The position numbers and the translations under genes were made by a program. Source: Streptacidiphilus sp. 4-A2 (GTDB lineage: Bacteria; Actinomycetota; Actinomycetes; Streptomycetales; Streptomycetaceae). From it: a DNA stretch of 64,000 nucleotides. The notes beneath the pieces are model-generated. The model made no database searches. It was not told the DNA's origin and saw only the letters and a list, made by a program, of their open reading frames with translations. Shown here in pieces: positions 1-64,000 of this stretch. The DNA is taken from positions 62,001 to 126,000 of the forward strand of contig JAAFYY010000003.1 of NCBI GenBank assembly GCA_014284505.1, given 5' to 3'. Each line of letters opens with the position of its first letter. The stretch's first letter is position 1.

Positions 1-147
1 GTCGTCCAGGACTGCGCCACGAACCCCGCCATCGCCTGTGGCTGGTCCGGGCGGCAGCGCCACGCCCACCCGGTCGACCTGCACGGCACCGTGCAGCCGC
101 TGCCCGACGGCAGCTTCTCCCCGGCGGCCACCACCGCCGCCTCCTGA
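1..147 (+). CDS. C-terminal end of an unrecognised protein (partial)
   Basis: The frame is open from the first base and ends with TGA at 145-147, leaving the last 48 codons of a gene that begins outside the window. The visible part has two cysteines and an Ala/Thr-rich tail. It shares orientation with the next two genes and may belong to the same transcription unit. No family is recognised, so no function is proposed. Confidence 0.45.
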   Translation, partial: VVQDCATNPAIACGWSGRQRHAHPVDLHGTVQPLPDGSFSPAATTAAS

Positions 148-225
148 ACCGGCCCGGGGCAGCCGCCGGCCCCCGAACCCGGCTGCCCCGGGCCACGCAC
201 CACCACATCCAGAGACGAGAGGCCG

Positions 226-730
226 ATGTGGACCTACGAACAAGTCGAGCACGCCCTCACCGTCGCCGGTGAGGCCTGGCTCGCCTCCGCCAGCGAACAA
301 CCGCTCCAGATGCACGCCCAGTGGGACGCCCACCCCTTCGCCCCCAGCACCCTGCCCTGCGGCCGCGCCTTTGACGTCATCGCACTGCCCGACCAGTTCG
401 GCCGCCAGGTCCTGAACGAACTGCGGGACACCGGCCCGGTCACCACCTACGGCGGCGCCATCCACGTCTTCTGCGTACCCGGCACCGCGGAGCAGCTGCG
501 GCAGCTGCTCGCCTGGAGGGAGTGGGACCACCTGCCGCCCGTGCACTGCTACGGGACCGGCGACACCGTCACCCTCCCGCCCACCCAGCGCCACCAGGAC
601 GACGACACCCCGACGCTGGCTCCGCGCCCCCGAAGACAGCCACCCCCAGCTCCCCCGCGCCAACGCCCTGCTCCACGCCTGCCTACGCGCCGCCCGCACC
701 CAACCCCAACCACCGAAAACGGACCGATGA
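226..730 (+). CDS. Prim-pol-like (DNA primase/polymerase-type) protein, frameshifted
   Basis: The N-terminal 125 residues contain CGRAFDVIALP, GPVTTYGG and a W-rich stretch (LLAWREWDHL), an arrangement like the short primase/polymerase-type proteins common on actinobacterial mobile elements. The frame opened at 226 degenerates into Pro/Arg-rich sequence after about 605. Reading one base later gives a natural ending (RRWLRAPEDSHPQLPR and on) with TGA at 728-730. Dropping one C from the CCCC run near 607 joins the two frames, so a one-base indel is likely. The TGA overlaps the next ATG as ATGA. The family call is by motif resemblance only; the catalytic half of a true primase is not obvious. 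Confidence 0.5.
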
Positions 731-1321
731 CGACCGACACCCTGACCAGCGCCCCTCACCACGCTGCGCACCCTCGCCACCGCCCACCTGGCCAACCTCG
801 ACCAGCAGCGCCAGGCCGCCGCCGACGCCGCCCGCGAACGCGAGATCCAGCGCCTGCGCGACCAGGCCGACCGCTCCCACAAGAACGCCATCGACCGCGT
901 CCGCGAGCGCCTGACCGCCACCCTCCACCAGGTCCTGGCCCCCGAGGACTGGACCGGCTACCCCTCCATGCCCGACACCGACACCCACACCGCCACCGCC
1001 CACCTCGGACAGGGCGTATGGGCGATCTACCACCAGGCCACCCAGCCCTACGCGGTCTACAGCGGCATCTACCTGCTGCTCCCCTGCCCCTGCGGGGACT
1101 ACATCGAGACCGAAGTCCCCAGCGACGAACTGCTCGCCGAAACCCTGGAGAACATCACCCGCTGGCAGGCCGACCCTGCCAGCTGCACCGATGCCTGCTC
1201 CTCCGCCACCTGCCCACCCCCTGGACCCCGAGCACCACCCCCGGCTGGTGAACAGCCGCAGGTGACCCACCTCATGCCGGGGCTGCTGGGCAGCCCCGGC
1301 CGGCGACCCCAGCCACCCTGA
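727..1321 (+). CDS. Coiled-coil hypothetical protein with cysteine-rich end, frameshifted
   Basis: The start ATG overlaps the previous stop (ATGA). After about 15 residues the frame must shift by one to give LRTLATAHLANLDQQRQ, followed by a charged heptad-like stretch (about residues 25-60) expected to form a coiled coil. A compact domain follows with GVWAIYHQATQPYAVYSG and CPCGDYIETEV, then Cys-rich SCTDACSSATC. The last 40 residues are Pro-rich and may be out of frame, so the true stop could be before 1321. No known family is recognised. Coupling to the upstream prim-pol-like gene suggests plasmid metabolism, but that is inference. Confidence 0.5.
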
Positions 1322-1370
1322 ACTCGGCACCCTCCCATCGCAATCGCAGACACCCAGAAGGAAGATCGCT

Positions 1371-1946
1371 ATGCCGCAGCACATCGAGCGCCTGGCTCTG
1401 TTCGGCGCCCTGCTCGCCGCCTTCGACGCACTCCATGGAGCAGGTGACCACTGGGCGCAGAGCAGTCAGGACGCGGCCCTCAAGGGCCTCCAGGGCAGCG
1501 ACCTCGTCTACCGGGACGGCCTCCGGGTCGGCACTGAGACCGACGACCGCACCGGCCAGCCGACGATGACCGCCGCCCGCCTCGGATGGATCAGCGCAGC
1601 CCGACACGTCGCCAGCTACACCGCCCTCCAACTCAGCGGAACGCTCGCCGTCACCCGCCTGCTCGGCTACCGCATCCCGCCCGCCGCTTTGCTCGCCGGC
1701 ACCGCTATCAACAGCGGAACACACCTGATCCTGGACAGGCGCGCGCCACTGATCTGGCTCGCGGACCGGACTGGCAACGGCGGCTACATCACCCACTGCA
1801 CCGCCGTCCGCGAGGCGAGGCACCACCGAACTATCCGGTCCCGGCGCGCTCATGGAGCTGGACCAGAGTCTCCACCGGGCCATTGGCGTCGTCGCCGCCG
1901 CTGTCACCACTTGGCTGGCGACCCGTAGAAGTCCCAGGAAGGGCTG
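1371..1946 (+). CDS. Small integral membrane protein, frameshifted
   Basis: An ATG preceded by GAAGGAAGATCGCT opens a protein with an N-terminal hydrophobic stretch (LALFGALLAAFDALHGAGDHW), a second one near residues 84-120 (TALQLSGTLAVTRLLGYRIPP) and a conserved-looking THLILDRR segment. Streptomyces genomes hold many small membrane proteins of this GDHW/ILDRR type with no assigned function. The frame breaks around 1820; restoring one G (GCGAGGGGCACC) leads into GPGALMELDQSLHRAIGVV and TGA at 1944-1946, so the natural end is probably 1946 rather than the in-frame stop at 1928. It is followed by a strong terminator and converges on parB. Confidence 0.55.
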
Positions 1947-1976
1947 ACCGGCGACCGTTCGATCCGTAGACCTGAA

Positions 1977-2009
1977 AGGCCCGGCCCCGCAGGAAGCGGG
2001 GCCGGGCCT
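1977..2009. terminator. Bidirectional intrinsic terminator between the membrane-protein gene and parB
   Basis: A perfect 14-bp stem (AGGCCCGGCCCCGC at 1977-1990 and its complement at 1996-2009) encloses the loop AGGAA and is followed by CTTTGCGTTTT. It lies between the convergent membrane-protein gene and parB, so it can end both transcripts. Confidence 0.85.
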
Positions 2010-2037
2010 CTTTGCGTTTTCAGGGCACAAGCAGCCT

Positions 2038-3081
2038 TCAGGCGCTGGTCCCCTGGCGTGAGGTGACGTGCTCCAGGAGTAGCTCGGCCACCTTAGTCAG
2101 GATCGGTGCTGAGAGCTGAGCGACCAGGGCCTCTGTGATGTCCTCGGCAGTCGCTGATGCGTGGACGGTGACCACCGCGTCGTCGTCCTGGGTATTAACG
2201 CCGTTAACGGTTGTCGGTTGATCCGGTTGGGACGGGATCACCGCCTGGGTATTAACGCCGTTAACGGTCGGACGCGAGATTGTCTCCGATGGGGGAGACC
2301 CGGGGCTGCTATTAACGCCGTTAACGGTTGCCTCAGCGGATGCAGGTGTCGCCCTCTTGCGCTTCGGCTTGGCGGCTTCCGCAGCGGCCTTCTCTGCTGC
2401 CGCGGCTTGCTCGGCCTTGGGTAGGCGGCCGATTTTTCGGGCCGGTTCCACCTTGAGCTCCCCCGACTCGACCTTCTCCTGCAGGTCCGGTGTCAGCTCC
2501 AGGAGAGCCAGCCGCTGCGACACCCATGCAGGAGTCTTCCCCAGTCGACGGGCCACTTCTCCCTGGGAGATGTGGACCTTGACCAGCTCTTGGAGGGCTT
2601 TGGCCTGGTCCATCGCCGGCACGTCCACGCGATGAATGTTGGCGATGAGCGCGGATTCAAGGATGTCAGCGGCCGTCGCCGCAAGGTCGTCGTGCACGTC
2701 GATCCGGAGCTCGCGCAGACCAGCTGTCCGCGAGGCGGCGAGGCGACGGTTTCCGTCGACGACGACATACTCGGCTTCACCGAGGGCTTCCTCCTGCCCG
2801 GGGTGGGCGGAGAGGAACGCGGCACGCCGGACGACGGTGATCGGCTGGATCTGTCCGCGGACCCGGAGCGACTCGGCCGTCTCTGCGACGTCCGTCAGTT
2901 CCTCGCGGGGATTGAACGGATTGTGGGCAAGGAGTGCCAGTTCCACCTGGGCCGGCGGACGCTTCCCCTCGCCGTTCATGATGTCGGTGCGGGTGCGGAT
3001 GCGGCGCGGCCCCGACTCCTTCGGCTGACCATCGTCGTCTGTCTCGAAGCCGCGGGTCACACGGGTCCTAGGGGGAGTCAT
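2038..3081 (-). CDS. parB: ParB-family partition protein with a repeat-bearing C-terminal half
   Basis: This is a 347-residue ParB-like protein. Residues 45-130 form the ParB/Spo0J N-terminal domain (NPFNPRE, then VVVDGNRRLAASR as the nucleotide-binding box), followed by the helix-turn-helix SQGEVARRLGKTPAWVSQRL at 172-191. Known ParB proteins bind a centromere and, with ParA, segregate replicons. The region after residue 230 is an Ala/Lys-rich linker carrying TVNGVN three times (252, 272, 291), then a short acidic/helical C-terminus that may dimerise. Each TVNGVN is encoded by the same palindromic 19-mer, with GTT and AAT codons that are unusual for this GC content. The ATG overlaps the parA stop (ATGA), implying coupled translation. 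Confidence 0.9.
   Translation of the reverse strand: MTPPRTRVTRGFETDDDGQPKESGPRRIRTRTDIMNGEGKRPPAQVELALLAHNPFNPREELTDVAETAESLRVRGQIQPITVVRRAAFLSAHPGQEEALGEAEYVVVDGNRRLAASRTAGLRELRIDVHDDLAATAADILESALIANIHRVDVPAMDQAKALQELVKVHISQGEVARRLGKTPAWVSQRLALLELTPDLQEKVESGELKVEPARKIGRLPKAEQAAAAEKAAAEAAKPKRKRATPASAEATVNGVNSSPGSPPSETISRPTVNGVNTQAVIPSQPDQPTTVNGVNTQDDDAVVTVHASATAEDITEALVAQLSAPILTKVAELLLEHVTSRQGTSA
2193..2328. repeat. Three copies of a palindromic 19-mer inside parB (candidate centromere)
   Basis: TATTAACGCCGTTAACGGT occurs exactly at 2193-2211, 2250-2268 and 2310-2328, with 57- and 60-bp start-to-start spacing. Each copy contains the perfect palindrome CCGTTAACGG and the interrupted inverted repeat TTAAC-GCC-GTTAA. 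The spacing keeps all copies in the same parB reading frame (TVNGVN). The unit is AT-rich against its surroundings and differs from the chromosomal parS consensus GTTTCACGTGAAAC. No further copy was noticed elsewhere in the window. A partition (parS-like) site for this ParAB pair is the simplest explanation, but it is inferred. Confidence 0.7.
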
Positions 3082-3872
3082 ACGGCAAGCTCCTTTGCCA
3101 GGTCACGCATGACCTGGGCGTGTTCGCTGTCGGGTGCGTACTCCAGCAGCGGGATCTCTCCGTCTGCGGCCTCGCGTCCCTCCTTCAGGTCCCCGATCAC
3201 GGCCAGTACTGACGGGGTGGTGCTCTTCTCCCACTGGTCCTTGTTCTCTGGACCAACTTTCCGCGGCGGCTGTCGTAGGCGTTGATGATCAGCCCAAGGT
3301 AGTCGACCTGGATGCGGCCCTTCTTGCAAAGGTCGTCCTTCTGGGTCTTCAACAGTCGGACAGCGCGGTGGGAGGCACGGTTTGCCCACACCGGGCTGAT
3401 CATCCGGAACGGTCAGCCAGTTCTCCGTCTCGTCGGCGCACGTAGTAGAGCGCCGTGTCCATGTTCAGGCCGAGGCTGGCGCGGCCATCGATGATGACGA
3501 TGTCGTAGTCCGCCTCCAGCGGCTCCAACGCGCGCTCCAGCGCGGCTTCGCTGAATGACACCTTGGACAGGGCAACGTCGCGGAGGAACGCGTCGTCGGA
3601 CGCCGGCAGGAGGTGGAGTCGGCCCCCGAACCGGTCGCCATCAAGCGCGACCAGAAGCTCACGGATGTCACGCTTGGCGCTACGTCCATGTGCATCATCA
3701 GCGTTTCGACGTCGTCCTCGTACATGAGGTCTTCGAAACCGAGCTCAGCGGTCAGGTGCCCTGCGGGTCGTAGTCACGAGCAGCACCCGCAGGCCATCTC
3801 GGCCAGCGCCTGGGAGATACCCGCGGCGAGGAACGTCTTGCCGACCCCGCCCTTCTGATTTGCGATTATCAC
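3078..3872 (-). CDS. parA: ParA-type partition ATPase, frameshifted
   Basis: The GTG at 3872 starts VIIANQKGGVGKTFLAAGIS, a deviant Walker A motif of the ParA/MinD family. Further segments are DYDPQGHLTAELGFED (after a frame change), YDIVIIDGRASLGLNMD (Walker B region), YLGLIINAYDSRRGK and a C-terminus ending MRDLAKELAV. At least three single-base shifts are needed, near 3780, 3420 and 3260, to join these pieces into about 264 residues, the normal size for a plasmid ParA. ParA ATPases move ParB-bound DNA. The start overlaps the preceding gene's stop (GTGA) and the end overlaps parB (ATGA). The shifts may be sequence errors; if real, the partition system would be dead. Confidence 0.8.
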
Positions 3873-4213
3873 CCGACAACAGGCTGAGCAGAGAGAGCTG
3901 GGGAGGGGTGGCAGTCGAGCCACAAAGTGAGTGCCTGGGCCAGCCCTTGGACGTAGGTGACGTTCCGTTCGGTGCAGGCGGCCTTGAAGGCCTCCGGCTC
4001 GCCTTCTGGCAGGAACGTTCCCCAGGTCTTCGCCCCTTCGGTCTTGACCTCCGGAACCTCGTCTGCGGCGTACCAGGCCTTTATAGCGCGCTCGGTGACG
4101 TCCTGAATGTCTAGTCCGTGCTCAAAAGCGCGGATCTTGATGTGTCTGCGCAGCTGGGGCGTGAGAGCTGTAATTAGCTTCTCTCGGTTCCCACGGGGCG
4201 GCGGGGTGCTCAT
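3869..4213 (-). CDS. Small DNA-binding-like protein upstream of parA
   Basis: ATG at 4213 begins MSTPPPRGNREKLITALTPQ; an upstream in-frame start at 4321 exists but its extra residues look non-coding. The segment EKLITALTPQLRRHIKIRAFEHGLDIQDVTERAIKAWY resembles a ribbon-helix-helix or ParR-like fold (short strand, then two helices). The rest contains WGTFLPEGEPEAFKAACTERNVTYVQGLAQAL, perhaps a second such unit. Position as first gene of a three-gene par operon, with start/stop overlap to parA, suggests an operon regulator or accessory partition protein. The family assignment is tentative. Confidence 0.65.
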   Translation of the reverse strand: MSTPPPRGNREKLITALTPQLRRHIKIRAFEHGLDIQDVTERAIKAWYAADEVPEVKTEGAKTWGTFLPEGEPEAFKAACTERNVTYVQGLAQALTLWLDCHPSPALSAQPVVG

Positions 4214-4351
4214 GTGACCGCACTTTACTAGGTCGACGGACTGCTCACTGCCGCAACCCACCGGTTCTACCGGGGTCCTCAAGTCAGCGGAGCTGCGTCG
4301 CTGTCTACGTAGTGTCACCATCGGTAAGGCTGCTGGAAGTTCGGCGGCGTA

Positions 4352-4938
4352 TCACTCGTCTTGGCTCTCAGCGTCGCCGGACTGATGGCGGGGGACCGCA
4401 AGGAGCAGCAGGTCGAACGCGGCACCGTCGGGGGCGTTGCGGTACGGGCCGGCGTAGGTGTAGCCGAGGCTCGGTATAGGCGCTGGCTGTCAGCGTTGCC
4501 TGGCATGGCGAGCAGGCTGATGTAGCGGGGGGCGAGGGCGTCGACCAGGGCCTGGTGCAGGCGTGAGCCGATGCCGCGGCCCTGCCAGCCGGGCCGCACG
4601 GCCAGTTCGCACAGGCCGACCAGATTGTCGGTGGTGCGTACGGCCTCGGGGAGATCGGGCAGCAGCTCGGGGCCGAACCAGTACGCCGGCTCGCACCCGA
4701 ACCCGTAGACGAAGCCGACCGGATCCCCGGCGGCGAAGGCGAGGACCAGGGCGAAGCCCTCATGGCGGGTGTGGGTGGTCAACTGCTGCCGCAGGGCTTC
4801 GGGGCTGAGGCTGGCTGCGGCGACGTCGGGGTGGTCGGCGTGAGCGTCGGCCCATATCTCGACCAAGGTGTCCAGTAGGGCCGGGACGTCACCAGGGCCG
4901 TAACGGTGCAGGACGGCAGGGGAGTGGTCGTCGTCCAT
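4352..4938 (-). CDS. GNAT-family N-acetyltransferase, frameshifted near the end
   Basis: The start chosen is ATG 4938 (MDDDHSPAVLHRYGPGD). Acetyl-CoA binding motif A is visible as LCELAVRPGWQGRGIGSRLHQALVDAL, preceded by strand GDPVGFVYGFG, and motif B follows as LLAMPGNADSQRLYR. The frame then breaks near 4470; one base away it continues as SLGYTYAGPYRNAPDGAAFDLLLLAVPRH and stops at 4352-4354, the standard C-terminal strands of the family. GNAT proteins transfer an acetyl group to amines, but the substrate cannot be told. The gene is divergent from the next cluster and not obviously part of an operon. Confidence 0.8.
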
Positions 4939-5087
4939 GGACTCCTCCAGGTAGTCCGGTGCGGGCGCCCGCAGAGGCGAGGATGCTCTCCCTGGCTGCG
5001 CAGCGGGCGCTGGCAAGCAAGCCGACGCCGGCGTCCAGGCGGCCTGGACCGCAGCCCGATGGTCTCACAGCCTTCCGCTACACAGTG

Positions 5088-5117
5088 TTGACGGACGGTC
5101 ACGTTCGGGGTCATGGT
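5088..5117 (+). promoter_or_regulatory. Candidate promoter for the DUF6879/XRE cluster
   Basis: TTGACG at 5088-5093 is followed after 17 bp by TCATGGT (5111-5117), a weak match to the streptomycete -10 hexamer. It lies about 40 bp upstream of the start at 5158. No further support. Confidence 0.3.
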
Positions 5118-5157
5118 CGTGGAACGTTGTGCAACCGACTTGGTGAAGGAGGATCCC

Positions 5158-5619
5158 ATGGCGCTACGGTTCGTTGCGATCGACCCAGAGACGCAGAACG
5201 GCGGCTCGCCGACGGTGTGGGTGGACGAGGACGTGAGGGAGATCGTCATCCAGGGCTGGAGTGCCGGGCCTGAGCTGCGCGAGCGCATCACCGCGACGCT
5301 GGCCCCGGGGCAGGAGGTGATCCGCATCGCGGCGCGGCTGACCCCGATGCTGCGCCGGGCGTGCGAGGAAGCGGAGCGGCTCGGAGCGGGTGCCGAGGCG
5401 CAGGACAGCGGCTTGCTGCCGGTGTGGGTCGACGCGCAGGCGCGGGAGATCGTCATCCAGGGCTGGGCCGCAGGGGAGGAACTGCGCGAGCGGGTCACCG
5501 CGACGCCGGCCCCGAACCACCAGGCGGGCATCCCGGACGGCGAGGACGTCGTCCGTCTCCCCGCGCGACTGGTCCCGATGTTGAGGAAGGCGTGCGATGA
5601 AGCAGATCGACTGGGCTGA
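5158..5619 (+). CDS. Two-repeat hypothetical protein of the DUF6879/XRE cluster
   Basis: The start is ATG 5158 because it follows a strong ribosome-binding site (GAAGGAGG). The 153-residue protein is an internal duplication. Repeat one runs WVDEDVREIVIQGWSAG through LTPMLRRACEEAERLG; repeat two runs WVDAQAREIVIQGWAAG through LVPMLRKACDEADRLG, about 75 residues later. Each half has a strand-rich start and an amphipathic helical end. It overlaps the DUF6879 gene by 23 bp and lies in the order small protein - DUF6879 - XRE/DUF5753, an arrangement widespread in Streptomyces. Its role is unknown. Confidence 0.8.
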   Translation: MALRFVAIDPETQNGGSPTVWVDEDVREIVIQGWSAGPELRERITATLAPGQEVIRIAARLTPMLRRACEEAERLGAGAEAQDSGLLPVWVDAQAREIVIQGWAAGEELRERVTATPAPNHQAGIPDGEDVVRLPARLVPMLRKACDEADRLG

Positions 5620-6121
5620 GCTGATCGGCTCCGCCCGGGTGTCGGCCGTGCACATGGAGATGCGCGACAGCTACGCCGTCAAGCAGGAGGCGGAGGAGTT
5701 CGAGCGCTGGCGCTCCACCGGCATCGCCGTGACCGACCTGGACTCCCCGGGCTGGGCGGACTGGTCCCGGATCATCCGCGACGCGGTGTCCGCCGGCGTC
5801 GTGGTGCGCCGCACCCGCATCGTCTCCGAGCCGATCACCGAGTACGCCCGCTGGCTGCACGCCACCACCGGCGGCAACCTCGCCTCCGGCGAGCTCGTGC
5901 GCTGGCTGCCCCGCGCCAAGGCGTCAGACCTGGCGCTACCCGGAAACGACTTCTGGGTCATCGACGACCACACCGTGCTGTTCAACCACTTCACCGGCGA
6001 CGGCGACTGGGCCGAGGAACCCTTCGAGCTGCGCCACGACCCGGCCGCCATCAAGCTCTGCGCCACCGCGTTCGACTCAGCGTGGGAACGCGCCGTCGAC
6101 CACGCCGACTACCAGCCCTGA
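5597..6121 (+). CDS. DUF6879 family protein
   Basis: This intact 174-residue protein has the hallmarks of the DUF6879 family of streptomycetes: DWAELIGSARVSAVHMEMRD, EFERWRSTG, RRTRIVSEPITEYARWLH, NDFWVIDDHTVLFNHF and a C-terminal tryptophan-containing helix (FDSAWERAVDHADY). The family is strongly linked to downstream XRE/DUF5753 regulators, as here. The biochemical function is unknown. A role as the partner controlled by the adjacent regulator, in a toxin-antitoxin-like or developmental circuit, has been suggested by this linkage but cannot be read from sequence. Confidence 0.85.
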   Translation: MKQIDWAELIGSARVSAVHMEMRDSYAVKQEAEEFERWRSTGIAVTDLDSPGWADWSRIIRDAVSAGVVVRRTRIVSEPITEYARWLHATTGGNLASGELVRWLPRAKASDLALPGNDFWVIDDHTVLFNHFTGDGDWAEEPFELRHDPAAIKLCATAFDSAWERAVDHADYQP

Positions 6122-6139
6122 CCGGACCGCGACGCGACC

Positions 6140-6991
6140 TTGGCACGCTCATCCTCCTCATCCGCGCAGCAGGCCCGCGAACGCCTGGCGAAGCGACTGG
6201 GCGAACTACGGCGGCAGGCCGGCATCAACGGCCGCGAGCTGTCGCGCCGCTGCTCCTGGTCACCCGCGAAGACCTCCCGGCTGGAGAGCGCGACCACCGC
6301 GCCCTCCGACGCGGACATCTGGGCCTGGTGCCGGGCGTGCGGGGTCCCGGACCAGGTGGCGGACCTGATCGCGGCCGTCCGACAGGCCGACGACCTGTAC
6401 ATGGAGTGGCGGCGCGGGCAGCGGCTGGGGATGCTCCGCACCCAGGAGAACATCCTGGAGCTGCATGACCGCACCCGCGTCCAACGCGTCTACACCGGCA
6501 GTGGCATCGCCGGGTTCTTCCAGACCACCGCCTACGCCACCGCGACCATGAAGGCGTTCACCCGCTTCCAGGGCACCCCGGACGACGTGGACCAGGCCGT
6601 TGCCTCACGCCGACGCCGGGAGCAGGCCCTGCACCAGGGTGACCACCGCTTTGTCGTGCTGACCGAGGAATCCGCGCTGCGGCACCGCATCGGCTCCGCC
6701 GAGGTCCTGAGTGAGCAGCTGGAGCACCTGCTCACTGTCATGCAACTGCCCTCGGTGGCGCTGGGCGTCATCCCTTTCACTGCGGACCGGCCGAACATGT
6801 GGCTGGTGGAGCCGTTCTACATCTACGACCGTGACCGTGTCATCGTCGAGACCCTGTCCGCGCTGATCACCATCACCGCCCCCGGCGAGATCGACCTCTA
6901 CGAGCGGGCGTTCGTGGAACTGGGCCGCATGGCCGTCTACGGCCAGGCCGCCCGCGACCGGATCAACGAGGCTCTGGACGCCCTGCGCTGA
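6140..6991 (+). CDS. XRE-family regulator with DUF5753 domain
   Basis: TTG at 6140 is the start that keeps the whole helix-turn-helix. Residues 10-65 hold the XRE domain (LGELRRQAGINGRELSRRC, SPAKTSRLES), and residues about 90-275 the DUF5753 domain (VYTGSGIAGFFQTTAYATA, RRRREQAL, VVLTEESALRHRIG, VALGVIPF). In Streptomyces this architecture is annotated as Scr1-type antitoxin-like regulators paired with small acidic or DUF partners. Here the partners are the DUF6879 protein and the two-repeat protein directly upstream, 18 bp away. It probably binds its own promoter region. The reading frame is intact. Confidence 0.9.
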   Translation: MARSSSSSAQQARERLAKRLGELRRQAGINGRELSRRCSWSPAKTSRLESATTAPSDADIWAWCRACGVPDQVADLIAAVRQADDLYMEWRRGQRLGMLRTQENILELHDRTRVQRVYTGSGIAGFFQTTAYATATMKAFTRFQGTPDDVDQAVASRRRREQALHQGDHRFVVLTEESALRHRIGSAEVLSEQLEHLLTVMQLPSVALGVIPFTADRPNMWLVEPFYIYDRDRVIVETLSALITITAPGEIDLYERAFVELGRMAVYGQAARDRINEALDALR

Positions 6992-7115
6992 ACTCGCGTG
7001 CAACACCGTGAAACTTTCTCGCGGATCGGGCTCGGGCAGGAGGACCGTGACGAAGTGTCACCACAGGTCTCGGACCTGGGGTGCCCGACACGTTCGCTGC
7101 GAGTGGAGCCAGCCC

Positions 7116-7469
7116 ATGTCCGACCCAGCAGAGCAGCTGCCACCGTCCGACCCGGCAGAGCAGCTGCCGTTCCGGATTGCGTTCGATGCCGACAGCGGCC
7201 AGGTGGTGCTGTGGGTGACCCTCGAGCAGCGCCGGGGCCAGAGTATCCGCAGGATTGAGGTGCCCTCGCTGGAGGCGCTGACCCTGGCGGTGGCCGAGCA
7301 CCTGCGGGAGAGCCGGGTCCACCGGCTGCTGGCGGAGAGCCTGGTGCAGGCAGCCGTTGACCACCTGGGCGCTGATCCGGTGCGCCTCTACGCTGCCGCC
7401 GCGCAGCTTCAGAGCCCGGCCAGCACGATCCCGCTGGGCGCCATGCTGAGCGCGGCGGCCAGCGCGTGA
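7116..7469 (+). CDS. Hypothetical protein
   Basis: ATG 7116 (MSDPAEQLPPSDPAEQ) is preferred to an upstream ATG at 7008 because the added residues are Arg/Ser-rich and look untranslated. The 117-residue protein starts with a short duplicated SDPAEQLP, then a strand-rich core (FRIAFDADSGQVVLWVTLEQ, RRIEVPSLEALTLAVAEHL) and a helical end. No family is recognised. It overlaps the next gene by GTGA, so the two are probably co-translated. Confidence 0.6.
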   Translation: MSDPAEQLPPSDPAEQLPFRIAFDADSGQVVLWVTLEQRRGQSIRRIEVPSLEALTLAVAEHLRESRVHRLLAESLVQAAVDHLGADPVRLYAAAAQLQSPASTIPLGAMLSAAASA

Positions 7470-7972
7470 GCCCCGCTCCGGAGAGGAACCGCAATGTGAG
7501 CAGCCGGCCTGACGCTGCCGACGGCGATCCGCATATCGCTGCGGCCAGGCAGGGCGGCCGGGCTCGGCCGCTTCCTGCGCGCACCGCGCCGGTCCACAAG
7601 CCGGTGCGGGTGCAGGGCTCCGCGAGTATGGGCCAGGACCTGGTCCGCGCGATCAGCGGTGCAGCGGCGGCGGTGGATTACGTGGACGCCGCCGGCAGCA
7701 GCCCGGCGGTGGATTTCTCGATCGTGGCCCGGGCCACCACCGTGTGCGTCGGTGACACCGAGGCCGACGCTATCCAGGCGGCTGCCGACGTGGCGCGCGA
7801 GCTGGCCCAGCGGCGGATCAGGATCACGGACCTGACGTGGGCCAGGATCCCGGGGCCGGTCGAGGAGGAGTGGCAGTGGAGCCTCACCCTCACACTGGCC
7901 ACACGCGACCCGGGCACCGGCGAGTACCCCGGCGAGGTCCACCACGGCGACCGGCCTCCGGCGGCGACCTGA
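7466..7972 (+). CDS. Hypothetical protein
   Basis: The longest reading frame starts at GTG 7466, overlapping the preceding stop; a GTG near 7495, after GAGAGGAACC, is an equally good start. The first 50 residues are disordered (Arg/Pro/Ala). The folded part, VDFSIVARATTVCVGDTEADAIQAAADVARELAQRRIRI through WQWSLTLTLATRD, alternates strands and helices in a ferredoxin-like pattern. No known family is assigned. It is paired with the previous gene by overlap. Confidence 0.55.
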   Translation: MSPAPERNRNVSSRPDAADGDPHIAAARQGGRARPLPARTAPVHKPVRVQGSASMGQDLVRAISGAAAAVDYVDAAGSSPAVDFSIVARATTVCVGDTEADAIQAAADVARELAQRRIRITDLTWARIPGPVEEEWQWSLTLTLATRDPGTGEYPGEVHHGDRPPAAT

Positions 7973-8111
7973 CGCCGCCCGGCCCAGATCGGTCGCGGTA
8001 AGCGCCCGGGGCCGGGGCCAGCCCGTTGGGGCGGCGGGTTGCGCCACGATCGGCTGACCTTGTGCGCGCGCCTCACCACCGGCACTGGAGCCGCGCTTCT
8101 ATGCTCGCCGC

Positions 8112-8627
8112 GTGCCACAGCCACAGACCCGGTCCGGTATCGCTGCCTGCGCGATCTGCCGCAAGCAGCTCACCCGCGGGAAGCGCACCGCCAAGTCCAA
8201 GTCCGGCCTGCTCTGCCACCCGTGGTGCCTGGAGAAGGCCACCAAGGCCGGGAAGGGCAGCACCGCCAAGGCCGCGCCGAAGCCGACCATCAGCAGCGAC
8301 GACTCCTGGGGACCGCCGCCGCCGCGGACCCCGGTTCGCCGCGCACTGCCGACGTCGCCGTTCGCGAAGCAGCAGAGCGAAGAACTCCCGCAGTGCCCGC
8401 TGTGCGGGCTGCCACGCAAACCGGCTGACCCGCTGGCGGAGACCGCTGACGGCTGGGCCCATCTGGCGTGCGTCGACGCCGACGCCGAGCCCTACAGCGG
8501 GCCTGGCGCGAAAACGTTCGCGAAGAACAAAGAGCGCGTCGAGTCGGGGAAGACGTTCGCCGGCCGGAAGCCCTCGGGCTACCGAGTGGGGACGTCGCCC
8601 TCGTCGGTCCGCGAAGCTCGCCACTGA
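8112..8627 (+). CDS. Two-zinc-finger hypothetical protein
   Basis: GTG 8112 starts a 171-residue basic protein. Two potential zinc sites are visible: CAIC...CHPWC near residues 13-39 and CPLCGLP...HLAC near residues 95-121, separated by a Lys/Ala/Pro-rich linker. The tail is rich in Lys, Ser and Gly. Such double treble-clef-like layouts often bind nucleic acid, but no family is recognised. It stands alone between hypothetical genes. Confidence 0.6.
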   Translation: MPQPQTRSGIAACAICRKQLTRGKRTAKSKSGLLCHPWCLEKATKAGKGSTAKAAPKPTISSDDSWGPPPPRTPVRRALPTSPFAKQQSEELPQCPLCGLPRKPADPLAETADGWAHLACVDADAEPYSGPGAKTFAKNKERVESGKTFAGRKPSGYRVGTSPSSVREARH

Positions 8628-8745
8628 CGGCCCTGGCCCTCGCCGGGCCGCGTGCGATCCGTGGGCAGGACGCCGCCGCCCCTGCCCACGCACCGGCGAG
8701 TGCGCCGCCTTCCCGGTCGGCTCGGGAGGGCACCGCTGTCTTCGT

Positions 8746-8964
8746 CTACCGGGTCGTCTTCGTGTCGCTGCGGGCAGCGGCGAGTTCCTTCTGCGCCTTC
8801 AGCCTGCGCCGCGCCAGTTCAGTGGCCAGGGCCCGCATGGGCGGGGCGAAGCCGTCGAAGACGTCCGGGTCCTCTGTGGGATTGCCGTGCAGGGCGGCGA
8901 GGAAGCACTCGGTCATGTCGAAGGCGACGTCCCTGTCCGCTGAGGCATCGCTGTCTTTGATCAC
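8746..8964 (-). CDS. Small hypothetical protein
   Basis: This 72-residue protein (MIKDSDASADRDVAFDMTEC and on) is mostly helical, ending in a basic LARRRLKAQKELAAARSDTK segment. Its ATG overlaps the stop of the upstream gene as ATGA, which indicates a two-gene operon on the minus strand. No family is recognised. Confidence 0.6.
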   Translation of the reverse strand: MIKDSDASADRDVAFDMTECFLAALHGNPTEDPDVFDGFAPPMRALATELARRRLKAQKELAAARSDTKTTR

Positions 8965-9500
8965 TTCTCGACCGCGTACCAGATGGCGAGGTCGCCATCC
9001 GGCGGGGTGGGTCCGCCGGTCAGGCCGGCGTGGTGCTCGCGGGCGTCGTCGGACAGGAAGGCCAGGGCTTCGGCCTCGGTGTCGGTCTGGAGGAAGCGCT
9101 GCAGGAGCTGGTTGTCGGCTCCCCTGGCCTGGAGGTCGACGGCGAGGGTGCCCAGGAGAAGGTTCAGCCGCCGCGCCGCGTCGGACAGGTTATACAGGGT
9201 GATGCGCTCCCATTCCGCACGGTCTGCCTTCGAGCACGGGCCATCGCCCTTGACGTGCTCCAGGATCCGGGTCTCGTTCATCGCACGGTCCAGGTAGCGG
9301 GACACCTTCCAGCAGTGCGCTCGCACCAGGTCACGTAGCGCGGGACGAAGGTGGTCGACTGCGGGCCGGGCCGCCACAGCACCGCCCTCGGGAGCAGCAG
9401 CTTGTTCGGCGGCGACCGCGAGAAGGGCCGCCTGGTAGTTCACGCCTGTCTCGCGCATCAGCTGGCGGGCGGCGTTCCGGCGCGCCTGGTTGTCTGACAC
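8961..9500 (-). CDS. Hypothetical protein with the ARQLM..TG.NYQAAL N-terminal motif
   Basis: This intact 179-residue protein opens with RRNAARQLMRETGVNYQAAL, a short motif found at the start of many plasmid-type actinobacterial proteins. A mainly helical domain follows (LRDLVRAHCWKVSRYLDRAM, WERITLYNLSDAARRLNLLL). It is translationally coupled to the 72-residue gene downstream and divergent from the gene at 9757. Function is unknown. Confidence 0.65.
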   Translation of the reverse strand: MSDNQARRNAARQLMRETGVNYQAALLAVAAEQAAAPEGGAVAARPAVDHLRPALRDLVRAHCWKVSRYLDRAMNETRILEHVKGDGPCSKADRAEWERITLYNLSDAARRLNLLLGTLAVDLQARGADNQLLQRFLQTDTEAEALAFLSDDAREHHAGLTGGPTPPDGDLAIWYAVEK

Positions 9501-9756
9501 AGCTCTACTCCTTCGGCAGCGGGCCCCGTGAGCCAGTGCTGCGCAGGAAGGCGAGAACGACTGACCGCGAAGATCGACAACGCGGAGCGCTTTCGGGCCG
9601 TTATCGCTCGTCGGTCACGGGCCGCCAAGCTCAGCCTGGGACGTCGATCGAGACGACCCCCCTGTACAACGACAGCACACCAACGGAGTTACCCGGACGC
9701 ACTGGCACAGCCGTCATCGGCAAATCGACTGGTCTGATTCGGCGGCGCGCGGGACC

Positions 9757-10644
9757 ATGACGCTCATGAAGGTTCAGCGGGCGGCAGAATTCGCCAGGTG
9801 CGCGGTGGCGCTGTCCCTGGCACTGAAGGAGACGGCCACAAGCGCGGACCCGTTCGGTACGCCGCCCGCGCCCAGCGCCGAGGACACCCTCAGCCCCTCC
9901 CTGGCCGGCGGCGAGGCAATCTTCGACCAGGGGCTGTCGAACGGTCTGGCAGCCATCGTGGCCCACGAGTGGCCGGGCGAAGAGGCCAACGCGAAGGGCC
10001 GTGTGCTGTCGGCCAGCGGACTCCTGAGCGTGATCGAGAAGCACGTGACGGCCGACAGCAACAGCGTCCTGGTCATTCCGGACCCTGACGCGGGCAGCCG
10101 GGCGCAGCACACGGATACCGACTCCATCTTTCAGCGGATGGGGCTGCCTGATCTGGACACGCGGATCGACGTGCGGGCACTCCTGGACGGGCTGGCCGCC
10201 AGCCAGCCGGTCCGGCATGGGAGCGGGACCGGGGGCCTGCGGCGCAGGCACGTCGACGCGCTGCTGGCCCTGGACGACCACACGAGCCTGCGGGCCGTGG
10301 GGGAGCAGCACGCGGAACGGATCTGGGAGACCTCCCTGGAGGAGGACCGGCACTCCGCAGCGCGTGCCGTCGCGCTCCTCGCATTGATCGGCGACGACGA
10401 AGCCGAGCGGCTCGCCAAGGCGGTGGACAACCCCAACGCCTACCACCCCAAGCACAACCCGGATGGTCACGACCTCGACACCTGCCCGGTCTGCGGCTAC
10501 GAGACGTTCTGTGTCCAGGGCCACGACACCTGGGGGCGGGTCGGCGTCGGGCAGTGCCTGGTCTGCCATTACATCCGCGACTCCGTCACGGCGGACAGCG
10601 AGGGCTTCAGCGAACACCTCGCCTGGATCGACGGCAAGAACTGA
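9757..10644 (+). CDS. Hypothetical protein with C-terminal zinc-ribbon motif
   Basis: An intact 295-residue protein; ATG 9757 and ATG 9766 are both possible starts. Residues about 20-90 contain a HEPN- or antitoxin-like helical region (EAIFDQGLSNGLAAIVAHEW). The C-terminus has CPVCGYETF and CLVCHYIRD, a four-cysteine zinc ribbon at residues about 246-272. The middle region (LRRRHVDALLALDDHTSLR, RHSAARAVALLALIGDDEA) is helical. No named family is recognised. The divergent 256-bp region to 9500 should hold both promoters. Confidence 0.6.
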   Translation: MTLMKVQRAAEFARCAVALSLALKETATSADPFGTPPAPSAEDTLSPSLAGGEAIFDQGLSNGLAAIVAHEWPGEEANAKGRVLSASGLLSVIEKHVTADSNSVLVIPDPDAGSRAQHTDTDSIFQRMGLPDLDTRIDVRALLDGLAASQPVRHGSGTGGLRRRHVDALLALDDHTSLRAVGEQHAERIWETSLEEDRHSAARAVALLALIGDDEAERLAKAVDNPNAYHPKHNPDGHDLDTCPVCGYETFCVQGHDTWGRVGVGQCLVCHYIRDSVTADSEGFSEHLAWIDGKN

Positions 10645-10730
10645 ACCGAAGACCGACAGGCCTGCCACCGATCGCTCCAGGGCTCCCGCCAGCGCAAACC
10701 CCTGGTGCTGTGTCAGAGCACAGGAGCACC

Positions 10731-11320
10731 ATGGGTCCCGTGGACCTTGAACCCGCCGCTCGGCCCAGGGTGTCGCCGCGCCGCGTCCCGCGCATCCAAC
10801 CGGCGCTGCGCCCGCTGGCCGTGCCGATCCCGGCGCTGGTTGCCGTGGCGGACAGCTGCGCCCTGGTGGTGGAAGCCTGCTACACCCTCAAGCACGGCAA
10901 GCAGCAGGACCTGATCTCCGCGCTGGCGGTCACCGGCCGCGCGAACACGTTCATCGCCGGGCACGTCCCGGGTGAACTGGTGGAGCACCTGCCCCGGCTC
11001 GCGGCCCACTACCAGGTCCCCGTCGACCAGGCCCTGCGGCTGCTCGCCGGCGGCATCCTGCCCGCGACCCGCGCGGTCGACCTGGAGATCCGCGACCACT
11101 TGGCCCCGCGCACCCGGCACCTGCTGCGCGACGATCCCGAGCTGGCCAAGCGGCACCGGGGCGACCCGGACGACGCGCCGACCATGGCGCTGGCCGAACT
11201 GCACGCGACGGGCCGCTGCCGCGCGGCGCGGCGCTCGTCGGCGCGCCGCTGCGCAGAAAGGGCAGGGCGTGCCGGACGAGGAGCAGGTACGGCGCCGTGC
11301 TGCGGCTGCGGTGGCGTTGA
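10731..11320 (+). CDS. PIN-domain-like protein, frameshifted C-terminus
   Basis: ATG 10731 starts a protein whose core begins VAVADSCALVVEACYTL, with the early acidic residue typical of PIN nucleases, then VFIA-like and HLPRLAA segments, and DPDDAPTMALAELHATG, which matches the late acidic PIN motif. PIN proteins are usually RNases and often VapC-type toxins. After about 11210 the frame becomes Arg/Ala-rich; a one-base change gives PLPRGAALVGAPLRRKG and TGA at 11318-11320. The exact end is uncertain. No antitoxin-like gene directly precedes it. Confidence 0.5.
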
Positions 11321-11421
11321 GCGCCTCTCAGCTGGAGGGGCAGCGTGAGGCGCGCGGTTCGCGGGGCGGTCCCACTTGTTCGGCCGGGCTCCCCAGCCTG
11401 GGCCGCCGCTGACGCGTCGGG

Positions 11422-11456
11422 GCTCGCCCCACTGCAGGGCAGCGGTGGGGCACGAG
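11422..11456. terminator. Hairpin, probable terminator
   Basis: GCTCG-CCCCAC at 11422-11432 pairs with GTGGGG-CA-CGAGC ending at 11456, leaving a small bulge. It lies downstream of the PIN-like gene. The stretch 11345-11780 shows no convincing gene, although one frame (11376-11738) stays open with LTVAADPLYAQSTCG; this was left uncalled. Confidence 0.4.
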
Positions 11457-11784
11457 CACCACAGATGTGTGGCCAGCAGCAGTGGCGGCCGCTTCGCTGG
11501 CCGCCGGGACCAGCCGTCCTTGACCGTGGCGGCGGACCCGCTCTATGCACAATCGACGTGCGGTCGGGCGAACTCCAACGAAGCGCTGACGGCCGTGGTC
11601 GCCGACTGCGCGACGGCCATGACCCGCTACTGGGCGGAGCAACCCGGAACCGGCCCCTCCTCGGGGGCTTTGGGCCATCCGTCAAGCACTGCGCCGACTG
11701 CATCGTTTTCATACGTACTGTCTTGGGCGTGCCGCTAAGCGGGGTGCACGGGGTGCCCCGCGGCTCACGGCACGGGAGTGTCAC

Positions 11785-12306
11785 ATGCGCATGCGTAATC
11801 TCGCCGTCGCAGCGGCTGTCCTGACCCTCGCAGCGGCCGGTGCCCCGGGCGCCTGGGCTGTTCCGGGTCCGGGCGGCGCCGGGAACCAGCCGCTCGCCTC
11901 CAGGCCCGTGCTCGGTGCCGCACCCGGCGCGTCCAGGGTGACGGTCGACGCGGTCAAGCCGCACACGGTGATCGGCTGCGGTCTGGGTGTCGAGGCGCCG
12001 TACCACGTCTCCGGGACGAAGTACCTGTACGCCACCGCCGGGACGGGCGACTGCACCAGTCCGCCGCCCACCTTGTGTGAGGTCACCGTCGACATCCAGT
12101 ACTACGACCCCAACCAGCTGGGGGGCGTGTGGATCAACGGCAACGAGAGCACTAGCGGCCAGAAGCCGTGCGTGGGACTGACCGCGACGACCCGCTACAA
12201 CTGCATCGAGGTGGAGAAGCGCCTATGGCGGACCTACGCGACCCTGGAGGTCGAGGGAGCCGCCTACACGGTCAACTACTCCCTGTACCAGGACCAGTGG
12301 TGCTAG
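11785..12306 (+). CDS. Secreted cysteine-containing protein
   Basis: ATG 11785 gives a classical signal peptide: MRMRNLAVAAAVLTLAAAG then a likely cleavage after AWA near residue 25. The mature part has six cysteines (IGCGLGVE, GDCTS, TLCEVTV, KPCVG, YNCIE and the final QWC), suggesting disulphides. Strand-like segments such as VTVDIQYYDPNQLGGVWING and TYATLEVEGAAYTVNYSLY suggest a beta-sandwich. It would act outside the cell. No family name is assigned. Its end overlaps the convergent VOC gene by about 35 bp. Confidence 0.75.
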   Translation: MRMRNLAVAAAVLTLAAAGAPGAWAVPGPGGAGNQPLASRPVLGAAPGASRVTVDAVKPHTVIGCGLGVEAPYHVSGTKYLYATAGTGDCTSPPPTLCEVTVDIQYYDPNQLGGVWINGNESTSGQKPCVGLTATTRYNCIEVEKRLWRTYATLEVEGAAYTVNYSLYQDQWC

Positions 12307-12758
12307 GGCGGCCCGCCTCGCTGTCGACCCAGGCGTAGGTCAGCGGTACTCGGCGCTCTGCGCTCCACTGGTCCTGGGCGTCGGCCCAAAACGGGTCGGT
12401 GACCTCGCGGTCAGTGGCGAGCAGGGCGTCGGGGTCCGCCGGCTCGGCGGAGGCGATGACGAACATCGTCCCGCTGGGGTCCGCCAGCTCCACCCAGCCG
12501 CACCCCCAGCCGTTGTGGTACTTCCCCAAGACCGTGGCCCCCAGAGCCACCACCCGGGCAGTCTCGGCCGGCACCGTGCTGTCGCTGCTGGGAATGAACG
12601 TCGGATACGGAGGACGGTTGCGCCCGTCGCGCGCACCCGCCTGGTCGGGCCGGATCACACCGTCCCCCGGGGTGCCCCAGGGCACCGGCCCAGAACCGGA
12701 ATAGATCCGCGGGCACGTCCGCCGCGTTGATGCTCAGATGCTCGAACCGCAGGCTCAT
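12272..12758 (-). CDS. VOC (glyoxalase/bleomycin-resistance fold) protein, frameshifted
   Basis: ATG 12758 starts MSLRFEHLSINAADVPADLF, the first beta-alpha-beta unit of a VOC domain, with RFWAGALG next. One base is then extra in the GGGG run near 12680. The following frame reads PYPTFIPSSDSTVPAETARVVALGATVLGKYH, then GWVELADPSGTMFVIASAEP, the typical second half with the DPSGT metal-side motif. VOC proteins include dioxygenases, isomerases and drug-binding proteins; substrate is unknown. The stop at 12272 lies inside the convergent secreted-protein gene, so the true end could be a little earlier. Confidence 0.7.
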
Positions 12759-12874
12759 GCAGCCAGCGTAGAACGCGGGCCAGGCCCGAACAGGGCACTC
12801 ACCGGACACAGCACCGTCCCGGTGCACGACCACTGGATTCCTACAGACGGAGCGGTACCCGACCCGGTGCACCA

Positions 12875-12900
12875 CTGCCCCGCGGCGCGCCGCGGGGCAG
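12875..12900. terminator. 26-bp perfect palindrome, terminator
   Basis: The stretch 12875-12900 is an uninterrupted inverted repeat (arms CTGCCCCGCGGCG and its complement). It sits directly after the stop of the minus-strand gene at 12918 and upstream of the VOC gene start, fitting an intrinsic terminator without a T tract, as is usual in Streptomyces. Confidence 0.65.
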
Positions 12901-12917
12901 CAACGGGCCCCAGCTGC

Positions 12918-13136
12918 TCACCTCGACCGCTCCGCCGGCCTGGCGTGCACCGGGGCATCCTCGCGCGGGCAGTAGTGCCAGCCGCCGCCGAGCCCGTCGA
13001 CGGCGCTGCCCCACTCAAGGGCGTGCCGCAGGCCGTCGATCCACTGCTCGGTGGGCGGGGCCTGGCCCTCGCTGAGGTCCAGGAGGAAGGTCTCACCCTC
13101 GTGAGGGCCGGAGCAGATGCCGATGCGGGTCACCAT
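12918..13136 (-). CDS. Small hypothetical protein
   Basis: A 72-residue protein (MVTRIGICSGPHEGETFLLD and on) with LSEGQAPPTEQWIDGLRHAL and GGGWHYCPREDAP. The mix of Gly, Trp and Cys and the consistent codon bias suggest it is real. It has a clear terminator downstream. No family is recognised and no partner gene is evident. Confidence 0.5.
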   Translation of the reverse strand: MVTRIGICSGPHEGETFLLDLSEGQAPPTEQWIDGLRHALEWGSAVDGLGGGWHYCPREDAPVHARPAERSR

Positions 13137-13249
13137 GCCGAGGTAACGCCGGGCACCGCCTGGTGGTCACGTCCGCAGACGATGCAGAACGCGGCGAGCT
13201 GTGGGCGACCGTCCTGCCGGGGTCGCGATCCGGATGCGCGGCCGCTGCC

Positions 13250-13621
13250 TCAGCTTGCGGGCGGTGTGAGGTCCAGGACCCGTACGCGGTCGTCGGTCCA
13301 GCGGCCGGGATCGGTGGTGGCGACGACCGCGCCGTCGGGCCGGTCGGGGCCGGGCTGGGCGGTGTAGCGGCAGTGGGCCTGCGCCCAGGTGCTGTCCTCC
13401 GCCAGTGCGAGGGCTGCGGGCGGGTCGAGGTCGACCACGGTCAGTGCGGGCAGGGCGGCAAGGTGGTTCGCGGTGCCGGGGCGGGTCCGGTCGGCCTCGA
13501 CCAGGGCGCAGGTCGGCGCGTACAGGTACCAGCCGGGCTCCGCGTGCGCGCGGTGGATGAGCCGTGAGGCCAGGATGTTGCCGCGGCTGGCGGCGACCAT
13601 GGCGGTCTCGTCCAGGACCAC
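13250..13621 (-). CDS. PIN-domain toxin-like protein of a VapBC-type pair
   Basis: The folded region reads VVLDETAMVAASRGNILASR at its N-terminus, YLYAPTCALVEADRTRP in the middle and PALTVVDLDPPAALALAE, then AVVATTDPGRW near the end, following the order of PIN nuclease acidic positions (D near residue 4, E near 40, D near 113). The frame is open further upstream to 13720 but the start is unclear: GTG 13621 is used here; the codon at the antitoxin junction is GTA. It follows the antitoxin gene directly. PIN toxins cleave RNA; here the active-site spacing supports, but does not prove, activity. Confidence 0.6.
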   Translation of the reverse strand: MVLDETAMVAASRGNILASRLIHRAHAEPGWYLYAPTCALVEADRTRPGTANHLAALPALTVVDLDPPAALALAEDSTWAQAHCRYTAQPGPDRPDGAVVATTDPGRWTDDRVRVLDLTPPAS

Positions 13622-13635
13622 GTGGATGTCAGTGC

Positions 13636-13890
13636 TTACGCGGCGGACCGGCCCAGGCGGCCGTCGAGCTCGGCATCCAGCGCCTGCTGCTCGGCGGTGG
13701 TGGGGGAGTAGCCGTTCCACTGCTGGAGGGCGGCGCGTGCGGCCTCGGCGCGTTGGGCGCGTTCGGCGGGGGTCAGGACGGTGTCGGCCAGGCGGGCGAG
13801 GTAGGCGCGCAGGGACAGGCCCTCGCTCTCAGCGACCTCGGCGAGGCGGTCGCGGGCCTCGGCGGGGATACGGACGTTGGCGTCGGTCAC
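13636..13890 (-). CDS. Ribbon-helix-helix-type antitoxin
   Basis: GTG 13890 follows an AAGGAG ribosome-binding site. The 84-residue protein begins TDANVRIPAEARDRLAEVAE, a typical strand plus helix of ribbon-helix-helix repressors, continues SLRAYLARLADTVLTPAE and ends with a charged tail (AEQQALDAELDGRLGRSA) of the kind that covers a toxin. It immediately precedes the PIN gene and has an 18-bp palindrome in its upstream region, as expected for an autoregulated antitoxin. Confidence 0.7.
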   Translation of the reverse strand: MTDANVRIPAEARDRLAEVAESEGLSLRAYLARLADTVLTPAERAQRAEAARAALQQWNGYSPTTAEQQALDAELDGRLGRSAA

Positions 13891-13923
13891 AGGAGTCTCC
13901 TTCCGAAGCCCTCACCTTACGGG

Positions 13924-13941
13924 TACGGGTACGTACCCGTA
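13924..13941. promoter_or_regulatory. 18-bp perfect palindrome, probable operator of the VapBC-like pair
   Basis: TACGGGTACGTACCCGTA at 13924-13941 is a perfect palindrome starting 34 bp upstream of the antitoxin GTG. A further partial TACGGG half-site abuts it at 13918-13923. Position and symmetry fit an operator for ribbon-helix-helix autoregulation. Confidence 0.6.
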
Positions 13942-14040
13942 TGCGCTCGGGGACCAGGACCGCGTGCGAGTAGCCGATGTGCGCCCCTCCCATGCTTCCT
14001 TTGTCAGTTACTTGTCTCTTGAAGAAACTAGTAGTGTTAG

Positions 14041-14978
14041 ATGGTCGGCATGGCAATCCAACCGTGCCCGTGCGGGCTCTTGCCGCCGGGTGAGCGTGCG
14101 CCGGCGGAGCTGGACCAGGCTTTGATCGTCAACCTCGGAGCTTCCTTCGCCGGTCTGCCGCCCGACGCCGGGCCGGAGCGCGACGCAGCGCTCGCCTTCG
14201 CGACAGGTGGATCCTGGACGCCGTTCCATGCGCGGAGCCAGCGGGAGACCGTGTTCGACCCGAGCAGGGTGGGGGCGCTCGTCGGGGCGTACCGGGGGTC
14301 ACCGTCAAAGTCGCCGACGTGACACCGCACCCGGACTGCGGACACCGCTGGCACTGGGACGCCGCCGCGCCGCGCCGCATCCGCTTCCACACACCCGTCG
14401 AATCCTCTGTCCGCTTCCGCCACCTCGAGGGAACCCGTTGCGTTCGGCAGTGGAAACAGGGAGAGATGGTAGCCACCAAAGTCGCCCCGATCGAGGAACT
14501 GGGTACGGGGGACACACCGTTCACCGACACCAAGGACGGGCAGTACCGAGCCGTGCTCGGCGAGACTGTCGTGACAGCGGCCCCCGGGGGAGCGGTGCAG
14601 GTCTCGGTTCCGGCGGGCACGCCCGTCACGGTGCTCACCCGGCCGACGGCGCCGTCCACGGCCCGGCTGGAGGGCGGTACGGGATCCGGGAAGACACACG
14701 CCATGCTCGCGCTCTTCGCCCAGGCCGGTCCACTGCCCGGTGTGGAGGGGAGCGAGCACGAGCGCATCCGGCAGGCGGTGAGCACTGTCCTCGACAGCGT
14801 CGCGTTCCTGGCCTCGGCGCCGCGCGTCCAGCCCGATCACACTGTCGAGGAGGCGGGCGTACCTGCTTTCCCCGGGCAGGTGTTGGCCACCGGCCTGGAG
14901 GAACGCCTGCGCAGGCTCCTCACCGACCCGACCACGGTCGACGCCGTGACCGAGCACCTGGAGAGGGCAGCATCATGA
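14041..14978 (+). CDS. Hypothetical protein, first gene of the zeta-toxin operon, frameshifted
   Basis: ATG 14041 or 14050 starts MAIQPCPCGLLPPGERAPAE. At about 14300 a one-base change joins VGALVGAYRG to VTVKVADVTPHPDCGHRWHW, giving roughly 312 residues. The C-terminal part contains GGTGSGKTHAM, which looks like a P-loop, though no Walker B or other NTPase motif follows, so this may be coincidental. A helical tail (LEERLRRLLTDPTTVDAV) ends the protein. Its stop overlaps the next ATG. It could be the antidote or regulator of the downstream zeta-like kinase, but it does not look like a classical epsilon antitoxin. Confidence 0.5.
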
Positions 14979-15145
14979 GCCGACCCCGCGGGGAGACCAG
15001 CGGCCCCGAACCGGAACCAGAACCCTTCCTCTCCTTGCACGTTCGCGGCATCCTGCGGATCACCGTCGAACGGGTACCCGCACGCCTGCTAGGGGTACTG
15101 ACTGCCATGGGATCGGCTGCGGCAGCCTGGTGGATCCACCGGTGA
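14975..15145 (+). CDS. Small single-span membrane peptide
   Basis: A 56-residue product whose ATG overlaps the preceding stop (ATGA). It has a Pro/Glu-rich N-terminus (GPEPEPEPFLSLHVRG) and one hydrophobic segment near the end (LLGVLTAMGSAAAAWWIHR). It lies between the operon's first gene and the zeta-like toxin gene. No family is known. Confidence 0.5.
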   Translation: MSRPRGETSGPEPEPEPFLSLHVRGILRITVERVPARLLGVLTAMGSAAAAWWIHR

Positions 15146-15224
15146 ACAGCGCCGGCCCGCACCGGCGGCTCGTACCGGCGGGCCCGCGGGGCGGTCGTAT
15201 CCAGGACACGGCGAGGGCGCGGCG

Positions 15225-15859
15225 GTGAACCAGGGCATGCCGCCGGCTTTCGCGCTGACGGTAGAGCAGCACGAGGCTGTGCTGGCCGAGCGGATCCTGC
15301 CGGTCGTGCTGCACGGCGCCGTGCCGCAGAGCAGCCGGTCGCGGTCGTGGTGATCGGGCGACCGGCGCGGGCAAGAGCACCCGGGCCGCCGTCCTGAAGC
15401 CGGCGCTGGACCGCCGCGGTGGGGCGGCGTGGGTGGCCAGTGACCAGTACAAGCCGTTGCACCCGGCCTATCGGGTGCTGCTGGGAGCGGGACGACCGGG
15501 ATGTGCGGGCCGTGGTGCGCCGGGCCGTGCGGCGCTGGCAGCGGGATGTCGAGGACGAGGTCCGGCGGCGGCGCTGTGATGTGGTGGTCGAGAGCGGCGC
15601 GGTCGACCTGGACGATTTCCGGCGGGATGCGGTCGCGTACCGGGAGGCGGGTTTCCGGTTGGAGCTGCTGGTGGTCGCGGCCGGGGAGCCCTGGAGCCAG
15701 CTGGGGACACTGGAGTGGTGCTTGGCACAGGGCCGGCTGGTGGGGTGGCGCGGGCACGACGACAGTGCGGACGCGCTGATGGCCGCCCTGGTCGTCATCA
15801 AGGACGAGCGGCTGGTCGACCAGGTCACCGTGGTCGACCGGGACGACCAGCCGCTGTAG
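15225..15859 (+). CDS. Zeta-toxin-like kinase, frameshifted
   Basis: GTG 15225 starts VNQGMPPAFALTVEQHEAVL. After two shifts near 15330-15360 the sequence reads VVVIG and TGAGKSTRAAVLKPALDRR, a Walker A motif, then WVASDQYKPLHPAY, the zeta-family substrate-binding D. Following another shift near 15480 it reads RRCDVVVESGAVDLDDFRRD and YREAGFRLELLVVAAGEPWS, the usual ES and late strand motifs. Zeta toxins phosphorylate UDP-N-acetylglucosamine and block wall synthesis. About 210 residues fits the family. The downstream terminator ends the operon. Confidence 0.7.
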
Positions 15860-15872
15860 CACGTCACTGGAG

Positions 15873-15902
15873 GCTGTCCTGGGCGCCAGCGCTCAGGACA
15901 GC
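15873..15902. terminator. Terminator between convergent genes
   Basis: GCTGTCCTG at 15873-15881 pairs with CAGGACAGC at 15894-15902 with a 12-base GC-rich loop. It lies between the zeta-like gene and the convergent gene ending at 15907 and can serve both. Confidence 0.6.
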
Positions 15903-15906
15903 TCGG

Positions 15907-16548
15907 CTACGGATTGGAGGGCGGCAGGGGATGAAACGCCGGTGAGGTCTGTGGGTACTCCTGCACTAGACGCTCCACCGCCAGTCGGAACCACGATCGA
16001 GCGGTTGCGACCTCATCCAGTACCACTGCGATCTCTGTAACGGAAGGCGCCCACGCACCGGTGCGCTCGCCGGTCATCAGCGCGTGGTAGATCACGTCCG
16101 ACGCGTTCCGTAAGGACCGAAGAATATCGTTGGGGTCTCCGTGCCAGCGATCCGCCATCCGCAGCCTCGCTATGTCGTAGCAGAAGCCAGTGGCCTCCTC
16201 AGCGAGTCGCCGCTGCTCAGCATGGAACGCCAGTATGTCTATCTGCTCACCAGCTGAGGCTCTGTTGACCGTCTGGACCAAAAAGTCGAACCACAGGCGC
16301 GTGGTCACGCGCGCAGCCGACAGGCTCACAATCCTCGCGCTTGCTTCCTCTTGGGCGCGCTCAACTGCCGAGGCAAGCCGTTCCGCGGCACGCTCTGCCT
16401 CCAGCTCGCGCGCTTCCCGCCTTCTCAAGAGGAGAGGGCCGTAGACACCTGCAGCCCCGCCGATCAAGGCTCCGCCTATTGCCCCGATCAATCCCATCAG
16501 AGCGCCACTGTCCGCCATGGCCATGGCCATGCCCAATCGGCGGCGCAT
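15907..16548 (-). CDS. Membrane-anchored coiled-coil protein
   Basis: The open frame starts at 16548, but the ATG at 16518 (MADSGALMGLIGAIGGALIG) is an equally good start and places one Gly/Ala-rich membrane span at the very N-terminus. It is followed by RRREARELEAERAAERLASA, a basic then coiled-coil region, and a helical cytoplasmic domain. The stop is close to the convergent terminator. No family is recognised; the layout is common among small streptomycete proteins of unknown role. Confidence 0.6.
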   Translation of the reverse strand: MRRRLGMAMAMADSGALMGLIGAIGGALIGGAAGVYGPLLLRRREARELEAERAAERLASAVERAQEEASARIVSLSAARVTTRLWFDFLVQTVNRASAGEQIDILAFHAEQRRLAEEATGFCYDIARLRMADRWHGDPNDILRSLRNASDVIYHALMTGERTGAWAPSVTEIAVVLDEVATARSWFRLAVERLVQEYPQTSPAFHPLPPSNP

Positions 16549-16814
16549 CCAACCCAGTCCAAGCCGACGCCGGGGGTCTTACACCCCTCCTCGTAATGCG
16601 TTGTCGAGAGGCCGATATCCCCAGGCATCTTTCGGTGTTGATCCAGTCACGTCCGCTGCAGGGCCGACCCAGAACCCGCTGCTGAGCAATCGATACGGCC
16701 TGGACGGACCCGGACACCATCTTCCGTGACCAGTGGGAGAAGATCCGAAGGTACACGCACGGACCGGCGCCCGCCGTACAGTGACCGAAAAGCCAGACCG
16801 GCACGGGGGAGAGG

Positions 16815-18209
16815 ATGACCGCGGTGGGGACGACGAAGAAGACTGCCTTCCGGCTGCTGCAGGCCCGCGACGCCAACGGAAGGACGGTCTCGGCCCGGGA
16901 GATCGGCTTGGTCCCCGAGCCGTTCACCCGGCCCCTGTACTGCCCGCACTGCACGCACGAGGTCCACAGCACGCAGGCGTACCCGAAGACCTCCCCGCGG
17001 GGGAAGGCGTTCACCGTATCCGCGCACTTCGCCCTGGCACGTGAGAAGGACGGCACACCGGCCGAGCACGACCCTGCCTGCCCGCTGCGCGCCAGCCACA
17101 GCGTCACCACGATCGCCCGCCGCTCCCACGGCCTGGCTGAACTGCGGGGCGGCGGACTGCAGCTGCGCCTGGTGCTGCCGAACACTACCGACCCCTCGGC
17201 GCCGGCGGCGCCCGCGCCCGGAGCACCGGTGGTCCCGCCGCCCGGCGACCCGCTCCAGCACCGGATCCGCACGGTCGACCCGGCCCTGCCGCCCGCGCTC
17301 ACCAGTGCGGCCCGCATCGCCCAGCTCCTCGCGCTCTACGGCCACGCCCCCGAGACCGTTGCCTGCTTCAGCGTCAAGCACCCCGGGGTGCGCACCCCGG
17401 TGCCCTGGACGCAGTTCTGCTTCGGCCCCGACCCGGACTCCCTGGGACGCCTGCACCAGGTGCTGCGCACGGCTGCCGCCCGCTACCCGGTCGCCGTGCA
17501 CGGTGAGGTGCTCGGCCAGGGCGTGAGCGGCAAGGGCATCCACTGGCGCCGGATCGCGACCGCCGTGCCCACCGCGGTGACCGACGGGCGTCCGGACGCC
17601 GAGGTGTACCTGCGCAGCGAGCAGGCCGCCCTCCTGGACCCGCTCACCGTCGGCACCCATGTCCTGGCGCTGGGCGCGCCGGACGCCCCGTGGGGGATCT
17701 GGACCCCGGACAAGACGACCCTGGGCCCGCAACTGGTGCTGTGGCCGCGCGCCCACTGGCAGATCGCCTACTGGAGCGTCGACGACAAGGGCTTGCCCAG
17801 CGCCCCGGCCAGCCCCGCTCCGCTCCCAGCGCCCGCAGCGCCCTGGCGCCCCGCGCCGGTGGAGCCAGCACGCCCCGCCCCGGCCCGTCGACCGACTGGT
17901 TTCCGGCCGACGGTGCAGACGCCGGCGCAGCAGTCGGCGCCGTCGGCCGAGGTGCTCGCGGCCATCCCCGAACTGGCCGGGAAGTCGATCCCGCCGATGC
18001 CGACGCACCAACCGCTGGTCCCCCGCCCGACCTTGGAGCGCCTTAGCAGGGAGGGTGGTCGTCCAGCTGTTCGCCTGCCCGGGACGCACCCGTGCCAGTA
18101 CCCCCAGGGGAGGCGAGGGTTGACGTGCGGCGGTGAGCGATGCGGCGGACATCCGGGTGCCGGATGCAGCAGATGGTGCCGGTCCACCACGAGAGGGGCG
18201 AGCGGATGA
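16815..18209 (+). CDS. Large hypothetical protein with CPHC/HF-type zinc site
   Basis: ATG 16815 follows GGGAGAGG. The first 100 residues hold RPLYCPHCTHEVHSTQAY, then AHFALAREKDGTPAEHDPACPL, a pattern of C..C with a later HF and H/C that resembles the zinc-binding N-terminus of CoiA-like proteins; this is a weak similarity. Residues 150-320 form a mixed domain (VACFSVKHPGVRTP, VHGEVLGQGVSGKGIHWRR), and residues 320-400 are Pro/Ala-rich. The last 40 residues look out of frame, so the stop may be slightly earlier. Its end overlaps the next gene's start at 18206. Confidence 0.6.
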   Translation: MTAVGTTKKTAFRLLQARDANGRTVSAREIGLVPEPFTRPLYCPHCTHEVHSTQAYPKTSPRGKAFTVSAHFALAREKDGTPAEHDPACPLRASHSVTTIARRSHGLAELRGGGLQLRLVLPNTTDPSAPAAPAPGAPVVPPPGDPLQHRIRTVDPALPPALTSAARIAQLLALYGHAPETVACFSVKHPGVRTPVPWTQFCFGPDPDSLGRLHQVLRTAAARYPVAVHGEVLGQGVSGKGIHWRRIATAVPTAVTDGRPDAEVYLRSEQAALLDPLTVGTHVLALGAPDAPWGIWTPDKTTLGPQLVLWPRAHWQIAYWSVDDKGLPSAPASPAPLPAPAAPWRPAPVEPARPAPARRPTGFRPTVQTPAQQSAPSAEVLAAIPELAGKSIPPMPTHQPLVPRPTLERLSREGGRPAVRLPGTHPCQYPQGRRGLTCGGERCGGHPGAGCSRWCRSTTRGASG

Positions 18210-18716
18210 CGGTCACGGTCATGGATGTGCTGCGCGAACGGCAGGCCGAGGCGGCTGCGGGGCCGGCGGCCTACCGGCAGGCGTGGGAGAGGGCGGTGGG
18301 ATTGGTGGAGCCGCGCTGGTCCGACCGGAACATGACCCTGGACGGGCCGATCCTGGTCGACGGGGCCGGGGCCCTCCCTGGCCATCGCCCTGTACCTGGT
18401 TGCGATGGAGCAACGGGTACCGCCCGCGGCCGTCTCCCGCGACGAGGTCGAATTGCTGCTGGTCCGCTCACCCGCCTTCCCGTGGGACGTGGACATCGCC
18501 TCCCGCTGGGACGACTGGCTCCGCTCCCTCGGCCACGACCCGGAGACCACAGGGAGCGACCCCGTGGCGGAGCACTGGGCTGCCCTGCGGGCGCACCGGG
18601 ACTCCGACAACGGCGAGTCCGGCGACCCCGAGCACACGGCCATGGAGCGCTGGGGATATGGGTTCCTCGACGGCATCGAGTACGTCCTGTCACGCCACAT
18701 GGCCCTCGACTTCTAA
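18206..18716 (+). CDS. Hypothetical protein, frameshifted
   Basis: ATG 18206 (MTVTVMDVLRERQAEAAAGP) is used. At about 18370 the frame shifts by one; the continuation LAIALYLVAMEQRVPPAAVS leads to PAFPWDVDIASRWDDWL and RWGYGFLDGIEYVLSRHMAL with the stop at 18716. The joined product is about 169 residues, mostly helical. No family is recognised. It follows the zinc-site protein and precedes another hypothetical gene on the same strand. Confidence 0.55.
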
Positions 18717-18761
18717 CGGCCGCGCCCACTCCTTTCCGGGCCGGCGCGATGGACAGCTACG

Positions 18762-19290
18762 GTGTCGTCCATGACCCTGGGGGAAATGGACAACGATCCG
18801 CTGACCAGGTGGCAGGCGTGCTGGGACTGCGCCGACCTGGTCCTGGAGGAGCGGGTGCGCAACGTCCCCGCCCACGGGCTGACCACGGAGCAGGAGATCA
18901 CCTGGACCGGTGCTGACCGCGGCCTCGTCCGGGGTGCTGCTCACCGCCGCGTTCCACGAGCGCCTGGACGCCCCCGGTGAACAAGGCGCAACCGGCACGC
19001 TGCGTCGGCGCCCGCACCGGGCACTGGAGGGCACTCCCGTTGTCGCCGGGTTCGGCGCCTCGGAGCGCCGGGTGCTGCTGGAGGCCGCGAGCGGTGGTCC
19101 GGACGGCTGGCTGCTGTGGAACCGGGTCCTGGCCGCCGCAGCCCAGGCACTGGAGGACGTGGTCCGCTGGACCCGCCCGCGCGCCGCCGACCCGGCCCAG
19201 GGAGTGGTCGTGCGGGACCTCTTGGCGGCCGACCAGCGCCGCTGGGCTTTCGCTGCTCTGGAGTCGGTGCTGGGCACTGAGGACGACTGA
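18762..19290 (+). CDS. Hypothetical protein, frameshifted
   Basis: GTG 18762 opens MSSMTLGEMDNDPLTRWQAC; a later ATG at 18771 is also possible. The sequence WDCADLVLEERVRNVPAHGL continues to about 18905 and, one base later, reads VLTAASSGVLLTAAFHERL through WAFAALESVLGTEDD, stopping at 19290. Joined, it is about 175 mostly helical residues. The next gene begins at the stop (TGATGG). Function unknown. Confidence 0.55.
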
Positions 19291-19517
19291 TGGACGCCGT
19301 GCTGGCGCGGATGTTCAGCGGAGATCTGCCCGACGTTCCGCTGCCCTCCCGCCTGGGTCAGTACCCGCACGGAGCCCTACCGCGAGGGGCTGCGGGTCCA
19401 CCTGCTCGTGGACGACCCCGACCACCTGGGACGCTGAGCCGGGCCGCGAGCTGCCCCGGCTCTTCGTGGCGCCCGCCGCCGACCGGTGGCCCACGGTGCG
19501 CGTGCTCGGCCGGGCGG
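19290..19517 (+). CDS. Short hypothetical protein, frameshifted, end uncertain
   Basis: ATG 19290 overlaps the preceding stop and gives MDAVLARMFSGDLPDVPLPS. A natural continuation lies in two other frames (TEPYREGLRVHLLVDDPDHL, then ELPRLFVAPAADRWPTVRVL), so at least two indels are needed. The stop is placed near 19517 only because the coding-like text ends there. It is treated as a real but damaged small gene. Confidence 0.35.
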
Positions 19518-19537
19518 GTAGGTCGAGGGGTCGCGCT

Positions 19538-20193
19538 TCACCTTGCCGGGTTGCTCTGTTGCGTGGGGCCCCGGCTGGTGCTGTTCCATGGGGTGGGGGA
19601 GATGTGGGCGAGGGAGTTGAGGAGGTCGTCGGTGTCGTGGGGTGGAAGGTGCTGCTCCAGGAGCCGGGCGGCTTCCTGGAGGATGTCCTCGGTGGTCACG
19701 GGACGGTGCCTTCCGGGGGGTTTGCCGGGGTTGAGTGTGCGGTCCAGGTAGCGCATGCCCTGCCAGGTCTGGTTCTTGGCGACGTCGGGGTTGAGTCCGA
19801 GGAGGGCGGCCACTGATTCGTAGGGCAGCAGGACGAGGTGGCGCAGCCGGACGCATTGGGCTTGTTGGGGAAGCGGGCTTCGAGGTCGGCCAGGGCGGAC
19901 TCGATGGGCGAGGGCGGGTGGTCGCGTGGTGGTAGGAAGGCGCCGACGGTGTCGGTCAGGATGGTGAAGGCGGTGGCTGCGGGGGCCTGGGCCAGGATTG
20001 TGGTCCAGTCCTGCTGGATGCGCAGTGCGGTTTCCATGACGGCGTTCTGGGCAGCGTCGGGGTGCCACAGGCGCATGGTGGCGTAGCGCAGGAAGGGCTG
20101 GTGCCAGCGGTGGAAGAAGGCGTCGAACGCGAGGGGAACGGCGCGGCAGCGGCGGGGCAGTGGTGTGCGGTTGATGGGGGAGTGGCGTGGCAC
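19538..20193 (-). CDS. Sigma-factor-like protein, frameshifted
   Basis: ATG 20193 starts MPRHSPINRTPLPRRCRAVP. Residues 23-70 (FDAFFHRWHQPFLRYATMRL, DAAQNAVMETALRIQQ) resemble sigma-70 region 2 of ECF-type factors. After a one-base shift near 19860 the text reads VRLRHLVLLPYESVAALLGL and KNQTWQGMRYLDRTL, resembling region 4 and its recognition helix. About 218 residues is a normal ECF length. The degree of match is modest, so an RNA-polymerase-binding regulator is a hypothesis. It is downstream of the double-HTH gene in the same direction. Confidence 0.5.
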
Positions 20194-20227
20194 GGGTGCC
20201 TCCGGGAGTAGCGGTCAGAGGTGGTCG

Positions 20228-21327
20228 TCACAGGTGTGGGACGGGCGGGTCGGTGTGCAGTGGGTGGGGGTGGGCGCAGGGGTGCTGGCGGGCGTGTTCC
20301 CACAGGGGGCGGATGTCCTCGGGGCGGCCGCGCAGGGCGTCGACGATGGCGTTGACGACTGGCCAGTCGGGGGTGTTGCCGTAGAGCAGGGCGGTGACGT
20401 CCTCGGGTACCACCGTCTGCGGGGACATGGCGCACACCCGTGCGGGGGAGGGGCGCTGTGCGGCCAGGTGCAGGCCTCGGACGGTGGCCTGCAGTTCGGC
20501 GGCGGCGGCGTCGGTCAGCAGGCGCGGGCGCATTCCGCGGGCTGCCTCCCACAGTGGGCGGATCTCGGCGGGGTCGCCTCCACAGGAGGTGGTGAGCTGT
20601 TCGGCCATGTTCCAGGTGGGCAGCCGTTCGCCGGTCAGGAGACGGGAGATGTAGGAGGAGGAGACGCCGGTCTCCTGGGCCAGGGTCTTGACTGCTTTGC
20701 CGCTGGTCTGGTGCAGGTGTGACAGGGCGCTGCTTAAGTGGTCGGTCGCGGGACCGGGCGCGGGTGGGCCGGGGGGGCCTCGTGTGCCGGGTCGTCGGTG
20801 GGACGGGTGCGCTGCTCGAACAGGGGGGTCGAAGAGCGGCGCGAGACCAGGCGGCGCTGGCGCTGGGCCAGCCGGCGCACGGCCCGCTCGGTGGACCAGG
20901 TCCGGCTCGCGGTCGCGGTGCTGACGTCCAGGGTCTTGGCGATGATGCCCCAGTGGACGGTGTGCTTGGACCGGGCCTGCTGCACCGCCACGACGGTCAG
21001 GTCGTCCAGGTCCTCGCGGACGGAGGCCAGCTGCCGCAGGACGGCCAGCGGCGCCAGGTCCGGGTCGCTGGCTGTGGCCCGTTCCGTCAGCCGGTAGAGA
21101 CGATTGGCCTGCTCGACGAGCTCATTGGCCAGGTTTCGTAACGGAGCGTCATAGCGCTCCGGCTGGGTGGGAGCTGCGGCCGGGGTGCTGCTTCTGAGCT
21201 CACGGGTCCGTTTGCGGTGCGCGGCCGAGCGGCAGGCGCTGGAGCAGAACCGGGCGGGGCGGCCTGGGCTGGCGGCCCGCGGGGGCATGGGGTTCTTGCA
21301 GGTCTCGCACGTCTCTGGAGTTGACAT
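20228..21327 (-). CDS. Zinc-motif plus double helix-turn-helix regulator, frameshifted
   Basis: ATG 21327 is preferred because AAGGA lies five bases upstream. The N-terminus has CETCKNPMPP and RFCSSACRSAAHRKRTRELR, a four-cysteine zinc motif with a basic tail. Residues about 95-150 include KHTVHWGIIAKTLDVSTATA, a helix-turn-helix. A single-base shift in the G-run near 20755 then joins to SSALSHLHQTSGKAVKTLAQ and ETGVSSSYISRLLTGERLP, an XRE-like helix-turn-helix, followed by two RPLWEAAR-like helices. The joined product is about 365 residues. Both halves read naturally only in the joined form. Confidence 0.6.
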
Positions 21328-21475
21328 GGGCATCCTTACGCTCCCGGCGTGGACGCGGGCTTTCGTTGCGCCCTGCCGCTACTAAGATCTCGTTCGTTGA
21401 CGAAATGCAGGCGAGGCCACGAGCCCTGCCGCGGGGTCGGCACCGCGCAGGCCGCGGTGCCGACCTGATCGATTT

Positions 21476-21757
21476 TCAGCGTGCTCGACTGCGGGAGAAT
21501 CGCAGGTGAGAACGGTTGGCGGCGGCAATGGCCGGGAGCAGGGCAGCGGTTGCCACTGTGGCACCGTCACCGGAGCGGATCAGTACGATCGGCAGGACGA
21601 GCAAGGCAAGGAAGCTGCCGAAGCGGACGGTGACGCTCAGGTCACGGCAGACTTCGGCCCCGGGGGTTTGCACCAGGTCCGTACTGGTGATGTTACGGTC
21701 GGTGCACTCGCCGTCCGGCAGTGCTTGACGCCGTGCGGTACTGCGGTCAGGGGGCAT
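21476..21757 (-). CDS. Small membrane protein
   Basis: ATG 21757 gives MPPDRSTARRQALPDGECTD, then a hydrophobic pair, SVTVRFGSFLALLVLPIVLI and ATVATAALLPAIAAA, and a short basic end. Orientation and hydrophobic pattern favour a real gene, but both strands are open in part of this region, so confidence is limited. The flanks 21328-21475 and 21758-22196 show nothing else convincing. Confidence 0.35.
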   Translation of the reverse strand: MPPDRSTARRQALPDGECTDRNITSTDLVQTPGAEVCRDLSVTVRFGSFLALLVLPIVLIRSGDGATVATAALLPAIAAANRSHLRFSRSRAR

Positions 21758-22196
21758 GACGCATCCTTGATTGTAGGTTCGACGGAATCGCGGCGGGGTC
21801 CCGGTGAATGGCTGATGACCGATCTGGGACTCCCCCGTGACCGTGGACATTACAGGGGGCGGCGCGTGCCATACCGCTTATACGGAACGTAATCGTAAGA
21901 TTGTCTCTCCCCGCGAGCGGAACCGGGTTTGAGGGTCATTCACCCACTCACTCTGATAGACCTGGTGTCCACTGCGATCGGTCCTGACCGCCCCCGGCGC
22001 CGCCGGATCGAACACACTCCCTTCCGCGCGAAGCCGGCTGCCAGGCCCAGCGCCGCCGTCTGCTGCTGCGGCAGGGGTGCATAGGCAGCCGTACCCCCTG
22101 GCCGGGCCGGTTGCGAAGCCCTCTGGAACGAGCGTGCATCTGGGACACGGCGACCTGGTCGCGGATCCGGCATTCGAACACCGGTACCGTTCCGCC

Positions 22197-22650
22197 ATGA
22201 CCCCCCGAACTGCGCGATCTCCTCCGCACCCAGCTCCCCAGCACACCCGGTGTCGCTCTCGCGGAGGCGTGGGAGGAGCGCCCCTACGGGCTGGGTGTAC
22301 AGCTGACCGGGCGCCAGGGCTGGGTGTGCTGGATGGTCACCGGCGCCTCCGGCGTCGCCCCGGCTGCCGGCGACCAGGAACAGCCGGACCCGGTGCCGGT
22401 GCCCGACCTGACGACGGACAAGGTGTCCGTCGGCGCGTTGGAGCAGGCACTGCTCGCCGCGGTGGCGACCGCCCCAGGTGTGGCGCGCTTGGACCGCTAC
22501 AGCACCCGCAGCGCGCCGCCGGCTGTCGGCTTCGGGGCGACCATCGACTGCGCTGACGGGTGGCGCTTGTTCCTGTCGATCGGCGGGGCGAAGAGCACGC
22601 TGGATCCGCAGACCCGGTTGAGAGCAGTCACTGCAGAAACCGCTCTGTGA
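22197..22650 (+). CDS. Hypothetical protein, frameshifted at its second codons
   Basis: ATG 22197 is followed by a run of six C; five would give MTPELRDLLRTQLPSTPGVA, the evident frame. It continues EERPYGLGVQLTGRQGWVCW, VSVGALEQALLAAVATAPGV and GFGATIDCADGWRLFLSIGG, stopping at 22650. About 150 residues. The alternating strand/helix pattern is compact and the frame otherwise intact. No family is recognised. Confidence 0.55.
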
Positions 22651-22838
22651 GGCTCACCCACGCCCCCTCCTTGCCCGACCTCTGTAGTCCCCGAGGCGGT
22701 CCTGAGGGGCAGCCCAATCCGACTGACGCCGCCCTAACCAGCGACAGCCCGGTGCCGCCGAAGCGGGAGCGGTCGGCGGGGAGGAGGGATGTGGGTGCAT
22801 CATCCGGCCCGCCGACCGCATACGTCCCGTCTACCCCG

Positions 22839-22895
22839 CGGACTGCATGGCAAGAGGGGCCACCGATCGGGTGGCCCCTCTTGCCATGCAGTCCG
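22839..22895. terminator. Long perfect hairpin (26-bp stem), terminator
   Basis: Bases 22839-22864 are exactly complementary to 22870-22895 around a GATCG loop. The hairpin begins a few bases after the stop of the hydrophobic-peptide gene on the minus strand and has no T tract. The length and perfection are unusual for a simple terminator. Confidence 0.7.
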
Positions 22896-22898
22896 TGT

Positions 22899-23057
22899 CT
22901 ACCAGCGGTACCAGCGTCCGCCGCCGGAGCCGCGGAAGACGAATCCGAGGACCCACAGCACCAGCACCGCGATGGCGACCCACCACAGGATGTGAATCGC
23001 GAAACCCGCACCACCCAGGATCAGCGCGAGCAGAAGAACCAGCAGCAGTGCACCCAT
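22899..23057 (-). CDS. Short hydrophobic membrane protein (WYRW type)
   Basis: ATG 23057 follows GAAGGAGG. The 52-residue product MGALLLVLLLALILGGAGFA, then HILWWVAIAVLVLWVLGFVF and GGGRWYRW has two membrane spans and the basic aromatic ending typical of a very common streptomycete hydrophobic peptide family. It is often stress-induced and of unknown function. A strong terminator follows. Confidence 0.85.
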   Translation of the reverse strand: MGALLLVLLLALILGGAGFAIHILWWVAIAVLVLWVLGFVFRGSGGGRWYRW

Positions 23058-23218
23058 GATTTCCTCCTTCGGTCGAACAGGCGCCTGCCCGGCATTGCAG
23101 CGGCCATGCATCAGTGCAGGCAGGAGCGATGCGCCACGGCGTGGTGGTCAGGGAACAGGCTGCTCCTGTTCGCGAATCGTGTGCTGCGGGTGCCGACAGC
23201 GCCCAGCATCCTGGGGGT

Positions 23219-23431
23219 ATGGATGAGTTCTGCGGTTTCCATGTGCGGGTGGTGGTGCGGCCGGAGGGGGCGGCTGTGGTGGTGGAGGTCTTCGATGAGA
23301 ACGATTTCGTGTTCGCCCAGGACCAGGTCGTGACATGGACGGACCTGGGCCGGTTGGCCCAGGAGTACGGGGTGCCCAGGGACCGGCAGTTCGTCGACGA
23401 GGACGCGCGCGCGTTTCTGGACGCGGTCTGA
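23219..23431 (+). CDS. Small hypothetical protein
   Basis: ATG 23219 follows a G-rich ribosome-binding stretch (CTGGGGGT). The 70-residue product MDEFCGFHVRVVVRPEGAAV, then DENDFVFAQDQVVTWTDLGR and FVDEDARAFLDAV, is compact and acidic, with strand then helix. It is convergent with the polymerase gene. No family is recognised. Confidence 0.55.
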   Translation: MDEFCGFHVRVVVRPEGAAVVVEVFDENDFVFAQDQVVTWTDLGRLAQEYGVPRDRQFVDEDARAFLDAV

Positions 23432-23448
23432 TCCCCGCGGGAAGGCGC

Positions 23449-24353
23449 TTAGAACAGTGGTCGGGCGGCGGCGCTGTCCAGGAGTCCGGCGAGCAGGTCG
23501 CCGTGCTCGCTGATGCGTTCCAGTACTTGGTCGGGGGTGAAGGTGAGCTGCTGCGCATCGGTGCACTCCTCGACCTCGGTCCAGGTGAGGGGGTGGAGAC
23601 GCCGGGCTGTGCGGTGGCGCGCAGGATGTAGGGCGCGGCAGTGGTCTTGCTGGTGGCGTTCTGGCTGGAGTCGAGGAACACCTTGCCGGTCCGTGCGGCC
23701 TTGGCCATGGTGGACACGACGTGGTGGGGGTGGGCAGCCTCCAGGCGCTGGGCGATGTCCTTGGCGTAGGCGGTGGCTGCGGTGCCGGTGACCGCGGTGA
23801 CGGGTGCGTACAGGTGCAGGCCTTTGGAGCCGGAGGTCTTGGCCCAGCTGGTGAGGCCGTCCGCCTCCAGGAGCTCGCGTACGAGCAGCGCGACTCGGCA
23901 GCAGTCGGTGATGTCGCAGCCGGGGCCGGGGTCCAGGTCGATGACCAGACGGTCGTGGTTCTCGGGTCCGCCGGTGGTGGTCCACTGGGGGACGTGGATC
24001 TCGAGTGCGTACAGCTGGGACATGGCCATCAGGTCGCCCAGGGTGTTGATCACGACGTGCTCTTTCGGGCCGCTGTGGCTGGGCACACTCGCCCGTGAGA
24101 CCCAGGCCGCGAGGCCGGTGGGCGGGTTCTTGGAGTAGAACCGCTCGCCGCTGATCCCTTCGGGGAAGCGGACGAACGAAGCGGGCCGCTGCGCCAGGTG
24201 CGGCAGCATGACCGGCGCGACCTGCGCGTAGTAGTGCAGGGCCTCGCCTTTGGTCCATCCGGGGAAGCCGCCGTTGGGCGGCCACAGGACTTTATCGAGG
24301 TGGGACAAGGCCATGGTGCGGCCGTCGACCTGCACCGATACACGTTCCGGCAT
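23449..24353 (-). CDS. LigD-type DNA polymerase/primase domain protein (NHEJ), frameshifted
   Basis: ATG 24353 starts MPERVSVQVDGRTMALSHLD. The LigD polymerase (archaeo-eukaryotic primase) fold is clear: DKVLWPPNG, GERFYSKN, the metal-binding pair in VIDLDPG (D139 and D141), and TSGSKGLHLY near residue 173. A one-base shift near 23605 joins to LHPLTWTEVEECTDAQQLTF and the stop at 23449. Such enzymes fill gaps and add nucleotides during non-homologous end joining. It is divergent from Ku with 49 bp between, making a shared control region with the rest of the pathway. Confidence 0.88.
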
Positions 24354-24402
24354 ACCGTGAGGAGTCCCCGCAAACAGTACGAATATGCAGGAAGTGGACA
24401 CT
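24354..24402. promoter_or_regulatory. Divergent promoter region of the NHEJ genes
   Basis: Only 49 bp separate the starts of the polymerase and Ku genes. The segment includes CAGTACGAATATGC, AT-rich for this DNA and the best -10-like candidate, and GGAAGTGGAC before Ku. Both promoters must lie here or inside the genes. Confidence 0.4.
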
Positions 24403-25326
24403 ATGCGGTCGATGTGGAAGGGCAGCATCACCTTCGGCCTGGTCAGCGTCCCAGTCGCGCTCTACAAAGCCACCGACGAGCACGCCGGCCCCGCCCTCCA
24501 CCAGGTCCACGAGAAGGACGGCGGCCGGATCAAGCTGCGCCGCTTCTGCGAGATCGAGGACACTGAGGTCCCCTTCGAGGAGATCACCCGCGGCTACGAG
24601 TCCGAGGACGGCCGCGAAGCGGTCCTGACCAAGGACGACCTGGCAGACCTGCCGCTGCCCTCCAAGAAGATCATCGACGTGCTGGCGTTCATGGACGCCG
24701 CCGACATCGACCCGCTGCGCCTGTCCTCCCCCTACTACGTCGGGGTGGCAGCGAAGGCCCCCGCCAAGCCGTACGTACTGCTGCGGGACGCGCTGACCGA
24801 GTCGGGGAAGATCGCGATCACCAAGGTCACCCTGTCCACGCGCGAGTCGCTGGCGGTGCTGCGGGTGGTGGGAGAGCTGATCGTGCTGCAGACGCTGCTG
24901 TGGCCGGACGAGATCCGCGAGCCCGAGGGCCTGGCCCCCAAAGGGGAGTCGGACGTGCGCCCGCAGGAGATCAAGATGGCGCAGAGCCTGATGGACACCC
25001 TCTCGGAGGACTTCGACCTGGACTCCCTGCACGACGAGTACAGCCAGGCACTCCAGCAGGTCATCGAGGCCAAGCTCGGCGGCGCGCCGATCGCCCACGA
25101 GCAGCCTGCCCCCAGTGGCGGCGCCCAGGTCCTGGACCTGATGGGTGCGCTCAAGTCCAGCGTCGAGGCGGCCCGGCGCGGTCACGGCAAGACCGGGGAC
25201 CAGGAGTCGGGGGAGCCGAAGAAGACCACCGCGCGCAAGACCGCCGCGACCAAGAAGCCGGCGGCGAAGAAGGCCCCGGCGAAGAAGACCGCGGCGAAGA
25301 AGACGAGCGCCCGTAAGGCCTCGTGA
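24403..25326 (+). CDS. ku: Ku protein (NHEJ end-binding)
   Basis: ATG 24403 gives MRSMWKGSITFGLVSVPVAL, the standard bacterial Ku start; an ATG at 24385 is less likely. The core beta-barrel domain continues with LHQVHEKDGGRIKLRRFCEI, DPLRLSSPYYVGV and ELIVLQTLLWPDEIR. The C-terminus is a Lys/Ala-rich tail (AAKKAPAKKTAAKK) as in other actinobacterial Ku proteins, thought to help DNA threading. Ku homodimers bind double-strand ends and recruit ligase. Its TGA overlaps the ligase ATG (TGATG). The frame is intact. Confidence 0.95.
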   Translation: MRSMWKGSITFGLVSVPVALYKATDEHAGPALHQVHEKDGGRIKLRRFCEIEDTEVPFEEITRGYESEDGREAVLTKDDLADLPLPSKKIIDVLAFMDAADIDPLRLSSPYYVGVAAKAPAKPYVLLRDALTESGKIAITKVTLSTRESLAVLRVVGELIVLQTLLWPDEIREPEGLAPKGESDVRPQEIKMAQSLMDTLSEDFDLDSLHDEYSQALQQVIEAKLGGAPIAHEQPAPSGGAQVLDLMGALKSSVEAARRGHGKTGDQESGEPKKTTARKTAATKKPAAKKAPAKKTAAKKTSARKAS

Positions 25327-26300
25327 TGCCGCGGCGGGCGCCGGCGCCGGTGGACCTGCCGGTCATCGAGCCCATGCTCGCCTCCCCCGGCAGCATCCCG
25401 CGCGACCCGACCGCATGGGCGTTCGAAGTCAAGTTCGACGGCATGAGAGTCGGCTCCTACCTGGACGGCGCGCACGGCCTGCGCCTGCTCACCCGCAACG
25501 GCAACCCGGCCACCGACCGGTTCCCCGAACTGGCCGAACTCCTGGAACTCCTACCGGGTCGCAACGCCGTCCTGGACGGCGAGATCGTCGCCGCCGACGA
25601 CCAGGGCCGCCCCGACTTCGGCCGGCTCCAGCAGCGCATGACCCTGCGCCGCCCCGCCGAGATCCGCGCCGCCATGGCCAGGATCCCGGTCACGCTGCTG
25701 CTCTTCGACGTCCCGTGGCTCGACGGCCGGCCCCTGACCGAGCTGACCTACCGCGGCCGCCGCGAGGTCCTGGAGACCCTGCCGCTCCACGGCGAGCGGG
25801 TCCAGGTGCCGCCCGCCTGGCCGGGCTCGGCAGCACAGGAGGCCTCGGCCTGGACCCGCGACCACGGACTGGAAGGGCTGATCGCCAAGCGCCTGACGTC
25901 GCCCTACCAGCCAGGGGCCCGCTCGCGGGACTGGATCAAGATCAAGCACGTCAAATCCCTGGACGCGACCATCGGCGCCTGGGTCCCCGGCGGACCCGGC
26001 GGCACCATGGTCAAATCCCTCCTCCTCGGAGTCCCGGCCGAACAGGGCCTGCGCTTCGTGGGCGCGGTGGGCACGGGGTTCTCCCAGGCCGAGCGCCGCG
26101 CGCTCGCCGCACTCCTGCGCCGCCTGGCCGCGCCGACCTCACCGTTCGAGGGACCGTGGCGAGCGGGGCTGGAGCGCGGAGAGATCATCCGCTTCGTGCG
26201 CCCCCGCGTCCAGGGAGAGGTCGAGTACGCGCACTTCACCGCTCACGGTCACCTGCGCCACCCGGTATGGAAAGGCTTGCGCGGCGATTACCAGGAGTGA
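25326..26300 (+). CDS. ATP-dependent DNA ligase (LigD ligase domain)
   Basis: ATG 25326 overlaps the Ku stop; GTG 25323 is an alternative. Motif I is WAFEVKFDGMR with the adenylated lysine at about K36. Motif III-like LLLFDVPWLDG, motif IV EGLIAKRL and motif V DWIKIKHVK follow, then an OB-fold domain with LRFVGAVGTGF and the closing VEYAHFTAHGHLRHPVWKGL. It would seal breaks held by Ku. Polymerase and ligase are separate proteins here, not fused as in mycobacterial LigD. The frame is intact. Confidence 0.93.
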   Translation: MPRRAPAPVDLPVIEPMLASPGSIPRDPTAWAFEVKFDGMRVGSYLDGAHGLRLLTRNGNPATDRFPELAELLELLPGRNAVLDGEIVAADDQGRPDFGRLQQRMTLRRPAEIRAAMARIPVTLLLFDVPWLDGRPLTELTYRGRREVLETLPLHGERVQVPPAWPGSAAQEASAWTRDHGLEGLIAKRLTSPYQPGARSRDWIKIKHVKSLDATIGAWVPGGPGGTMVKSLLLGVPAEQGLRFVGAVGTGFSQAERRALAALLRRLAAPTSPFEGPWRAGLERGEIIRFVRPRVQGEVEYAHFTAHGHLRHPVWKGLRGDYQE

Positions 26301-26581
26301 CCGCTAGGGGTGGCCGGGCACGGGGCCCGGAGCAGAGGCTCCAGGCGGCCGACTGCTCAGTGCCAGCGGTTGCGCCTTGAGTGGGTTCGGATGGGCTGCG
26401 GAAGCGCCTTCCACACTGCCAACCTGCACATTCGACGACCTGCTCGATCGCACGTTCGAATGTTCGAGTTGCAGCGGAACCACGGAGGCGAGTCGGCGAG
26501 GGGGGACACGCGTAAGGAGGTGGCGTCCGTGGGCCACACGCGCCTGCGTGCCTACTTCGGGTGTTCTCGCGCTTCGGGGCC
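26301..26581. other. Non-coding stretch downstream of the ligase
   Basis: No gene is seen. An inverted repeat, ACATTCGA at 26428-26435 and TCGAATGT at 26456-26463, and the nearby GTTCGAATGTTCG are the only structure found. The latter resembles, but does not match, an actinobacterial LexA site. Confidence 0.4.
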
Positions 26582-27094
26582 TCACTGCCCGCGGCCCTGG
26601 CAAACCCAGTCGTTCGGCCTTCCGTCTGAACCCAGTCGTGTGGCGGATCGCGCTGGGGGTGCTGGGTGACTGAGGGGGTGGGCGTCCACGTCCTCCAGTC
26701 GAACTCCGGGGCATTGGGCGGGGATGCCTACTCGGAACTGCTCGGCCCACTCGGTGTTGAGGCGGCGCAGCAGTTCGATCTGTTTGGCGAGCCAGCCGAT
26801 CCGTGTGTCCCGGTCGGCGGGGAAGCGGTCCCGCTGCTCCCAGCGCAGAGCCATGGAGAAGGTGGCGTGGGGGGCAACCCAGTGCAGGAGCTCGTCGAGG
26901 TCGCCGGTGGTGCGGTGCTGAAGTTCCTTGCCTCGCTCCTCCACGATCCAGTGGAGGGTCCCGTCGTGGACCTCGATGTAGGGGCAGGCGGCGTCTCGGC
27001 GGCTGAAGGCGACCAGGCCGTTCCTGGTCGCGACGTCGAGCTTGGCGGCCATGTCGTCCACGGCGGCCTGCACATCCTCGAGCATTATCGTCAT
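26582..27094 (-). CDS. Imm63-like immunity protein (orphan)
   Basis: ATG 27094 (MTIMLEDVQAAVDDMAAKLD) or ATG 27085 is the start; the upstream extension to 27241 is unlikely. Residues 25-125 read YIEVHDGTLHWIVEERGKEL, TTGDLDELLHWVAPHATFSM and DTRIGWLAKQIELL, matching my recollection of the Imm63 family of polymorphic-toxin immunity proteins. The final 30 residues are low-complexity. No toxin gene is adjacent, but an RHS protein lies 28 kb away. The call rests on motif memory. Confidence 0.55.
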   Translation of the reverse strand: MTIMLEDVQAAVDDMAAKLDVATRNGLVAFSRRDAACPYIEVHDGTLHWIVEERGKELQHRTTGDLDELLHWVAPHATFSMALRWEQRDRFPADRDTRIGWLAKQIELLRRLNTEWAEQFRVGIPAQCPGVRLEDVDAHPLSHPAPPARSATRLGSDGRPNDWVCQGRGQ

Positions 27095-27239
27095 AGAGAC
27101 GATTAGTGTACAGGCTCGCCTCTGCGGGTTCGCCGCGACAAGCGCGTGGACCGTCGGTGTCAACCTGTCGAAAGCTGGCCCGGCAACCTCGTACACAGGT
27201 GATCTTCGACCCGTGGCCGTCTCACTCAATCCAGTCCAC

Positions 27240-27882
27240 ACAGGACGTGGAATCCGAACGCCGCCTGGAGGTCTACGACGCCATTATCAAACGCTTCGGG
27301 ACGAAGCGGACAGCAGTGACCGGAATGCCGGAGACCTACCGTGCCCGCCACGCCCTGCGCGACACCGGCCTGGCCCTGGGCATCGCGCCGCACACCATCG
27401 ACGAGATCGCCAAGTCCTTCCCGCACCTGCGCGCCCGCGACATCCGCAGCGCCCTGGCCGAACTGCCCGAACTGGCCCCGCTGCGGCAACGCGCCGATCA
27501 GTTCGGGCCGCTGTTCGAGCTGGCGGAGGGCCTGGACGCGCTGCCGCCGCGCGCTACGCCATGCACCCCTGCGGCGTGATCATCTCCAACGCGGCGCTGC
27601 TGGACCGGTTGCCGGTGCAGCCCACCCCGGCCGGCTATCCGATGGTGCAGGCGGACAAGCACGATGTCGAAGACCTCGGGCTGCTGAAACTGGACGTGCT
27701 GGGGGTGCGGATGCAGTCGGCGATGGCCCACGCCGTCACCGAGATCCGCCGCACCACCGGCCGCCAGCTGGACCTGGACAACCCCGACCACGTCCCCCTC
27801 GATGACCAAGCGACGTTCGAGATGATCTGCAAGGCGGACACGGTCGGCTGCTTCCAGATCGAGTCCCCCGGCCTTCTCTACT
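27240..27882 (+). pseudogene. Internal fragment of a DNA polymerase III alpha/DnaE-type gene
   Basis: The text begins mid-domain at DVESERRLEVYDAIIKRFGT, right after where the PDxD catalytic motif of family C polymerases should be, and continues TGMPETYRARHALRDTG, then (one frame over after about 27545) YAMHPCGVIISNAALL, ADKHDVEDLGLLKLDVLG and DTVGCFQIESPG. It stops there, before most of the finger and all later domains. Both ends are abrupt and no start is present, so it is a gene remnant. KLDVLG includes the third catalytic aspartate. Which DnaE type it came from cannot be told. Confidence 0.8.
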
Positions 27883-27933
27883 GTCTCAGCTACTGTCGGT
27901 TTTTGACGCGGACATCGGCGCGGAGGCATCTGC

Positions 27934-28167
27934 ATGGGGGAGCCCGAGGGTTCCTGGGCTGTCGAGTTCTACAACCTCAACCGGGACTTTCCTGTCCCAG
28001 CGGGCGACGTGGATCTGGGACAGCTGGGCGACGTACACGAAAGAGCACGCGAAAACGGTGCACGGAACGGCACACCCATCATCTGGTCAAGGCGGCACGG
28101 CGCGGATCCGTGGATCAACTATGATCCGTACTGCGCGAGCAGCTCGCCTGGTACCTCAACCGAATGA
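27934..28167 (+). pseudogene. N-terminal stub of an unrecognised gene
   Basis: ATG 27934 begins MGEPEGSWAVEFYNLNRDFP, continues DVDLGQLGDVHERARENGAR, GTPIIWSRRHGADPW and ends abruptly after 77 residues. The style (short N-terminal domain, then IIWSRRHGADP) recalls the beginning of tyrosine recombinases or transposition proteins of Streptomyces, but this is weak. It directly follows the DnaE remnant and precedes another stub, so it is treated as a fragment. Confidence 0.35.
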
Positions 28168-28195
28168 CATTGCAGCGGCGCTGCCTGCGCCCTGG

Positions 28196-28426
28196 TCAGT
28201 CCCATTCCCAGCGAAGCCCGTACATTCCCGGCTGCAAATCTGATAGAGCAAGGTGGACGCTGTTGCTGTTTCCTATCCAGAGTGGACCGAGATTCCGTTC
28301 CGGAGTCTCCCGGCGCGGCGAGTAAAATCCCTCGCATTTCGCCGGAATCGCCTCCGGGTGGAACTCGACCCGGACCACGATGTCGCCCTGGTTGGTCTTC
28401 AATGTCGCGAACAGCATTTCGGCCAT
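28196..28426 (-). pseudogene. Truncated peptidyl-prolyl isomerase start fused to unrelated sequence
   Basis: ATG 28426 follows GAAGGATCGTC. The first 18 residues, MAEMLFATLKTNQGDIVV, closely match the start of cyclophilin-type peptidyl-prolyl isomerases of Streptomyces, but the similarity stops within 30 residues and the frame ends 46 codons later (LQPGMYGLRWEWD). The catalytic core is missing. It looks like a gene 5' end left by recombination. Confidence 0.6.
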
Positions 28427-28910
28427 GACGATCCTTCGGTGTGGTTCTACGGGCCTGACCAGTCTTCCGGCCGGGCGGACGGCCCGCGGGGCAATGACAC
28501 GGCACCTCACCCGCACGAGTGGCGGAGGCGGTCTTGGGGATATAGACCCGGATCGCCCGGGCCGGAGTACTGGCCGCTGTGCTACCCGTTCCCGCCGGAA
28601 CCGCGCAGGCGCTCGCCGACGGCGAATCGGCCGATGCACCCGGGTTCCGCGGAAGCCAGATGCAGCGGGAATCCCCGAGCCGAGCGTTCTCGCTGAGCAT
28701 GGCAACCCCGCAGCTTCAGCAGGAGATCCACAGGCAGGTTCATTGCGACGGGACGCCGGCGGACGCCGGCGCCATCCCGACGGCCCGAATCCGAAGCGCA
28801 GCATCGAACGGCTCGGCGCCGGAACCCTGACCCGAGCCACCGCCGACAACTGGACTTGAGAAACGACAACCGTCTCTGCGAGGCACAGCGGCCCCAATCA
28901 AGATCATCTT
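28427..28910. other. No confident gene; mosaic fragment region
   Basis: Several frames remain open on both strands because of composition, but none has a ribosome-binding site with recognisable protein features. The stretch lies between the isomerase stub and the tandem repeat and is probably recombined debris. Confidence 0.4.
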
Positions 28911-28981
28911 GGTTGCTTACAGGGTTGCCTACAGAGTTGCCCACAGGGTTTCGTACAGGGTTGCCCGCAGGGTTGCCTAGG
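28911..28981. repeat. Six tandem copies of a 12-bp unit
   Basis: Units of GGGTTGCCTACA (with variants) repeat six times between 28911 and 28981, the first lacking one base. On the plus strand one frame reads V-A-Y-R-type four-residue repeats and stops at the final TAG (28978-28980). It may be part of a small repetitive reading frame or a protein-binding array. No regulatory meaning is known. Confidence 0.7.
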
Positions 28982-29322
28982 CGGCGGGCCAGAATTCGAT
29001 GAAGCGCGAGGTCAGAGTCCAGGGCAAGGGGTGAACGGCGTGCCGACTACTTCCCCTGGAGACCCTGCGGCAGGCACGACCAGGTACGGGTGAAGCTGCG
29101 AAGCGGGGACGGCGAGGCGTCGGAGTCGAAGAGGCGGCGTGTAGGCGGGGCGGTGTTCCGTAGGGCGGCCTGGAGCAAGCGACGGAACACCGGCCTGGCA
29201 GGTAGCCCCGCTCGCCACGGCGGCACCGCCCCACCCGGTACCCAGCCGTCCGCGTCGCGGCGCTGGGAGCGGTGCCGGGCGGCACGGCGTGGCGGCCGGA
29301 GGTGTGGTGGGCGCCACCGGCG

Positions 29323-29583
29323 TCACGGCTCGATGGGCTCGGCCTCGCCCTGGTCCAAGACTTCGTGGCCGGCCTGGGTGAGGGCGGCGGTCCACCGGAG
29401 CCCCTTGCGGTCGGGCTCGCCGGCCTCCCCCAAGTCGACCAGGCCCAGCACGGCCAACGGCTTGAGGGTTGCCAGGTGCAGGCCGGGCGTTCCACGCCCG
29501 GCGGGCAGGCCCTGGTCGTGCAGGTGCCGGAGCGCTCCGAGCGCGTCCCACTGCCGGTCGCTGAGGTCACAGTCATCGGACAC
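29323..29583 (-). CDS. Small winged-helix-like protein
   Basis: ATG 29583 starts MSDDCDLSDRQWDALGALRH and runs through LHLATLKPLAVLGLVDLGEA and RWTAALTQAGHEVLDQGEAE, 86 residues. The helix order (start, then LATLKPLAVLGLVD followed by TAALTQAGHEVL) resembles a winged helix with wing near residue 60. No family is assigned. The region 28982-29322 shows no other gene. Confidence 0.5.
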   Translation of the reverse strand: MSDDCDLSDRQWDALGALRHLHDQGLPAGRGTPGLHLATLKPLAVLGLVDLGEAGEPDRKGLRWTAALTQAGHEVLDQGEAEPIEP

Positions 29584-29649
29584 GGCCAGATCCTACGAAC
29601 GAGGACCGACAGCAGACCGCGCACCAGCCCGGTGATGACGGGCTCCAGC

Positions 29650-30108
29650 TCAGCGGGCGGGCACCGGGGCGGCACGGTCGGCGGACTCCTTCGCCATGGC
29701 CAGGCAGTCCCGCCAGGCGCTGCGGGAGCAGTGCAGGAAGGGGGCAACCTCGTCCGCGGGCAGGAAGTTGACCACGGCCAGCAGCAGTTGCCAGCTGGTC
29801 TTGAACTCCTGCTGCGCAGGGTTCAGCTCGTACAGCTCGGCCCCGAGCCGGGTGGTGAAGGCCGGCACGTTCAGGAGCGGTGCCCCGCTGCCCGGCGCGG
29901 AAGTGGTCTCGTTCGCGGCCTGGGCGGCGGCGTCGATGAAGAGGGTGAAGGTGTCCTCGTCCAGCTGGCTGGAGATCAGCCGCAGCACGACGGTGGCCGC
30001 GTTGAGGTGCTTGGGTCTGTCCGAGCGCGGCACATGCACGAAGCGTTCGCGCAGCGCGTCGGTCAGCTGGTCGGGGAACAGGCTGGGGGCACTGGAGCAC
30101 ACGGTCAT
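29650..30108 (-). CDS. Hypothetical protein
   Basis: ATG 30108 gives MTVCSSAPSLFPDQLTDALR; ATG 30123 is a less likely alternative. About 152 residues follow with SDRPKHLNAATVVLRLISSQ, LGAELYELNPAQQEFKTSWQ and FLHCSRSAWRDCLAMAKESA. It is helical and intact. It lies in a run of minus-strand hypothetical genes, before the smaller gene at 29583. No family is recognised. Confidence 0.55.
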   Translation of the reverse strand: MTVCSSAPSLFPDQLTDALRERFVHVPRSDRPKHLNAATVVLRLISSQLDEDTFTLFIDAAAQAANETTSAPGSGAPLLNVPAFTTRLGAELYELNPAQQEFKTSWQLLLAVVNFLPADEVAPFLHCSRSAWRDCLAMAKESADRAAPVPAR

Positions 30109-30185
30109 GCCCCAGCAACCCATGCCGCCCGCTCCGGGCCCGGGAGCCGCGCCGCGACGGGGAACAAGTCAGACAAGCAGCCGGG

Positions 30186-31018
30186 CTACGGCAGCAGCCG
30201 CAGCAGCGCCGCCGTCTGGGCGATCAGCACCTCCGCCTCGGTGCGGCTGTAGATGTAGTCCTTGGTTCCGAGGTCGTTGTGCAGCGCGCCACCGGCCTGG
30301 TGCTCCATTCCGGCGCGGATCGTGGACCAGCGCTCATCGGCCGTCTGCTGGTCGATGTCCTTCTTGCCCGGCCACGCCCATCCGCTGTGCTTACGCACCA
30401 CCTCCAGCGCGCGCCGCACCTCCAGGATCGCCCCGTCGATGTCGTTGCCGCTCAGGCGGCGCTGCGCCTCGCGCAGGAAGTCGGAGGCCTCCTGCTGGGG
30501 GCCCTCGCCCACGGGGAAGGGGATCGTCATCTCCACGCCCAGGGAGCGGCCCAGGCCCTGGAGCTGCTGCCGCCAGCGGCTCTCCGCGATACAGATGTGC
30601 TCGATCGCCTGGCCGGCACTCGGATAGCCCGGTCCCGATCCGAACCCCGTGGTGTCGGGAATGCCGGGCAGGAAGCCGCGCACGTCCATCTCCAGGCGCA
30701 GGTCGCCGACGCGCTGCGCCTCGAGCGCCAGGAGCTGCGCGCCGGTGAGCAGGAACCGCAGGTTCAGCCGCTCGAACGAGCCGTTGCCGAACGCCGCTGA
30801 CAGCCGCTCCGCGCCCAGGAAGGCCCGGGGCCCGTTGCTGCGCGGGGCGAACAGGTCGGTCTCCAGCAGCAGGAGCCGGCCGCCGGGCCAGCCCTCGGGG
30901 CGGTCACCGCCAGCTGGACCTCAAGCCAGTGGGTGCCCATGCCCTTGTGGATCCACAGACTGTCCGTCTGGACGTCCACCGCGTACTTCCCCGCGCCCTC
31001 GAAGCGAAGCTCGTTCAC
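30186..31018 (-). CDS. Hypothetical protein, frameshifted
   Basis: GTG 31018 gives VNELRFEGAGKYAVDVQTDS, then GTHWLEVQLAVT. Near 30905 the frame shifts by one and continues RPEGWPGGRLLLLETDLFAP, FLGAERLSAAFGNGSFERLN and GIPDTTGFGSGPGYPSAGQA to the stop at 30186. The C-terminal half has an ordered helical set (FLREAQRRLSGNDIDGAILE, VRRALEVVRKHSG) like an SMI1- or HEPN-type bundle, though no signature residue was found. About 277 residues. Function unknown. Confidence 0.55.
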
Positions 31019-31212
31019 GCCGCCGCCCCTTTCGTCGATTCGGATCGGTCGCGCTGATTGTCGTCCTCCCAGCACGCTGGCCACACCGGGTTTTGACCAG
31101 CCGACGGCAGGGTGCCTGAGTCCGGCACCAGACACGAGACCGAACCCGATACTGGATCACCATGTCCCCGGCCCCTCGCGCGGGCGGCCCGGCCACGATC
31201 ACCGGCGGCGCC

Positions 31213-31253
31213 CTCCCGTTCAGGCACGTGCTGCGGCCGTGCCCGAACGGGAG
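31213..31253. terminator. Terminator of the 40-residue peptide gene
   Basis: CTCCCGTTCAGGCACG at 31213-31228 pairs with CGTGCCCGAACGGGAG at 31238-31253 with one mismatch. It lies immediately downstream of the small minus-strand gene at 31258. Confidence 0.65.
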
Positions 31254-31257
31254 ACGG

Positions 31258-31380
31258 TCAGCGGTTCGCCAGATAGGTCAGCAGGGTGTGCAGCAGAAGG
31301 TGGAGTTCGTGCGGCAGGAAGGCGGCGACGACGGCCAGGGCCACCGCCAGGAAGCCGTCGGCCGGTTCAGGCATCTTCAT
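31258..31380 (-). CDS. 40-residue membrane peptide
   Basis: ATG 31380 is preceded by GGAGAAGTAC, a good ribosome-binding site. The product begins MKMPEPADGFLAVALAVVAA and ends FLPHELHLLLHTLLTYLANR with stop at 31258. It has one likely membrane span. A strong hairpin follows. Small size, ribosome site and terminator support a real gene too short for routine calling. Confidence 0.6.
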   Translation of the reverse strand: MKMPEPADGFLAVALAVVAAFLPHELHLLLHTLLTYLANR

Positions 31381-32281
31381 GTACTTCTCCCATCAGAGCC
31401 GAGTGCTCTCACCCCCTTGGGTTCCGGACGGGTCAGGCGACAGGGTCGCCGCCCGAGTACGCGGGGCTGGCCACAAGACCAGCACGCCCGAATTCGTTCC
31501 GGTTAATGTCCGGCCGGCCTTTTTCCGTGTGGGGACCCGGTGCTCACCTGGTAGTCCGTGACGTGAGCCCGGACAGCTCGTTGAGCTCGGCGAGACCATC
31601 CCCCATGGTCGCTGCGCCGGGGCGGTGCACAGTGTCATGACCGCGCACCGCCCCGGCCCCCCGGGGGCCCTTCCGCCCTGGTACGCGCTGGTCAGCGGCA
31701 CTTCCAAGTCCCCTTCCGGGCCCCCTTCCGGGTGCACTTCCGGCCCTTGGCCCGGTCGTGGGTGTATCGGAGCAGGTCAGCACCCCTTTTTCATGATCAA
31801 CAAAAGCCCGACAACCCTAATCCGTAGTGAAGGTGGCTTCGGGAGTCCCCCGAACGGGGGCTTCCCGGACTGTCTGCGCGTGACGGACGCCTGTTCCCTA
31901 CCGGGCCCGTGTGAGGCCTCAAGAAAGAGCGGTGCAGTCACGCTGGTGGGTTTCGTGGTGGTCGCGTGGGCGCCGGGCTGATGCCTACGACAACCCCGAC
32001 CTGCGAGGTCCTCATAAGAGAGCGGCACGGCCCGACGCCTTCGGGCCGCCGCGAAACCCACCGCTGATCGTGTTGTCGTGGTCCTGGTACGAGCCCGTTC
32101 CAGGGATGACTCCTTGTTGATGTCCGCGAGCCTTCGAGCTCTGGTGCAGACGGGGGCCCCGGGGCGCGCTGGTGTCATGAACGGCTACTGAGATGGCGGA
32201 CCGAAGAGTCCTGGGATTAGGGCGCCGCGTGACCCGCATGTGCTCGTGAACTGCGAAAACAGGAGACGTTGGGAGAGTTCG
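31381..32281. other. Largely non-coding region before the IS110 remnant
   Basis: No gene is convincing. It contains a hairpin at 31840-31867 (CGGGAGTCCCCC against a near-complementary CGGGGGCTTCCCG) and an 11-bp inverted repeat, GGTGGGTTTCG at 31945-31955 with its complement at 32052-32062, separated by 96 bp. The latter may be part of a mobile-element end. Confidence 0.45.
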
Positions 32282-33079
32282 TTGAAGACCTTCTGCGGTA
32301 TCGACTGGGCCGAGTCGCACCACGACGTCGCCCTGGTCGACAACTCGGGGAAGCTGGTGGCCAAGCGCCGGATCACCGATGACGTCGCCGGATACCGGCT
32401 GCTGCTGGACCTGCTTGCCGAGCACGGTGACACCGAGGCGGATCCGATTCCGGTGGCGATCGAGACCAGTCACGGCCTGCTGGTCGCAGTCCTGCGCACC
32501 GGCCAGCGGAGAGTGTTCGCGATCAACCCGCTGGCCGCCGCGCGCTACCGGGACCGGCACGGCGTGAGCCGCAAGAAGTCCGACCCCGGCGACGCGCTGG
32601 TCCTGGCGAACATCCTGCGCACCGACATGCCTATGCACCGCCCGCTGCCTGCCGACTCCGACCAGGGCCGGGCCGTCACCGTGTTGGCCCGCGCCCAACA
32701 GGATGCCGTTTGGAACCGGCAGCAGCTCGGCAACCAGATCCGCTCGCTCCTGCGTGAGTACTACCCAGCTGCCCTGGAGGCCTTCCAGAGCAAGGCCGGC
32801 GGTCTGGCCCGGCCGGAAGCCCGCACGGTGCTCGCCGCCGCGCCGACCCCGGCCAGGGCGGCGAAGCTCACCCTGACCCCAGTTGAGGGCAGCACTCAAG
32901 CGTGCCGGCCGCTCCCGCGGGATCGACGCCGAGGCCGAACGGCTCCAGGACGTCCTCCGGGCCGAGCGGGCCCGGCAGCCGGAGGCAGTCGAGGACGCCT
33001 TCGGCCAGCAGTTGCTCGCACCGGGAAGAACGCGAACGGGCCTCCCGGACCGGGGAGCCCCGGGAGGACAAATAGCTGA
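32282..33079 (+). pseudogene. IS110-family transposase, truncated and frameshifted
   Basis: TTG 32282 starts LKTFCGIDWAESHHDVALVD, the first DEDD motif of IS110 transposases. The next are VAIETSHGLLVAVL and RKKSDPGDALVLANIL, giving D, E and two D. The conserved C-terminal transposase_20 domain with its catalytic serine is absent. A frameshift occurs near 32878 (continuing QLRAALKRAGRSRGIDAEAE), and after AFGQQLLA the sequence becomes a short charged ending at 33079. It is therefore a broken element. IS110 members lack terminal inverted repeats, so its borders are undefined. Confidence 0.8.
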
Positions 33080-33080
33080 T

Positions 33081-33212
33081 GTCACGTCAGATCCTGTGGG
33101 TGTCACACGAGGTGTCACACTCGGGTGTCACGCGGCCCGCGTGACACACCTGACCTGCGGTTCTACCCGGACATGCGGCCTGCGCAGCCGCGTGACACCC
33201 ACCGCGTTACAC
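33081..33212. repeat. Cluster of GTGTCAC motifs in direct and inverted orientation
   Basis: GTGTCACAC occurs at 33100-33108 and 33112-33120, and GTGTCACGC at 33125-33133. The complement GCGTGACAC occurs at 33139-33147 and 33190-33198, with a one-base variant GCGTTACAC at 33204-33212. GTCACG at 33081 may be a seventh partial copy. The direct copies are 12 and 13 bp apart, like phased iterons. The cluster lies just beyond the truncated IS110 gene. Confidence 0.65.
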
Positions 33213-33912
33213 CCTCGGTCCGTCGGCCCGTACGGCCTCCGGGGCCAGCATCCCTGTCCGGTCTCACCTATCCGTTGACACTGATCCTCGGGTGTTTGCC
33301 ACTGGACCTCGGGCGACGTCGTTCTCTGCCGCTGAATCTCGGGGAAGCGGGGGCCTTGCGGCTCGCCACCTGCCCGTGGTCGCTGCGCGAGCCGTACGTG
33401 GTGGACGCAGACGATCTCGGTGACGGCGGCTTCCGTGGCCTCTTGGAGGAGGTGGGTACTCCTGCGGGTGCCGCCGGTGAAGGCGGAGCTTTCGGCACCT
33501 GCCGGAGGACCAGTGTCAGCTGACCCGGATGCTCTCTATCACGACCTCGTTGACCGGGTGGCCGCACCGACAGCGGGGTACCGATGGCGTCCACCACCTT
33601 GCGGGAATCATCGTCGGCGACCTCGCGAAAATCGTGTGCTTGAAGTTTCAGCCAGGGTGGGGGCAAGCGATGAAGAACTGCGATCCGTGCTGGCCGGTCC
33701 GCTGTTGGCCATGGCCAACAGGTAGGGGCGGTCGAACTGCAGCTCCGGGTGGAACGTCGCGGCAAACTTGTGGCCCGGCCCGCCCAGCGGGCGGTGGCGC
33801 GCACCAGCGCTGAGCGGTCGGCGGGAACGGCGCTGCCAGGTCGGGGCGTTGCGCGCGGCGCAGCACGGCCCAGTGGGCTGCCGACACGGGGGTGCCAGCG
33901 GCCCACCCGGGG
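33213..33912. other. No confident gene between the motif cluster and the phospholipase D gene
   Basis: Partial coding-like text is present on the plus strand, e.g. SADPDALYHDLVDRVAAPT and [20 protein letters not shown] near 33520-33725, but in different frames, with no clear start. It could be one frameshifted gene of about 65 codons ending at 33725, or a remnant. Not called. Confidence 0.35.
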
Positions 33913-36900
33913 CTAGAGGGTGAGTCGGGGCATGGTGAGTCGGTGGTCTGCGACCTCAGCGGGCTCCGGCAGGGTGTTGGCCTGGCGATACGGCCAGGCC
34001 GTCGCGTTGGCAGCGTTCCAGCAAATAGGTGATCTCGTCCAGGCGGCCGCTCGCCTTGGGGTCTCCTGGGCATCCGGGAAGACGCATACGCCGGTGTCCA
34101 GCCGGTTGAGGAGGGAGGTCGGCTCGAGTAGCTCGTAGGGCAGGATTCCGTTCCACGGGATGGGGACCCCGGGGGGGGGGGGAGCCGATGGTGCCGCTGA
34201 AGAACGGGTCGTTGATCAGGTTCCCTTGGTTCTTCATGGCGCCCCAGAACCTCGCGAGTGCCCAGGAAGGTACGGGCGGCCGGTGACGGTCTTCTGGACG
34301 TCAGAGAGGAACCGTGTCACGGCCAGGCGGTTCATCACCGCGCAGTCGAGTTCGGCATCGCACTCCAGCGAAGCGGCGGTTCATGTTCGCGAGCCGCACA
34401 CGAGCAGCGCCTCGTCGTAGGTCTGGACCTTGGCGTGCACGTACACGCCGACGCCACCGGGGGCCCGTCCGGCCCGGGCTTCCAAAGGTTCAGGGCCAGC
34501 ACGCGGTCGCGCGCAGTGGTGCTCAGGCCGTGCCAGAGGGTCTGCATCGCGTTCATCCGGAGTTTGAGCTCGTCGCCTGGGTTGCTCGTGCCGTAGGGCG
34601 GCAGCACGATCAGCAGGCGGAGGCCGTTCACGGTGTTCAGCCGTTCCGCCAGCAGCTTGGCCAGTGGCACGCTCCAGAAGTACTGGTCCCAGATCGTGAT
34701 CAGCTCACGGGCCTGGACGACGGCGTTGGCGACGCCGGCCATGACGGTGAACTCACCTCTGGCCAGGGGCGGGCCGACGCTCCGGCCAAAGCTCGCCGGG
34801 CGCACAGGGATGGTGCGCCACATCTGCACCGCCGCTGTCCCCGCGGGCTTGGTCGGTTGGGCGGCGGGCAGGGGCACCACCCGCTTCTCGCCGGAGACGT
34901 CGGAGAAGGACTGCGCGCTGGTGAGTTGGACCTGGTTGTCCGCGCCGATCAGGGAATTGCGGTCGAACAGGTAGACGCGGCCTTGGGTGTCGATGATCCA
35001 GCGCTCGGAGAACTGCTGCTCCAGGCTGGTGACGATCGGTCCTTCGAGCTTGAGGTGGTGGTCGTGCCAGTAGCGATTGCCCTGCCCGTAGACGTTGGCG
35101 GGGAGGTCTTCGGGGAAGGGGCCGTCGTTGATGCTCGAACGCAGAGGGAAGCTCGGGTAGCCGCCGAGCGGTGGCGGGTTCTGCTTCGGCCAGCCGTCCT
35201 CGGACAGCGGCATGGTGTCTCCCGACTGCCAGTCGCCGATTCCGGTCTCGAGGTTGGCGGGGCGGCCGAAGTCACGGCGGGTGAAGGCGAGGTCGACGCC
35301 GCCGCAGAACGCGACGTTGGTGTCGCCGGCGCGCACGACGATCATCTTCTGGTGGAGGGCGGCAGCTGTCGGTGAGGCGGTGCGCAGGTCGAGGGCGACG
35401 ACACCGATCGGTTGGGTGAGGTTCCACCGCTGTTGCAGGGTGTTGTTGTAGTCCTGGACCGCCGCCGCGATGCTGCAATGCTCGTCGGCGTGGTTCGGCA
35501 TTGTGACGCGTTGCGCGGTGGTGGGCATCCACAGCAGCACTCGCACGGTGATGCCGGCGGCCATCAGCCGCACCAGCAGCCCGAGCGCGGTCTGGTCCTT
35601 GGTCGGCGTCGCTGCCGCGTTCCACGGTTGGCCGCCCCAGGAGTTGGTCTCCGACAGGTCGCGCAGGCCGTTCAGCAGCCAGTCGGCGATGTAGACGTGC
35701 GTGTCGCGCGCGCCGGGCGGCACTCCGTGGTCGGCCTGCTCGTTGCCGTAGGTGATCGTCTCCTCAAGTACGTCGCGGACCGCGTTCATGGTCGCGAATC
35801 CGCCGATGAGCGGGGTGACCAGGCATCCGTTGTCCCACGGCAGCGGCCAGCCGGGTTGGCCGGGTGTGGCGCGGGCGGCCATCGCCGTGCCGTCGCCCCA
35901 CGGTCGCCCGTCGCCGTCGGAGGCGTTCGGGTCGCGTGAGGTGAACTGCAACAGCCACTTTCCCGCTGAGGGGTCCGGTGAGTGCGTTCGGTGGGCGGGG
36001 TAGTAGGCCACGGCGCTGACGCCGTCACTGTTCGGTACCTGCTGCCAGTCGGCGGAGAGCGTGGTGCGGGTGCACAGGGTGTTGTCGGTGCGGACGCCGG
36101 CCAGGCTGCCGTCGGGCAGCGCGCTCACGCCGACGACGCCGCCGCTGTTCGACACCGGTTTCCAGTCGTCGGTGAGCCTGGTGCGGGTCCACAGGTCGTT
36201 GCCCAGGCCGACGCCGACCAGGGTGCCGTCGGGCAGCACGGTGACGGACTTGACCAGGCCGGTCCCGCCGGTGACCCGTTTCCAGTCGTCGGTGAGCCTG
36301 GTGCGGGTCCACAGGTCGTTGCCCAGGCCGACGCCGACCAGGGTGCCGTCGGGCAGCACGGTGACGGACTTGACCAGGCCGGTCCCGCCGGTGACCGGTT
36401 TCCAGTCGTCGGTGAGCTTGGTGCGGGTGCACAGCTTGTTGTCTGCGCGGACGCCGACCAGGCTCTCGTCGGGCATGGCGGTGACGGCCACGATCGGGTC
36501 GCCGGCGCCAGCCACAGGTGACCAGCCGAGCGGCGGCCATTCATCCCCGCCCGGATCGAATTCAGACATGTAGGTGTAGAGGAAGTTGTCCGTCCCGACG
36601 CCGACCAGGGTGCCGTCGCGCCGTGAGCTGACGGCCTTGACCGGGACGCTGCGCGGTAGCTTCGTCCAGCCGCGGAAATCCCAGATGAAAACGCCCAGGC
36701 TGTTGTCCGTCAGGACGCCGATCGTCGAGCCGGTGGGTCCCACCGCTACGTCGATGACTCCGTCGCTGTTCTGCACGTAGCTCCAGCTGTCAGTGAGGGC
36801 TGTGCGGTAACAAAGGGTGTTGTTCAGGCTGATGCCGAAAAGCGTCGCTTGGTACGAATTGGTGTACGGGCTCTGGCCGGCGTCGATGGCCTTCACCAGG

Positions 36901-37235
36901 CCGGCGCCGCCATGCAGCGGCTTCCAGTCCGCGGTGAGCGTGTTACGGGTCCACAGGTCGTTGCCCAGGCCGACGCCGACCAGGGTGCCGTCGACCAGCA
37001 TGGTGACGGACGTGACCAGACCGCTCCCAGGGACTCGACGCCAGGGGCTGGTGAGCGTGGCCCGGCTGTAGAGGGCGCCGTCGGCCGCGGTGCCCAGGAC
37101 CATGCCGTCGGGCAGGGCGCTCACGCTGACGAATTCTGCATTGCCGGGGAGTTGGCTGTCGGGGACCTTCTGCCAGTAGCCGATGTCGGATCGAGAGATG
37201 AGCTTCTTGTCTGAAGTGCCAACACCTATGATCAT
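33913..37235 (-). CDS. Giant phospholipase D-family protein with tectonin-like repeat domain, frameshifted C-terminus
   Basis: ATG 37235 follows GGCGGAG. Residues 1 to about 430 contain about nine repeats of the form [21 protein letters not shown], with phased small and aromatic residues, typical of tectonin/tachylectin-like beta-propellers. The C-terminal region carries the phospholipase D motif [16 protein letters not shown] (about residue 630) and a second one, [18 protein letters not shown], about residue 930, readable only after a frame change. Further indels occur at 34390, in the G12 tract, and near 34060, after which [14 protein letters not shown] gives a natural end at 33913. PLD enzymes hydrolyse phosphodiester bonds in lipids or nucleic acids. 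No signal peptide is seen. Confidence 0.75.
34171..34182. other. G12 homopolymer inside the phospholipase D gene
   Basis: Twelve G residues follow CCCC. Eleven would join the upstream frame ([15 protein letters not shown]) to [16 protein letters not shown]; twelve force a premature drift. Either a sequencing error or a slippage-prone switch. Confidence 0.8.
36181..36420. repeat. 120-bp tandem duplication in the repeat domain
   Basis: 36181-36300 and 36301-36420 are identical except for two bases, encoding two consecutive 40-residue repeat units. A shorter related copy lies near 36940-37020. This indicates very recent unit expansion. Confidence 0.9.
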
Positions 37236-37820
37236 CGTTTCTCCGCCTTGGTGATGCTCGGAGTGGGTGGACAAGAATCTCGACGACAGGTTCGCCGTGC
37301 GGCCGACGGTGTGCTTTTCCGTGCTTCGGTTCCCCCTGCCACCATCGGGCCCGTTGCTGGCAACACGATGCATCTACGGGGCGCTACTCGGCATGACCGC
37401 TCGAACGCGACCGCTTATGACACCATGCTCACTCCAACGGTGCCCCCGCGCGAGTGCGGGGCGCGGACGGCGTTGGAGGCGTGCGCCTGGTACTCGGTGA
37501 CCCGCCGCAGCGGCACCTCGCTCATCGTCATCCGCCAGGCGCTCACCACTGCAGCCCCAGCGCGGCCAGGGCCGCCTGTGACTGACCATTGGATCGACCA
37601 TAGATCTTGGCTCTGATCTGCGGTGCTGTGGTTGGTGTGAGGCGTCTTGCGGGTCCCCCGGGTCGGCGTCTCCCTTTTTTCTTGATCATCTTTTGTGGTT
37701 GTGTCTGTGGCGTGTGGTGCTGAGCTGCTGGTATCGGTGATTGGCTGCGAATCGCAGGTTGTCTGCGACGGTGTGGGAATAACCGCAGTTCCATCGAGAG
37801 CCCCGTAGGCGGTTCCAGCT
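37236..37820. other. No confident gene upstream of the phospholipase D gene
   Basis: A minus-strand frame (37415-37909) is open and encodes a Ser/Thr/Pro-rich sequence, but it overlaps the end of the next gene in another frame and lacks recognisable features. The local C6T6 run at 37672 and the AT-richer bases near 37680 are the only structure noticed. Left uncalled. Confidence 0.35.
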
Positions 37821-40016
37821 TCAGAGCTGGCTGCGTCGCGTGATGGGGTCGATTCCGGGTGTGGCTGGGTCGGCTGCTGCTCCGGCGCCGAGCGTGGTGA
37901 GTTGGTCACGCCATTGAGACCTCCAACGGTCCCGTTCTGTGTTTTCGGCGAGTGTGTCGTCTACGGCTGCGCGTCGGCTGAAGGGCCATAGCGGAGGAGT
38001 GCCGGACCCCAGGGACAGGCGCGCGAGGGGAGCGCGCGGACCAGGTCGCACAGGCGGTCGATTGCGAAGGCCAGTGCTACGCCGAAATGCGCGTCGTCCG
38101 GCACGGTGGAAACGGACGCGATCACGTTGCTTAGTCGTGTCTGGGTAATGCGATGCTGCCGCCGTGGACGAGGCGTGAGCGCAGGTCGTAGAGCTTCGCG
38201 ATGTCGTTGAGGATTGCGGCTCCGGTGTCCGTATCGGTGGCCAGGAGGGCGGCGGCGCGGCTCTTCAGGCGTTCTGTGATCTCGTTGTGGTCTCTGTCGT
38301 TTCCGGTGAGGACGGCTTCGAGGGCGGTGGCGAGGTCGATGATGCGTTCGAAGTCGTTGCCGTCTTCGTGGGCGCGGTTGTAGCGGTGTACGGCGGTGTC
38401 GAAGGACGTGGTGGCCATGCCCTCGCGTTTGACGGCGGCCGCGTCGATGAACGCGCCCAGCGCGGTGAAGACGGCTGCGTTGTCGGCGGACAGGTGGACG
38501 GTGCGTTGTAGCCGGGAGTCGGGTCGGCCCGTGCCGAAGTGCGATACCGCGGGTTCACCTGGGCTACGAGACTGGGGGAGCCGGTGACTTCCCAGCTCGG
38601 CTGGAGTGTGCCGGCGTGCAGAGGCGGGCCAGGAGGGGTGAACCGGTCGATCTGTGCGGAGGCCCGTCGTCCGGCCGCGTACGGATTCTCGCCTCTTCTG
38701 GCCGTGACGGTGGAGACCAGGAGTGCGTGGGGCGGGGCGTAGAGGAAGGGGACGTCTCCGCCGAATGCGGTGCCGACGGCGGGGATAAGTTCCTGGGTCC
38801 GTCGGATGAGGTCGCGCGAGGCCGTCTCCGGGATGACCGTGACCCCGCCGATCCGGACTGGTTCGTTCCCGGCGGTCGCGATGTGGGAGACGGCGCGGCA
38901 GCAGTGGACGGTGTACTCGTCGCTGTCGAGGACCGAGACCAGCTCCGCCGCGGACGTCGCAACGGCAGCGCTGTCGGCGGTGAAGGAACCGTCGTCGCGT
39001 GCGCAGCGCGCGATGGCCGCTTCCAGGAAGCTGAGCACGTAGTGGTTGGCGAACTCGGGCTCGAGCTGCTGCAGGGGGTCGGCGAAGCGCTGGGGGTAAG
39101 CGGCGTTGAGCGCCGATTCCAGTTCCTTGAACTCCGGCTGTCCCATGACGTCGGAGCCCTGGTAGTCGCGGCCGACCCGGATGAACGGCTGGACGGCCGA
39201 GACCGGCAGGATGCGCTGCTCCATCAGGACCGCGAAGGCGCGGTCGGCGAGGGCGGTGGCGAGGGTGGTCAGGTGCTCCGTCTGCGTGCCCTGCTCGTGC
39301 GCGCCGACGGTGGCGGTCTGGTACTTCCAGATCTCGTGGTCAAGGGCGTGCTGCTCCGCGCCGTGGTGTGCGGCGGCGGCCTGGACCAGGCGGACCGCCT
39401 GGTCGGTGGAGAGTTGCTGCTCGTCGGTGCCGAGGGCGGTGGCGATGAAGCGCTTGACCATGCGGTCGGGTTTGACGTCCGCGATGCCCAGGAGCATGCG
39501 CAGGTAGCGCCAGGAGATGCCGGAGCTCTGGCCGGGGACCGCCCGCCAGGCGGTCTCGGCCTGTGTGCCGAGGTCGGTTCCCTGTGCTTGGCGGAACTGT
39601 GCGGCGGTGTCGATGCCCAGGCTCTGCAGGGCGGTGGCGGCCTGGTGGACGGCTTCGCCCTTGAGTGCGGCGCCGGGCTGGGTGGAGACCCGGTTCAATG
39701 TGCCGATCGTGGTGGTGAAGGCGTCGACTCCGCCGAGGCGGTCGTAGAGGCCGAGCAGGTCGGTCAGGGCGTCGTGTGCCGCGTCGCCGCCGGCGAACCT
39801 GCGGTGCATGGTGTAGCGGGTGACGACGCCTCGGGCGGTGGTGTAGCGGATGCCGACGGACCAGATTGCGTCGAGGACCGCGAGCGCGAGGCTGCCGGGG
39901 TAGCCGGGGAAGGCCGACCATGCGGTCGGAGCGGGAAGTTTTTCCTTGCAGGCGGTCAGGACCTTGTCCAGGGCCGGATCCTGGGCTGCTATTGCTGCAT
40001 CGACCGGGTCGTTCAT
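37821..40016 (-). CDS. HhH-GPD-like half followed by Apea-like HEPN half (fusion or two genes), frameshifted
   Basis: ATG 40016 begins MNDPVDAAIAAQDPALDKVL. Residues 30-235 (FPGYPGSLALAVLDAIWSVG, VPGQSSGISWRYLRMLLGIA, ALDHEIW) resemble HhH-GPD-fold proteins of Streptomyces; the expected end is near residue 235, but here the frame continues. The second half includes FFIR-like VQPFIRVGRDYQGSDV and, after a shift near 38530, MATTSFDTAVHRYNRAHEDG, ATALEAVLTGND and IAKLYDLRSRLVHGGS, the R-x4-H HEPN signature of Apea-like abortive-infection proteins. Further shifts near 38160 and 38000 lead to the stop at 37821. HEPN proteins are often RNases in phage defence. It follows tniQ by 33 bp. Confidence 0.65.
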
Positions 40017-40048
40017 GCGTGCTCCTTGGCGTGCGCCGGGAGGCCACG

Positions 40049-41239
40049 CTATCTGCGGCTGGAGAGCACTGCGGGGTACTTGTGCGAGCTGATACCTATG
40101 GCACGGCTCCTGGCCCCGTGGGCCCTGGTTACCGGGGGTGTGCTTGGTGGATGAAGGTCCAGAGGAGGTCGTTGGGGTGGTGGTGCGAGGCGGGTGATGC
40201 CGAGTTGGTGGGCGGTGTGGTGGAGGAAGGCGGTGATGACGGGGCGGGTTGTGGGGACGGGTCCTTGTCGGGCGTCTCCGGGGAGCCGGGTGTGGGCGTG
40301 GGCGAGTGTTCGGGCGAGGGCGGTGGTCTCGGGGTAGGTGACGAGGGCTCGTGCGTACAGCGCCCAGGACCTCCCGACCGGTTCGACGTGGTGTGCGTTG
40401 GCGGCGGCCAGGCGCCGGAGCCGGTGCTGCCAGCGGCCGGCGAGGTGGGTCTGTTGGTCGTACCAGCGGGTGGTGATCGCGGTGGCCCAAGCCAAGGCGG
40501 TGGCGGCGCGGGGGCGGCGGTTCAGGCGCTGGTGGTCGCGGTGGCCGGCAGTGAGTTCGGGCAGGGCGGACACGTCGAGGCTGTGCCGGGGGTCCAGGCT
40601 CCAGTGCTGGTGGTGCGGGCACAGGGCCTGGTGCGCGGGTGGGTGGATCAGGGCGTGATCGGTGGCGCCGTGCGTGTGGCGCCGGGTGCAGGCGGGGCAG
40701 GCCCGGACGGGCTGCTCGCCGGGTTCCAGCGGCTGCCAGGCAGCGGTGGCGCGAGGTGCCGTATCGGCCGCGGTGGCTCCATTGGGTCCGGTGCCGGTGC
40801 TGGTGGAGCGGGGCCGGGTTGCGGGGTGGTCGGTGAGGTGGGGCAGTGCCCGGGTGAGGTCGTCGAGTGGGGTGCGGGTGAAGGTGGCCAGGCGGTGTCG
40901 GGCTGCGGTGTCGAGGTGGACTTCGGCGGTGCCCGGTGTTGTTGGGCCGGTGCGGGTACCGGTGGTGGTGATGCCGAGGCTGTCCAGGAGCGCGGCGGTG
41001 GTGGTCTGGTAAGTGTCGGCCAGGCGGTGCAGGTAGGAGGCGGTGGCCTCGTGGGGCAGCGGTCGGACCCGCAGCGCCCCGGCGGTGGCCGGCACGGTCC
41101 GGACGTGCGCGAGCAGGGGCACCGGCGCCCGTTGCGGGTCTGCGGTCGCATCCCCGCGGTCAGGTGCGGGTGCACGGCCCGGATGCGGTCGGCTGCCGGG
41201 GGCCTGCGCTTCCGCGGTGCTGCGGTGATGGATCGTCAT
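40049..41239 (-). CDS. tniQ: TniQ family target-selection protein
   Basis: ATG 41239 begins MTIHHRSTAEAQAPGSRPHP. The TniQ core starts at about residue 55: LRVRPLPHEATASYLHRLAD, then a four-residue zinc set, CPACTRRHTHG and ALCPHHQHW, and several helical units. At 396 residues it is a normal TniQ/TnsD-like size. TniQ proteins choose insertion sites by working with the TniB/TnsC ATPase. It lies directly downstream of tniB, with an overlap of about 80 bp that may be shortened by an indel at the tniB end. The frame is intact. Confidence 0.88.
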   Translation of the reverse strand: MTIHHRSTAEAQAPGSRPHPGRAPAPDRGDATADPQRAPVPLLAHVRTVPATAGALRVRPLPHEATASYLHRLADTYQTTTAALLDSLGITTTGTRTGPTTPGTAEVHLDTAARHRLATFTRTPLDDLTRALPHLTDHPATRPRSTSTGTGPNGATAADTAPRATAAWQPLEPGEQPVRACPACTRRHTHGATDHALIHPPAHQALCPHHQHWSLDPRHSLDVSALPELTAGHRDHQRLNRRPRAATALAWATAITTRWYDQQTHLAGRWQHRLRRLAAANAHHVEPVGRSWALYARALVTYPETTALARTLAHAHTRLPGDARQGPVPTTRPVITAFLHHTAHQLGITRLAPPPQRPPLDLHPPSTPPVTRAHGARSRAIGISSHKYPAVLSSRR

Positions 41240-42358
41240 GGGGCGGTGCGGGTTGGTCGGCTGGCGCCGGTGGGTGTGCGGGCGGGTTTGCGGGGCGGTA
41301 GTGCTGTTCAGCGAGGTGGTCCAGGGTGATCTTGTCCAGGGCGGGGCGGGTGATCTTCTCGGTCTCGTCGAGGATGGCGGTGATGGCGGCGCGGCGGATC
41401 AGTCGCGACAGGCTCCCGATGCGGCCGGCAGTGCGTTGGTGGAGGTAGGGGGCCAGGCGGACCAGGGATCCGGGGCGGTGCTGTTCCAGGTCCAGGGCGT
41501 TCTCCATCGCGGCGACGGTGGCGCGGAACGGCCGGGTGACCTCGGCCGCGCCGCTCCCATCCGTGCTGCCGCTGCCGCTGCCGCTGCTTGTGGTGGTGGT
41601 GTTCGTGCGGCGGGTGCGGGTGGTGGCGGGCAGGGGGTCGCAGTCGATCAGTTGGGCGCGTCCGGCGAGTTGGGTGCCGGCGGTGCCGGTGAACAGCTGG
41701 GTGCCTGTGACGTCGATGCCCGCGTAGACGAAGGTGGCTCTGATCTTCTCGGTGAGGTCTTTGAGGAAGTCGGCGGCGCCGGCGCCGTTGGTGGTGCGCG
41801 GGGTCAGGCGGTGGATCTCGTCGATCAGGACCAGCCGCACGCCCACGGTGTTGTAGGTGTGGCACACCGCTGCGGTGATCTGGGTGAGGGTCATCCGCGA
41901 GGAGACGGGGATGCCGAGGTAGCGGGCGAACTCCAGCGCGAGGGCCTTGGCGGTCGCGCCGGGCGGCACCAGGACGTAGGCGACCGGGACCTGACTGGCG
42001 GCGGTGCCGGCGCGGGCCTGTTCGGCCAGGTGGCAGGTGCGACCGACCTCCAACAGGATGGTCGTCTTCCGGTGGTGGGCGGCCCGGTGACGATCAGTGA
42101 GGGCCGTGCGGTGGTCCGCTGGTGGCGCCCGAGCACCATCAGGGTGCGCACCTCCAGGGAGGTCTGGACGACGGCGGGCGTGCGGACGGTCACGAACCGG
42201 GAGTGGTAGGCCAGGCGCTGCTCGGTGGTGCGCGCCGGGTCTTCGGGTCCGGGGGGTTCGGGGGCGGGGTCGGCCACGAAGGCTTGGAACAGCTCCCAGG
42301 TGGTGGGGGAGGCGTCCTTGGCCGGCTCCGGTCCGGCGGGGCGGGCCGGGCGGTCACC
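41160..42358 (-). CDS. tniB: TniB/TnsC-type AAA ATPase, frameshifted
   Basis: A GTG at 42358 overlaps the TnsB stop; after an early shift the text reads SPTTWELFQAFVADPAPEPP and RLAYHSRFVTVRTPAVVQTS. Walker A is GPPTTG followed by KTTILLEVGRTCHL, joined only if one base is added near 42066. Walker B is VRLVLIDEIHRL, sensor-like VYAGIDVTGT follows. A Ser/Gly/Thr-rich insertion lies near residue 225, then a C-terminal domain (RIGSLSRLIRRAAITAILDE). TniB/TnsC ATPases bridge the target selector and transposase. Last 60 residues are Pro-rich; the stop at 41160 is approximate. Confidence 0.85.
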
Positions 42359-44569
42359 ACAGTTCGGCCTCCTTGCGTGCGTCGTACAGCGCGAACCCGC
42401 TGCCGGCGGGCCAGGGCTCCTGGCCGTCGACGTCCTCGTCCTCGCCGAGGGCGTCCAGACCGTCCGCGTCCTGCCCGCCGGCCAGTACGGCCCCGCCGCC
42501 CGGCCCGTCCCGGGCTCGCCGCCGCTGCGCCGGACCCCGGGGACCGAGCCCGAGCCCGGGGCCGAGCCCTGCGGCTCTGGGGTGTCGGGCTTCGCCACGG
42601 TGGGCGGGTCCTGGGCCCGGGCATTGCCGGGGTCTTGGTCGTGGTGGGGGAGGGCGGCGGGTGCGTGGCGGGTGGCGAGGTGCTGCTCGCGGGCGGTGGC
42701 GCCTCCGGTGCGGACGCAGGAGGAGGTCGTCGAGGGCCTGGGCGAGGTCGGCCTCGTGCTGGTCGCGGTCCCCGCGTTGTTCGACGGTGCTCTTCAGGTG
42801 CTGCCACAGGTCGTCGCCGAGCGGTGCGTGGATGTGGTCGGCGTGGATCCAGGGCACGGCGGTGAAGTGCCCGTCGGGCAGGCGGACCCAGATCCGGCGG
42901 TGGTCGTGGGGGTTGTGGTGGACTTCCCAGCGGCCGTTCTGGGTGGTGATGCCGGAGGGCTGGCCGCGGTGGGGGTTGAGGGTGTGGTGGTCGTAGGTGC
43001 GGTGGTCGATGCGGATGCCGCGTTCGGTGATCGGCTTCCAGCGCACCGGCAGGAGTTCGATGTAGTCGGTTCCCGTCAGGGGAGGGGGACGTGGCCGCAG
43101 GTGCCGAGCAGGGCGCCCCACATCTCGTTGGGGGTCAGCGCGGTGGCGGGCATGGTGGGGTGGCGCAGTCCCTCGTGGGGCCGGTTCTGCCATTCGGTGG
43201 TGATCCACTGGTCCAGCAGGTCCTGCAGCTGCGCCACGGTCCACATGGCCTCGGTCTCGGCGCGCGGCCGCGGCGGGTGGGGTCGGAGCCGGTGTGGCCG
43301 GCGATGTGCTGGCACAGCAGGCTGTTGATAGCCCCGAACGTGCGCTCGACGGCACCCTTGGCGGCGGGCTGGCGCGGGGAGCGGGCTGGACGCTGATGCC
43401 CAGGGTCTCGGCGGCGGCCAGGAACGCCTCGGAGACGAACACCCGCCCCGCGTCCACGACCACCGTCTCGGGCACCACCACCGGCCGCGCCGCTGCGCCT
43501 TGCAGGCGGGCGTCGGCGTCCAGCAGCAGTTCGTAGGGCGCCGGGGCGCGGGACAGCTCCAGGGCCTGCGGCCAGCCGGGGCGCATCGGGTGCGGGGTGG
43601 CCATCTCGGCCAGGAGCAGGGCGGCGTCCACGGCCTTGGTGCTGGCCGGGCGCAGGACCGCAGCCAGAATTGATCTTGTTGCTACCTCCAGGGCGATGGT
43701 GAGTTCGGGGCGCCCGGTGGTGCCGTTGTCGAACACGGCCAGGACGTCGAGTCGGGTGGTGTCGAGCATGACCTGCTCGCCCAGCCGCATCACTCGGGTG
43801 GGGCTGTAGGGGCGGGCCGGGGTGCTGGCTGTGCGCGCCGGGCTCCCGGGCCGTTCGCCGGGATCGGTCAGGGCGTTGACCAGCCGGTAGAACGTGGCGG
43901 GTGGGGGACCTTGAGGGTTTCGGGGCCGTGGGTCTGGTCCAGGATCTGCGCGGTCAGCTGCCGCAGGCCCTTGACGGTGCCCTTGGAGCGCCCGCGCTGG
44001 CGCCGCATCGCCTCCAGCACGGCTGCCACCACGCGCTCGTCGGTGCGCCCGGTGCGGCTGTAGGTGCGGGTGGTGCGGTGGTCGACCAGTCCCCACAGGC
44101 CTTGGGCGCGGTAGGACAGGCGCATGCGCTGCACGGTGGTGCGCGCGATGCTGCCGAATCCGAGCGCGGTCAGCTCCTCGGCCTTGGCCAGCTCGCGCTG
44201 GGCCAGGGTGCGCGTCGCCGGGTCGTATTCGGGCCGCGGCACCCGGCCGGCGGCTGCCGCCGCGGCGGCGGGCTGCCCGGTCTCCACCTCGCGGATGTGG
44301 CGCTGCCAGGCCAGGGCCCGCTCCTGTTCGCGCAGCGGCACGGTCGCGAACAGCCCCCACTGCGGCACCGCGGCCCGCACGGCGGTGCCGACCAGGGCGA
44401 AGTCGGCGGCGGCGAACAGGTAGTTCGCCAGCAGCGTCACCACCGCGCCCTGCTCGTCGAGCAGCCGCACCTGCTGCCCCTGCAGCCCGACGACCTGCCA
44501 GGTCCGGCTCTCGAAGACCACGTGCCCGCCCACCGCCAGCACCGGCCGACGCCCCGCCGCCCGGCTCAC
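42354..44569 (-). CDS. tniA: TnsB/TniA-type DDE transposase, frameshifted
   Basis: GTG 44569 overlaps the TnsA stop (GTGA). The N-terminal domain reads VLAVGGHVVFESRTWQVVGL and LAKAEELTALGFGSIARTTV. The catalytic rve domain supplies MLDTTRLDVLAVFDNG, VVVDAGRVFVSEAF and GAVERTFGAIN (D, D, E), and the Mu-like C-terminal beta-barrel YIELLPVRWKPITERGIRID, then RIWVRLPDGHFTAVPW. The pieces lie in three frames with changes near 43900, 43380 and 43080, giving about 735 residues. It cuts and joins transposon 3' ends. The stop at 42354 overlaps tniB. Confidence 0.88.
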
Positions 44570-45360
44570 CGCCCCACCCCGCCGCAACCGCGGCCCCGGT
44601 CAGGCCAGGGCTGACGAGCACCCCTCCGTGCAGCGGCCGCTCCAGCGGCGCCTGCAGCCGGCGGCCCCACAGCGCGTGGTAGACCACCGGCAGCACCACC
44701 AGAGGATTGCCCACCGCCCGCACCCCTCGACCAGCGGCCGCGGCCGCGCGAACGCCTCCAGCACCGCCGCCTCCACCCGCGCCTCGCCGCGGAACCGCGG
44801 ATGCCGGTACCCCGCCAGCCACCGCACATTGCCCGCCACCACCGGATCCGGCACCCGCAGCCGCCGGTAGACCCACCCGACCTGCGCACACGCCGCCCCC
44901 ACCGCCACCGCCGCGCGCTGCGCCGCGGTCCCGCCCGCGCCGGGGGTGCCGGGGCAGTCGGCCAGCAGCCCGGTGCCGTCGGCGTAGCGGCGAACAGCTG
45001 CGGCACCCACGACCGCACCACCGCGGTGTCCTGCGGGTCGCGCCACAGCAACCGCACCGGGCGCCCGGCCAGGGCGACCACCCGCGGGTCGCGGTCCAGC
45101 AGCATCAACTGCAGGACCATCGCGGCGGACCCGTGCGCGACATGGCCACCGGTGGTGGCCGACCACCACCACCCCGGCCCCCACCGCTTGCCCGGAACGA
45201 TCGGGAACGCCGACACCGGCCGCAGGTCCTCGAACCGCACCCGGCCCGCGGCCTGCTCCCACCGCTCCTGCTCCAGGCACCCGTCTGTCGCGAAGACCGT
45301 CTCGAAGCCCCCCTCGGGAAGGTCCGCATCCCTCGGCAAGCGCGTGCTCTGATCTGCCAT
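44566..45360 (-). CDS. tnsA: TnsA-like endonuclease subunit, frameshifted
   Basis: ATG 45360 (MADQSTRLPRDADLPEGGFE) is chosen over 45369. The text reads FEDLRPVSAFPIVPGKRWGP, HVAHGSAAMVLQLMLLDRDP, LAGRPVRLLWRDP and WVPQLFARYADGTGLLADCP, matching the E/D/K-type nuclease order of actinobacterial TnsA-like heteromeric transposase subunits. One shift is needed near 44990; the C-terminal region (ARVEAAVLEAFARPRPLVEG, then VVLPVVYHALWGRRL) needs others, and the final frame ends GTGA with the transposase. TnsA cuts the transposon 5' ends, allowing cut-and-paste transposition. Its catalytic triad was not mapped exactly. Confidence 0.72.
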   Translation of the reverse strand: MADQSTRLPRDADLPEGGFETVFATDGCLEQERWEQAAGRVRFEDLRPVSAFPIVPGKRWGPGWWWSATTGGHVAHGSAAMVLQLMLLDRDPRVVALAGRPVRLLWRDPQDTAVVRSWVPQLFAATPTAPGCWPTAPAPPARAGPRRSARRWRWGRRVRRSGGSTGGCGCRIRWWRAMCGGWRGTGIRGSAARRGWRRRCWRRSRGRGRWSRGAGGGQSSGGAAGGLPRAVGPPAAGAAGAAAARRGARQPWPDRGRGCGGVGR

Positions 45361-45411
45361 GACGGTCATTCAAGTAGGTGAGAAAGCCGCAGATAGAGCA
45401 GTACGGCAACC

Positions 45412-45433
45412 GCTGCACCCCTTCGGGTGCAGC
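45412..45433. terminator. Hairpin upstream of tnsA
   Basis: GCTGCACCC at 45412-45420, loop CTTC, GGGTGCAGC at 45425-45433: a perfect 9-bp stem 50 bp upstream of the tnsA start. It may be a transposon-end structure, terminator or attenuator. Confidence 0.5.
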
Positions 45434-45597
45434 TCCTGCGAAGCCATCCCACGGAGGTCTCTGCCGTGCTACTGCGATGCCTTGGCTACGTGCCCTCGCC
45501 GTTCCTGCGGTGCGCGCCGGCGAGGATTGCAGACGTGTCCTGCCCGGCTGCAGCCCACACGCCTCTAGTCACGTTCCGTGCCCATGGGGCGCTCGAA

Positions 45598-45900
45598 GCA
45601 AAGTAAATGCAAGTTTCATTGCATAAGAGTTGATATATTGACGAACTTATTTTACCGCCGAAGGGAAAGTGAAGGGAAATTCGATTCCCATTTCCAGGTA
45701 AATAAAATTTTACATCCTTGCAGGTCAGACGCCATGTGGTGCTGGGTCAACTCGCCCTAATATGCCTGCCCTTGACTACTTGTCTGATTCTGATAGGCTC
45801 TTTAATAATCCAAAGAAGCGGCTCCGCGGCGAGATCCACTCGCTGCGGCTTTGCTGTTTCTGAAGAAGGGAATCCCCATGATCCATCAACAACTAGTTAC
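45598..45900. other. AT-rich island with short inverted repeats, candidate transposon end
   Basis: This stretch is strikingly AT-rich for the window (roughly 40% GC by eye). It includes ATGCAA-6-TTGCAT at 45607-45624, GGGAAATTCGATTCCC near 45680, and GTAAATAAAATTTTAC near 45700. It lies between tnsA and the small membrane gene, where one end of a Tn7-like element is expected. No direct-repeat target site was established. Confidence 0.5.
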
Positions 45901-45912
45901 TAGGAGTAAGCA

Positions 45913-46137
45913 ATGGCAGGAGTACCGCAGAGCGGTCAGATACCGACCAACGCCCAGACACAGGGCCCGTCCAGATGGCAGAAGCTGCTGATCCAGGCGG
46001 CCGGACCAATCCTCGCTGCGATCGTGACAGCGATCCTTCCCGGCCACCTGGCACACCCAGCACCAGTCACGGTGACAAACACGTGCTACTCGTGCCAGCT
46101 GACGAACGGCTCATCCTTCGGCGGTGGTGTTCACTGA
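45913..46137 (+). CDS. Small membrane protein
   Basis: ATG 45913 follows AGGAGTAAGCA. The 74-residue product reads MAGVPQSGQIPTNAQTQGPS, then one span LLIQAAGPILAAIVTAILPG and a tail with NTCYSCQLTNGSS, whose CxxC could bind a metal or form a disulphide. It is on the opposite strand to the neighbours and has its own terminator. No family is recognised. Confidence 0.6.
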   Translation: MAGVPQSGQIPTNAQTQGPSRWQKLLIQAAGPILAAIVTAILPGHLAHPAPVTVTNTCYSCQLTNGSSFGGGVH

Positions 46138-46161
46138 CCTTCTGCTCCGGTTAGCTCGTCA

Positions 46162-46183
46162 GAGGCCCGCTTCGGCGGGCCTC
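46162..46183. terminator. Terminator after the small membrane gene
   Basis: GAGGCCCGC TTCG GCGGGCCTC at 46162-46183, a perfect 9-bp stem with a stable TTCG loop, 25 bp after the stop at 46137. Confidence 0.75.
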
Positions 46184-46274
46184 GAGCGTTTCCGGGCCTG
46201 CCCGTGGTCTGCCCTATCGGAGGTGGTCCGGGCGCGGCAGCCGTGGCGGCTCTCCGCAGCTCCTGGTGGCGCGG

Positions 46275-47258
46275 TCAGTCTGTCGCGTCGGGGTGGGTCA
46301 GGTCCTCCAGGGTGATGCGGACCGGTGTGGCTTTGCCTGACTTGCTCGCGGTGTGCAGGGGCGGCAGGGCGCGGACGGTGATGAAGTACACGCGGACGCC
46401 CGAGAGTTCGATGTAGGGCGGCCACAGGTCGGTCGGGCCCTGGGTGGGGAGCTGGAGGATCCTGTCGCTGATGTTGTAGATGGTCAGGTAGGCGGTGTTC
46501 TTGCCGTAGTCGTGGGCGTACTTGATGATCTGGTGGACGCCCTTGGCGATGTAGTTCCTGCCGCGGCTGCCGGCGTCGAAGACCTTGCCGTCGCAGACGA
46601 GGGCGTCGTCGGTGCCCAGCTCGCCCACCAGGTCTGCTTCTCCGGATGCGGAGCGCGGTTTGGCGTGGGTGATGTGGTTACCGTCGAGGTAGAGGAATCG
46701 CTGCAGGTCGAGGTTGTAGACCTCCTCGCCGCTGGCGGTGTTCGCCTTGAAACGGGCGTACAGTTCCTCGCGGTCGAACCACTCGAGCCGTGTCCGGTAG
46801 CGCTCCAAGGTGTGCAGGATGCTGCCCTGGGCGCCTACCTGCTCGCTCAGGAAGTCGAACAGCGGCTGCAGGACGTCCTGGGCGAACGCTCTCCACCCGT
46901 CCTGCATGGTGCGTTCCCCGCTGTAGGCCATGGCCATCCGCCAAACCCCGTCGCTGTCGTCGCGTGCGGTGCTCTCCGCGATGTCCTGCAGCAACTGCCA
47001 GACAAGACTCGCCCGCCCTGCTTCAGTACGGCTGTGCCAGGAGAACCGCACCCCGCGGCCGAGACCGGCCTTGAACGCTTCGTAGTCGAGGTCGGGTTCT
47101 TCTCGGAGTGCTTCAGCGAGCAGCCCTTGGAGCGCTGGCTGAGCCTCGATCCAGGCGACGGTCAGGTGGATCTCGTGGCCGGCGCTGGTGGCCGCGACGG
47201 TCACCAGCCTGCGCAGCCGCTCGCGGACGGCCACCTGCAGCTGCTGCTGATACTTCAT
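46275..47258 (-). CDS. Putative PD-(D/E)XK nuclease
   Basis: ATG 47258 overlaps the stop of the zinc-ribbon gene. The intact 327-residue protein has an N-terminal helical half (residues 1-170; IHLTVAWIEAQPALQGLLAE, WQLLQDIAESTARDDSDG) and a C-terminal nuclease-like half: GEADLVGEL (D209), then VCDGKVFD (D223, K225) and IAKGVHQIIKYAHDYGKNTA with Q243. This is the order and spacing of the D...DxK active site with a following helix. Restriction, transposition and phage-defence nucleases share it. Operon mates are a zinc-ribbon protein and a TniQ-like protein. No family name is assigned. Confidence 0.65.
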   Translation of the reverse strand: MKYQQQLQVAVRERLRRLVTVAATSAGHEIHLTVAWIEAQPALQGLLAEALREEPDLDYEAFKAGLGRGVRFSWHSRTEAGRASLVWQLLQDIAESTARDDSDGVWRMAMAYSGERTMQDGWRAFAQDVLQPLFDFLSEQVGAQGSILHTLERYRTRLEWFDREELYARFKANTASGEEVYNLDLQRFLYLDGNHITHAKPRSASGEADLVGELGTDDALVCDGKVFDAGSRGRNYIAKGVHQIIKYAHDYGKNTAYLTIYNISDRILQLPTQGPTDLWPPYIELSGVRVYFITVRALPPLHTASKSGKATPVRITLEDLTHPDATD

Positions 47259-47494
47259 CAGGAAAAGCCCTTCAAGGCACTGCGGAGCTGCTGTTCGATG
47301 ACGGCGCCGGCCGTGTGGGCTGTCCCCGTGGCGTCCTGCAGTCGGATCAGGCTGTAACAGCAGGGGCAGCGGACGAAGCTCTGGACCGTGACTTCGACAA
47401 GCTGGATCCACAAGGGGTAGTGGCACTGCGGACAGGGGACTTCCAGGTCTGCGCGCAGTAGCCGGGTGCGGAGCGCTTCACTCACAGGGGGCAT
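47258..47494 (-). CDS. Zinc-ribbon protein preceding the nuclease
   Basis: ATG 47494 gives MPPVSEALRTRLLRADLEVP, 78 residues. CPQCHYPLWIQLVEVTVQ and CPCCYSLIRLQD form a four-cysteine zinc ribbon, and a short helix follows (GAVIEQQLRSALKGF). Its stop and the nuclease start overlap by one base, so the two are probably made together and may interact. The start lies 70 bp downstream of the tniQ-like gene's stop. Confidence 0.7.
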   Translation of the reverse strand: MPPVSEALRTRLLRADLEVPCPQCHYPLWIQLVEVTVQSFVRCPCCYSLIRLQDATGTAHTAGAVIEQQLRSALKGFS

Positions 47495-47564
47495 CCTCTC
47501 GTGAGGGTCTGACAGGGGGGACCGAGCCGATGGAACGGCGCTGCCGCCTCGCTGCACCCCTGCC

Positions 47565-48986
47565 TCATGCCGGTGCTGGGCCGGGGCGGTATCCGTACTG
47601 GTCCTCCAGGTCGTCGCGGTGCTCGTCGATGTCGTGCTTGAGGTCTTCGGCGGGGATGTGGGTCCAGGTGGCGAGGCTGTTCAGGGGATGCCTGCGTTCT
47701 GGGCGCTGCTGGCCACAGCGGTGACGGCTTGGTCGAGGGTGGCGATGGTCTGGTTGAGGGTGTCGAGCAACTGCCGGGTGGCGGTGGCGAGGGGTGCGGT
47801 GTCGTGGAGGTCGAGTGAGGCCAGCAGGTCGGTGGCGTCGCGGATCTTGTCGTTGATCCAGGTGCGTTCGGGGCGGGGGACGGTGGCGCGCCAGGTGATG
47901 GTGCCGTCGGCGCGCTGGGCCAGGGTCCGCAGCTGCGCCGCGACGGATGTGGGTTGGTCCTCGCGCGGGATCCACCAGGGGTCCAGTCCCCAGTCGCCGG
48001 GTTGCCCCATTCCGCGGCGGCGGCGCACGAGCGCTCCCCACCATCTGCTCAGGACGCTGCTGTCGGGGACGGCACCGGCCTGGCCGAGCCAGGGCCGGTC
48101 GAGCCTGCGTCCGAGTTCCTGTGCGAACTCTCCGTCGGGCGGGAAGAGCCGGATGCGTTCGGCGCCGCTGTCGCGCCACACCATCTCCGCGACGGCCGGG
48201 TCGAGCAGGGCCTCTGCCAGGGCCACGACTTCGGGGAAGACCACCGGTTCGCGGGCGACCGCCCGCCACCACCAGAACTGCGCCCCGCGTCACCGCCAGC
48301 CAGCTGGTGCAGGCGGGCGGGCCAGATCCGCTCGTCCGTCCACTCCAGGGCCAGGTCCCACCACTGGCACACCACTGCCCGCGCGACCGCGAACACCGCC
48401 TCCGGCGCCACCTGCGCCGCGGTGGCCCTTCGGACCACGGCCAGCCACCGGCGCTGCGCCGCCACGATGTCCGGGCAGCCGCTCAGGTCGAGGTGTTCCA
48501 GGTCGTGCCCCTCCCCGGCGCCCAGGGTCCAGCGCCGGTGGCGTCGGCAGACCCGCTGCCACCCCTCGCGGTACCGCATGGCGACCACCGGCTGCCCGGT
48601 GCGCCGGGCGGTGCACAGCCGGCACGCGTAGGCGACGGGGCCGTGGGCCGCTGCTCCGGACTGCCAGCCGGCCCTGCGGGCGCCCGTCGGTGACCGGGGC
48701 GCTGAACAGGGCCGGCCCGCCTGTCCAAGTGGGCAGGGCGCGTTCCAGGGTGGCGGGGTCGGCGCGGCACATGGCCGCCAGCAGGTCCTGCCCGGCGGGG
48801 TCGAGCAGCACTTCGGCGTCGGGGCGCACCCCGCTGGTGCCGGGGAGCGCGGGGATGGTTCCGCCACTGCCACGACGTCCGCAGGTCGGTGGCCGTCATG
48901 CCGTACCGGGCGGCGATCCTTCCCAGCAGAGACCACGTGGTCTCCGCCGGGAGCGGCGGGATCCGCAAAGCACCAGCCTGAGTCAC
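47565..48986 (-). CDS. Second TniQ-like protein, frameshifted
   Basis: GTG 48986 begins MTQAGALRIPPLPAETTWSL, then LGRIAARYGM, the N-terminal TniQ signature. After two or three single-base changes the zinc part appears: ACRLCTARRTGQPVVAM and VCRRHRRWTL, followed by AQRRWLAVVRRATAAQVAPE. The C-terminal half (VVALAEALLDPAVAEMVWRD, IPREDQPTSVAAQLRTLAQR) is helical with a final DLKHDIDEHRDDLEDQYGYR. About 470 residues. It differs from the tniQ at 40049 and is not adjacent to tniB; it heads an operon with the zinc-ribbon and nuclease genes. Confidence 0.7.
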
Positions 48987-49017
48987 AGAGTCCCTCTATC
49001 CCTTCGCCTCTGGACAG

Positions 49018-49760
49018 CTATCGAGCACCGCTACACCACCCGATCAGGGGCGCGCTATGGGCGGGCCGCGGGTGTGGGTAGATCAGCCGTGTGGCGTTGA
49101 CGGTGGCCACCAGGCTGCTGCCGGCTTGCAGGCCGAGCTCGGCCAGCAGGGCCTGCTGGCCCGCTTCGAGCCCGTGGTAGCGGCGGCGCTGCTCCACCAG
49201 CCAGGACCTGGCCGATCGGTCCAGTCCAGGAAAGAGCGGACTCATGTCATCGCCGCCTACATCCCGCAGCTGCTGCTGTACCCGCTCGAAGGAGCGCTGC
49301 CACAGCAGGTGCCAGGGCGGGCACCACCACGGGTCGATCTGCGACAGAACAGCGGCGCGGTCGGCAGACAGCACACCGCGCCCCTGCTGGCTGCGGCGTC
49401 CGGCAAGCCATCGGCCCAGCGGGTATCCCTCGTGCACGGTCTTGGTCCCGACCCCTGCCAGGCTGCCGTGCTCGGCGACCCACCGCCGAGCATGGGACAG
49501 AGCTTCCTGCTCGCCAGCTCGCAGATTGCCGCCGCGGACGAGCAGCCCGCGCGGCAGCAGCATCGACGCCCAGTTCCGCCAGCAGACGTCGCTGCTCCGG
49601 ATGCAGTTCCGGGTACCGACGGCACTGCAGGTACAACCACTCACCCAAGCTGATGCCAGTACCGGGAAATCCCTGCCGCGCGTCCAAGACGCCGTAATCC
49701 CGGGCATGGACCCTGGCCTGAGAAGCGAGTCCCAAACCGAAGGTAGGGTCACGTTTTCCC
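49018..49760 (-). pseudogene. C-terminal fragment of a helicase-associated-domain protein
   Basis: The text repeats the helicase-associated pattern: PGTGISLGEWLYLQCRRYPE (after a shift) and later LGRWLAGRRSQQG, each with LLAELG or ID..WW endings, including HARRWVAEHGSLAGVGTKTV and DPWWCPPWHLLWQRSFERVQ. The N-terminal DEAD/DEAH helicase part is not present; frames change near 49590 and 49690. The left part ends at about 49760, so this is a remnant of a larger helicase gene that was cut by rearrangement. Confidence 0.6.
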
Positions 49761-49837
49761 AGGTGAGGTGTGTGGCCGTCGGTCGGTAGGCATGCTCGGA
49801 GCGTCGTGTCGGTGCGGGGCGTGCTGGGAGGTGGCGG

Positions 49838-50329
49838 ATGCCGTCGGTGCTGGGAGTGTTGGAGCGGCGCGAGCGGGTGGCGCTGGCCCGGGCAGAGGAG
49901 TTGCGGGCCGAGTTGGAGCGGCTTCAGGCTGCTGTGGCCGAGGCGGATGAGGCCGCGCGGCGCGCGGTTATCGCCCGCGAGGAGACGGTCGTGGCCTTGG
50001 CTGAGGCGGCCGAGGAAGCCGTCGTGGTCGGTGTGCCGGTGAATTTGCCGGCCGCGGGTGTTGCTGGGCCGCGGGTGGAGGTCCCGCTGTGGTGCGAGGG
50101 GGTGGGGATCGAGGTGCTGCCGCCCGAGTGCGCGCGGATCGTGGCCCTGGTCCAGGAGGATGCCGCCGGTGGCGGGGACGGAGTGCGGGCACGGGCGATG
50201 CGCGAGCATCTGGGCTGGTCAGCCAGTGATGCGCGGGAGCAGGCAGCGCGGTTTCGGGCGAAGCGGCTGGTCGAGCGGGGCTGGTTGACCGAGGGGCGGC
50301 CAGGGCTGTTCAGGCCGCGGGCCGCTTGA
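49838..50329 (+). CDS. Coiled-coil/winged-helix protein commonly found beside streptomycete ISs
   Basis: ATG 49838 gives MPSVLGVLERRERVALARAE, a long N-terminal coiled coil (about residues 5-55), then a C-terminal winged-helix-like unit (VRARAMREHLGWSASDAREQ, RFRAKRLVERGWLTEGRPGL). Proteins with this MPSVLxxLExRE start and RAKRLVxRGWL end often accompany transposase genes in Streptomyces. It is convergent with the IS5 transposase and overlaps it by 20 bp. No function is established. Confidence 0.75.
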   Translation: MPSVLGVLERRERVALARAEELRAELERLQAAVAEADEAARRAVIAREETVVALAEAAEEAVVVGVPVNLPAAGVAGPRVEVPLWCEGVGIEVLPPECARIVALVQEDAAGGGDGVRARAMREHLGWSASDAREQAARFRAKRLVERGWLTEGRPGLFRPRAA

Positions 50330-51203
50330 CGCGGCGCGGTGCTGGTCGGCCGGAGCGGGCCAGGCGGCGGGTGGCCGGGATGCTCGCGGCCCACCAGGCC
50401 ATCGCCTCGGCACTGTCGATGCGGGTCTCGTAGTCCCGGGCCAGCCGCCGGGCCCGGATCAGCCAGGAAAAACTGCGCTCCACGACCCAGCGGCGCGGAA
50501 GCACCACGAACCCCTTGGCGTCGTCGCTGCGCTTGACGACGGTCAGCGCGAGGGTCAGGACGGCGTGGGCGAAGGTGACCAGCCAGCCGGTGTAGGCGCC
50601 GTCGGCCCAGACCAGAGTGATGCGGTGGTGTTCGGCGCGCAGTTGTTCCAGGAGGTCGCGGCCGGCGTCGTTGTCCTTGACCGACGCGGCGGTGACGATC
50701 ACGGCCAGCAGCAGGCCGAGGGTGTCCACGGCGATGTGTCGTTTGCGGCCGTTGATTTTCTTCCCGGCGTCGTAGCCGCGGGTGGCGGCGCCGACGGTGG
50801 CGTCAGCCTTGACCGACTGCGAGTCGATGATCGCGGCGGTGGGTTCTTCCTTCTTGCCGGCCAGTTCGCGCAGCATCTTGCGCAGTCGGCCGTAGAGCTC
50901 CTTGGTGTAGTCGTTGTCGCGCCAGCGGCGGAAGAACCGGTATGCCGCTCGCCACTTGGGGAAGTCGGCGGGCAGGCCGGCCCAGCGCACGCCCTCGGTG
51001 ACCAGGTAGCGCACGGCGTCGATCATCTGCCGGTGGCAATAGCCCTCCGGGCGGCCGCCGCGTCCGTTCAGCCAGGCCGGGACCGGCAGCAGCGGCCGCA
51101 CGATCGCCCACTCCGCGTCGGTCAGGTCGGAGCCGTAGCGGCGGGTTCGGTCGGGCTGGTCAGCGGCATTCCCGAGCCGGTGTGCGAGGCAATCGCACGA
51201 CAT
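50310..51203 (-). mobile_element. IS5-family transposase (intact) and element core
   Basis: The preferred start, ATG 51203, gives MSCDCLAHRLGNAADQPDRT; 51248 is an alternative. The DDE transposase is intact: RRYGSDLTDAEWAIVRPLLP, AIIDSQSVKADATVG (first D), VWADGAYTGWL (second D) and RRWVVERSFSWLIRARRLAR (E region). It is a typical streptomycete IS5-group element, about 0.9-1 kb. Terminal inverted repeats and target duplication were not identified. A terminator-like hairpin guards the upstream side. Confidence 0.9.
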
Positions 51204-51250
51204 GCCGGAGCTGGACGCGGACGGAGCGAACACGGCACAGTGGGACACCA

Positions 51251-51302
51251 GGGCCTCCTGATGGTTCGTTGACTCGACATCACCGAACTGCGCAGGAGGC
51301 CC
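51251..51302. terminator. Hairpin upstream of the IS5 transposase
   Basis: GGGCCTCCTG at 51251-51260 pairs with CAGGAGGCCC at 51293-51302; within the loop, GGTTCG and CGAACTG also pair in part. Followed by TTCTTCT, it should stop transcription from entering or leaving the element. Confidence 0.6.
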
Positions 51303-51540
51303 TTCTTCTATGCGCCGGCCGCGGAGCGATCACCCGAACGAGCCTGATAGGCACGGAAGTTCGAGTGTCAGTCGTGTCCCTCGGTTTGGGAATCGCTTCT
51401 GACCCCACACAGGGAACCAGCCCACGGCGCCCAGCGGGCCGCCAAACCTCCTGCCGAGGGGATTGCCATCGGTTACGGTTCCTGCAACCAGCCATCCAGT
51501 AAGCAGAAATGGCACCGCAGCACGCCAAGGAGACCATCCG

Positions 51541-52490
51541 GTGACCGTGCCGGAGCCCGGCCGTGAGGCGATGGCCGAGGGCATCGTGGAGCGGGTCGTC
51601 TTCATCGACGGCAACGGATTCACCGTGCTGCTCCTGGGCACCGGAGCGGATGAGCCCCTCAAAGCGTCAGGGGGAGTTCCTCCAGGGCGCCCAGCCGGGG
51701 GGAGCCTGTGCCTGACCGGCTCCTGGCGCCACCACCCCACCCACGGGATGCAGTTTGCCGCCACCGACTGCACCCACGCCCTGCCCGCCTCCCTGTACGC
51801 GATGCGCCGCCACCTCGCCTCCGGACTGATCAAGGCATCGGTCCCGAACTCGCCGACGCCATCGTCGCCGAGTTCGGCACCGCCCACCCATACAGGTCCT
51901 GGGACGCGCCCCGGGAGGACCATCAGATCGGCCCCGGCCGACACGCCCGCATCATCGAGGCATGGAAGATCCACCAGGACATCCGCGACCTGACCCTGTT
52001 CCTGCATGGCGCCCGCCCCGGCGGACACGCTCCCAGGATCTGCCACCACCTTTCCACCGAGACGGGCGACGCCACTGACCTGATTCAGCACTACGCCTAC
52101 CGCCTGACCGAAGTCCGCGGTATCGGCTTCCACCACGCTGATGCCGTAGCCCAGTGACTCGGCGTCCCCCGGCAGAGCCAGCAGCTGCTGCGCGCCTGCC
52201 TCCTCCACGCCCTGGACCAGAGCGCGGCGCGGGGCCACCGCTACCTCCCCGAGTCAGCACTGCTACGTAGGCCGGTGCCCTGCTGGACCAGGACCGGGCG
52301 CCCATTTTCTGTCCGTGGGTGACACCGACCAACTCCCCAGCATCGGACGGGGCACGACCTCTTGTGCGTCCCCGCCATCGCCCGCACCGCCCTGCGCCAC
52401 GTCTTCCGCCAGGAACAGGGCGGTGCGATCACCACCAACGCCCACCGCATCATCGCTTTTACGACGCGGCGAACCCGGCAGGGGCTGGGC
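51541..52490 (+). pseudogene. RecD-like helicase remnant with internal deletion
   Basis: GTG 51541 begins VTVPEPGREAMAEGIVERVV, an OB-like N-terminus of RecD2-type helicases, followed after a shift by IGPELADAIVAEFGTAHPYR, the helix-hairpin-helix region, and AYRLTEVRGIGFHHADAVAQ. An in-frame TGA interrupts at 52155 before LGVPRQSQQLLRACLLHALD. After about 52260 the Walker A and B part is missing, and the next recognisable text is VGDTDQLPSIGRG (motif III) with VFRQEQGGAITTNAHRII (motif IV) near 52315-52450. Internal deletion, stop and frameshifts make this a pseudogene. Confidence 0.75.
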
Positions 52491-52545
52491 CGGTCTCCAC
52501 TGAGTATCAGGAGCGGGCCTCGCGACAGATCGCCCGTGGGGGTGG

Positions 52546-53849
52546 TCAATGCCGCAGGCTGGCTGCCGACCGGGTGAGTGCGGTTTTGATTCGGTTTCCG
52601 GCCCGGAGCAGGAAGCAGGTCGGTAGGAATACGGAGTCGGCGGAAAGCATGGCGAGGGAGAAGAAGGGGAGGCCCAGGACTACGGCGATGCAGAGGTGTT
52701 CCGTGAACATGACTGCCAGTAGGATGTTCTTGGCTTTGCGGTTGAGGATTGCGAAGGGGAAGAGGACCTGGATGAAGACGGTTCCGTAGGTGATGATGAA
52801 GACGGTTATGGTGCTGGCTGTCAGTAGGTTCGACAGAAAGGGCCAGACCTGGAAGTAGGCGATGTGGACGGGGAAGTAGACGGCGGTGCCGTGCTGCCAT
52901 AGGCTACCTTGTATTTTTTCCCAGCCAGCGGTTCCGTAGATGATGCATACCTGCGCGGCGATGATGAGCATGGCGCAGTTGTGCAGCATGTTCCCGGAGA
53001 ATTCCAGGAAAGTATCAAGGTTGCCCCCGGGGCTTTTGCGGTGTGCCCGGTAGCGCACGCCGCAGCCGAGCCAGATCGTCCAGAAAACTGTTGCCCAGCC
53101 GGCGAGTGGGGGCCAGGAGGTCGGCGTCCCGAAGCTGAGCATCCCGGGTGTGGCGAAACCTGTGGCCTGGCTGCCGGCCAGAAGCGCGCCGAGCAGTACC
53201 CAAAGGATGATGCCTGTGCGGTCTTCGGCCGGCAGGGTCCGTTCGCAGGCGCTTCTGCGGCGTGCGTCCAGCGACCAGACTTGCCCGGAGCGAGTGAATG
53301 CCAGGTAGACGGCCATCAGCTGCATTACATTGTCCCCGCCGTCACCCAGCCAGACATCGCGGTTCTCAATGGACAGGACCATGATCATGAAAAGTACGGA
53401 CATCGTGCGGGTACGCCAGCCGAGCATGGTGAGAACGCTGACCACGATGGCGGCCGTATAGATGAGTTCGAACCATATGCGGTCGGGTGACCAGGCCAGG
53501 AGGGTGAAGGCGTGGGTCTGCGCGAGTTGCTGCCGCAAAAGCCCCGTGCTCCAAGGGCTCAAGTCCCCGTAGAGAAGCCGGCGGTTGGGCCACTCGCGCA
53601 GCAGGAACCCCCGAAGGTGAACGCAACGCCGATGCGCAGCAAGGCGGCCTGGTAGGGGGCGTTGGCCTGGGTGGTGAAACGCTCCCAACGACCCACGAAT
53701 TGCTGCTTTATGTTGTAACCGGGTCGCACTGAGGCTGCCAGCGGCCTTTGCCGGGGGTGACCTTCAGGTGTAGCGGACGCTGTGGCGGTATCGCCGGCCG
53801 TCCCATGCGGAGAGCCGGGGAGTTGCTCACTGACACTGTCCGGGGTCAT
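52546..53849 (-). CDS. HTTM-domain membrane protein, frameshifted near the start
   Basis: ATG 53849 begins MTPDSVSEQLPGSPHGTAGD, then NIKQQFVGRWERFTTQANAP. A shift near 53605 joins LLRIGVAFTF to GFLLREWPNRRLLYGDLSPW. The main body has many spans and the HTTM-type features LAWSPDRIWFELIYTAAIVV, FMIMVLSIENRDVWLGDGGD, NVMQLMAVYLAF and CIIYGTAGWEKIQGSLWQHG. About 430 residues. HTTM proteins are related to vitamin K-dependent carboxylases by fold, but functions in bacteria are mostly unknown. It is translationally coupled with the DUF5819 gene upstream. Confidence 0.83.
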
Positions 53850-54556
53850 GCCAGCAGCCCGTCATAGTCGCTTGAGGACACATTCCACCAGGGCATGATG
53901 GTGAAACCGGACTGGGGCTGCCCCGGTGCGCCGGTCCATGCCGGACCGCTGACAGGTGTCTGTTCCTCCTCGACCTGGACCCGGAGGATCGGTCTGCCGT
54001 CCCAGTCCCTCCCAAGGCGCTGGAGTACTGCGCGCATCAGGTATTCCGCTGACATTCGGGCCTGCTGCTGTGCACTGCTTCCCTTTTGTCCGTCGTGGGT
54101 GTCGTCGTAGAACTGGGCTGCCCGGCGGAGGAGATTCTGATTGAGATGGCTGGGGAAAGGGTTGTGGCTGATCTCGGCGATGTCTGCGGCGGTGAGGTCG
54201 ACCCAGGGGGAGTCCAGCTGTCCGCCGCTTTCGGTGACCTGGACGCGGGCTTCGATGTATACGTTGTCCTGGATCGGATTCGGGGCGAAAAGGTCCCAGT
54301 TCTGAGAGAAGACAGGATTCATGTAGCCGGTGATCTGACTGTTGAATTTCTGGGACACAGGATTCGCTGGCGCGAGATAGAGAAAGGTCGCTGTCAGGTG
54401 CCACAGGGTGGCCGATGCAAGAAGCAGGGCCAGTGCCGCGCACCCGATCGTGACAGAACGGGACGGCCCGGGTCGGCCGTCGCCGGCTGTCCCGGCGCCG
54501 GGCGGGCGTACTTCTGCGTGAAGTCCAGATGAGTTGTGGGCGGCGTGCTCTGTCAT
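53846..54556 (-). CDS. DUF5819 family protein
   Basis: This intact 236-residue protein starts MTEHAAHNSSGLHAEVRPPG. One membrane span lies near residue 35-60 (VTIGCAALALLLASATLWHL). The family signature is NPVFSQNWDLFAPNPIQDNV followed by the long extracytoplasmic region with DLTAADIAEISHNPFPSHLN and RVQVEEEQTPV. Its ATGA overlap with the HTTM gene and the frequent pairing of these families in Streptomyces indicate joint action at the membrane. The mechanism is unknown. Confidence 0.85.
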   Translation of the reverse strand: MTEHAAHNSSGLHAEVRPPGAGTAGDGRPGPSRSVTIGCAALALLLASATLWHLTATFLYLAPANPVSQKFNSQITGYMNPVFSQNWDLFAPNPIQDNVYIEARVQVTESGGQLDSPWVDLTAADIAEISHNPFPSHLNQNLLRRAAQFYDDTHDGQKGSSAQQQARMSAEYLMRAVLQRLGRDWDGRPILRVQVEEEQTPVSGPAWTGAPGQPQSGFTIMPWWNVSSSDYDGLLA

Positions 54557-54743
54557 TTAGGAGCCGTTTCGAGGTGGAGGAGGTGTCTGCTGGTTTTGGG
54601 TGCTACCCGGGGACTGCACCGTCGGTCCGGGTGTAGGGATTGCGGAGGATGCTACGAGGCCTGCCCAGGCTCTTCCCGGCCCGCGCGAAGGATGGGATGC
54701 CGCGGCGACGACTGCGGCGTCCGACTGGAGACGTGTCCTGCGG

Positions 54744-55366
54744 TCACCCTTGCTTGCCTCCGGAGGCGGAGAGCAGTTTCAGTCGCGCCTGCAGGGCCGA
54801 GCCGACCGCCGTCTGACTTCCGGTCAGCTCGGTGACATTCCGGGGGGAAAATTCTCCGACGGTGCATCGGTGATGAGGAATCCAGTGTGCGGAGCACTCG
54901 CGGCCACGGTTCTCACCGCTGTCGCCAGACGTGTTCCGACCGTAATGATCAGATTGCACCGGTGGGCAACGAGTCCCGAGAGGTACGGCTGCGCCTGGCC
55001 GGGGGAGTCCCCTGGAATGGCTAGCTGCTGCAAGTTGAGATGCGCGGTGCCGGCTTCCTGCATGGCCGTCCAGGTGGGTGATGAATCGTCGGGTTTAGCT
55101 CCTGAGTCGTGGGCGAGGCAAGCCACAGCATTCTGGGAATAGTTATTTACTATTACTGCCGGGGGTTTTGTCTCTTGCGGCCATGAAATTCGGGCGATGA
55201 CAACGAAGGCAATAATTACGGCTGCTCCGATTGCCATCCAGCCTTGCTTTGAGCGTGAGATTTCAAAACCGGGCAAACTGACTGCCATCCTTTCCATGAT
55301 CTCTTGGCAAACTGTATGCGCCTGAGAGATTTCCACTGAATCCGCACCGGTACTGCAGGCGTACAT
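54744..55366 (-). CDS. Membrane-anchored periplasmic-binding-like protein, frameshifted end
   Basis: ATG 55366 is adjacent to AGAGGGGGAG. The product begins MYACSTGADSVEISQAHTVC, with one span (WMAIGAAVIIAFVVIARISW) near residue 47-66 and an extracytoplasmic part. WTAMQEAGTAHLNLQQLAIP, CNLIITVGTRLATAVRTVAA and GFLITDAPSENFPPGM resemble the BMP-type substrate-binding fold. A shift near 54830 gives LTGSQTAVGSALQARLKLLS and the stop at 54744. About 207 residues is short for a full binding protein, so it may be a truncated or sensor-like form. The gap 54557-54743 holds no gene. Confidence 0.55.
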
Positions 55367-55759
55367 CTCCCCCTCTCTATTTTTGCGGCCCGTTCCCGCC
55401 TGCCGTTCCTGTGGCAAGGCAGGGGAAGTGCATGCTAACCCACCCTTCCGATGGGTCATTGAAACCCGGAGGCGCCGTCCGCGTGCCGTGCCGCACCCCT
55501 GTCGGAATGCTCGCCTCCCCCTGTATTCGGCAAGTTTGTATGCAAAAGTAACCTTTGGTAAAAGTAAGGCAATGGTGAGCCTGGGGTAAGTAAAGTCCGT
55601 GCCGTATGCCCGGCGGGGGAGGATATTTCGCCCAAAGAGCCTGAAATATCTACATAACACCTCGGATACCTGCTTGCGTTGCGCGGCCCGGGCGTCGAAG
55701 ATCGCCAACGGTCTTGATACGACCGGGCCTTGTGGGGTCTGTTTATCTGGGGGGCGGGT
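55367..55759. promoter_or_regulatory. Divergent intergenic region before the RHS gene
   Basis: A 390-bp region, AT-richer near 55540-55590, separates the divergent starts. It includes TTACTTTT twice on the minus strand (near 55555-55575), which may be promoter elements. No clear consensus was found. Confidence 0.35.
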
Positions 55760-58700
55760 ATGCGTCGGGCATGGCTTGTGCTGGTTGATCGGATCGTCGG
55801 TCGAGACTGGCTTACCTTTCGACGGCCGTCAGGCCGGGTGAGGGCAGCCCTGTCGTTACGGCGCGAGCGTCCTCTGAGCAGTGTCCTTGCCCTGCTGACT
55901 GTGCTGACGGTGCTGCTGACGCTTGCCACGCAGTCCGCGGGCTCCCTGGCGACCGCCCAGGCGCAGAGCAAGGCCATGGTGACGCCCAAGCAGCTCACAG
56001 GTTCGGCGGCCGGGCGCAGCCACCGGGCAAGCGCGGCAAGTACCACGGCGAAGTCTGCCGGCGCGAGCACCCAGCACCAGCTGGGCAAGGGGGAGTTGGC
56101 TGCGCTCGCGGCGGCGCGCGGGGTTGGCTCCGCACGCTCCTCGAATGCCGCACCCCGCCCGCGCGACCGCACGGGTCACCCCGCCGGCCGGCATCACGCA
56201 TCAGTTGCACGGGCCGTCCGATGCGGGCAAGGACGATTCCGCCGCGACAGGGGTCCCCGGCCCTGCTACCGGGAAGGAAATCCCCTCGCAGCGCACCGCC
56301 ACGACCTCAGTGTTCCAGAACCCGGACGGCACGCGCACGATGCGCGTGTACAGCCGGCCGGTGCACTACAAGCAGGCGAACGGCACCTGGGCGGACATCG
56401 ACACCGCACTGGTCTCGCAGGGCGCGGACGGGCGCTGGTCGGAGAAGGCCAACGCACAGCTGCCCTCGTTCGCCGGCCGGGCCGATGACCCGCAGCTGGT
56501 GTCGATAGCCCTCGATGCCACACACAGTGTGGCCTACGGCCTGCAGGGCGCGGCGCCGGTCGCGGCCCGGGTCAGCGGCAGTACGGTCACCTACCCCGGC
56601 GTGCTGCCGTCCGCCGACGTGGTCTACAACGCACAGGTACAGGGCATCAAGGAGTCCTTGATCCTGCACAGCGCGGCCGCGCCGACCCGCTGGGTCTTCC
56701 CCCTCCACCTGGCCGGTCTGACCCCTTCGCTGGACTCCCATGGGGACGTGGTCCTGACCGACGCCGCAGGCACGGTGCTGCTGACCATCCCGCGCGGCTT
56801 CATGGAGGACTCCTCCGTCAACCCTGGCTCCGGTGACGGCGCGACCTCCGACGGCATGTCGTATGCGCTGACCACCGAGGACGGGGCGCCCGCGCTGTCA
56901 TGACCCTTGACGCCTCTGTGGCTCCACGCGCACCCGGGGCCGGGTGTTCCCGGTGCCGTCGACCCTACCTCCGACTTCCAGCAGAACACGGACACCTCAG
57001 CTACGTGGAGGACACCAACGGCACCGTGGTGGGGTGGTGGCAACACTAGCCCCCTCCTCTCAAGCAATCCGGATAACGACCTGCTGAAGGTCGGTTCCTG
57101 GGAGGCCGGGCAGAAAGCCAATAGCTATCTGTGGTTCAGCTCGATCGGCTCCTCCACACTGATGAACGACTACATCGAGTCGGCCGGTGTGGCGCTGGAC
57201 GAGGTCTATGCATCGAATGCTCCCAGCACGAGGTCGACGTCGAGGAGATCACCGCCAACTGGGACCCAAAAACCTCACTTCCTTTCCTGGGGTATCGATC
57301 GGCGCACAGATCGGCAAGGGCGAGTTTGCGGCCGGGACCACATGCAGCAACGGCCCGCAGTGGGAGGCCATTGACTGGGCGACAACACCGCCGCCGCCGG
57401 GACGCAGCTGGTGCAGAGCTGGGCACACGGTGGAGCGAACTGGGGCCTGGCGCTGACGGCCGATGACAACGACATCGACGCGTGGAAGCAGTTTGCCAGC
57501 TGGGACTCCAACTACCCGCCCTACATGTATTGTCACCTACAGCCCCTACGGTGCCTCCTACGCTCCGGCCCGCTCCTACACCCCGCCAACGTACAGCGCC
57601 AACGGTTCTGAGTCGGTCACCTTGACCAACACGGGTGCCACCGCCTGGCCGTCCGGCTCGACAGTGCTGAAGGCGGACGTCTACAACACCGCAGGGGAAG
57701 AGTTCCCACCAGCGACGCCGGTGCGCGGTACCGGCGACGGCCGCGAACGGTACCGCGACGGTCACCGGTGTACTGCCTGCCCTGCCCGCTAGCGACAACG
57801 CGGACACCGCGTGCTGGGACCTGTACGTGGGCGGCGTGTCCCTCAATCAGAAGTACGATGTCACGCCGACCTGTGTGTCGTTCACCGTCCAGGACACCGC
57901 TCCCTCCATCACCTCGGCCCAGCCGCCGTCCGATACGACGGTAGGAGAGCTGTCCCCGCAGTTCTACGCGACTGGCAACGACCCGGACAACTACCCCGGC
58001 ATGGGGCTGGAGTTCGAGTTCCAGGTCTACACCAACCCGTCTACGGGCAACCCGGCCCTGGTCGTGGACTCGGGGTGGGTCCCCGGGATCGTGGCAGGTG
58101 CCGATAGGCAACCTGCTGTGGAACGCCGACTACCTGTGGCAGGTACGGGTCAGCGACTACGACGCCGCGGGACTGTGGTCCAACCCGGCGCTGTTCGCCA
58201 CCACTGTGCAGCAGCCCCTGATGACCGGCCAGCTGGGAGGAAGCAGCACCGCCGCTGCCGGGCGAACGTTCGACCCGCTGTCGGGGGACTACAGCACCCA
58301 GGTCACCGACGCGAAGGTCAACGTCGTCGGCCCGCCGCTCCAGGTGACCCGCTCCTACAATTCGCTGGACCCGCGCACCAGCGGCCTGTTCGGTGCCGGC
58401 TGGTCCAGCCAGTGGGACATGCAGGTCCAGCCGGATGCCGACAACTCCGGCGGCGTCGTGGTCACCCAGGCCGACGGCCAGCAGGAGCGATTCGGCCGCA
58501 ACGACTTCGCCCTGACCCAGACGACCAGCGTGGGCAAGGTCAGCGGTGGTGCCAGCGACGACATCGTGGCTGTGGACCGCAGTGACGGCGGGCTGTACAT
58601 GTACAGCGCTCCCGGCTACTCGGCCGTCACCAGGAAGCAGATCGTCGGGGACTGGTCTCAGGAGATCACCGGCAGTACCGACGCACTCTCATGGGGCACG

Positions 58701-61700
58701 CCTGACGGACTACACCGGAGGTGACGTCACCGGCACCGGGTCAATGATCTGCTTGCCGTCGATCCGGGCTCGGGCCCTGCTGGAGTTCGCATCCGTTCCA
58801 ACAAACAACTGCCCGCCCCCAGGCGAGCCGGGGTCCGGGTCTGGGTGCATTGACCAAGGCGGAGGTCCGTTCCAGCAGTGGACGCTGATCGGCGGCGGCA
58901 CGAACTGGAACACCATGTCCAATCTGACCATCACCCGTCCCTCGACGGCGGGACCGGTCGGGACTTGGTCGCTATCCAGAACTCGACCGGTGAGCTGTTC
59001 GCCTACCCCTTCGACTCCAGCGGGAACCTGGGCGCCGGCGTCGAGATCGGCACCGGCTGGGGCGGCATGCAGCTGGTGGGTGGCACTTTCCATGGCAAGC
59101 CGGGCATCGTCGTCGGCATCGACGCCGTCACCATCGGTGGTCTCCTGGAACTTGTCACCAGCAATGGCGCGAGCACCCTGAGCACCAGTACTCTCGCTGC
59201 GCCGCAGACCCTGTCTAGTGGCTGGAGCCAGGAGACGAGCCTGACCGCGGTCAACGGCATCACCGCTGACAACGGCACCGACATCGCGGCCGCCGACCCC
59301 CTGACCGGAATCTCCTACCTGTACCACCAGGCCGACAACTTCATCCCCACCGGACGTACCGACCTGGGTATGGACGTGTACACCCCGCCGGCCGGCGTCG
59401 ACCAGGACCTGTTCCATCAGTCCGACGGCAGCTGGCTGCTGCGTGACCAGGACGGAACCACCTACACCTTCGGCGGCGCCGGGGCCCCGGCCGGGAAGCT
59501 CTCCCAGATCACCGACAAACAGGGCCGCACCCAGGTCCTGAACTACACCAACGGGCAACTGTCCACCGTCACCGACACCACCAGCGGCCGCACCCTGCAC
59601 GTGACCTGGAACGGCGCTGGCACCACGTCGCGTCGGTCTCCACCGACTCCGTCACCGCCACCGGCTCAAACCCGCTGACCTGGACATACACCTACAACAC
59701 CAGTGCCGGCGGCAATCCAGACGAACTTGATGAGGTCTGTGCCCCGCCCACGGGTGGCAACGCCGCACCTCGTGCACTACCTACAACTACACCTCCGGAA
59801 CGTCCTCGGATCGCACTACCGCACCACGGTGATGGACGCCGACCCGGCATCCTACTGGCGCCTGAACGACCCCGCCGGAACCGACACCGCAGCCAGCGAG
59901 GTCACCGCAAACGAGGGCAGCGACAATGCCGCCTACAAGAATGTCGTCCTGGGGACGGCAGCCGGGCCACTGCGGGATCACCCACCACGGCTGCCACCTT
60001 CAACGGAACCAGCGCATCGCTGACGCTGCCCTCCGAAGCGCTCAAGGACACCTATCTTTCCGTCGGAATGTGGTTCAAGGCCTCCGGTCCAGGCATTCTG
60101 ATGGAGGAACAGAACCAACCCTGGGATCTACCACCGCACCCAGCGACGCCTCTCCAGTGCTGTATGTCGGCACCGACGGGATGCTCCGTGGAGATTCTAC
60201 GGCTCGGTGATCGGCAACAATCCGATCACCACAAGCACCAAGATCAACTATAACGTCTGGTACTACGCCGTACTCACCGTGGCCGGAACAGCCAGACCTT
60301 GTACCTGGACGGCACCGCCGTCAACAGCACCCCACTGCCCGGTGCCGTCGGCCATACTGGACATGAGCTACACCACCGTCGCGCCGGCTACACAAGGGCT
60401 CCACCTGGCCGTCGGCACCGACTGCCGCCGCTGACGGGAACAACTACTTCAGCGGACAGGTCGCCGAGATCGCCCTCTACCAGCACTCGCTGGGCGCGCC
60501 GGCGATTGCCGAGCAGTATGCCGCAGCGCAGAACCGGCCACCGAGCTCACCGGCATCACACTGCCTACGGGCAAGCAGGCCGCAGCCGTGTCCTACGACG
60601 CGGTCGATGACCGGGCGCGCAGGTCACCGACGCCAACGGCGGCGTGTGGACGCTCGACAACCATCGACCGTCTCCGGTTCCACCCAGGAGTTACGGGCCG
60701 CAGTGATGGCCTCGCAGCCGTCCGGGTACTGGCGCCTGTCCGACGGGTCTGGAACTGAGGCCGCCAAACCAGATCTACCCGCGCCCCACACCCAACGATG
60801 GCACTTACAGCAATGTGACGCTGGGCACGACCGGACCGTTCGCCTTCGAGTCGGGACGGCCGCTACCTTCGACGGGTCCACCTCCTGGTTGCAGGTTCCG
60901 CCGCCAATATCCCGCGGCAGGGACCGGGCACGATCAGCCTGTGGTTCAAGACCACCACGGCGGGTGTGCTGTTCTCCTACCAGTCCTTCCCGATCGGCAC
61001 CGCGCACACCGCCGGCGTCGACGCTTGGGACCGGCCCTGTACGTGGGCACGGACGATACCTGCACGGCGAGCTTGGCATAGACAACGCCGCAGACACCCT
61101 GGCTTCCACGGTCAAGGTCAACGACGGCAAATGGCACTTCGCTGTCCTGGACGCGACCGCGACCAACTCCCAGACCCTCTATCTGGACGGCGCTGTCGCT
61201 GCAGGCCCGCTTCAGCGGCACCATCGTGCCCAACGGCACCGCCCGCCTACATCGGAGCGGGCGCGACGGCGGCAGCTGGCCCGCCGTGCCCACCGACCCG
61301 GACGGTCACTTCAACGGCCAGATCGCCGACGCCGCAGCTTTCCACAGGGCCTGACCGCAAGCCAGATCCAGGACCTGCACAGCACCGTGCCGCCGCGGCC
61401 CCCTCCGGCGACCAGACCCTGTACAACAGCGCCGTCCTTGACGCACACCCCCTCGGCTTCTGGCCCCTGGACGACGCCAGCGGCAACCAGGCGGCCGAAG
61501 AGGTCACCTCGGCGGCCCGAACAGGAGAACCAGGGCACCTACGCCGGCACCGCCAGCTCCATCGCCGGCCCCTGGGCTTCGGGAAGCGCTACCGCGACCG
61601 GCTTCGACGGACCGACACTACGTTCAGCTCCCCGGCAGCGTAGCGCCGTCCTCGGACCCGCGAGCGTCGAATTGTGGTCAAGGCCACCGGCCCGGAGTGC

Positions 61701-64000
61701 TGTACTCCTACCAGTCGATCCCCCTGGGCGCAGCCCACACGGCAGGTGTGAACCGCTGGAACCCGGCGCTGTACATCGGCACCGACGGCAAGCTCTACGG
61801 AGAGCTGGGCGACGGCACCATCACCCCACCGTTTCCACCAGTGCCGTCGACGACGGCAAGTGGCACCAGGCTGCCCTGGTCGCCAACGGCACCACCGAGC
61901 AGCTCTACCTCGACGGCGAGCCCACCGGCACGCGGTCAGCGGCACGATCACTTACAACGGCGAGAGCTACGCCTACCTGGGGGCGGGGACCGACGACGGC
62001 TCCTGGCCCAATCATCCCAATGACGTCAGCGGGCATCTGAACGGTGCCCTGGCCGACTTCGCCGCCTACGACTACGCGCTTGACCCGGCGTCCATTGCCT
62101 CGCAGTACACCACCGTGTCCTCGCCGACCGTGGCGGGCAGCATCGGCACGGACGCCGCCAGTGCCTACCGCGACCAGATCGTCCAGGCCGATCCCATCGG
62201 CTACTGGCGCCTGGACGACCCCGACCGCGCGGCCGCAGCCCGGCCACCGACGAGCTGGGGACATCCCTGCCCGACCCGTACGCGGGGACCTACGGCAACG
62301 TCACCTTGAACGGCGGCGGCATCGGCCCCTCCGGCAACCCGACGAGGGCTCCGCCACCTTCAACGGCACCAGCTCCTCACTGCAACTGCCCGCCAACGCC
62401 GCTCCCACCAGCGGACCAGCCACAATCGAACTGTGGTTCAGAACCACTACAGCGGGCATCCTGTACTCCTATCAGACCGCCGCACTGGGATCCTCCGCGA
62501 GCTACTGGAACCCAGCCCTGTACGTGGGTACCGACGGCAAACTCCACGGCCTGTTCGTGGACGTCGCCGGTAGTACCAGCGACTGCTGACCAGCAGCACC
62601 GCGTCAACGACGACAAGTGGCACCAGGCCGTGCTCAGCGCCACAGGAACCAGCGAGACGCTCTACCTCGATGGGCCCAGCAGGCCACCGAGTCCAAGGGC
62701 ACGCTCCAGTTTCAACGGCAGTGCCTATGTCTACATCGGCGCCGGCACCATCAACCCCAGTTACTGGGCCGACGCCCCCGCCTGCGCGCCAGCTGCACGA
62801 ATTACTTCAACGGTGCCATCGCCGAGGTCGCCTACTACCCCAGCGCCCTCAGCACGGCCGACGTACTGGCTCACTACAAGGCCATGGCCTCCGCCGCCAG
62901 CCCCACCCTGGTCACCACCGCCACCGTCACGGACCCCGGCGGCAACACCCTGACCTACCAGTACAACGCCATCACCGAGCAACTGCTGGCCTACACCGAC
63001 GCCTACGCGCACACACCCGCTACACCTACGACAACAACGGATTCCTTCAGACCGTCACCGACCCTGACGGGCACACCACCACCACCGTCCATGACCGCGC
63101 GGCAACACCACCTCCACCACCACCTGCCAAAGCCCAGCAACTGCCAGACCAGCTACGCACGTTCTACCTGGACTCCACCAACGGGTCGATCCGCAGAACG
63201 ACGAAATGCTGACCAGCTCGGATGCCCGCTCGGCCAGTGGTACGGACACCACGTACACCACCACCTACAGCTACAACACCGTTGGCCAGCCGACGACCGC
63301 CAGGCAGCCAAGCGGACGTACTGAGGGTGACCAGTACACCATGGGCACCGAGACAGCGGCCGCCGGACTGAGCCAGCCGGTCTGCTGGCCGTCAGCAGCG
63401 ACTGGAGTGACAACCGGCCGACGACGTACAGCTACTACAGCAACGGCGACCTGGCCAAGGAGATCTCCCCATCAGGGCTGACCACCACCTATACCTATGA
63501 CAACCTGGGCCGGGTCCTGACCAAGACCGAGGTCTCCGACACTACCCGGCCGGTCTGGTCACCTCATACACCTGGGACGGCCAGGGCAACCCGCTTACCG
63601 TGACCGACCCGGCTACCACGACGCCAACACTGGTAATAAGGCACACACCCAGCAGACCAGCTACACCTACGACGCCGACGGCGACACCCTGACCCAGACC
63701 GTCTCCGACCTCACCGGCGGCGACAGCGCCCGCACCACCACATGGCAGTACAACTCGAATAACGACCAGGTCAAGCAGGTCACGACCCGGCCGGACGCAC
63801 CACCCAGTACACCTACGACGCTACGGCAACGTAGCCAGCACCACCGATGCGGCAGGCACGGTCTACGACTACACCTGGTCCCCGATGGGGCAGCTGCAGA
63901 GACCGCGATCGCCAACTACACCGGCAACCCGACCGACCCGCTCTCCGCCCGGCTCCAGGTCACCGACTCCCGCGCCTACGACCCGGCCGGCCGTCTGGCC
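55760..64000 (+). CDS. Exported RHS protein with LamG-like modules (partial, heavily frameshifted)
   Basis: ATG 55760 gives MRRAWLVLVDRIVGRDWLTF and a membrane-targeting segment (VLALLTVLTVLLTLATQSAG). Next come a wall-protein-like N-terminal domain (SVFQNPDGTRTMRVYSRPVH, VVYNAQVQGIKESLILHSAA), a WVPG-type segment, and the RHS start DPLSGDYSTQVTDAKVNVVG with SYNSLDPRTSGLFGAGWSSQ. Four LamG-like units follow (59830-62900), then YD repeats (LTTTYTYDNLGRVLTKTE, TYDADGDTLTQTV) continuing past the window end. Dozens of one-base frame changes, often at C or G runs, split the frame. The toxin tip, if any, is outside. RHS proteins deliver C-terminal toxins or act as adhesins. Confidence 0.8.
59830..62900 (+). 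repeat. Four LamG/concanavalin-like modules
   Basis: Each begins with an aromatic-rich motif: SYWRLNDPAGTD near 59850, GYWRLSDGSGTE near 60725, GFWPLDDASGNQ near 61455, GYWRLDDPDRAA near 62200. Each continues with ATFNGTSSSL-, LWFKTTTAGVLFSY- and LYVGTDGKL-type text, and TQTLYLDG or similar. Modules are about 640-870 bp and clearly homologous, split by frame changes. Confidence 0.75.

Follow-up and report, generated by a model that had tools for sequence, protein, structure and literature searches.

The sites of the Noc-NBS and ParB-parS pairs are built around an even centre, and the parB gene of Bacillus subtilis carries a single internal parS with the canonical word. This internal site, parS-359, lies within parB/spo0J (PMC4442127). 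Partition systems of Streptomyces plasmids are, according to PMC13245405, poorly characterised. ParB1 of plasmid SCP1 binds a 13-bp inverted repeat, as established by ChIP-seq and BLI, and parB1 has an internal parS1; parB1 and parB2 each contain an internal parS, which was removed without changing the protein (McPhillips et al. 2026, PMC13245405). CTP-dependent sliding has been demonstrated for SCP1 ParB (PMC13245405). In the ParT-parS system of SCP2, the parS is situated in the coding sequence of parT (PMC12260392). At the level of individual residues, experiments on the Noc site established that R201 reads cytosine 6 and Q173 adenine 1 (PMC7383237).

The candidate parS array analysed here is, as the internal parS sites of the SCP1 type, located within the coding sequence of a parB gene. 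The original prediction of this array knew of no described example; parB1/parB2 of SCP1, parT of SCP2 and parS-359 of B. subtilis provide such precedents.

Results

The window, i.e. the whole stretch of 64,000 nucleotides that was analysed, comprises positions 62001–126000 of the 150,207-bp contig C2, one of four contigs of a 9.05-Mb genome (9,054,065 bp); C2 (ca. 150 kb) is taken to be a plasmid and, judging by its relatives, probably belongs to Streptomycetaceae. The parB gene (2038–3081, minus strand) codes for a type-I HTH-ParB of 347 residues, in which a ParB_N domain (PF02195, 6.7e-8) is combined with a central HTH domain (PF17762 HTH_ParB, 1.3e-13) as in the ParB proteins of type-I ParABS systems; TIGR00180 scores above its cut-off and PDB entries of Spo0J/ParB match down to 3.2e-15. 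An AlphaFold2 model of this ParB, calculated from a 7-row alignment and with a mean pLDDT of only 60, is composed of a ParB_N-like part plus HTH, a segment from residue 241 to 309 with pLDDT <50 and two C-terminal helices (312–321 and 325–346), which may represent the C-terminal dimerisation domain expected after a flexible linker. The segment 241–309, encoded at 2155..2361 (minus strand), is predicted to be a disordered linker, and the same linker holds the site copies of the relatives described below. Directly upstream of parB in the operon, parA (3081..4213, minus strand) is recognizable by homology to nearly all of the 382-residue ParA of SLP2, the homologous region being split in this assembly into five pieces in shifted frames. 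As the assembly is estimated to be only 76.5% complete, the frameshifts may be sequencing errors or assembly indels; alternatively, parA may be decayed and the operon dead. An ORF of 168 aa at 5113–5619 (plus strand) contains an internal duplication, whose blocks share 81% and 73% identity and are spaced by 207 and 231 bp, and matches no Pfam family above cut-off.

Within parB, the 19-mer TATTAACGCCGTTAACGGT is present on the plus strand in three exact copies (2193–2211, 2250–2268 and 2310–2328), whose starts are spaced by 57 and 60 bp; no such triplet was found in 100 dinucleotide shuffles. Each copy reads ACC GTT AAC GGC GTT AAT in the parB frame and encodes TVNGVN at residues 291–296, 272–277 and 252–257, respectively (numbered from the start codon at 3081). 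All three copies lie inside the linker of low pLDDT; the predicted threefold in-frame identity and its placement in a linker are both borne out. The 19-mer as such had been regarded as the palindromic unit; this has to be revised, as the functional unit is a 13-bp odd palindrome with a one-base centre, TTAACG-C-CGTTAA in this parB and TTAACG-S-CGTTAA in its general form, with TTAACCCGGTTAA as its C6 variant. The three candidate parS cores are positioned on the plus strand at 2195..2207 (copy 1, TTAACGCCGTTAA), 2252..2264 (copy 2) and 2312..2324 (copy 3), inside the codons of residues 292–296, 273–277 and 253–257. The repeat unit consists of the site and a few flanking bases and nothing longer.

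A search of the whole assembly with the 13-bp core at ≤1 mismatch hits just three places, all of them in parB (reversed-pattern control 0). The canonical chromosomal parS GTTTCACGTGAAAC occurs in ten exact and five one-mismatch copies, all on contig C4, and no copy was found on C2, in line with the prediction that the array word differs from the chromosomal one.

One may argue that the array mainly serves to keep ParB bound at the parAB operon and so restrict its expression, segregation being secondary or accomplished elsewhere. ParB could spread over the operon from sites inside it, and of 13 loci of relatives with the half-site words ATTACG, CTAACG or CTTACG, nine have a further site on the parA promoter side, located 1,200–1,800 bp upstream of parB. 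In the present plasmid, however, the array is located ca. 1.9–2.0 kb downstream of the parA start and, at ≤1 mismatch in the whole assembly, no core copy resides on the promoter side; within the TTAACG class, a copy 1,200–1,800 bp upstream of parB is found in 2 of the 22 loci with ≥1,500 bp of upstream sequence. The coupling to repression put forward in the original prediction therefore receives no direct support from this plasmid. Moreover, these sites are the only ones of the genome and must therefore also serve as centromere, if the ParABS system works. We consider a mainly autoregulatory array improbable and prefer its interpretation as a centromere.

Relatives were collected by tblastn with the window ParB (1,012 plasmid records at E 1e-5), and 30 plasmid stretches, seven genome-contig loci and further loci from family-wide scans were examined. 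A codon table compiled from exact matches presupposes the very codons of the motif; a peptide-first test was therefore used instead, in which peptides of the form [VIL]N[AG]V[NKD] past residue 150 were collected and then checked for the core. The exact 13-bp core underlies 82 of the 86 peptides from 34 TTAACG-class parB genes (window included), compared with 0.0012 expected per VNAVN from the codon usage elsewhere in the same genes. The GTT codon is rare as predicted: with the cores set aside, these genes use it for 44 of their 780 Val codons. Of the four peptides without an exact core, two are decayed copies in L005, while L073 and L093 contribute one apiece. All 13 peptides of the TTAACC class are encoded by an exact core. 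Freely varying synonymous codons in homologous genes, which would have pointed away from the original prediction, are the opposite of what was observed, and the data support selection on the DNA rather than on the peptide.

The same data are pertinent to the idea that selection maintains TVNGVN as a peptide, e.g. as a short linear motif of the linker in contact with ParA or with a protein of the host, so that the identical DNA would be incidental. There are indeed three in-frame copies of the peptide, and relatives have it as well, but its residues vary (V/I/L, A/G, N/K), as do the residue preceding the core and the codons at either end, whereas the 13 base pairs are constant, and the exact core brings its rare GTT codons into all but the four peptides named above. 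Moreover, in the TTAACC class the peptide becomes NPV or NRV as the DNA word follows the HTH, and in L010 copies are also found between genes and in a neighbouring gene. Retention of the repeats for the sake of the peptide is thus very improbable, and they are best regarded as DNA sites.

The reading frame of the sites follows a simple rule. In the 57 loci with an assigned word, all 113 internal copies, representing nine words, are in one and the same frame. If any of the nine words is read in the remaining two frames, a stop codon appears in one of them and a TTA codon in the other. TTA is the rare bldA codon in Streptomyces; in the TTAACG-class genes, cores set aside, it is used 0 times among 10,821 codons. 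Therefore, the palindrome can hide in a gene in just one frame. The held-out loci introduced below contribute 19 further internal copies, 18 of which are in the usual frame; the sole exception, in L118, belongs to the word ATCACG, for which the frame used there has neither a stop nor TTA. The word GAAACG is compatible with all frames, and its three copies are nonetheless in the usual one.

The core spacings of the 34 relatives (window included; n=49) amount to 60 bp in 27 cases and also to 9, 39, 48, 51, 57, 69, 72, 81, 117 and 120 bp. The originally noted spacings of 57 and 60 bp are correct, but the helical phasing deduced from them is rejected, as they do not correspond to whole turns and the relatives range from 9 to 120 bp.

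The words assigned in the 57 loci are TTAACG, TTAACC, ATTACG, CTAACG, CTTACG, TAAACG, TAAACC, TTTACG and ATAACC, to which later loci added ATCACG, TTTACC and GAAACG; bases 4 and 5 are AC in every word seen. The 57 ParBs with an assigned word served as the covariation set. Residue 212 is Glu or Asp in 48 of the 49 ParBs with a G6 word, the remaining one carrying Ala (L090), and Lys or Arg in 8/8 with a C6 word, which amounts to a match with base 6 in 56/57. Residue 185 matches base 3 in 57/57, being Gly with T3 (13/13) and Ala or Pro with A3 (44/44). Gln184 accompanies A1 in 11/11 cases and is found in 0/46 others; Ser184 is present in all three ParBs with C1, yet one T1 ParB also has Ser. In the window ParB, the corresponding residues are Pro184 and Ala185 of the recognition helix (codons 2527..2532, minus strand) and Glu212 (codon 2446..2448, minus strand). 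HMMER aligned residue 212 to the G of 'GHAR' in Caulobacter ParB; as G201 and R204 are named as contacts in PMC7383237, this glycine is taken as Caulobacter residue 201; on that alignment, residue 184 would correspond to residue 173. The sharpest case of a word tracking an HTH residue is L019, which has an HTH near that of the window's class, Lys212, and three linker sites TTAACC-S-GGTTAA encoding TINRVN, TVNPVN and TVNPVN.

A fixed rule derived from these residues reproduces 55 of the 57 training words (misses in L086 and L090). In a held-out test, from which eight loci that had been looked at before or have no HTH were left out, the predicted word with a one-base centre was found in 14 of 19 further loci (three with base 3 left open), in comparison to 0 of 2,861 locus-word trials with permuted half-sites on the same stretches. 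The five failures are L106 and L112, where nothing was found, L114, which contains TTAACG five times instead of the predicted CTAACG, and L132 and L142, which have GAAACG in the linker and His184/Val185, residues absent from the training set. The GGAAACGNCGTTTCC words of these His184/Val185 ParBs extend the code and are located at 642 and 974 in L132 and at −1469, 591 and 645 in L142, relative to the start of the parB alignment. L114 is a plasmid of Nocardiopsis changdeensis, which belongs to another actinobacterial order; its TTAACG words are placed inside and near parB, and residues 184, 185 and 212 are S, A and E.

On a quick tree of 126 N-domain columns with the HTH excluded and 77 rows, the words of 20 of which were found after the first 57 and some via prediction, base 6 and residue 212 each change 9 times, base 3 and residue 185 each 7 times, and A1 and Gln184 each 4 times. 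The residue-word links are phylogenetically clustered; on well-supported branches there are two independent pairs per trait, all concordant and too few for a sign test. The site word changes together with the specificity residues of ParB, as is characteristic of parS, with weak independence on the tree. Covariation and held-out prediction together suggest that the ParBs bind these sites.

A perfect odd palindrome of 13 bp recurs inside parB in 36 of the 49 distinct loci (0/2,450 dinucleotide shuffles) and within 1.8 kb in 41 of the 49 (0/980); the shuffle controls cover these 49 loci only. The set was enlarged to 70 loci, ten of them chosen by the pattern itself; leaving out those and the window, 59 protein-found loci remain, which contain a recurrent word within 1.8 kb in 46 cases and inside parB in 40, with ≥2 copies there in 31. 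Of the 13 loci where no recurrent word was found within 1.8 kb, four contain the expected word just once (L023, L099, L107, L111). In five others the site is decayed, relaxed or even-centred (L005, L085, L028, L030, L031), and in the last four nothing was found within this distance (L020, a match without HTH, L029, L106, L112). In L028 and L030, which have Arg212 ParBs, one even-centred CTTTACCGCGGTAAAG is located just past parB and represents the half-site predicted by the rule with a two-base centre.

Ten related plasmids were searched whole. The word lies at parB in nine of them and in 7/9 nowhere else. NZ_CP108305 (W05) has a second cluster ca. 3 kb downstream of parB, and in W10 the copies are spread over ca. 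5 kb and two places some 100 kb away (18 places at ≤1 mismatch). W09, the tenth, was found to have no TTAACG word and has TTAACC sites at its parB. Like W10, the large plasmids of L010, L070, L076 and L084 contain many copies over several kb, also in a neighbouring HTH gene and in intergenic regions. In NZ_CP108305 (also L005), the parB copies at 33812–33944 are partly decayed (one exact and two one-mismatch), and the second cluster at 36899–37031 consists of three sites at 60-bp spacing; this may be a centromere on its way out of the gene.

Where a plasmid has two parB genes, as in two cases, a separate word is found at each gene. In NZ_CP108282 (W04), TTAACG is restricted to the first parB (48,242–48,377) and ATTACG is found only in or near the second (164,629, inside the match, and 165,655). 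In NZ_CP108865, CTAACG is found at the first parB (stretch L087 searched, not the whole record), and ATTACG at 81,848–84,320, around the second parB and only there. ATTACG sites are absent from 20 of 24 plasmids searched whole; besides the two plasmids with two parB genes, they are present on the ATTACG-class plasmids of L089 and L090.

In the genomes of the family, the exact 13-mer is detected in 87/394 (reversed control 5), singly on many chromosomes, and two sites 46–73 bp apart in 19/394 (reversed control 0/394). Among the 18 paired-site genomes besides that of the window, parB is inside the 3-kb locus in 12 and absent from the other six loci. When 29 loci with the 13-mer were fetched, four contained parB and 25 belong to another site class, CTTAACGSCGTTAA[AG], with no parB in the locus. 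The 13-mer alone is therefore insufficient to identify a parS. The CTTAACGSCGTTAA[AG] sites are single or paired 34–36 bp apart (L044, L052, L057); those of L033 (at 1501) and L052 (at 1501 and 1536) separate a TetR-like gene from a divergent FAD monooxygenase gene (names read from the translations). This class is perhaps a TetR operator that resembles the present parS. In viral contigs, 17 stretches fit the peptide pattern, and none encodes a relative in a search that detects close relatives only.

The abundance of CTTAACGSCGTTAA[AG] sites away from parB, in two cases beside a TetR-like gene, is what the notion rests on that the sites in parB are operators of another DNA-binding protein, such as a TetR-type regulator. 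However, these sites mostly differ in their flank and occur singly or in pairs, with no parB in the 1.5 kb around them; none exists in the genome of the window, and the parB-linked words change with the HTH residues of ParB, which makes such an assignment very unlikely. Replication iterons or a recent tandem duplication in parB without a partition role, as might be suspected from direct repeats at near-regular spacing, are hardly conceivable, since Tandem Repeats Finder reported no array, the repeat is limited to the site and its immediate flanks, relatives differ in its spacing, and the words form palindromes that covary with ParB.

Discussion

Codon constraint, covariation between word and residues, and held-out prediction jointly argue that the array in parB is very probably the cognate parS array of its own ParB. 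Based on these sequence data, we regard it as highly likely that the array is the centromere of its replicon, whose 13-bp palindromes are bound by dimers of its own type-I ParABS ParB. The originally proposed candidate centromere array inside parB has thus gained substance by its uniqueness in the assembly, the covariation of its word with the HTH and the 14 of 19 correct held-out predictions.

We propose the following scenario: ParB dimers would bind TTAACG-S-CGTTAA, present in three copies inside the disordered linker region of parB. As expected from established ParB biology, bound ParB would close as a CTP-dependent clamp, slide onto the adjacent DNA and be moved by ParA. If ParB is loaded on sites within parB and moved by ParA, the gene would be coding sequence and segregation handle at once, and the array would act on clamp loading and segregation and might also influence transcription. 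The peptide TVNGVN would be a by-product of the DNA site; the copies presumably fit inside the gene because the only frame free of stop and TTA codons gives a bland peptide that the floppy linker tolerates. With the sites and the ParB that reads them in a single gene, an altered specificity would be passed on jointly with its matching sites.

On balance, we also favour, with more reserve, an extension to the family: in most plasmids of the Streptomyces family with this kind of ParB, the linker might be a coding-compatible landing strip, and protein and site a self-matching gene in which a residue change (e.g. E to K at 212) and a change in every linker site occur together. Such a process would yield new, mutually compatible centromeres and a readable code (residues 184, 185 and 212 versus bases 1, 3 and 6). 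How a centromere and its reader may change without mismatch would have a simple answer, namely one gene. The analysis provides candidate parS sites, at the sequence level, for a large group of Streptomyces plasmids, 427 records of which match the window ParB at E 1e-20. It further offers a testable code that relates residues to bases in ParB specificity and thereby also in plasmid incompatibility.

A parS inside parB has published precedents. No description of an array of three sites in one linker, of the frame rule or of the residue-base code was found in the literature searched, most subscription papers being outside its scope. The 13-mer and 14-mer gave 0 matches in the text of 5.39 million papers (figure- or supplement-only sites outside scope), and no parS mapping on SLP2 was found in the literature searched, the scope of which excludes the 2010 Hsu and Chen paper and most subscription papers. 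The letters of parS1 and parS2 are not printed in the text of PMC13245405, where TTAAC has 0 matches, and SCP1 is compared by description.

SLP2 of S. lividans (NC_004933) has a ParB 61–62% identical to that of the window and the same word in its parB linker, in two copies instead of three, which are the sole ones on SLP2 at ≤1 mismatch. The parABS1 and parABS2 systems of SCP1 (Streptomyces coelicolor) resemble the window in their type-I HTH-ParB, their residence on a linear Streptomyces plasmid and, as described, their three identical short palindromic sites per ParB, 13 bp long for parS1; in SCP1, however, the three sites are distributed around the operon with one internal to each parB, whereas in the window all three form an array in one parB linker (PMC13245405). 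SCP2, also a Streptomyces plasmid, resembles it in having a palindromic parS located in the gene that encodes the binding protein, but has one 18-bp site and a ParT without apparent CTPase domain (PMC12260392). In B. subtilis, parS-359 is likewise inside parB (PMC4442127), but chromosomal. Finally, the switch between Noc-NBS and ParB-parS corresponds to the family of the window in the assignment of residue 201 to half-site position 6 and of residue 173 to position 1 (PMC7383237); it concerns chromosomal sites, none of them encoded in cis, whereas the present family consists of plasmid ParBs with odd-centred sites and pairs acidic residues with G6 and basic residues with C6.
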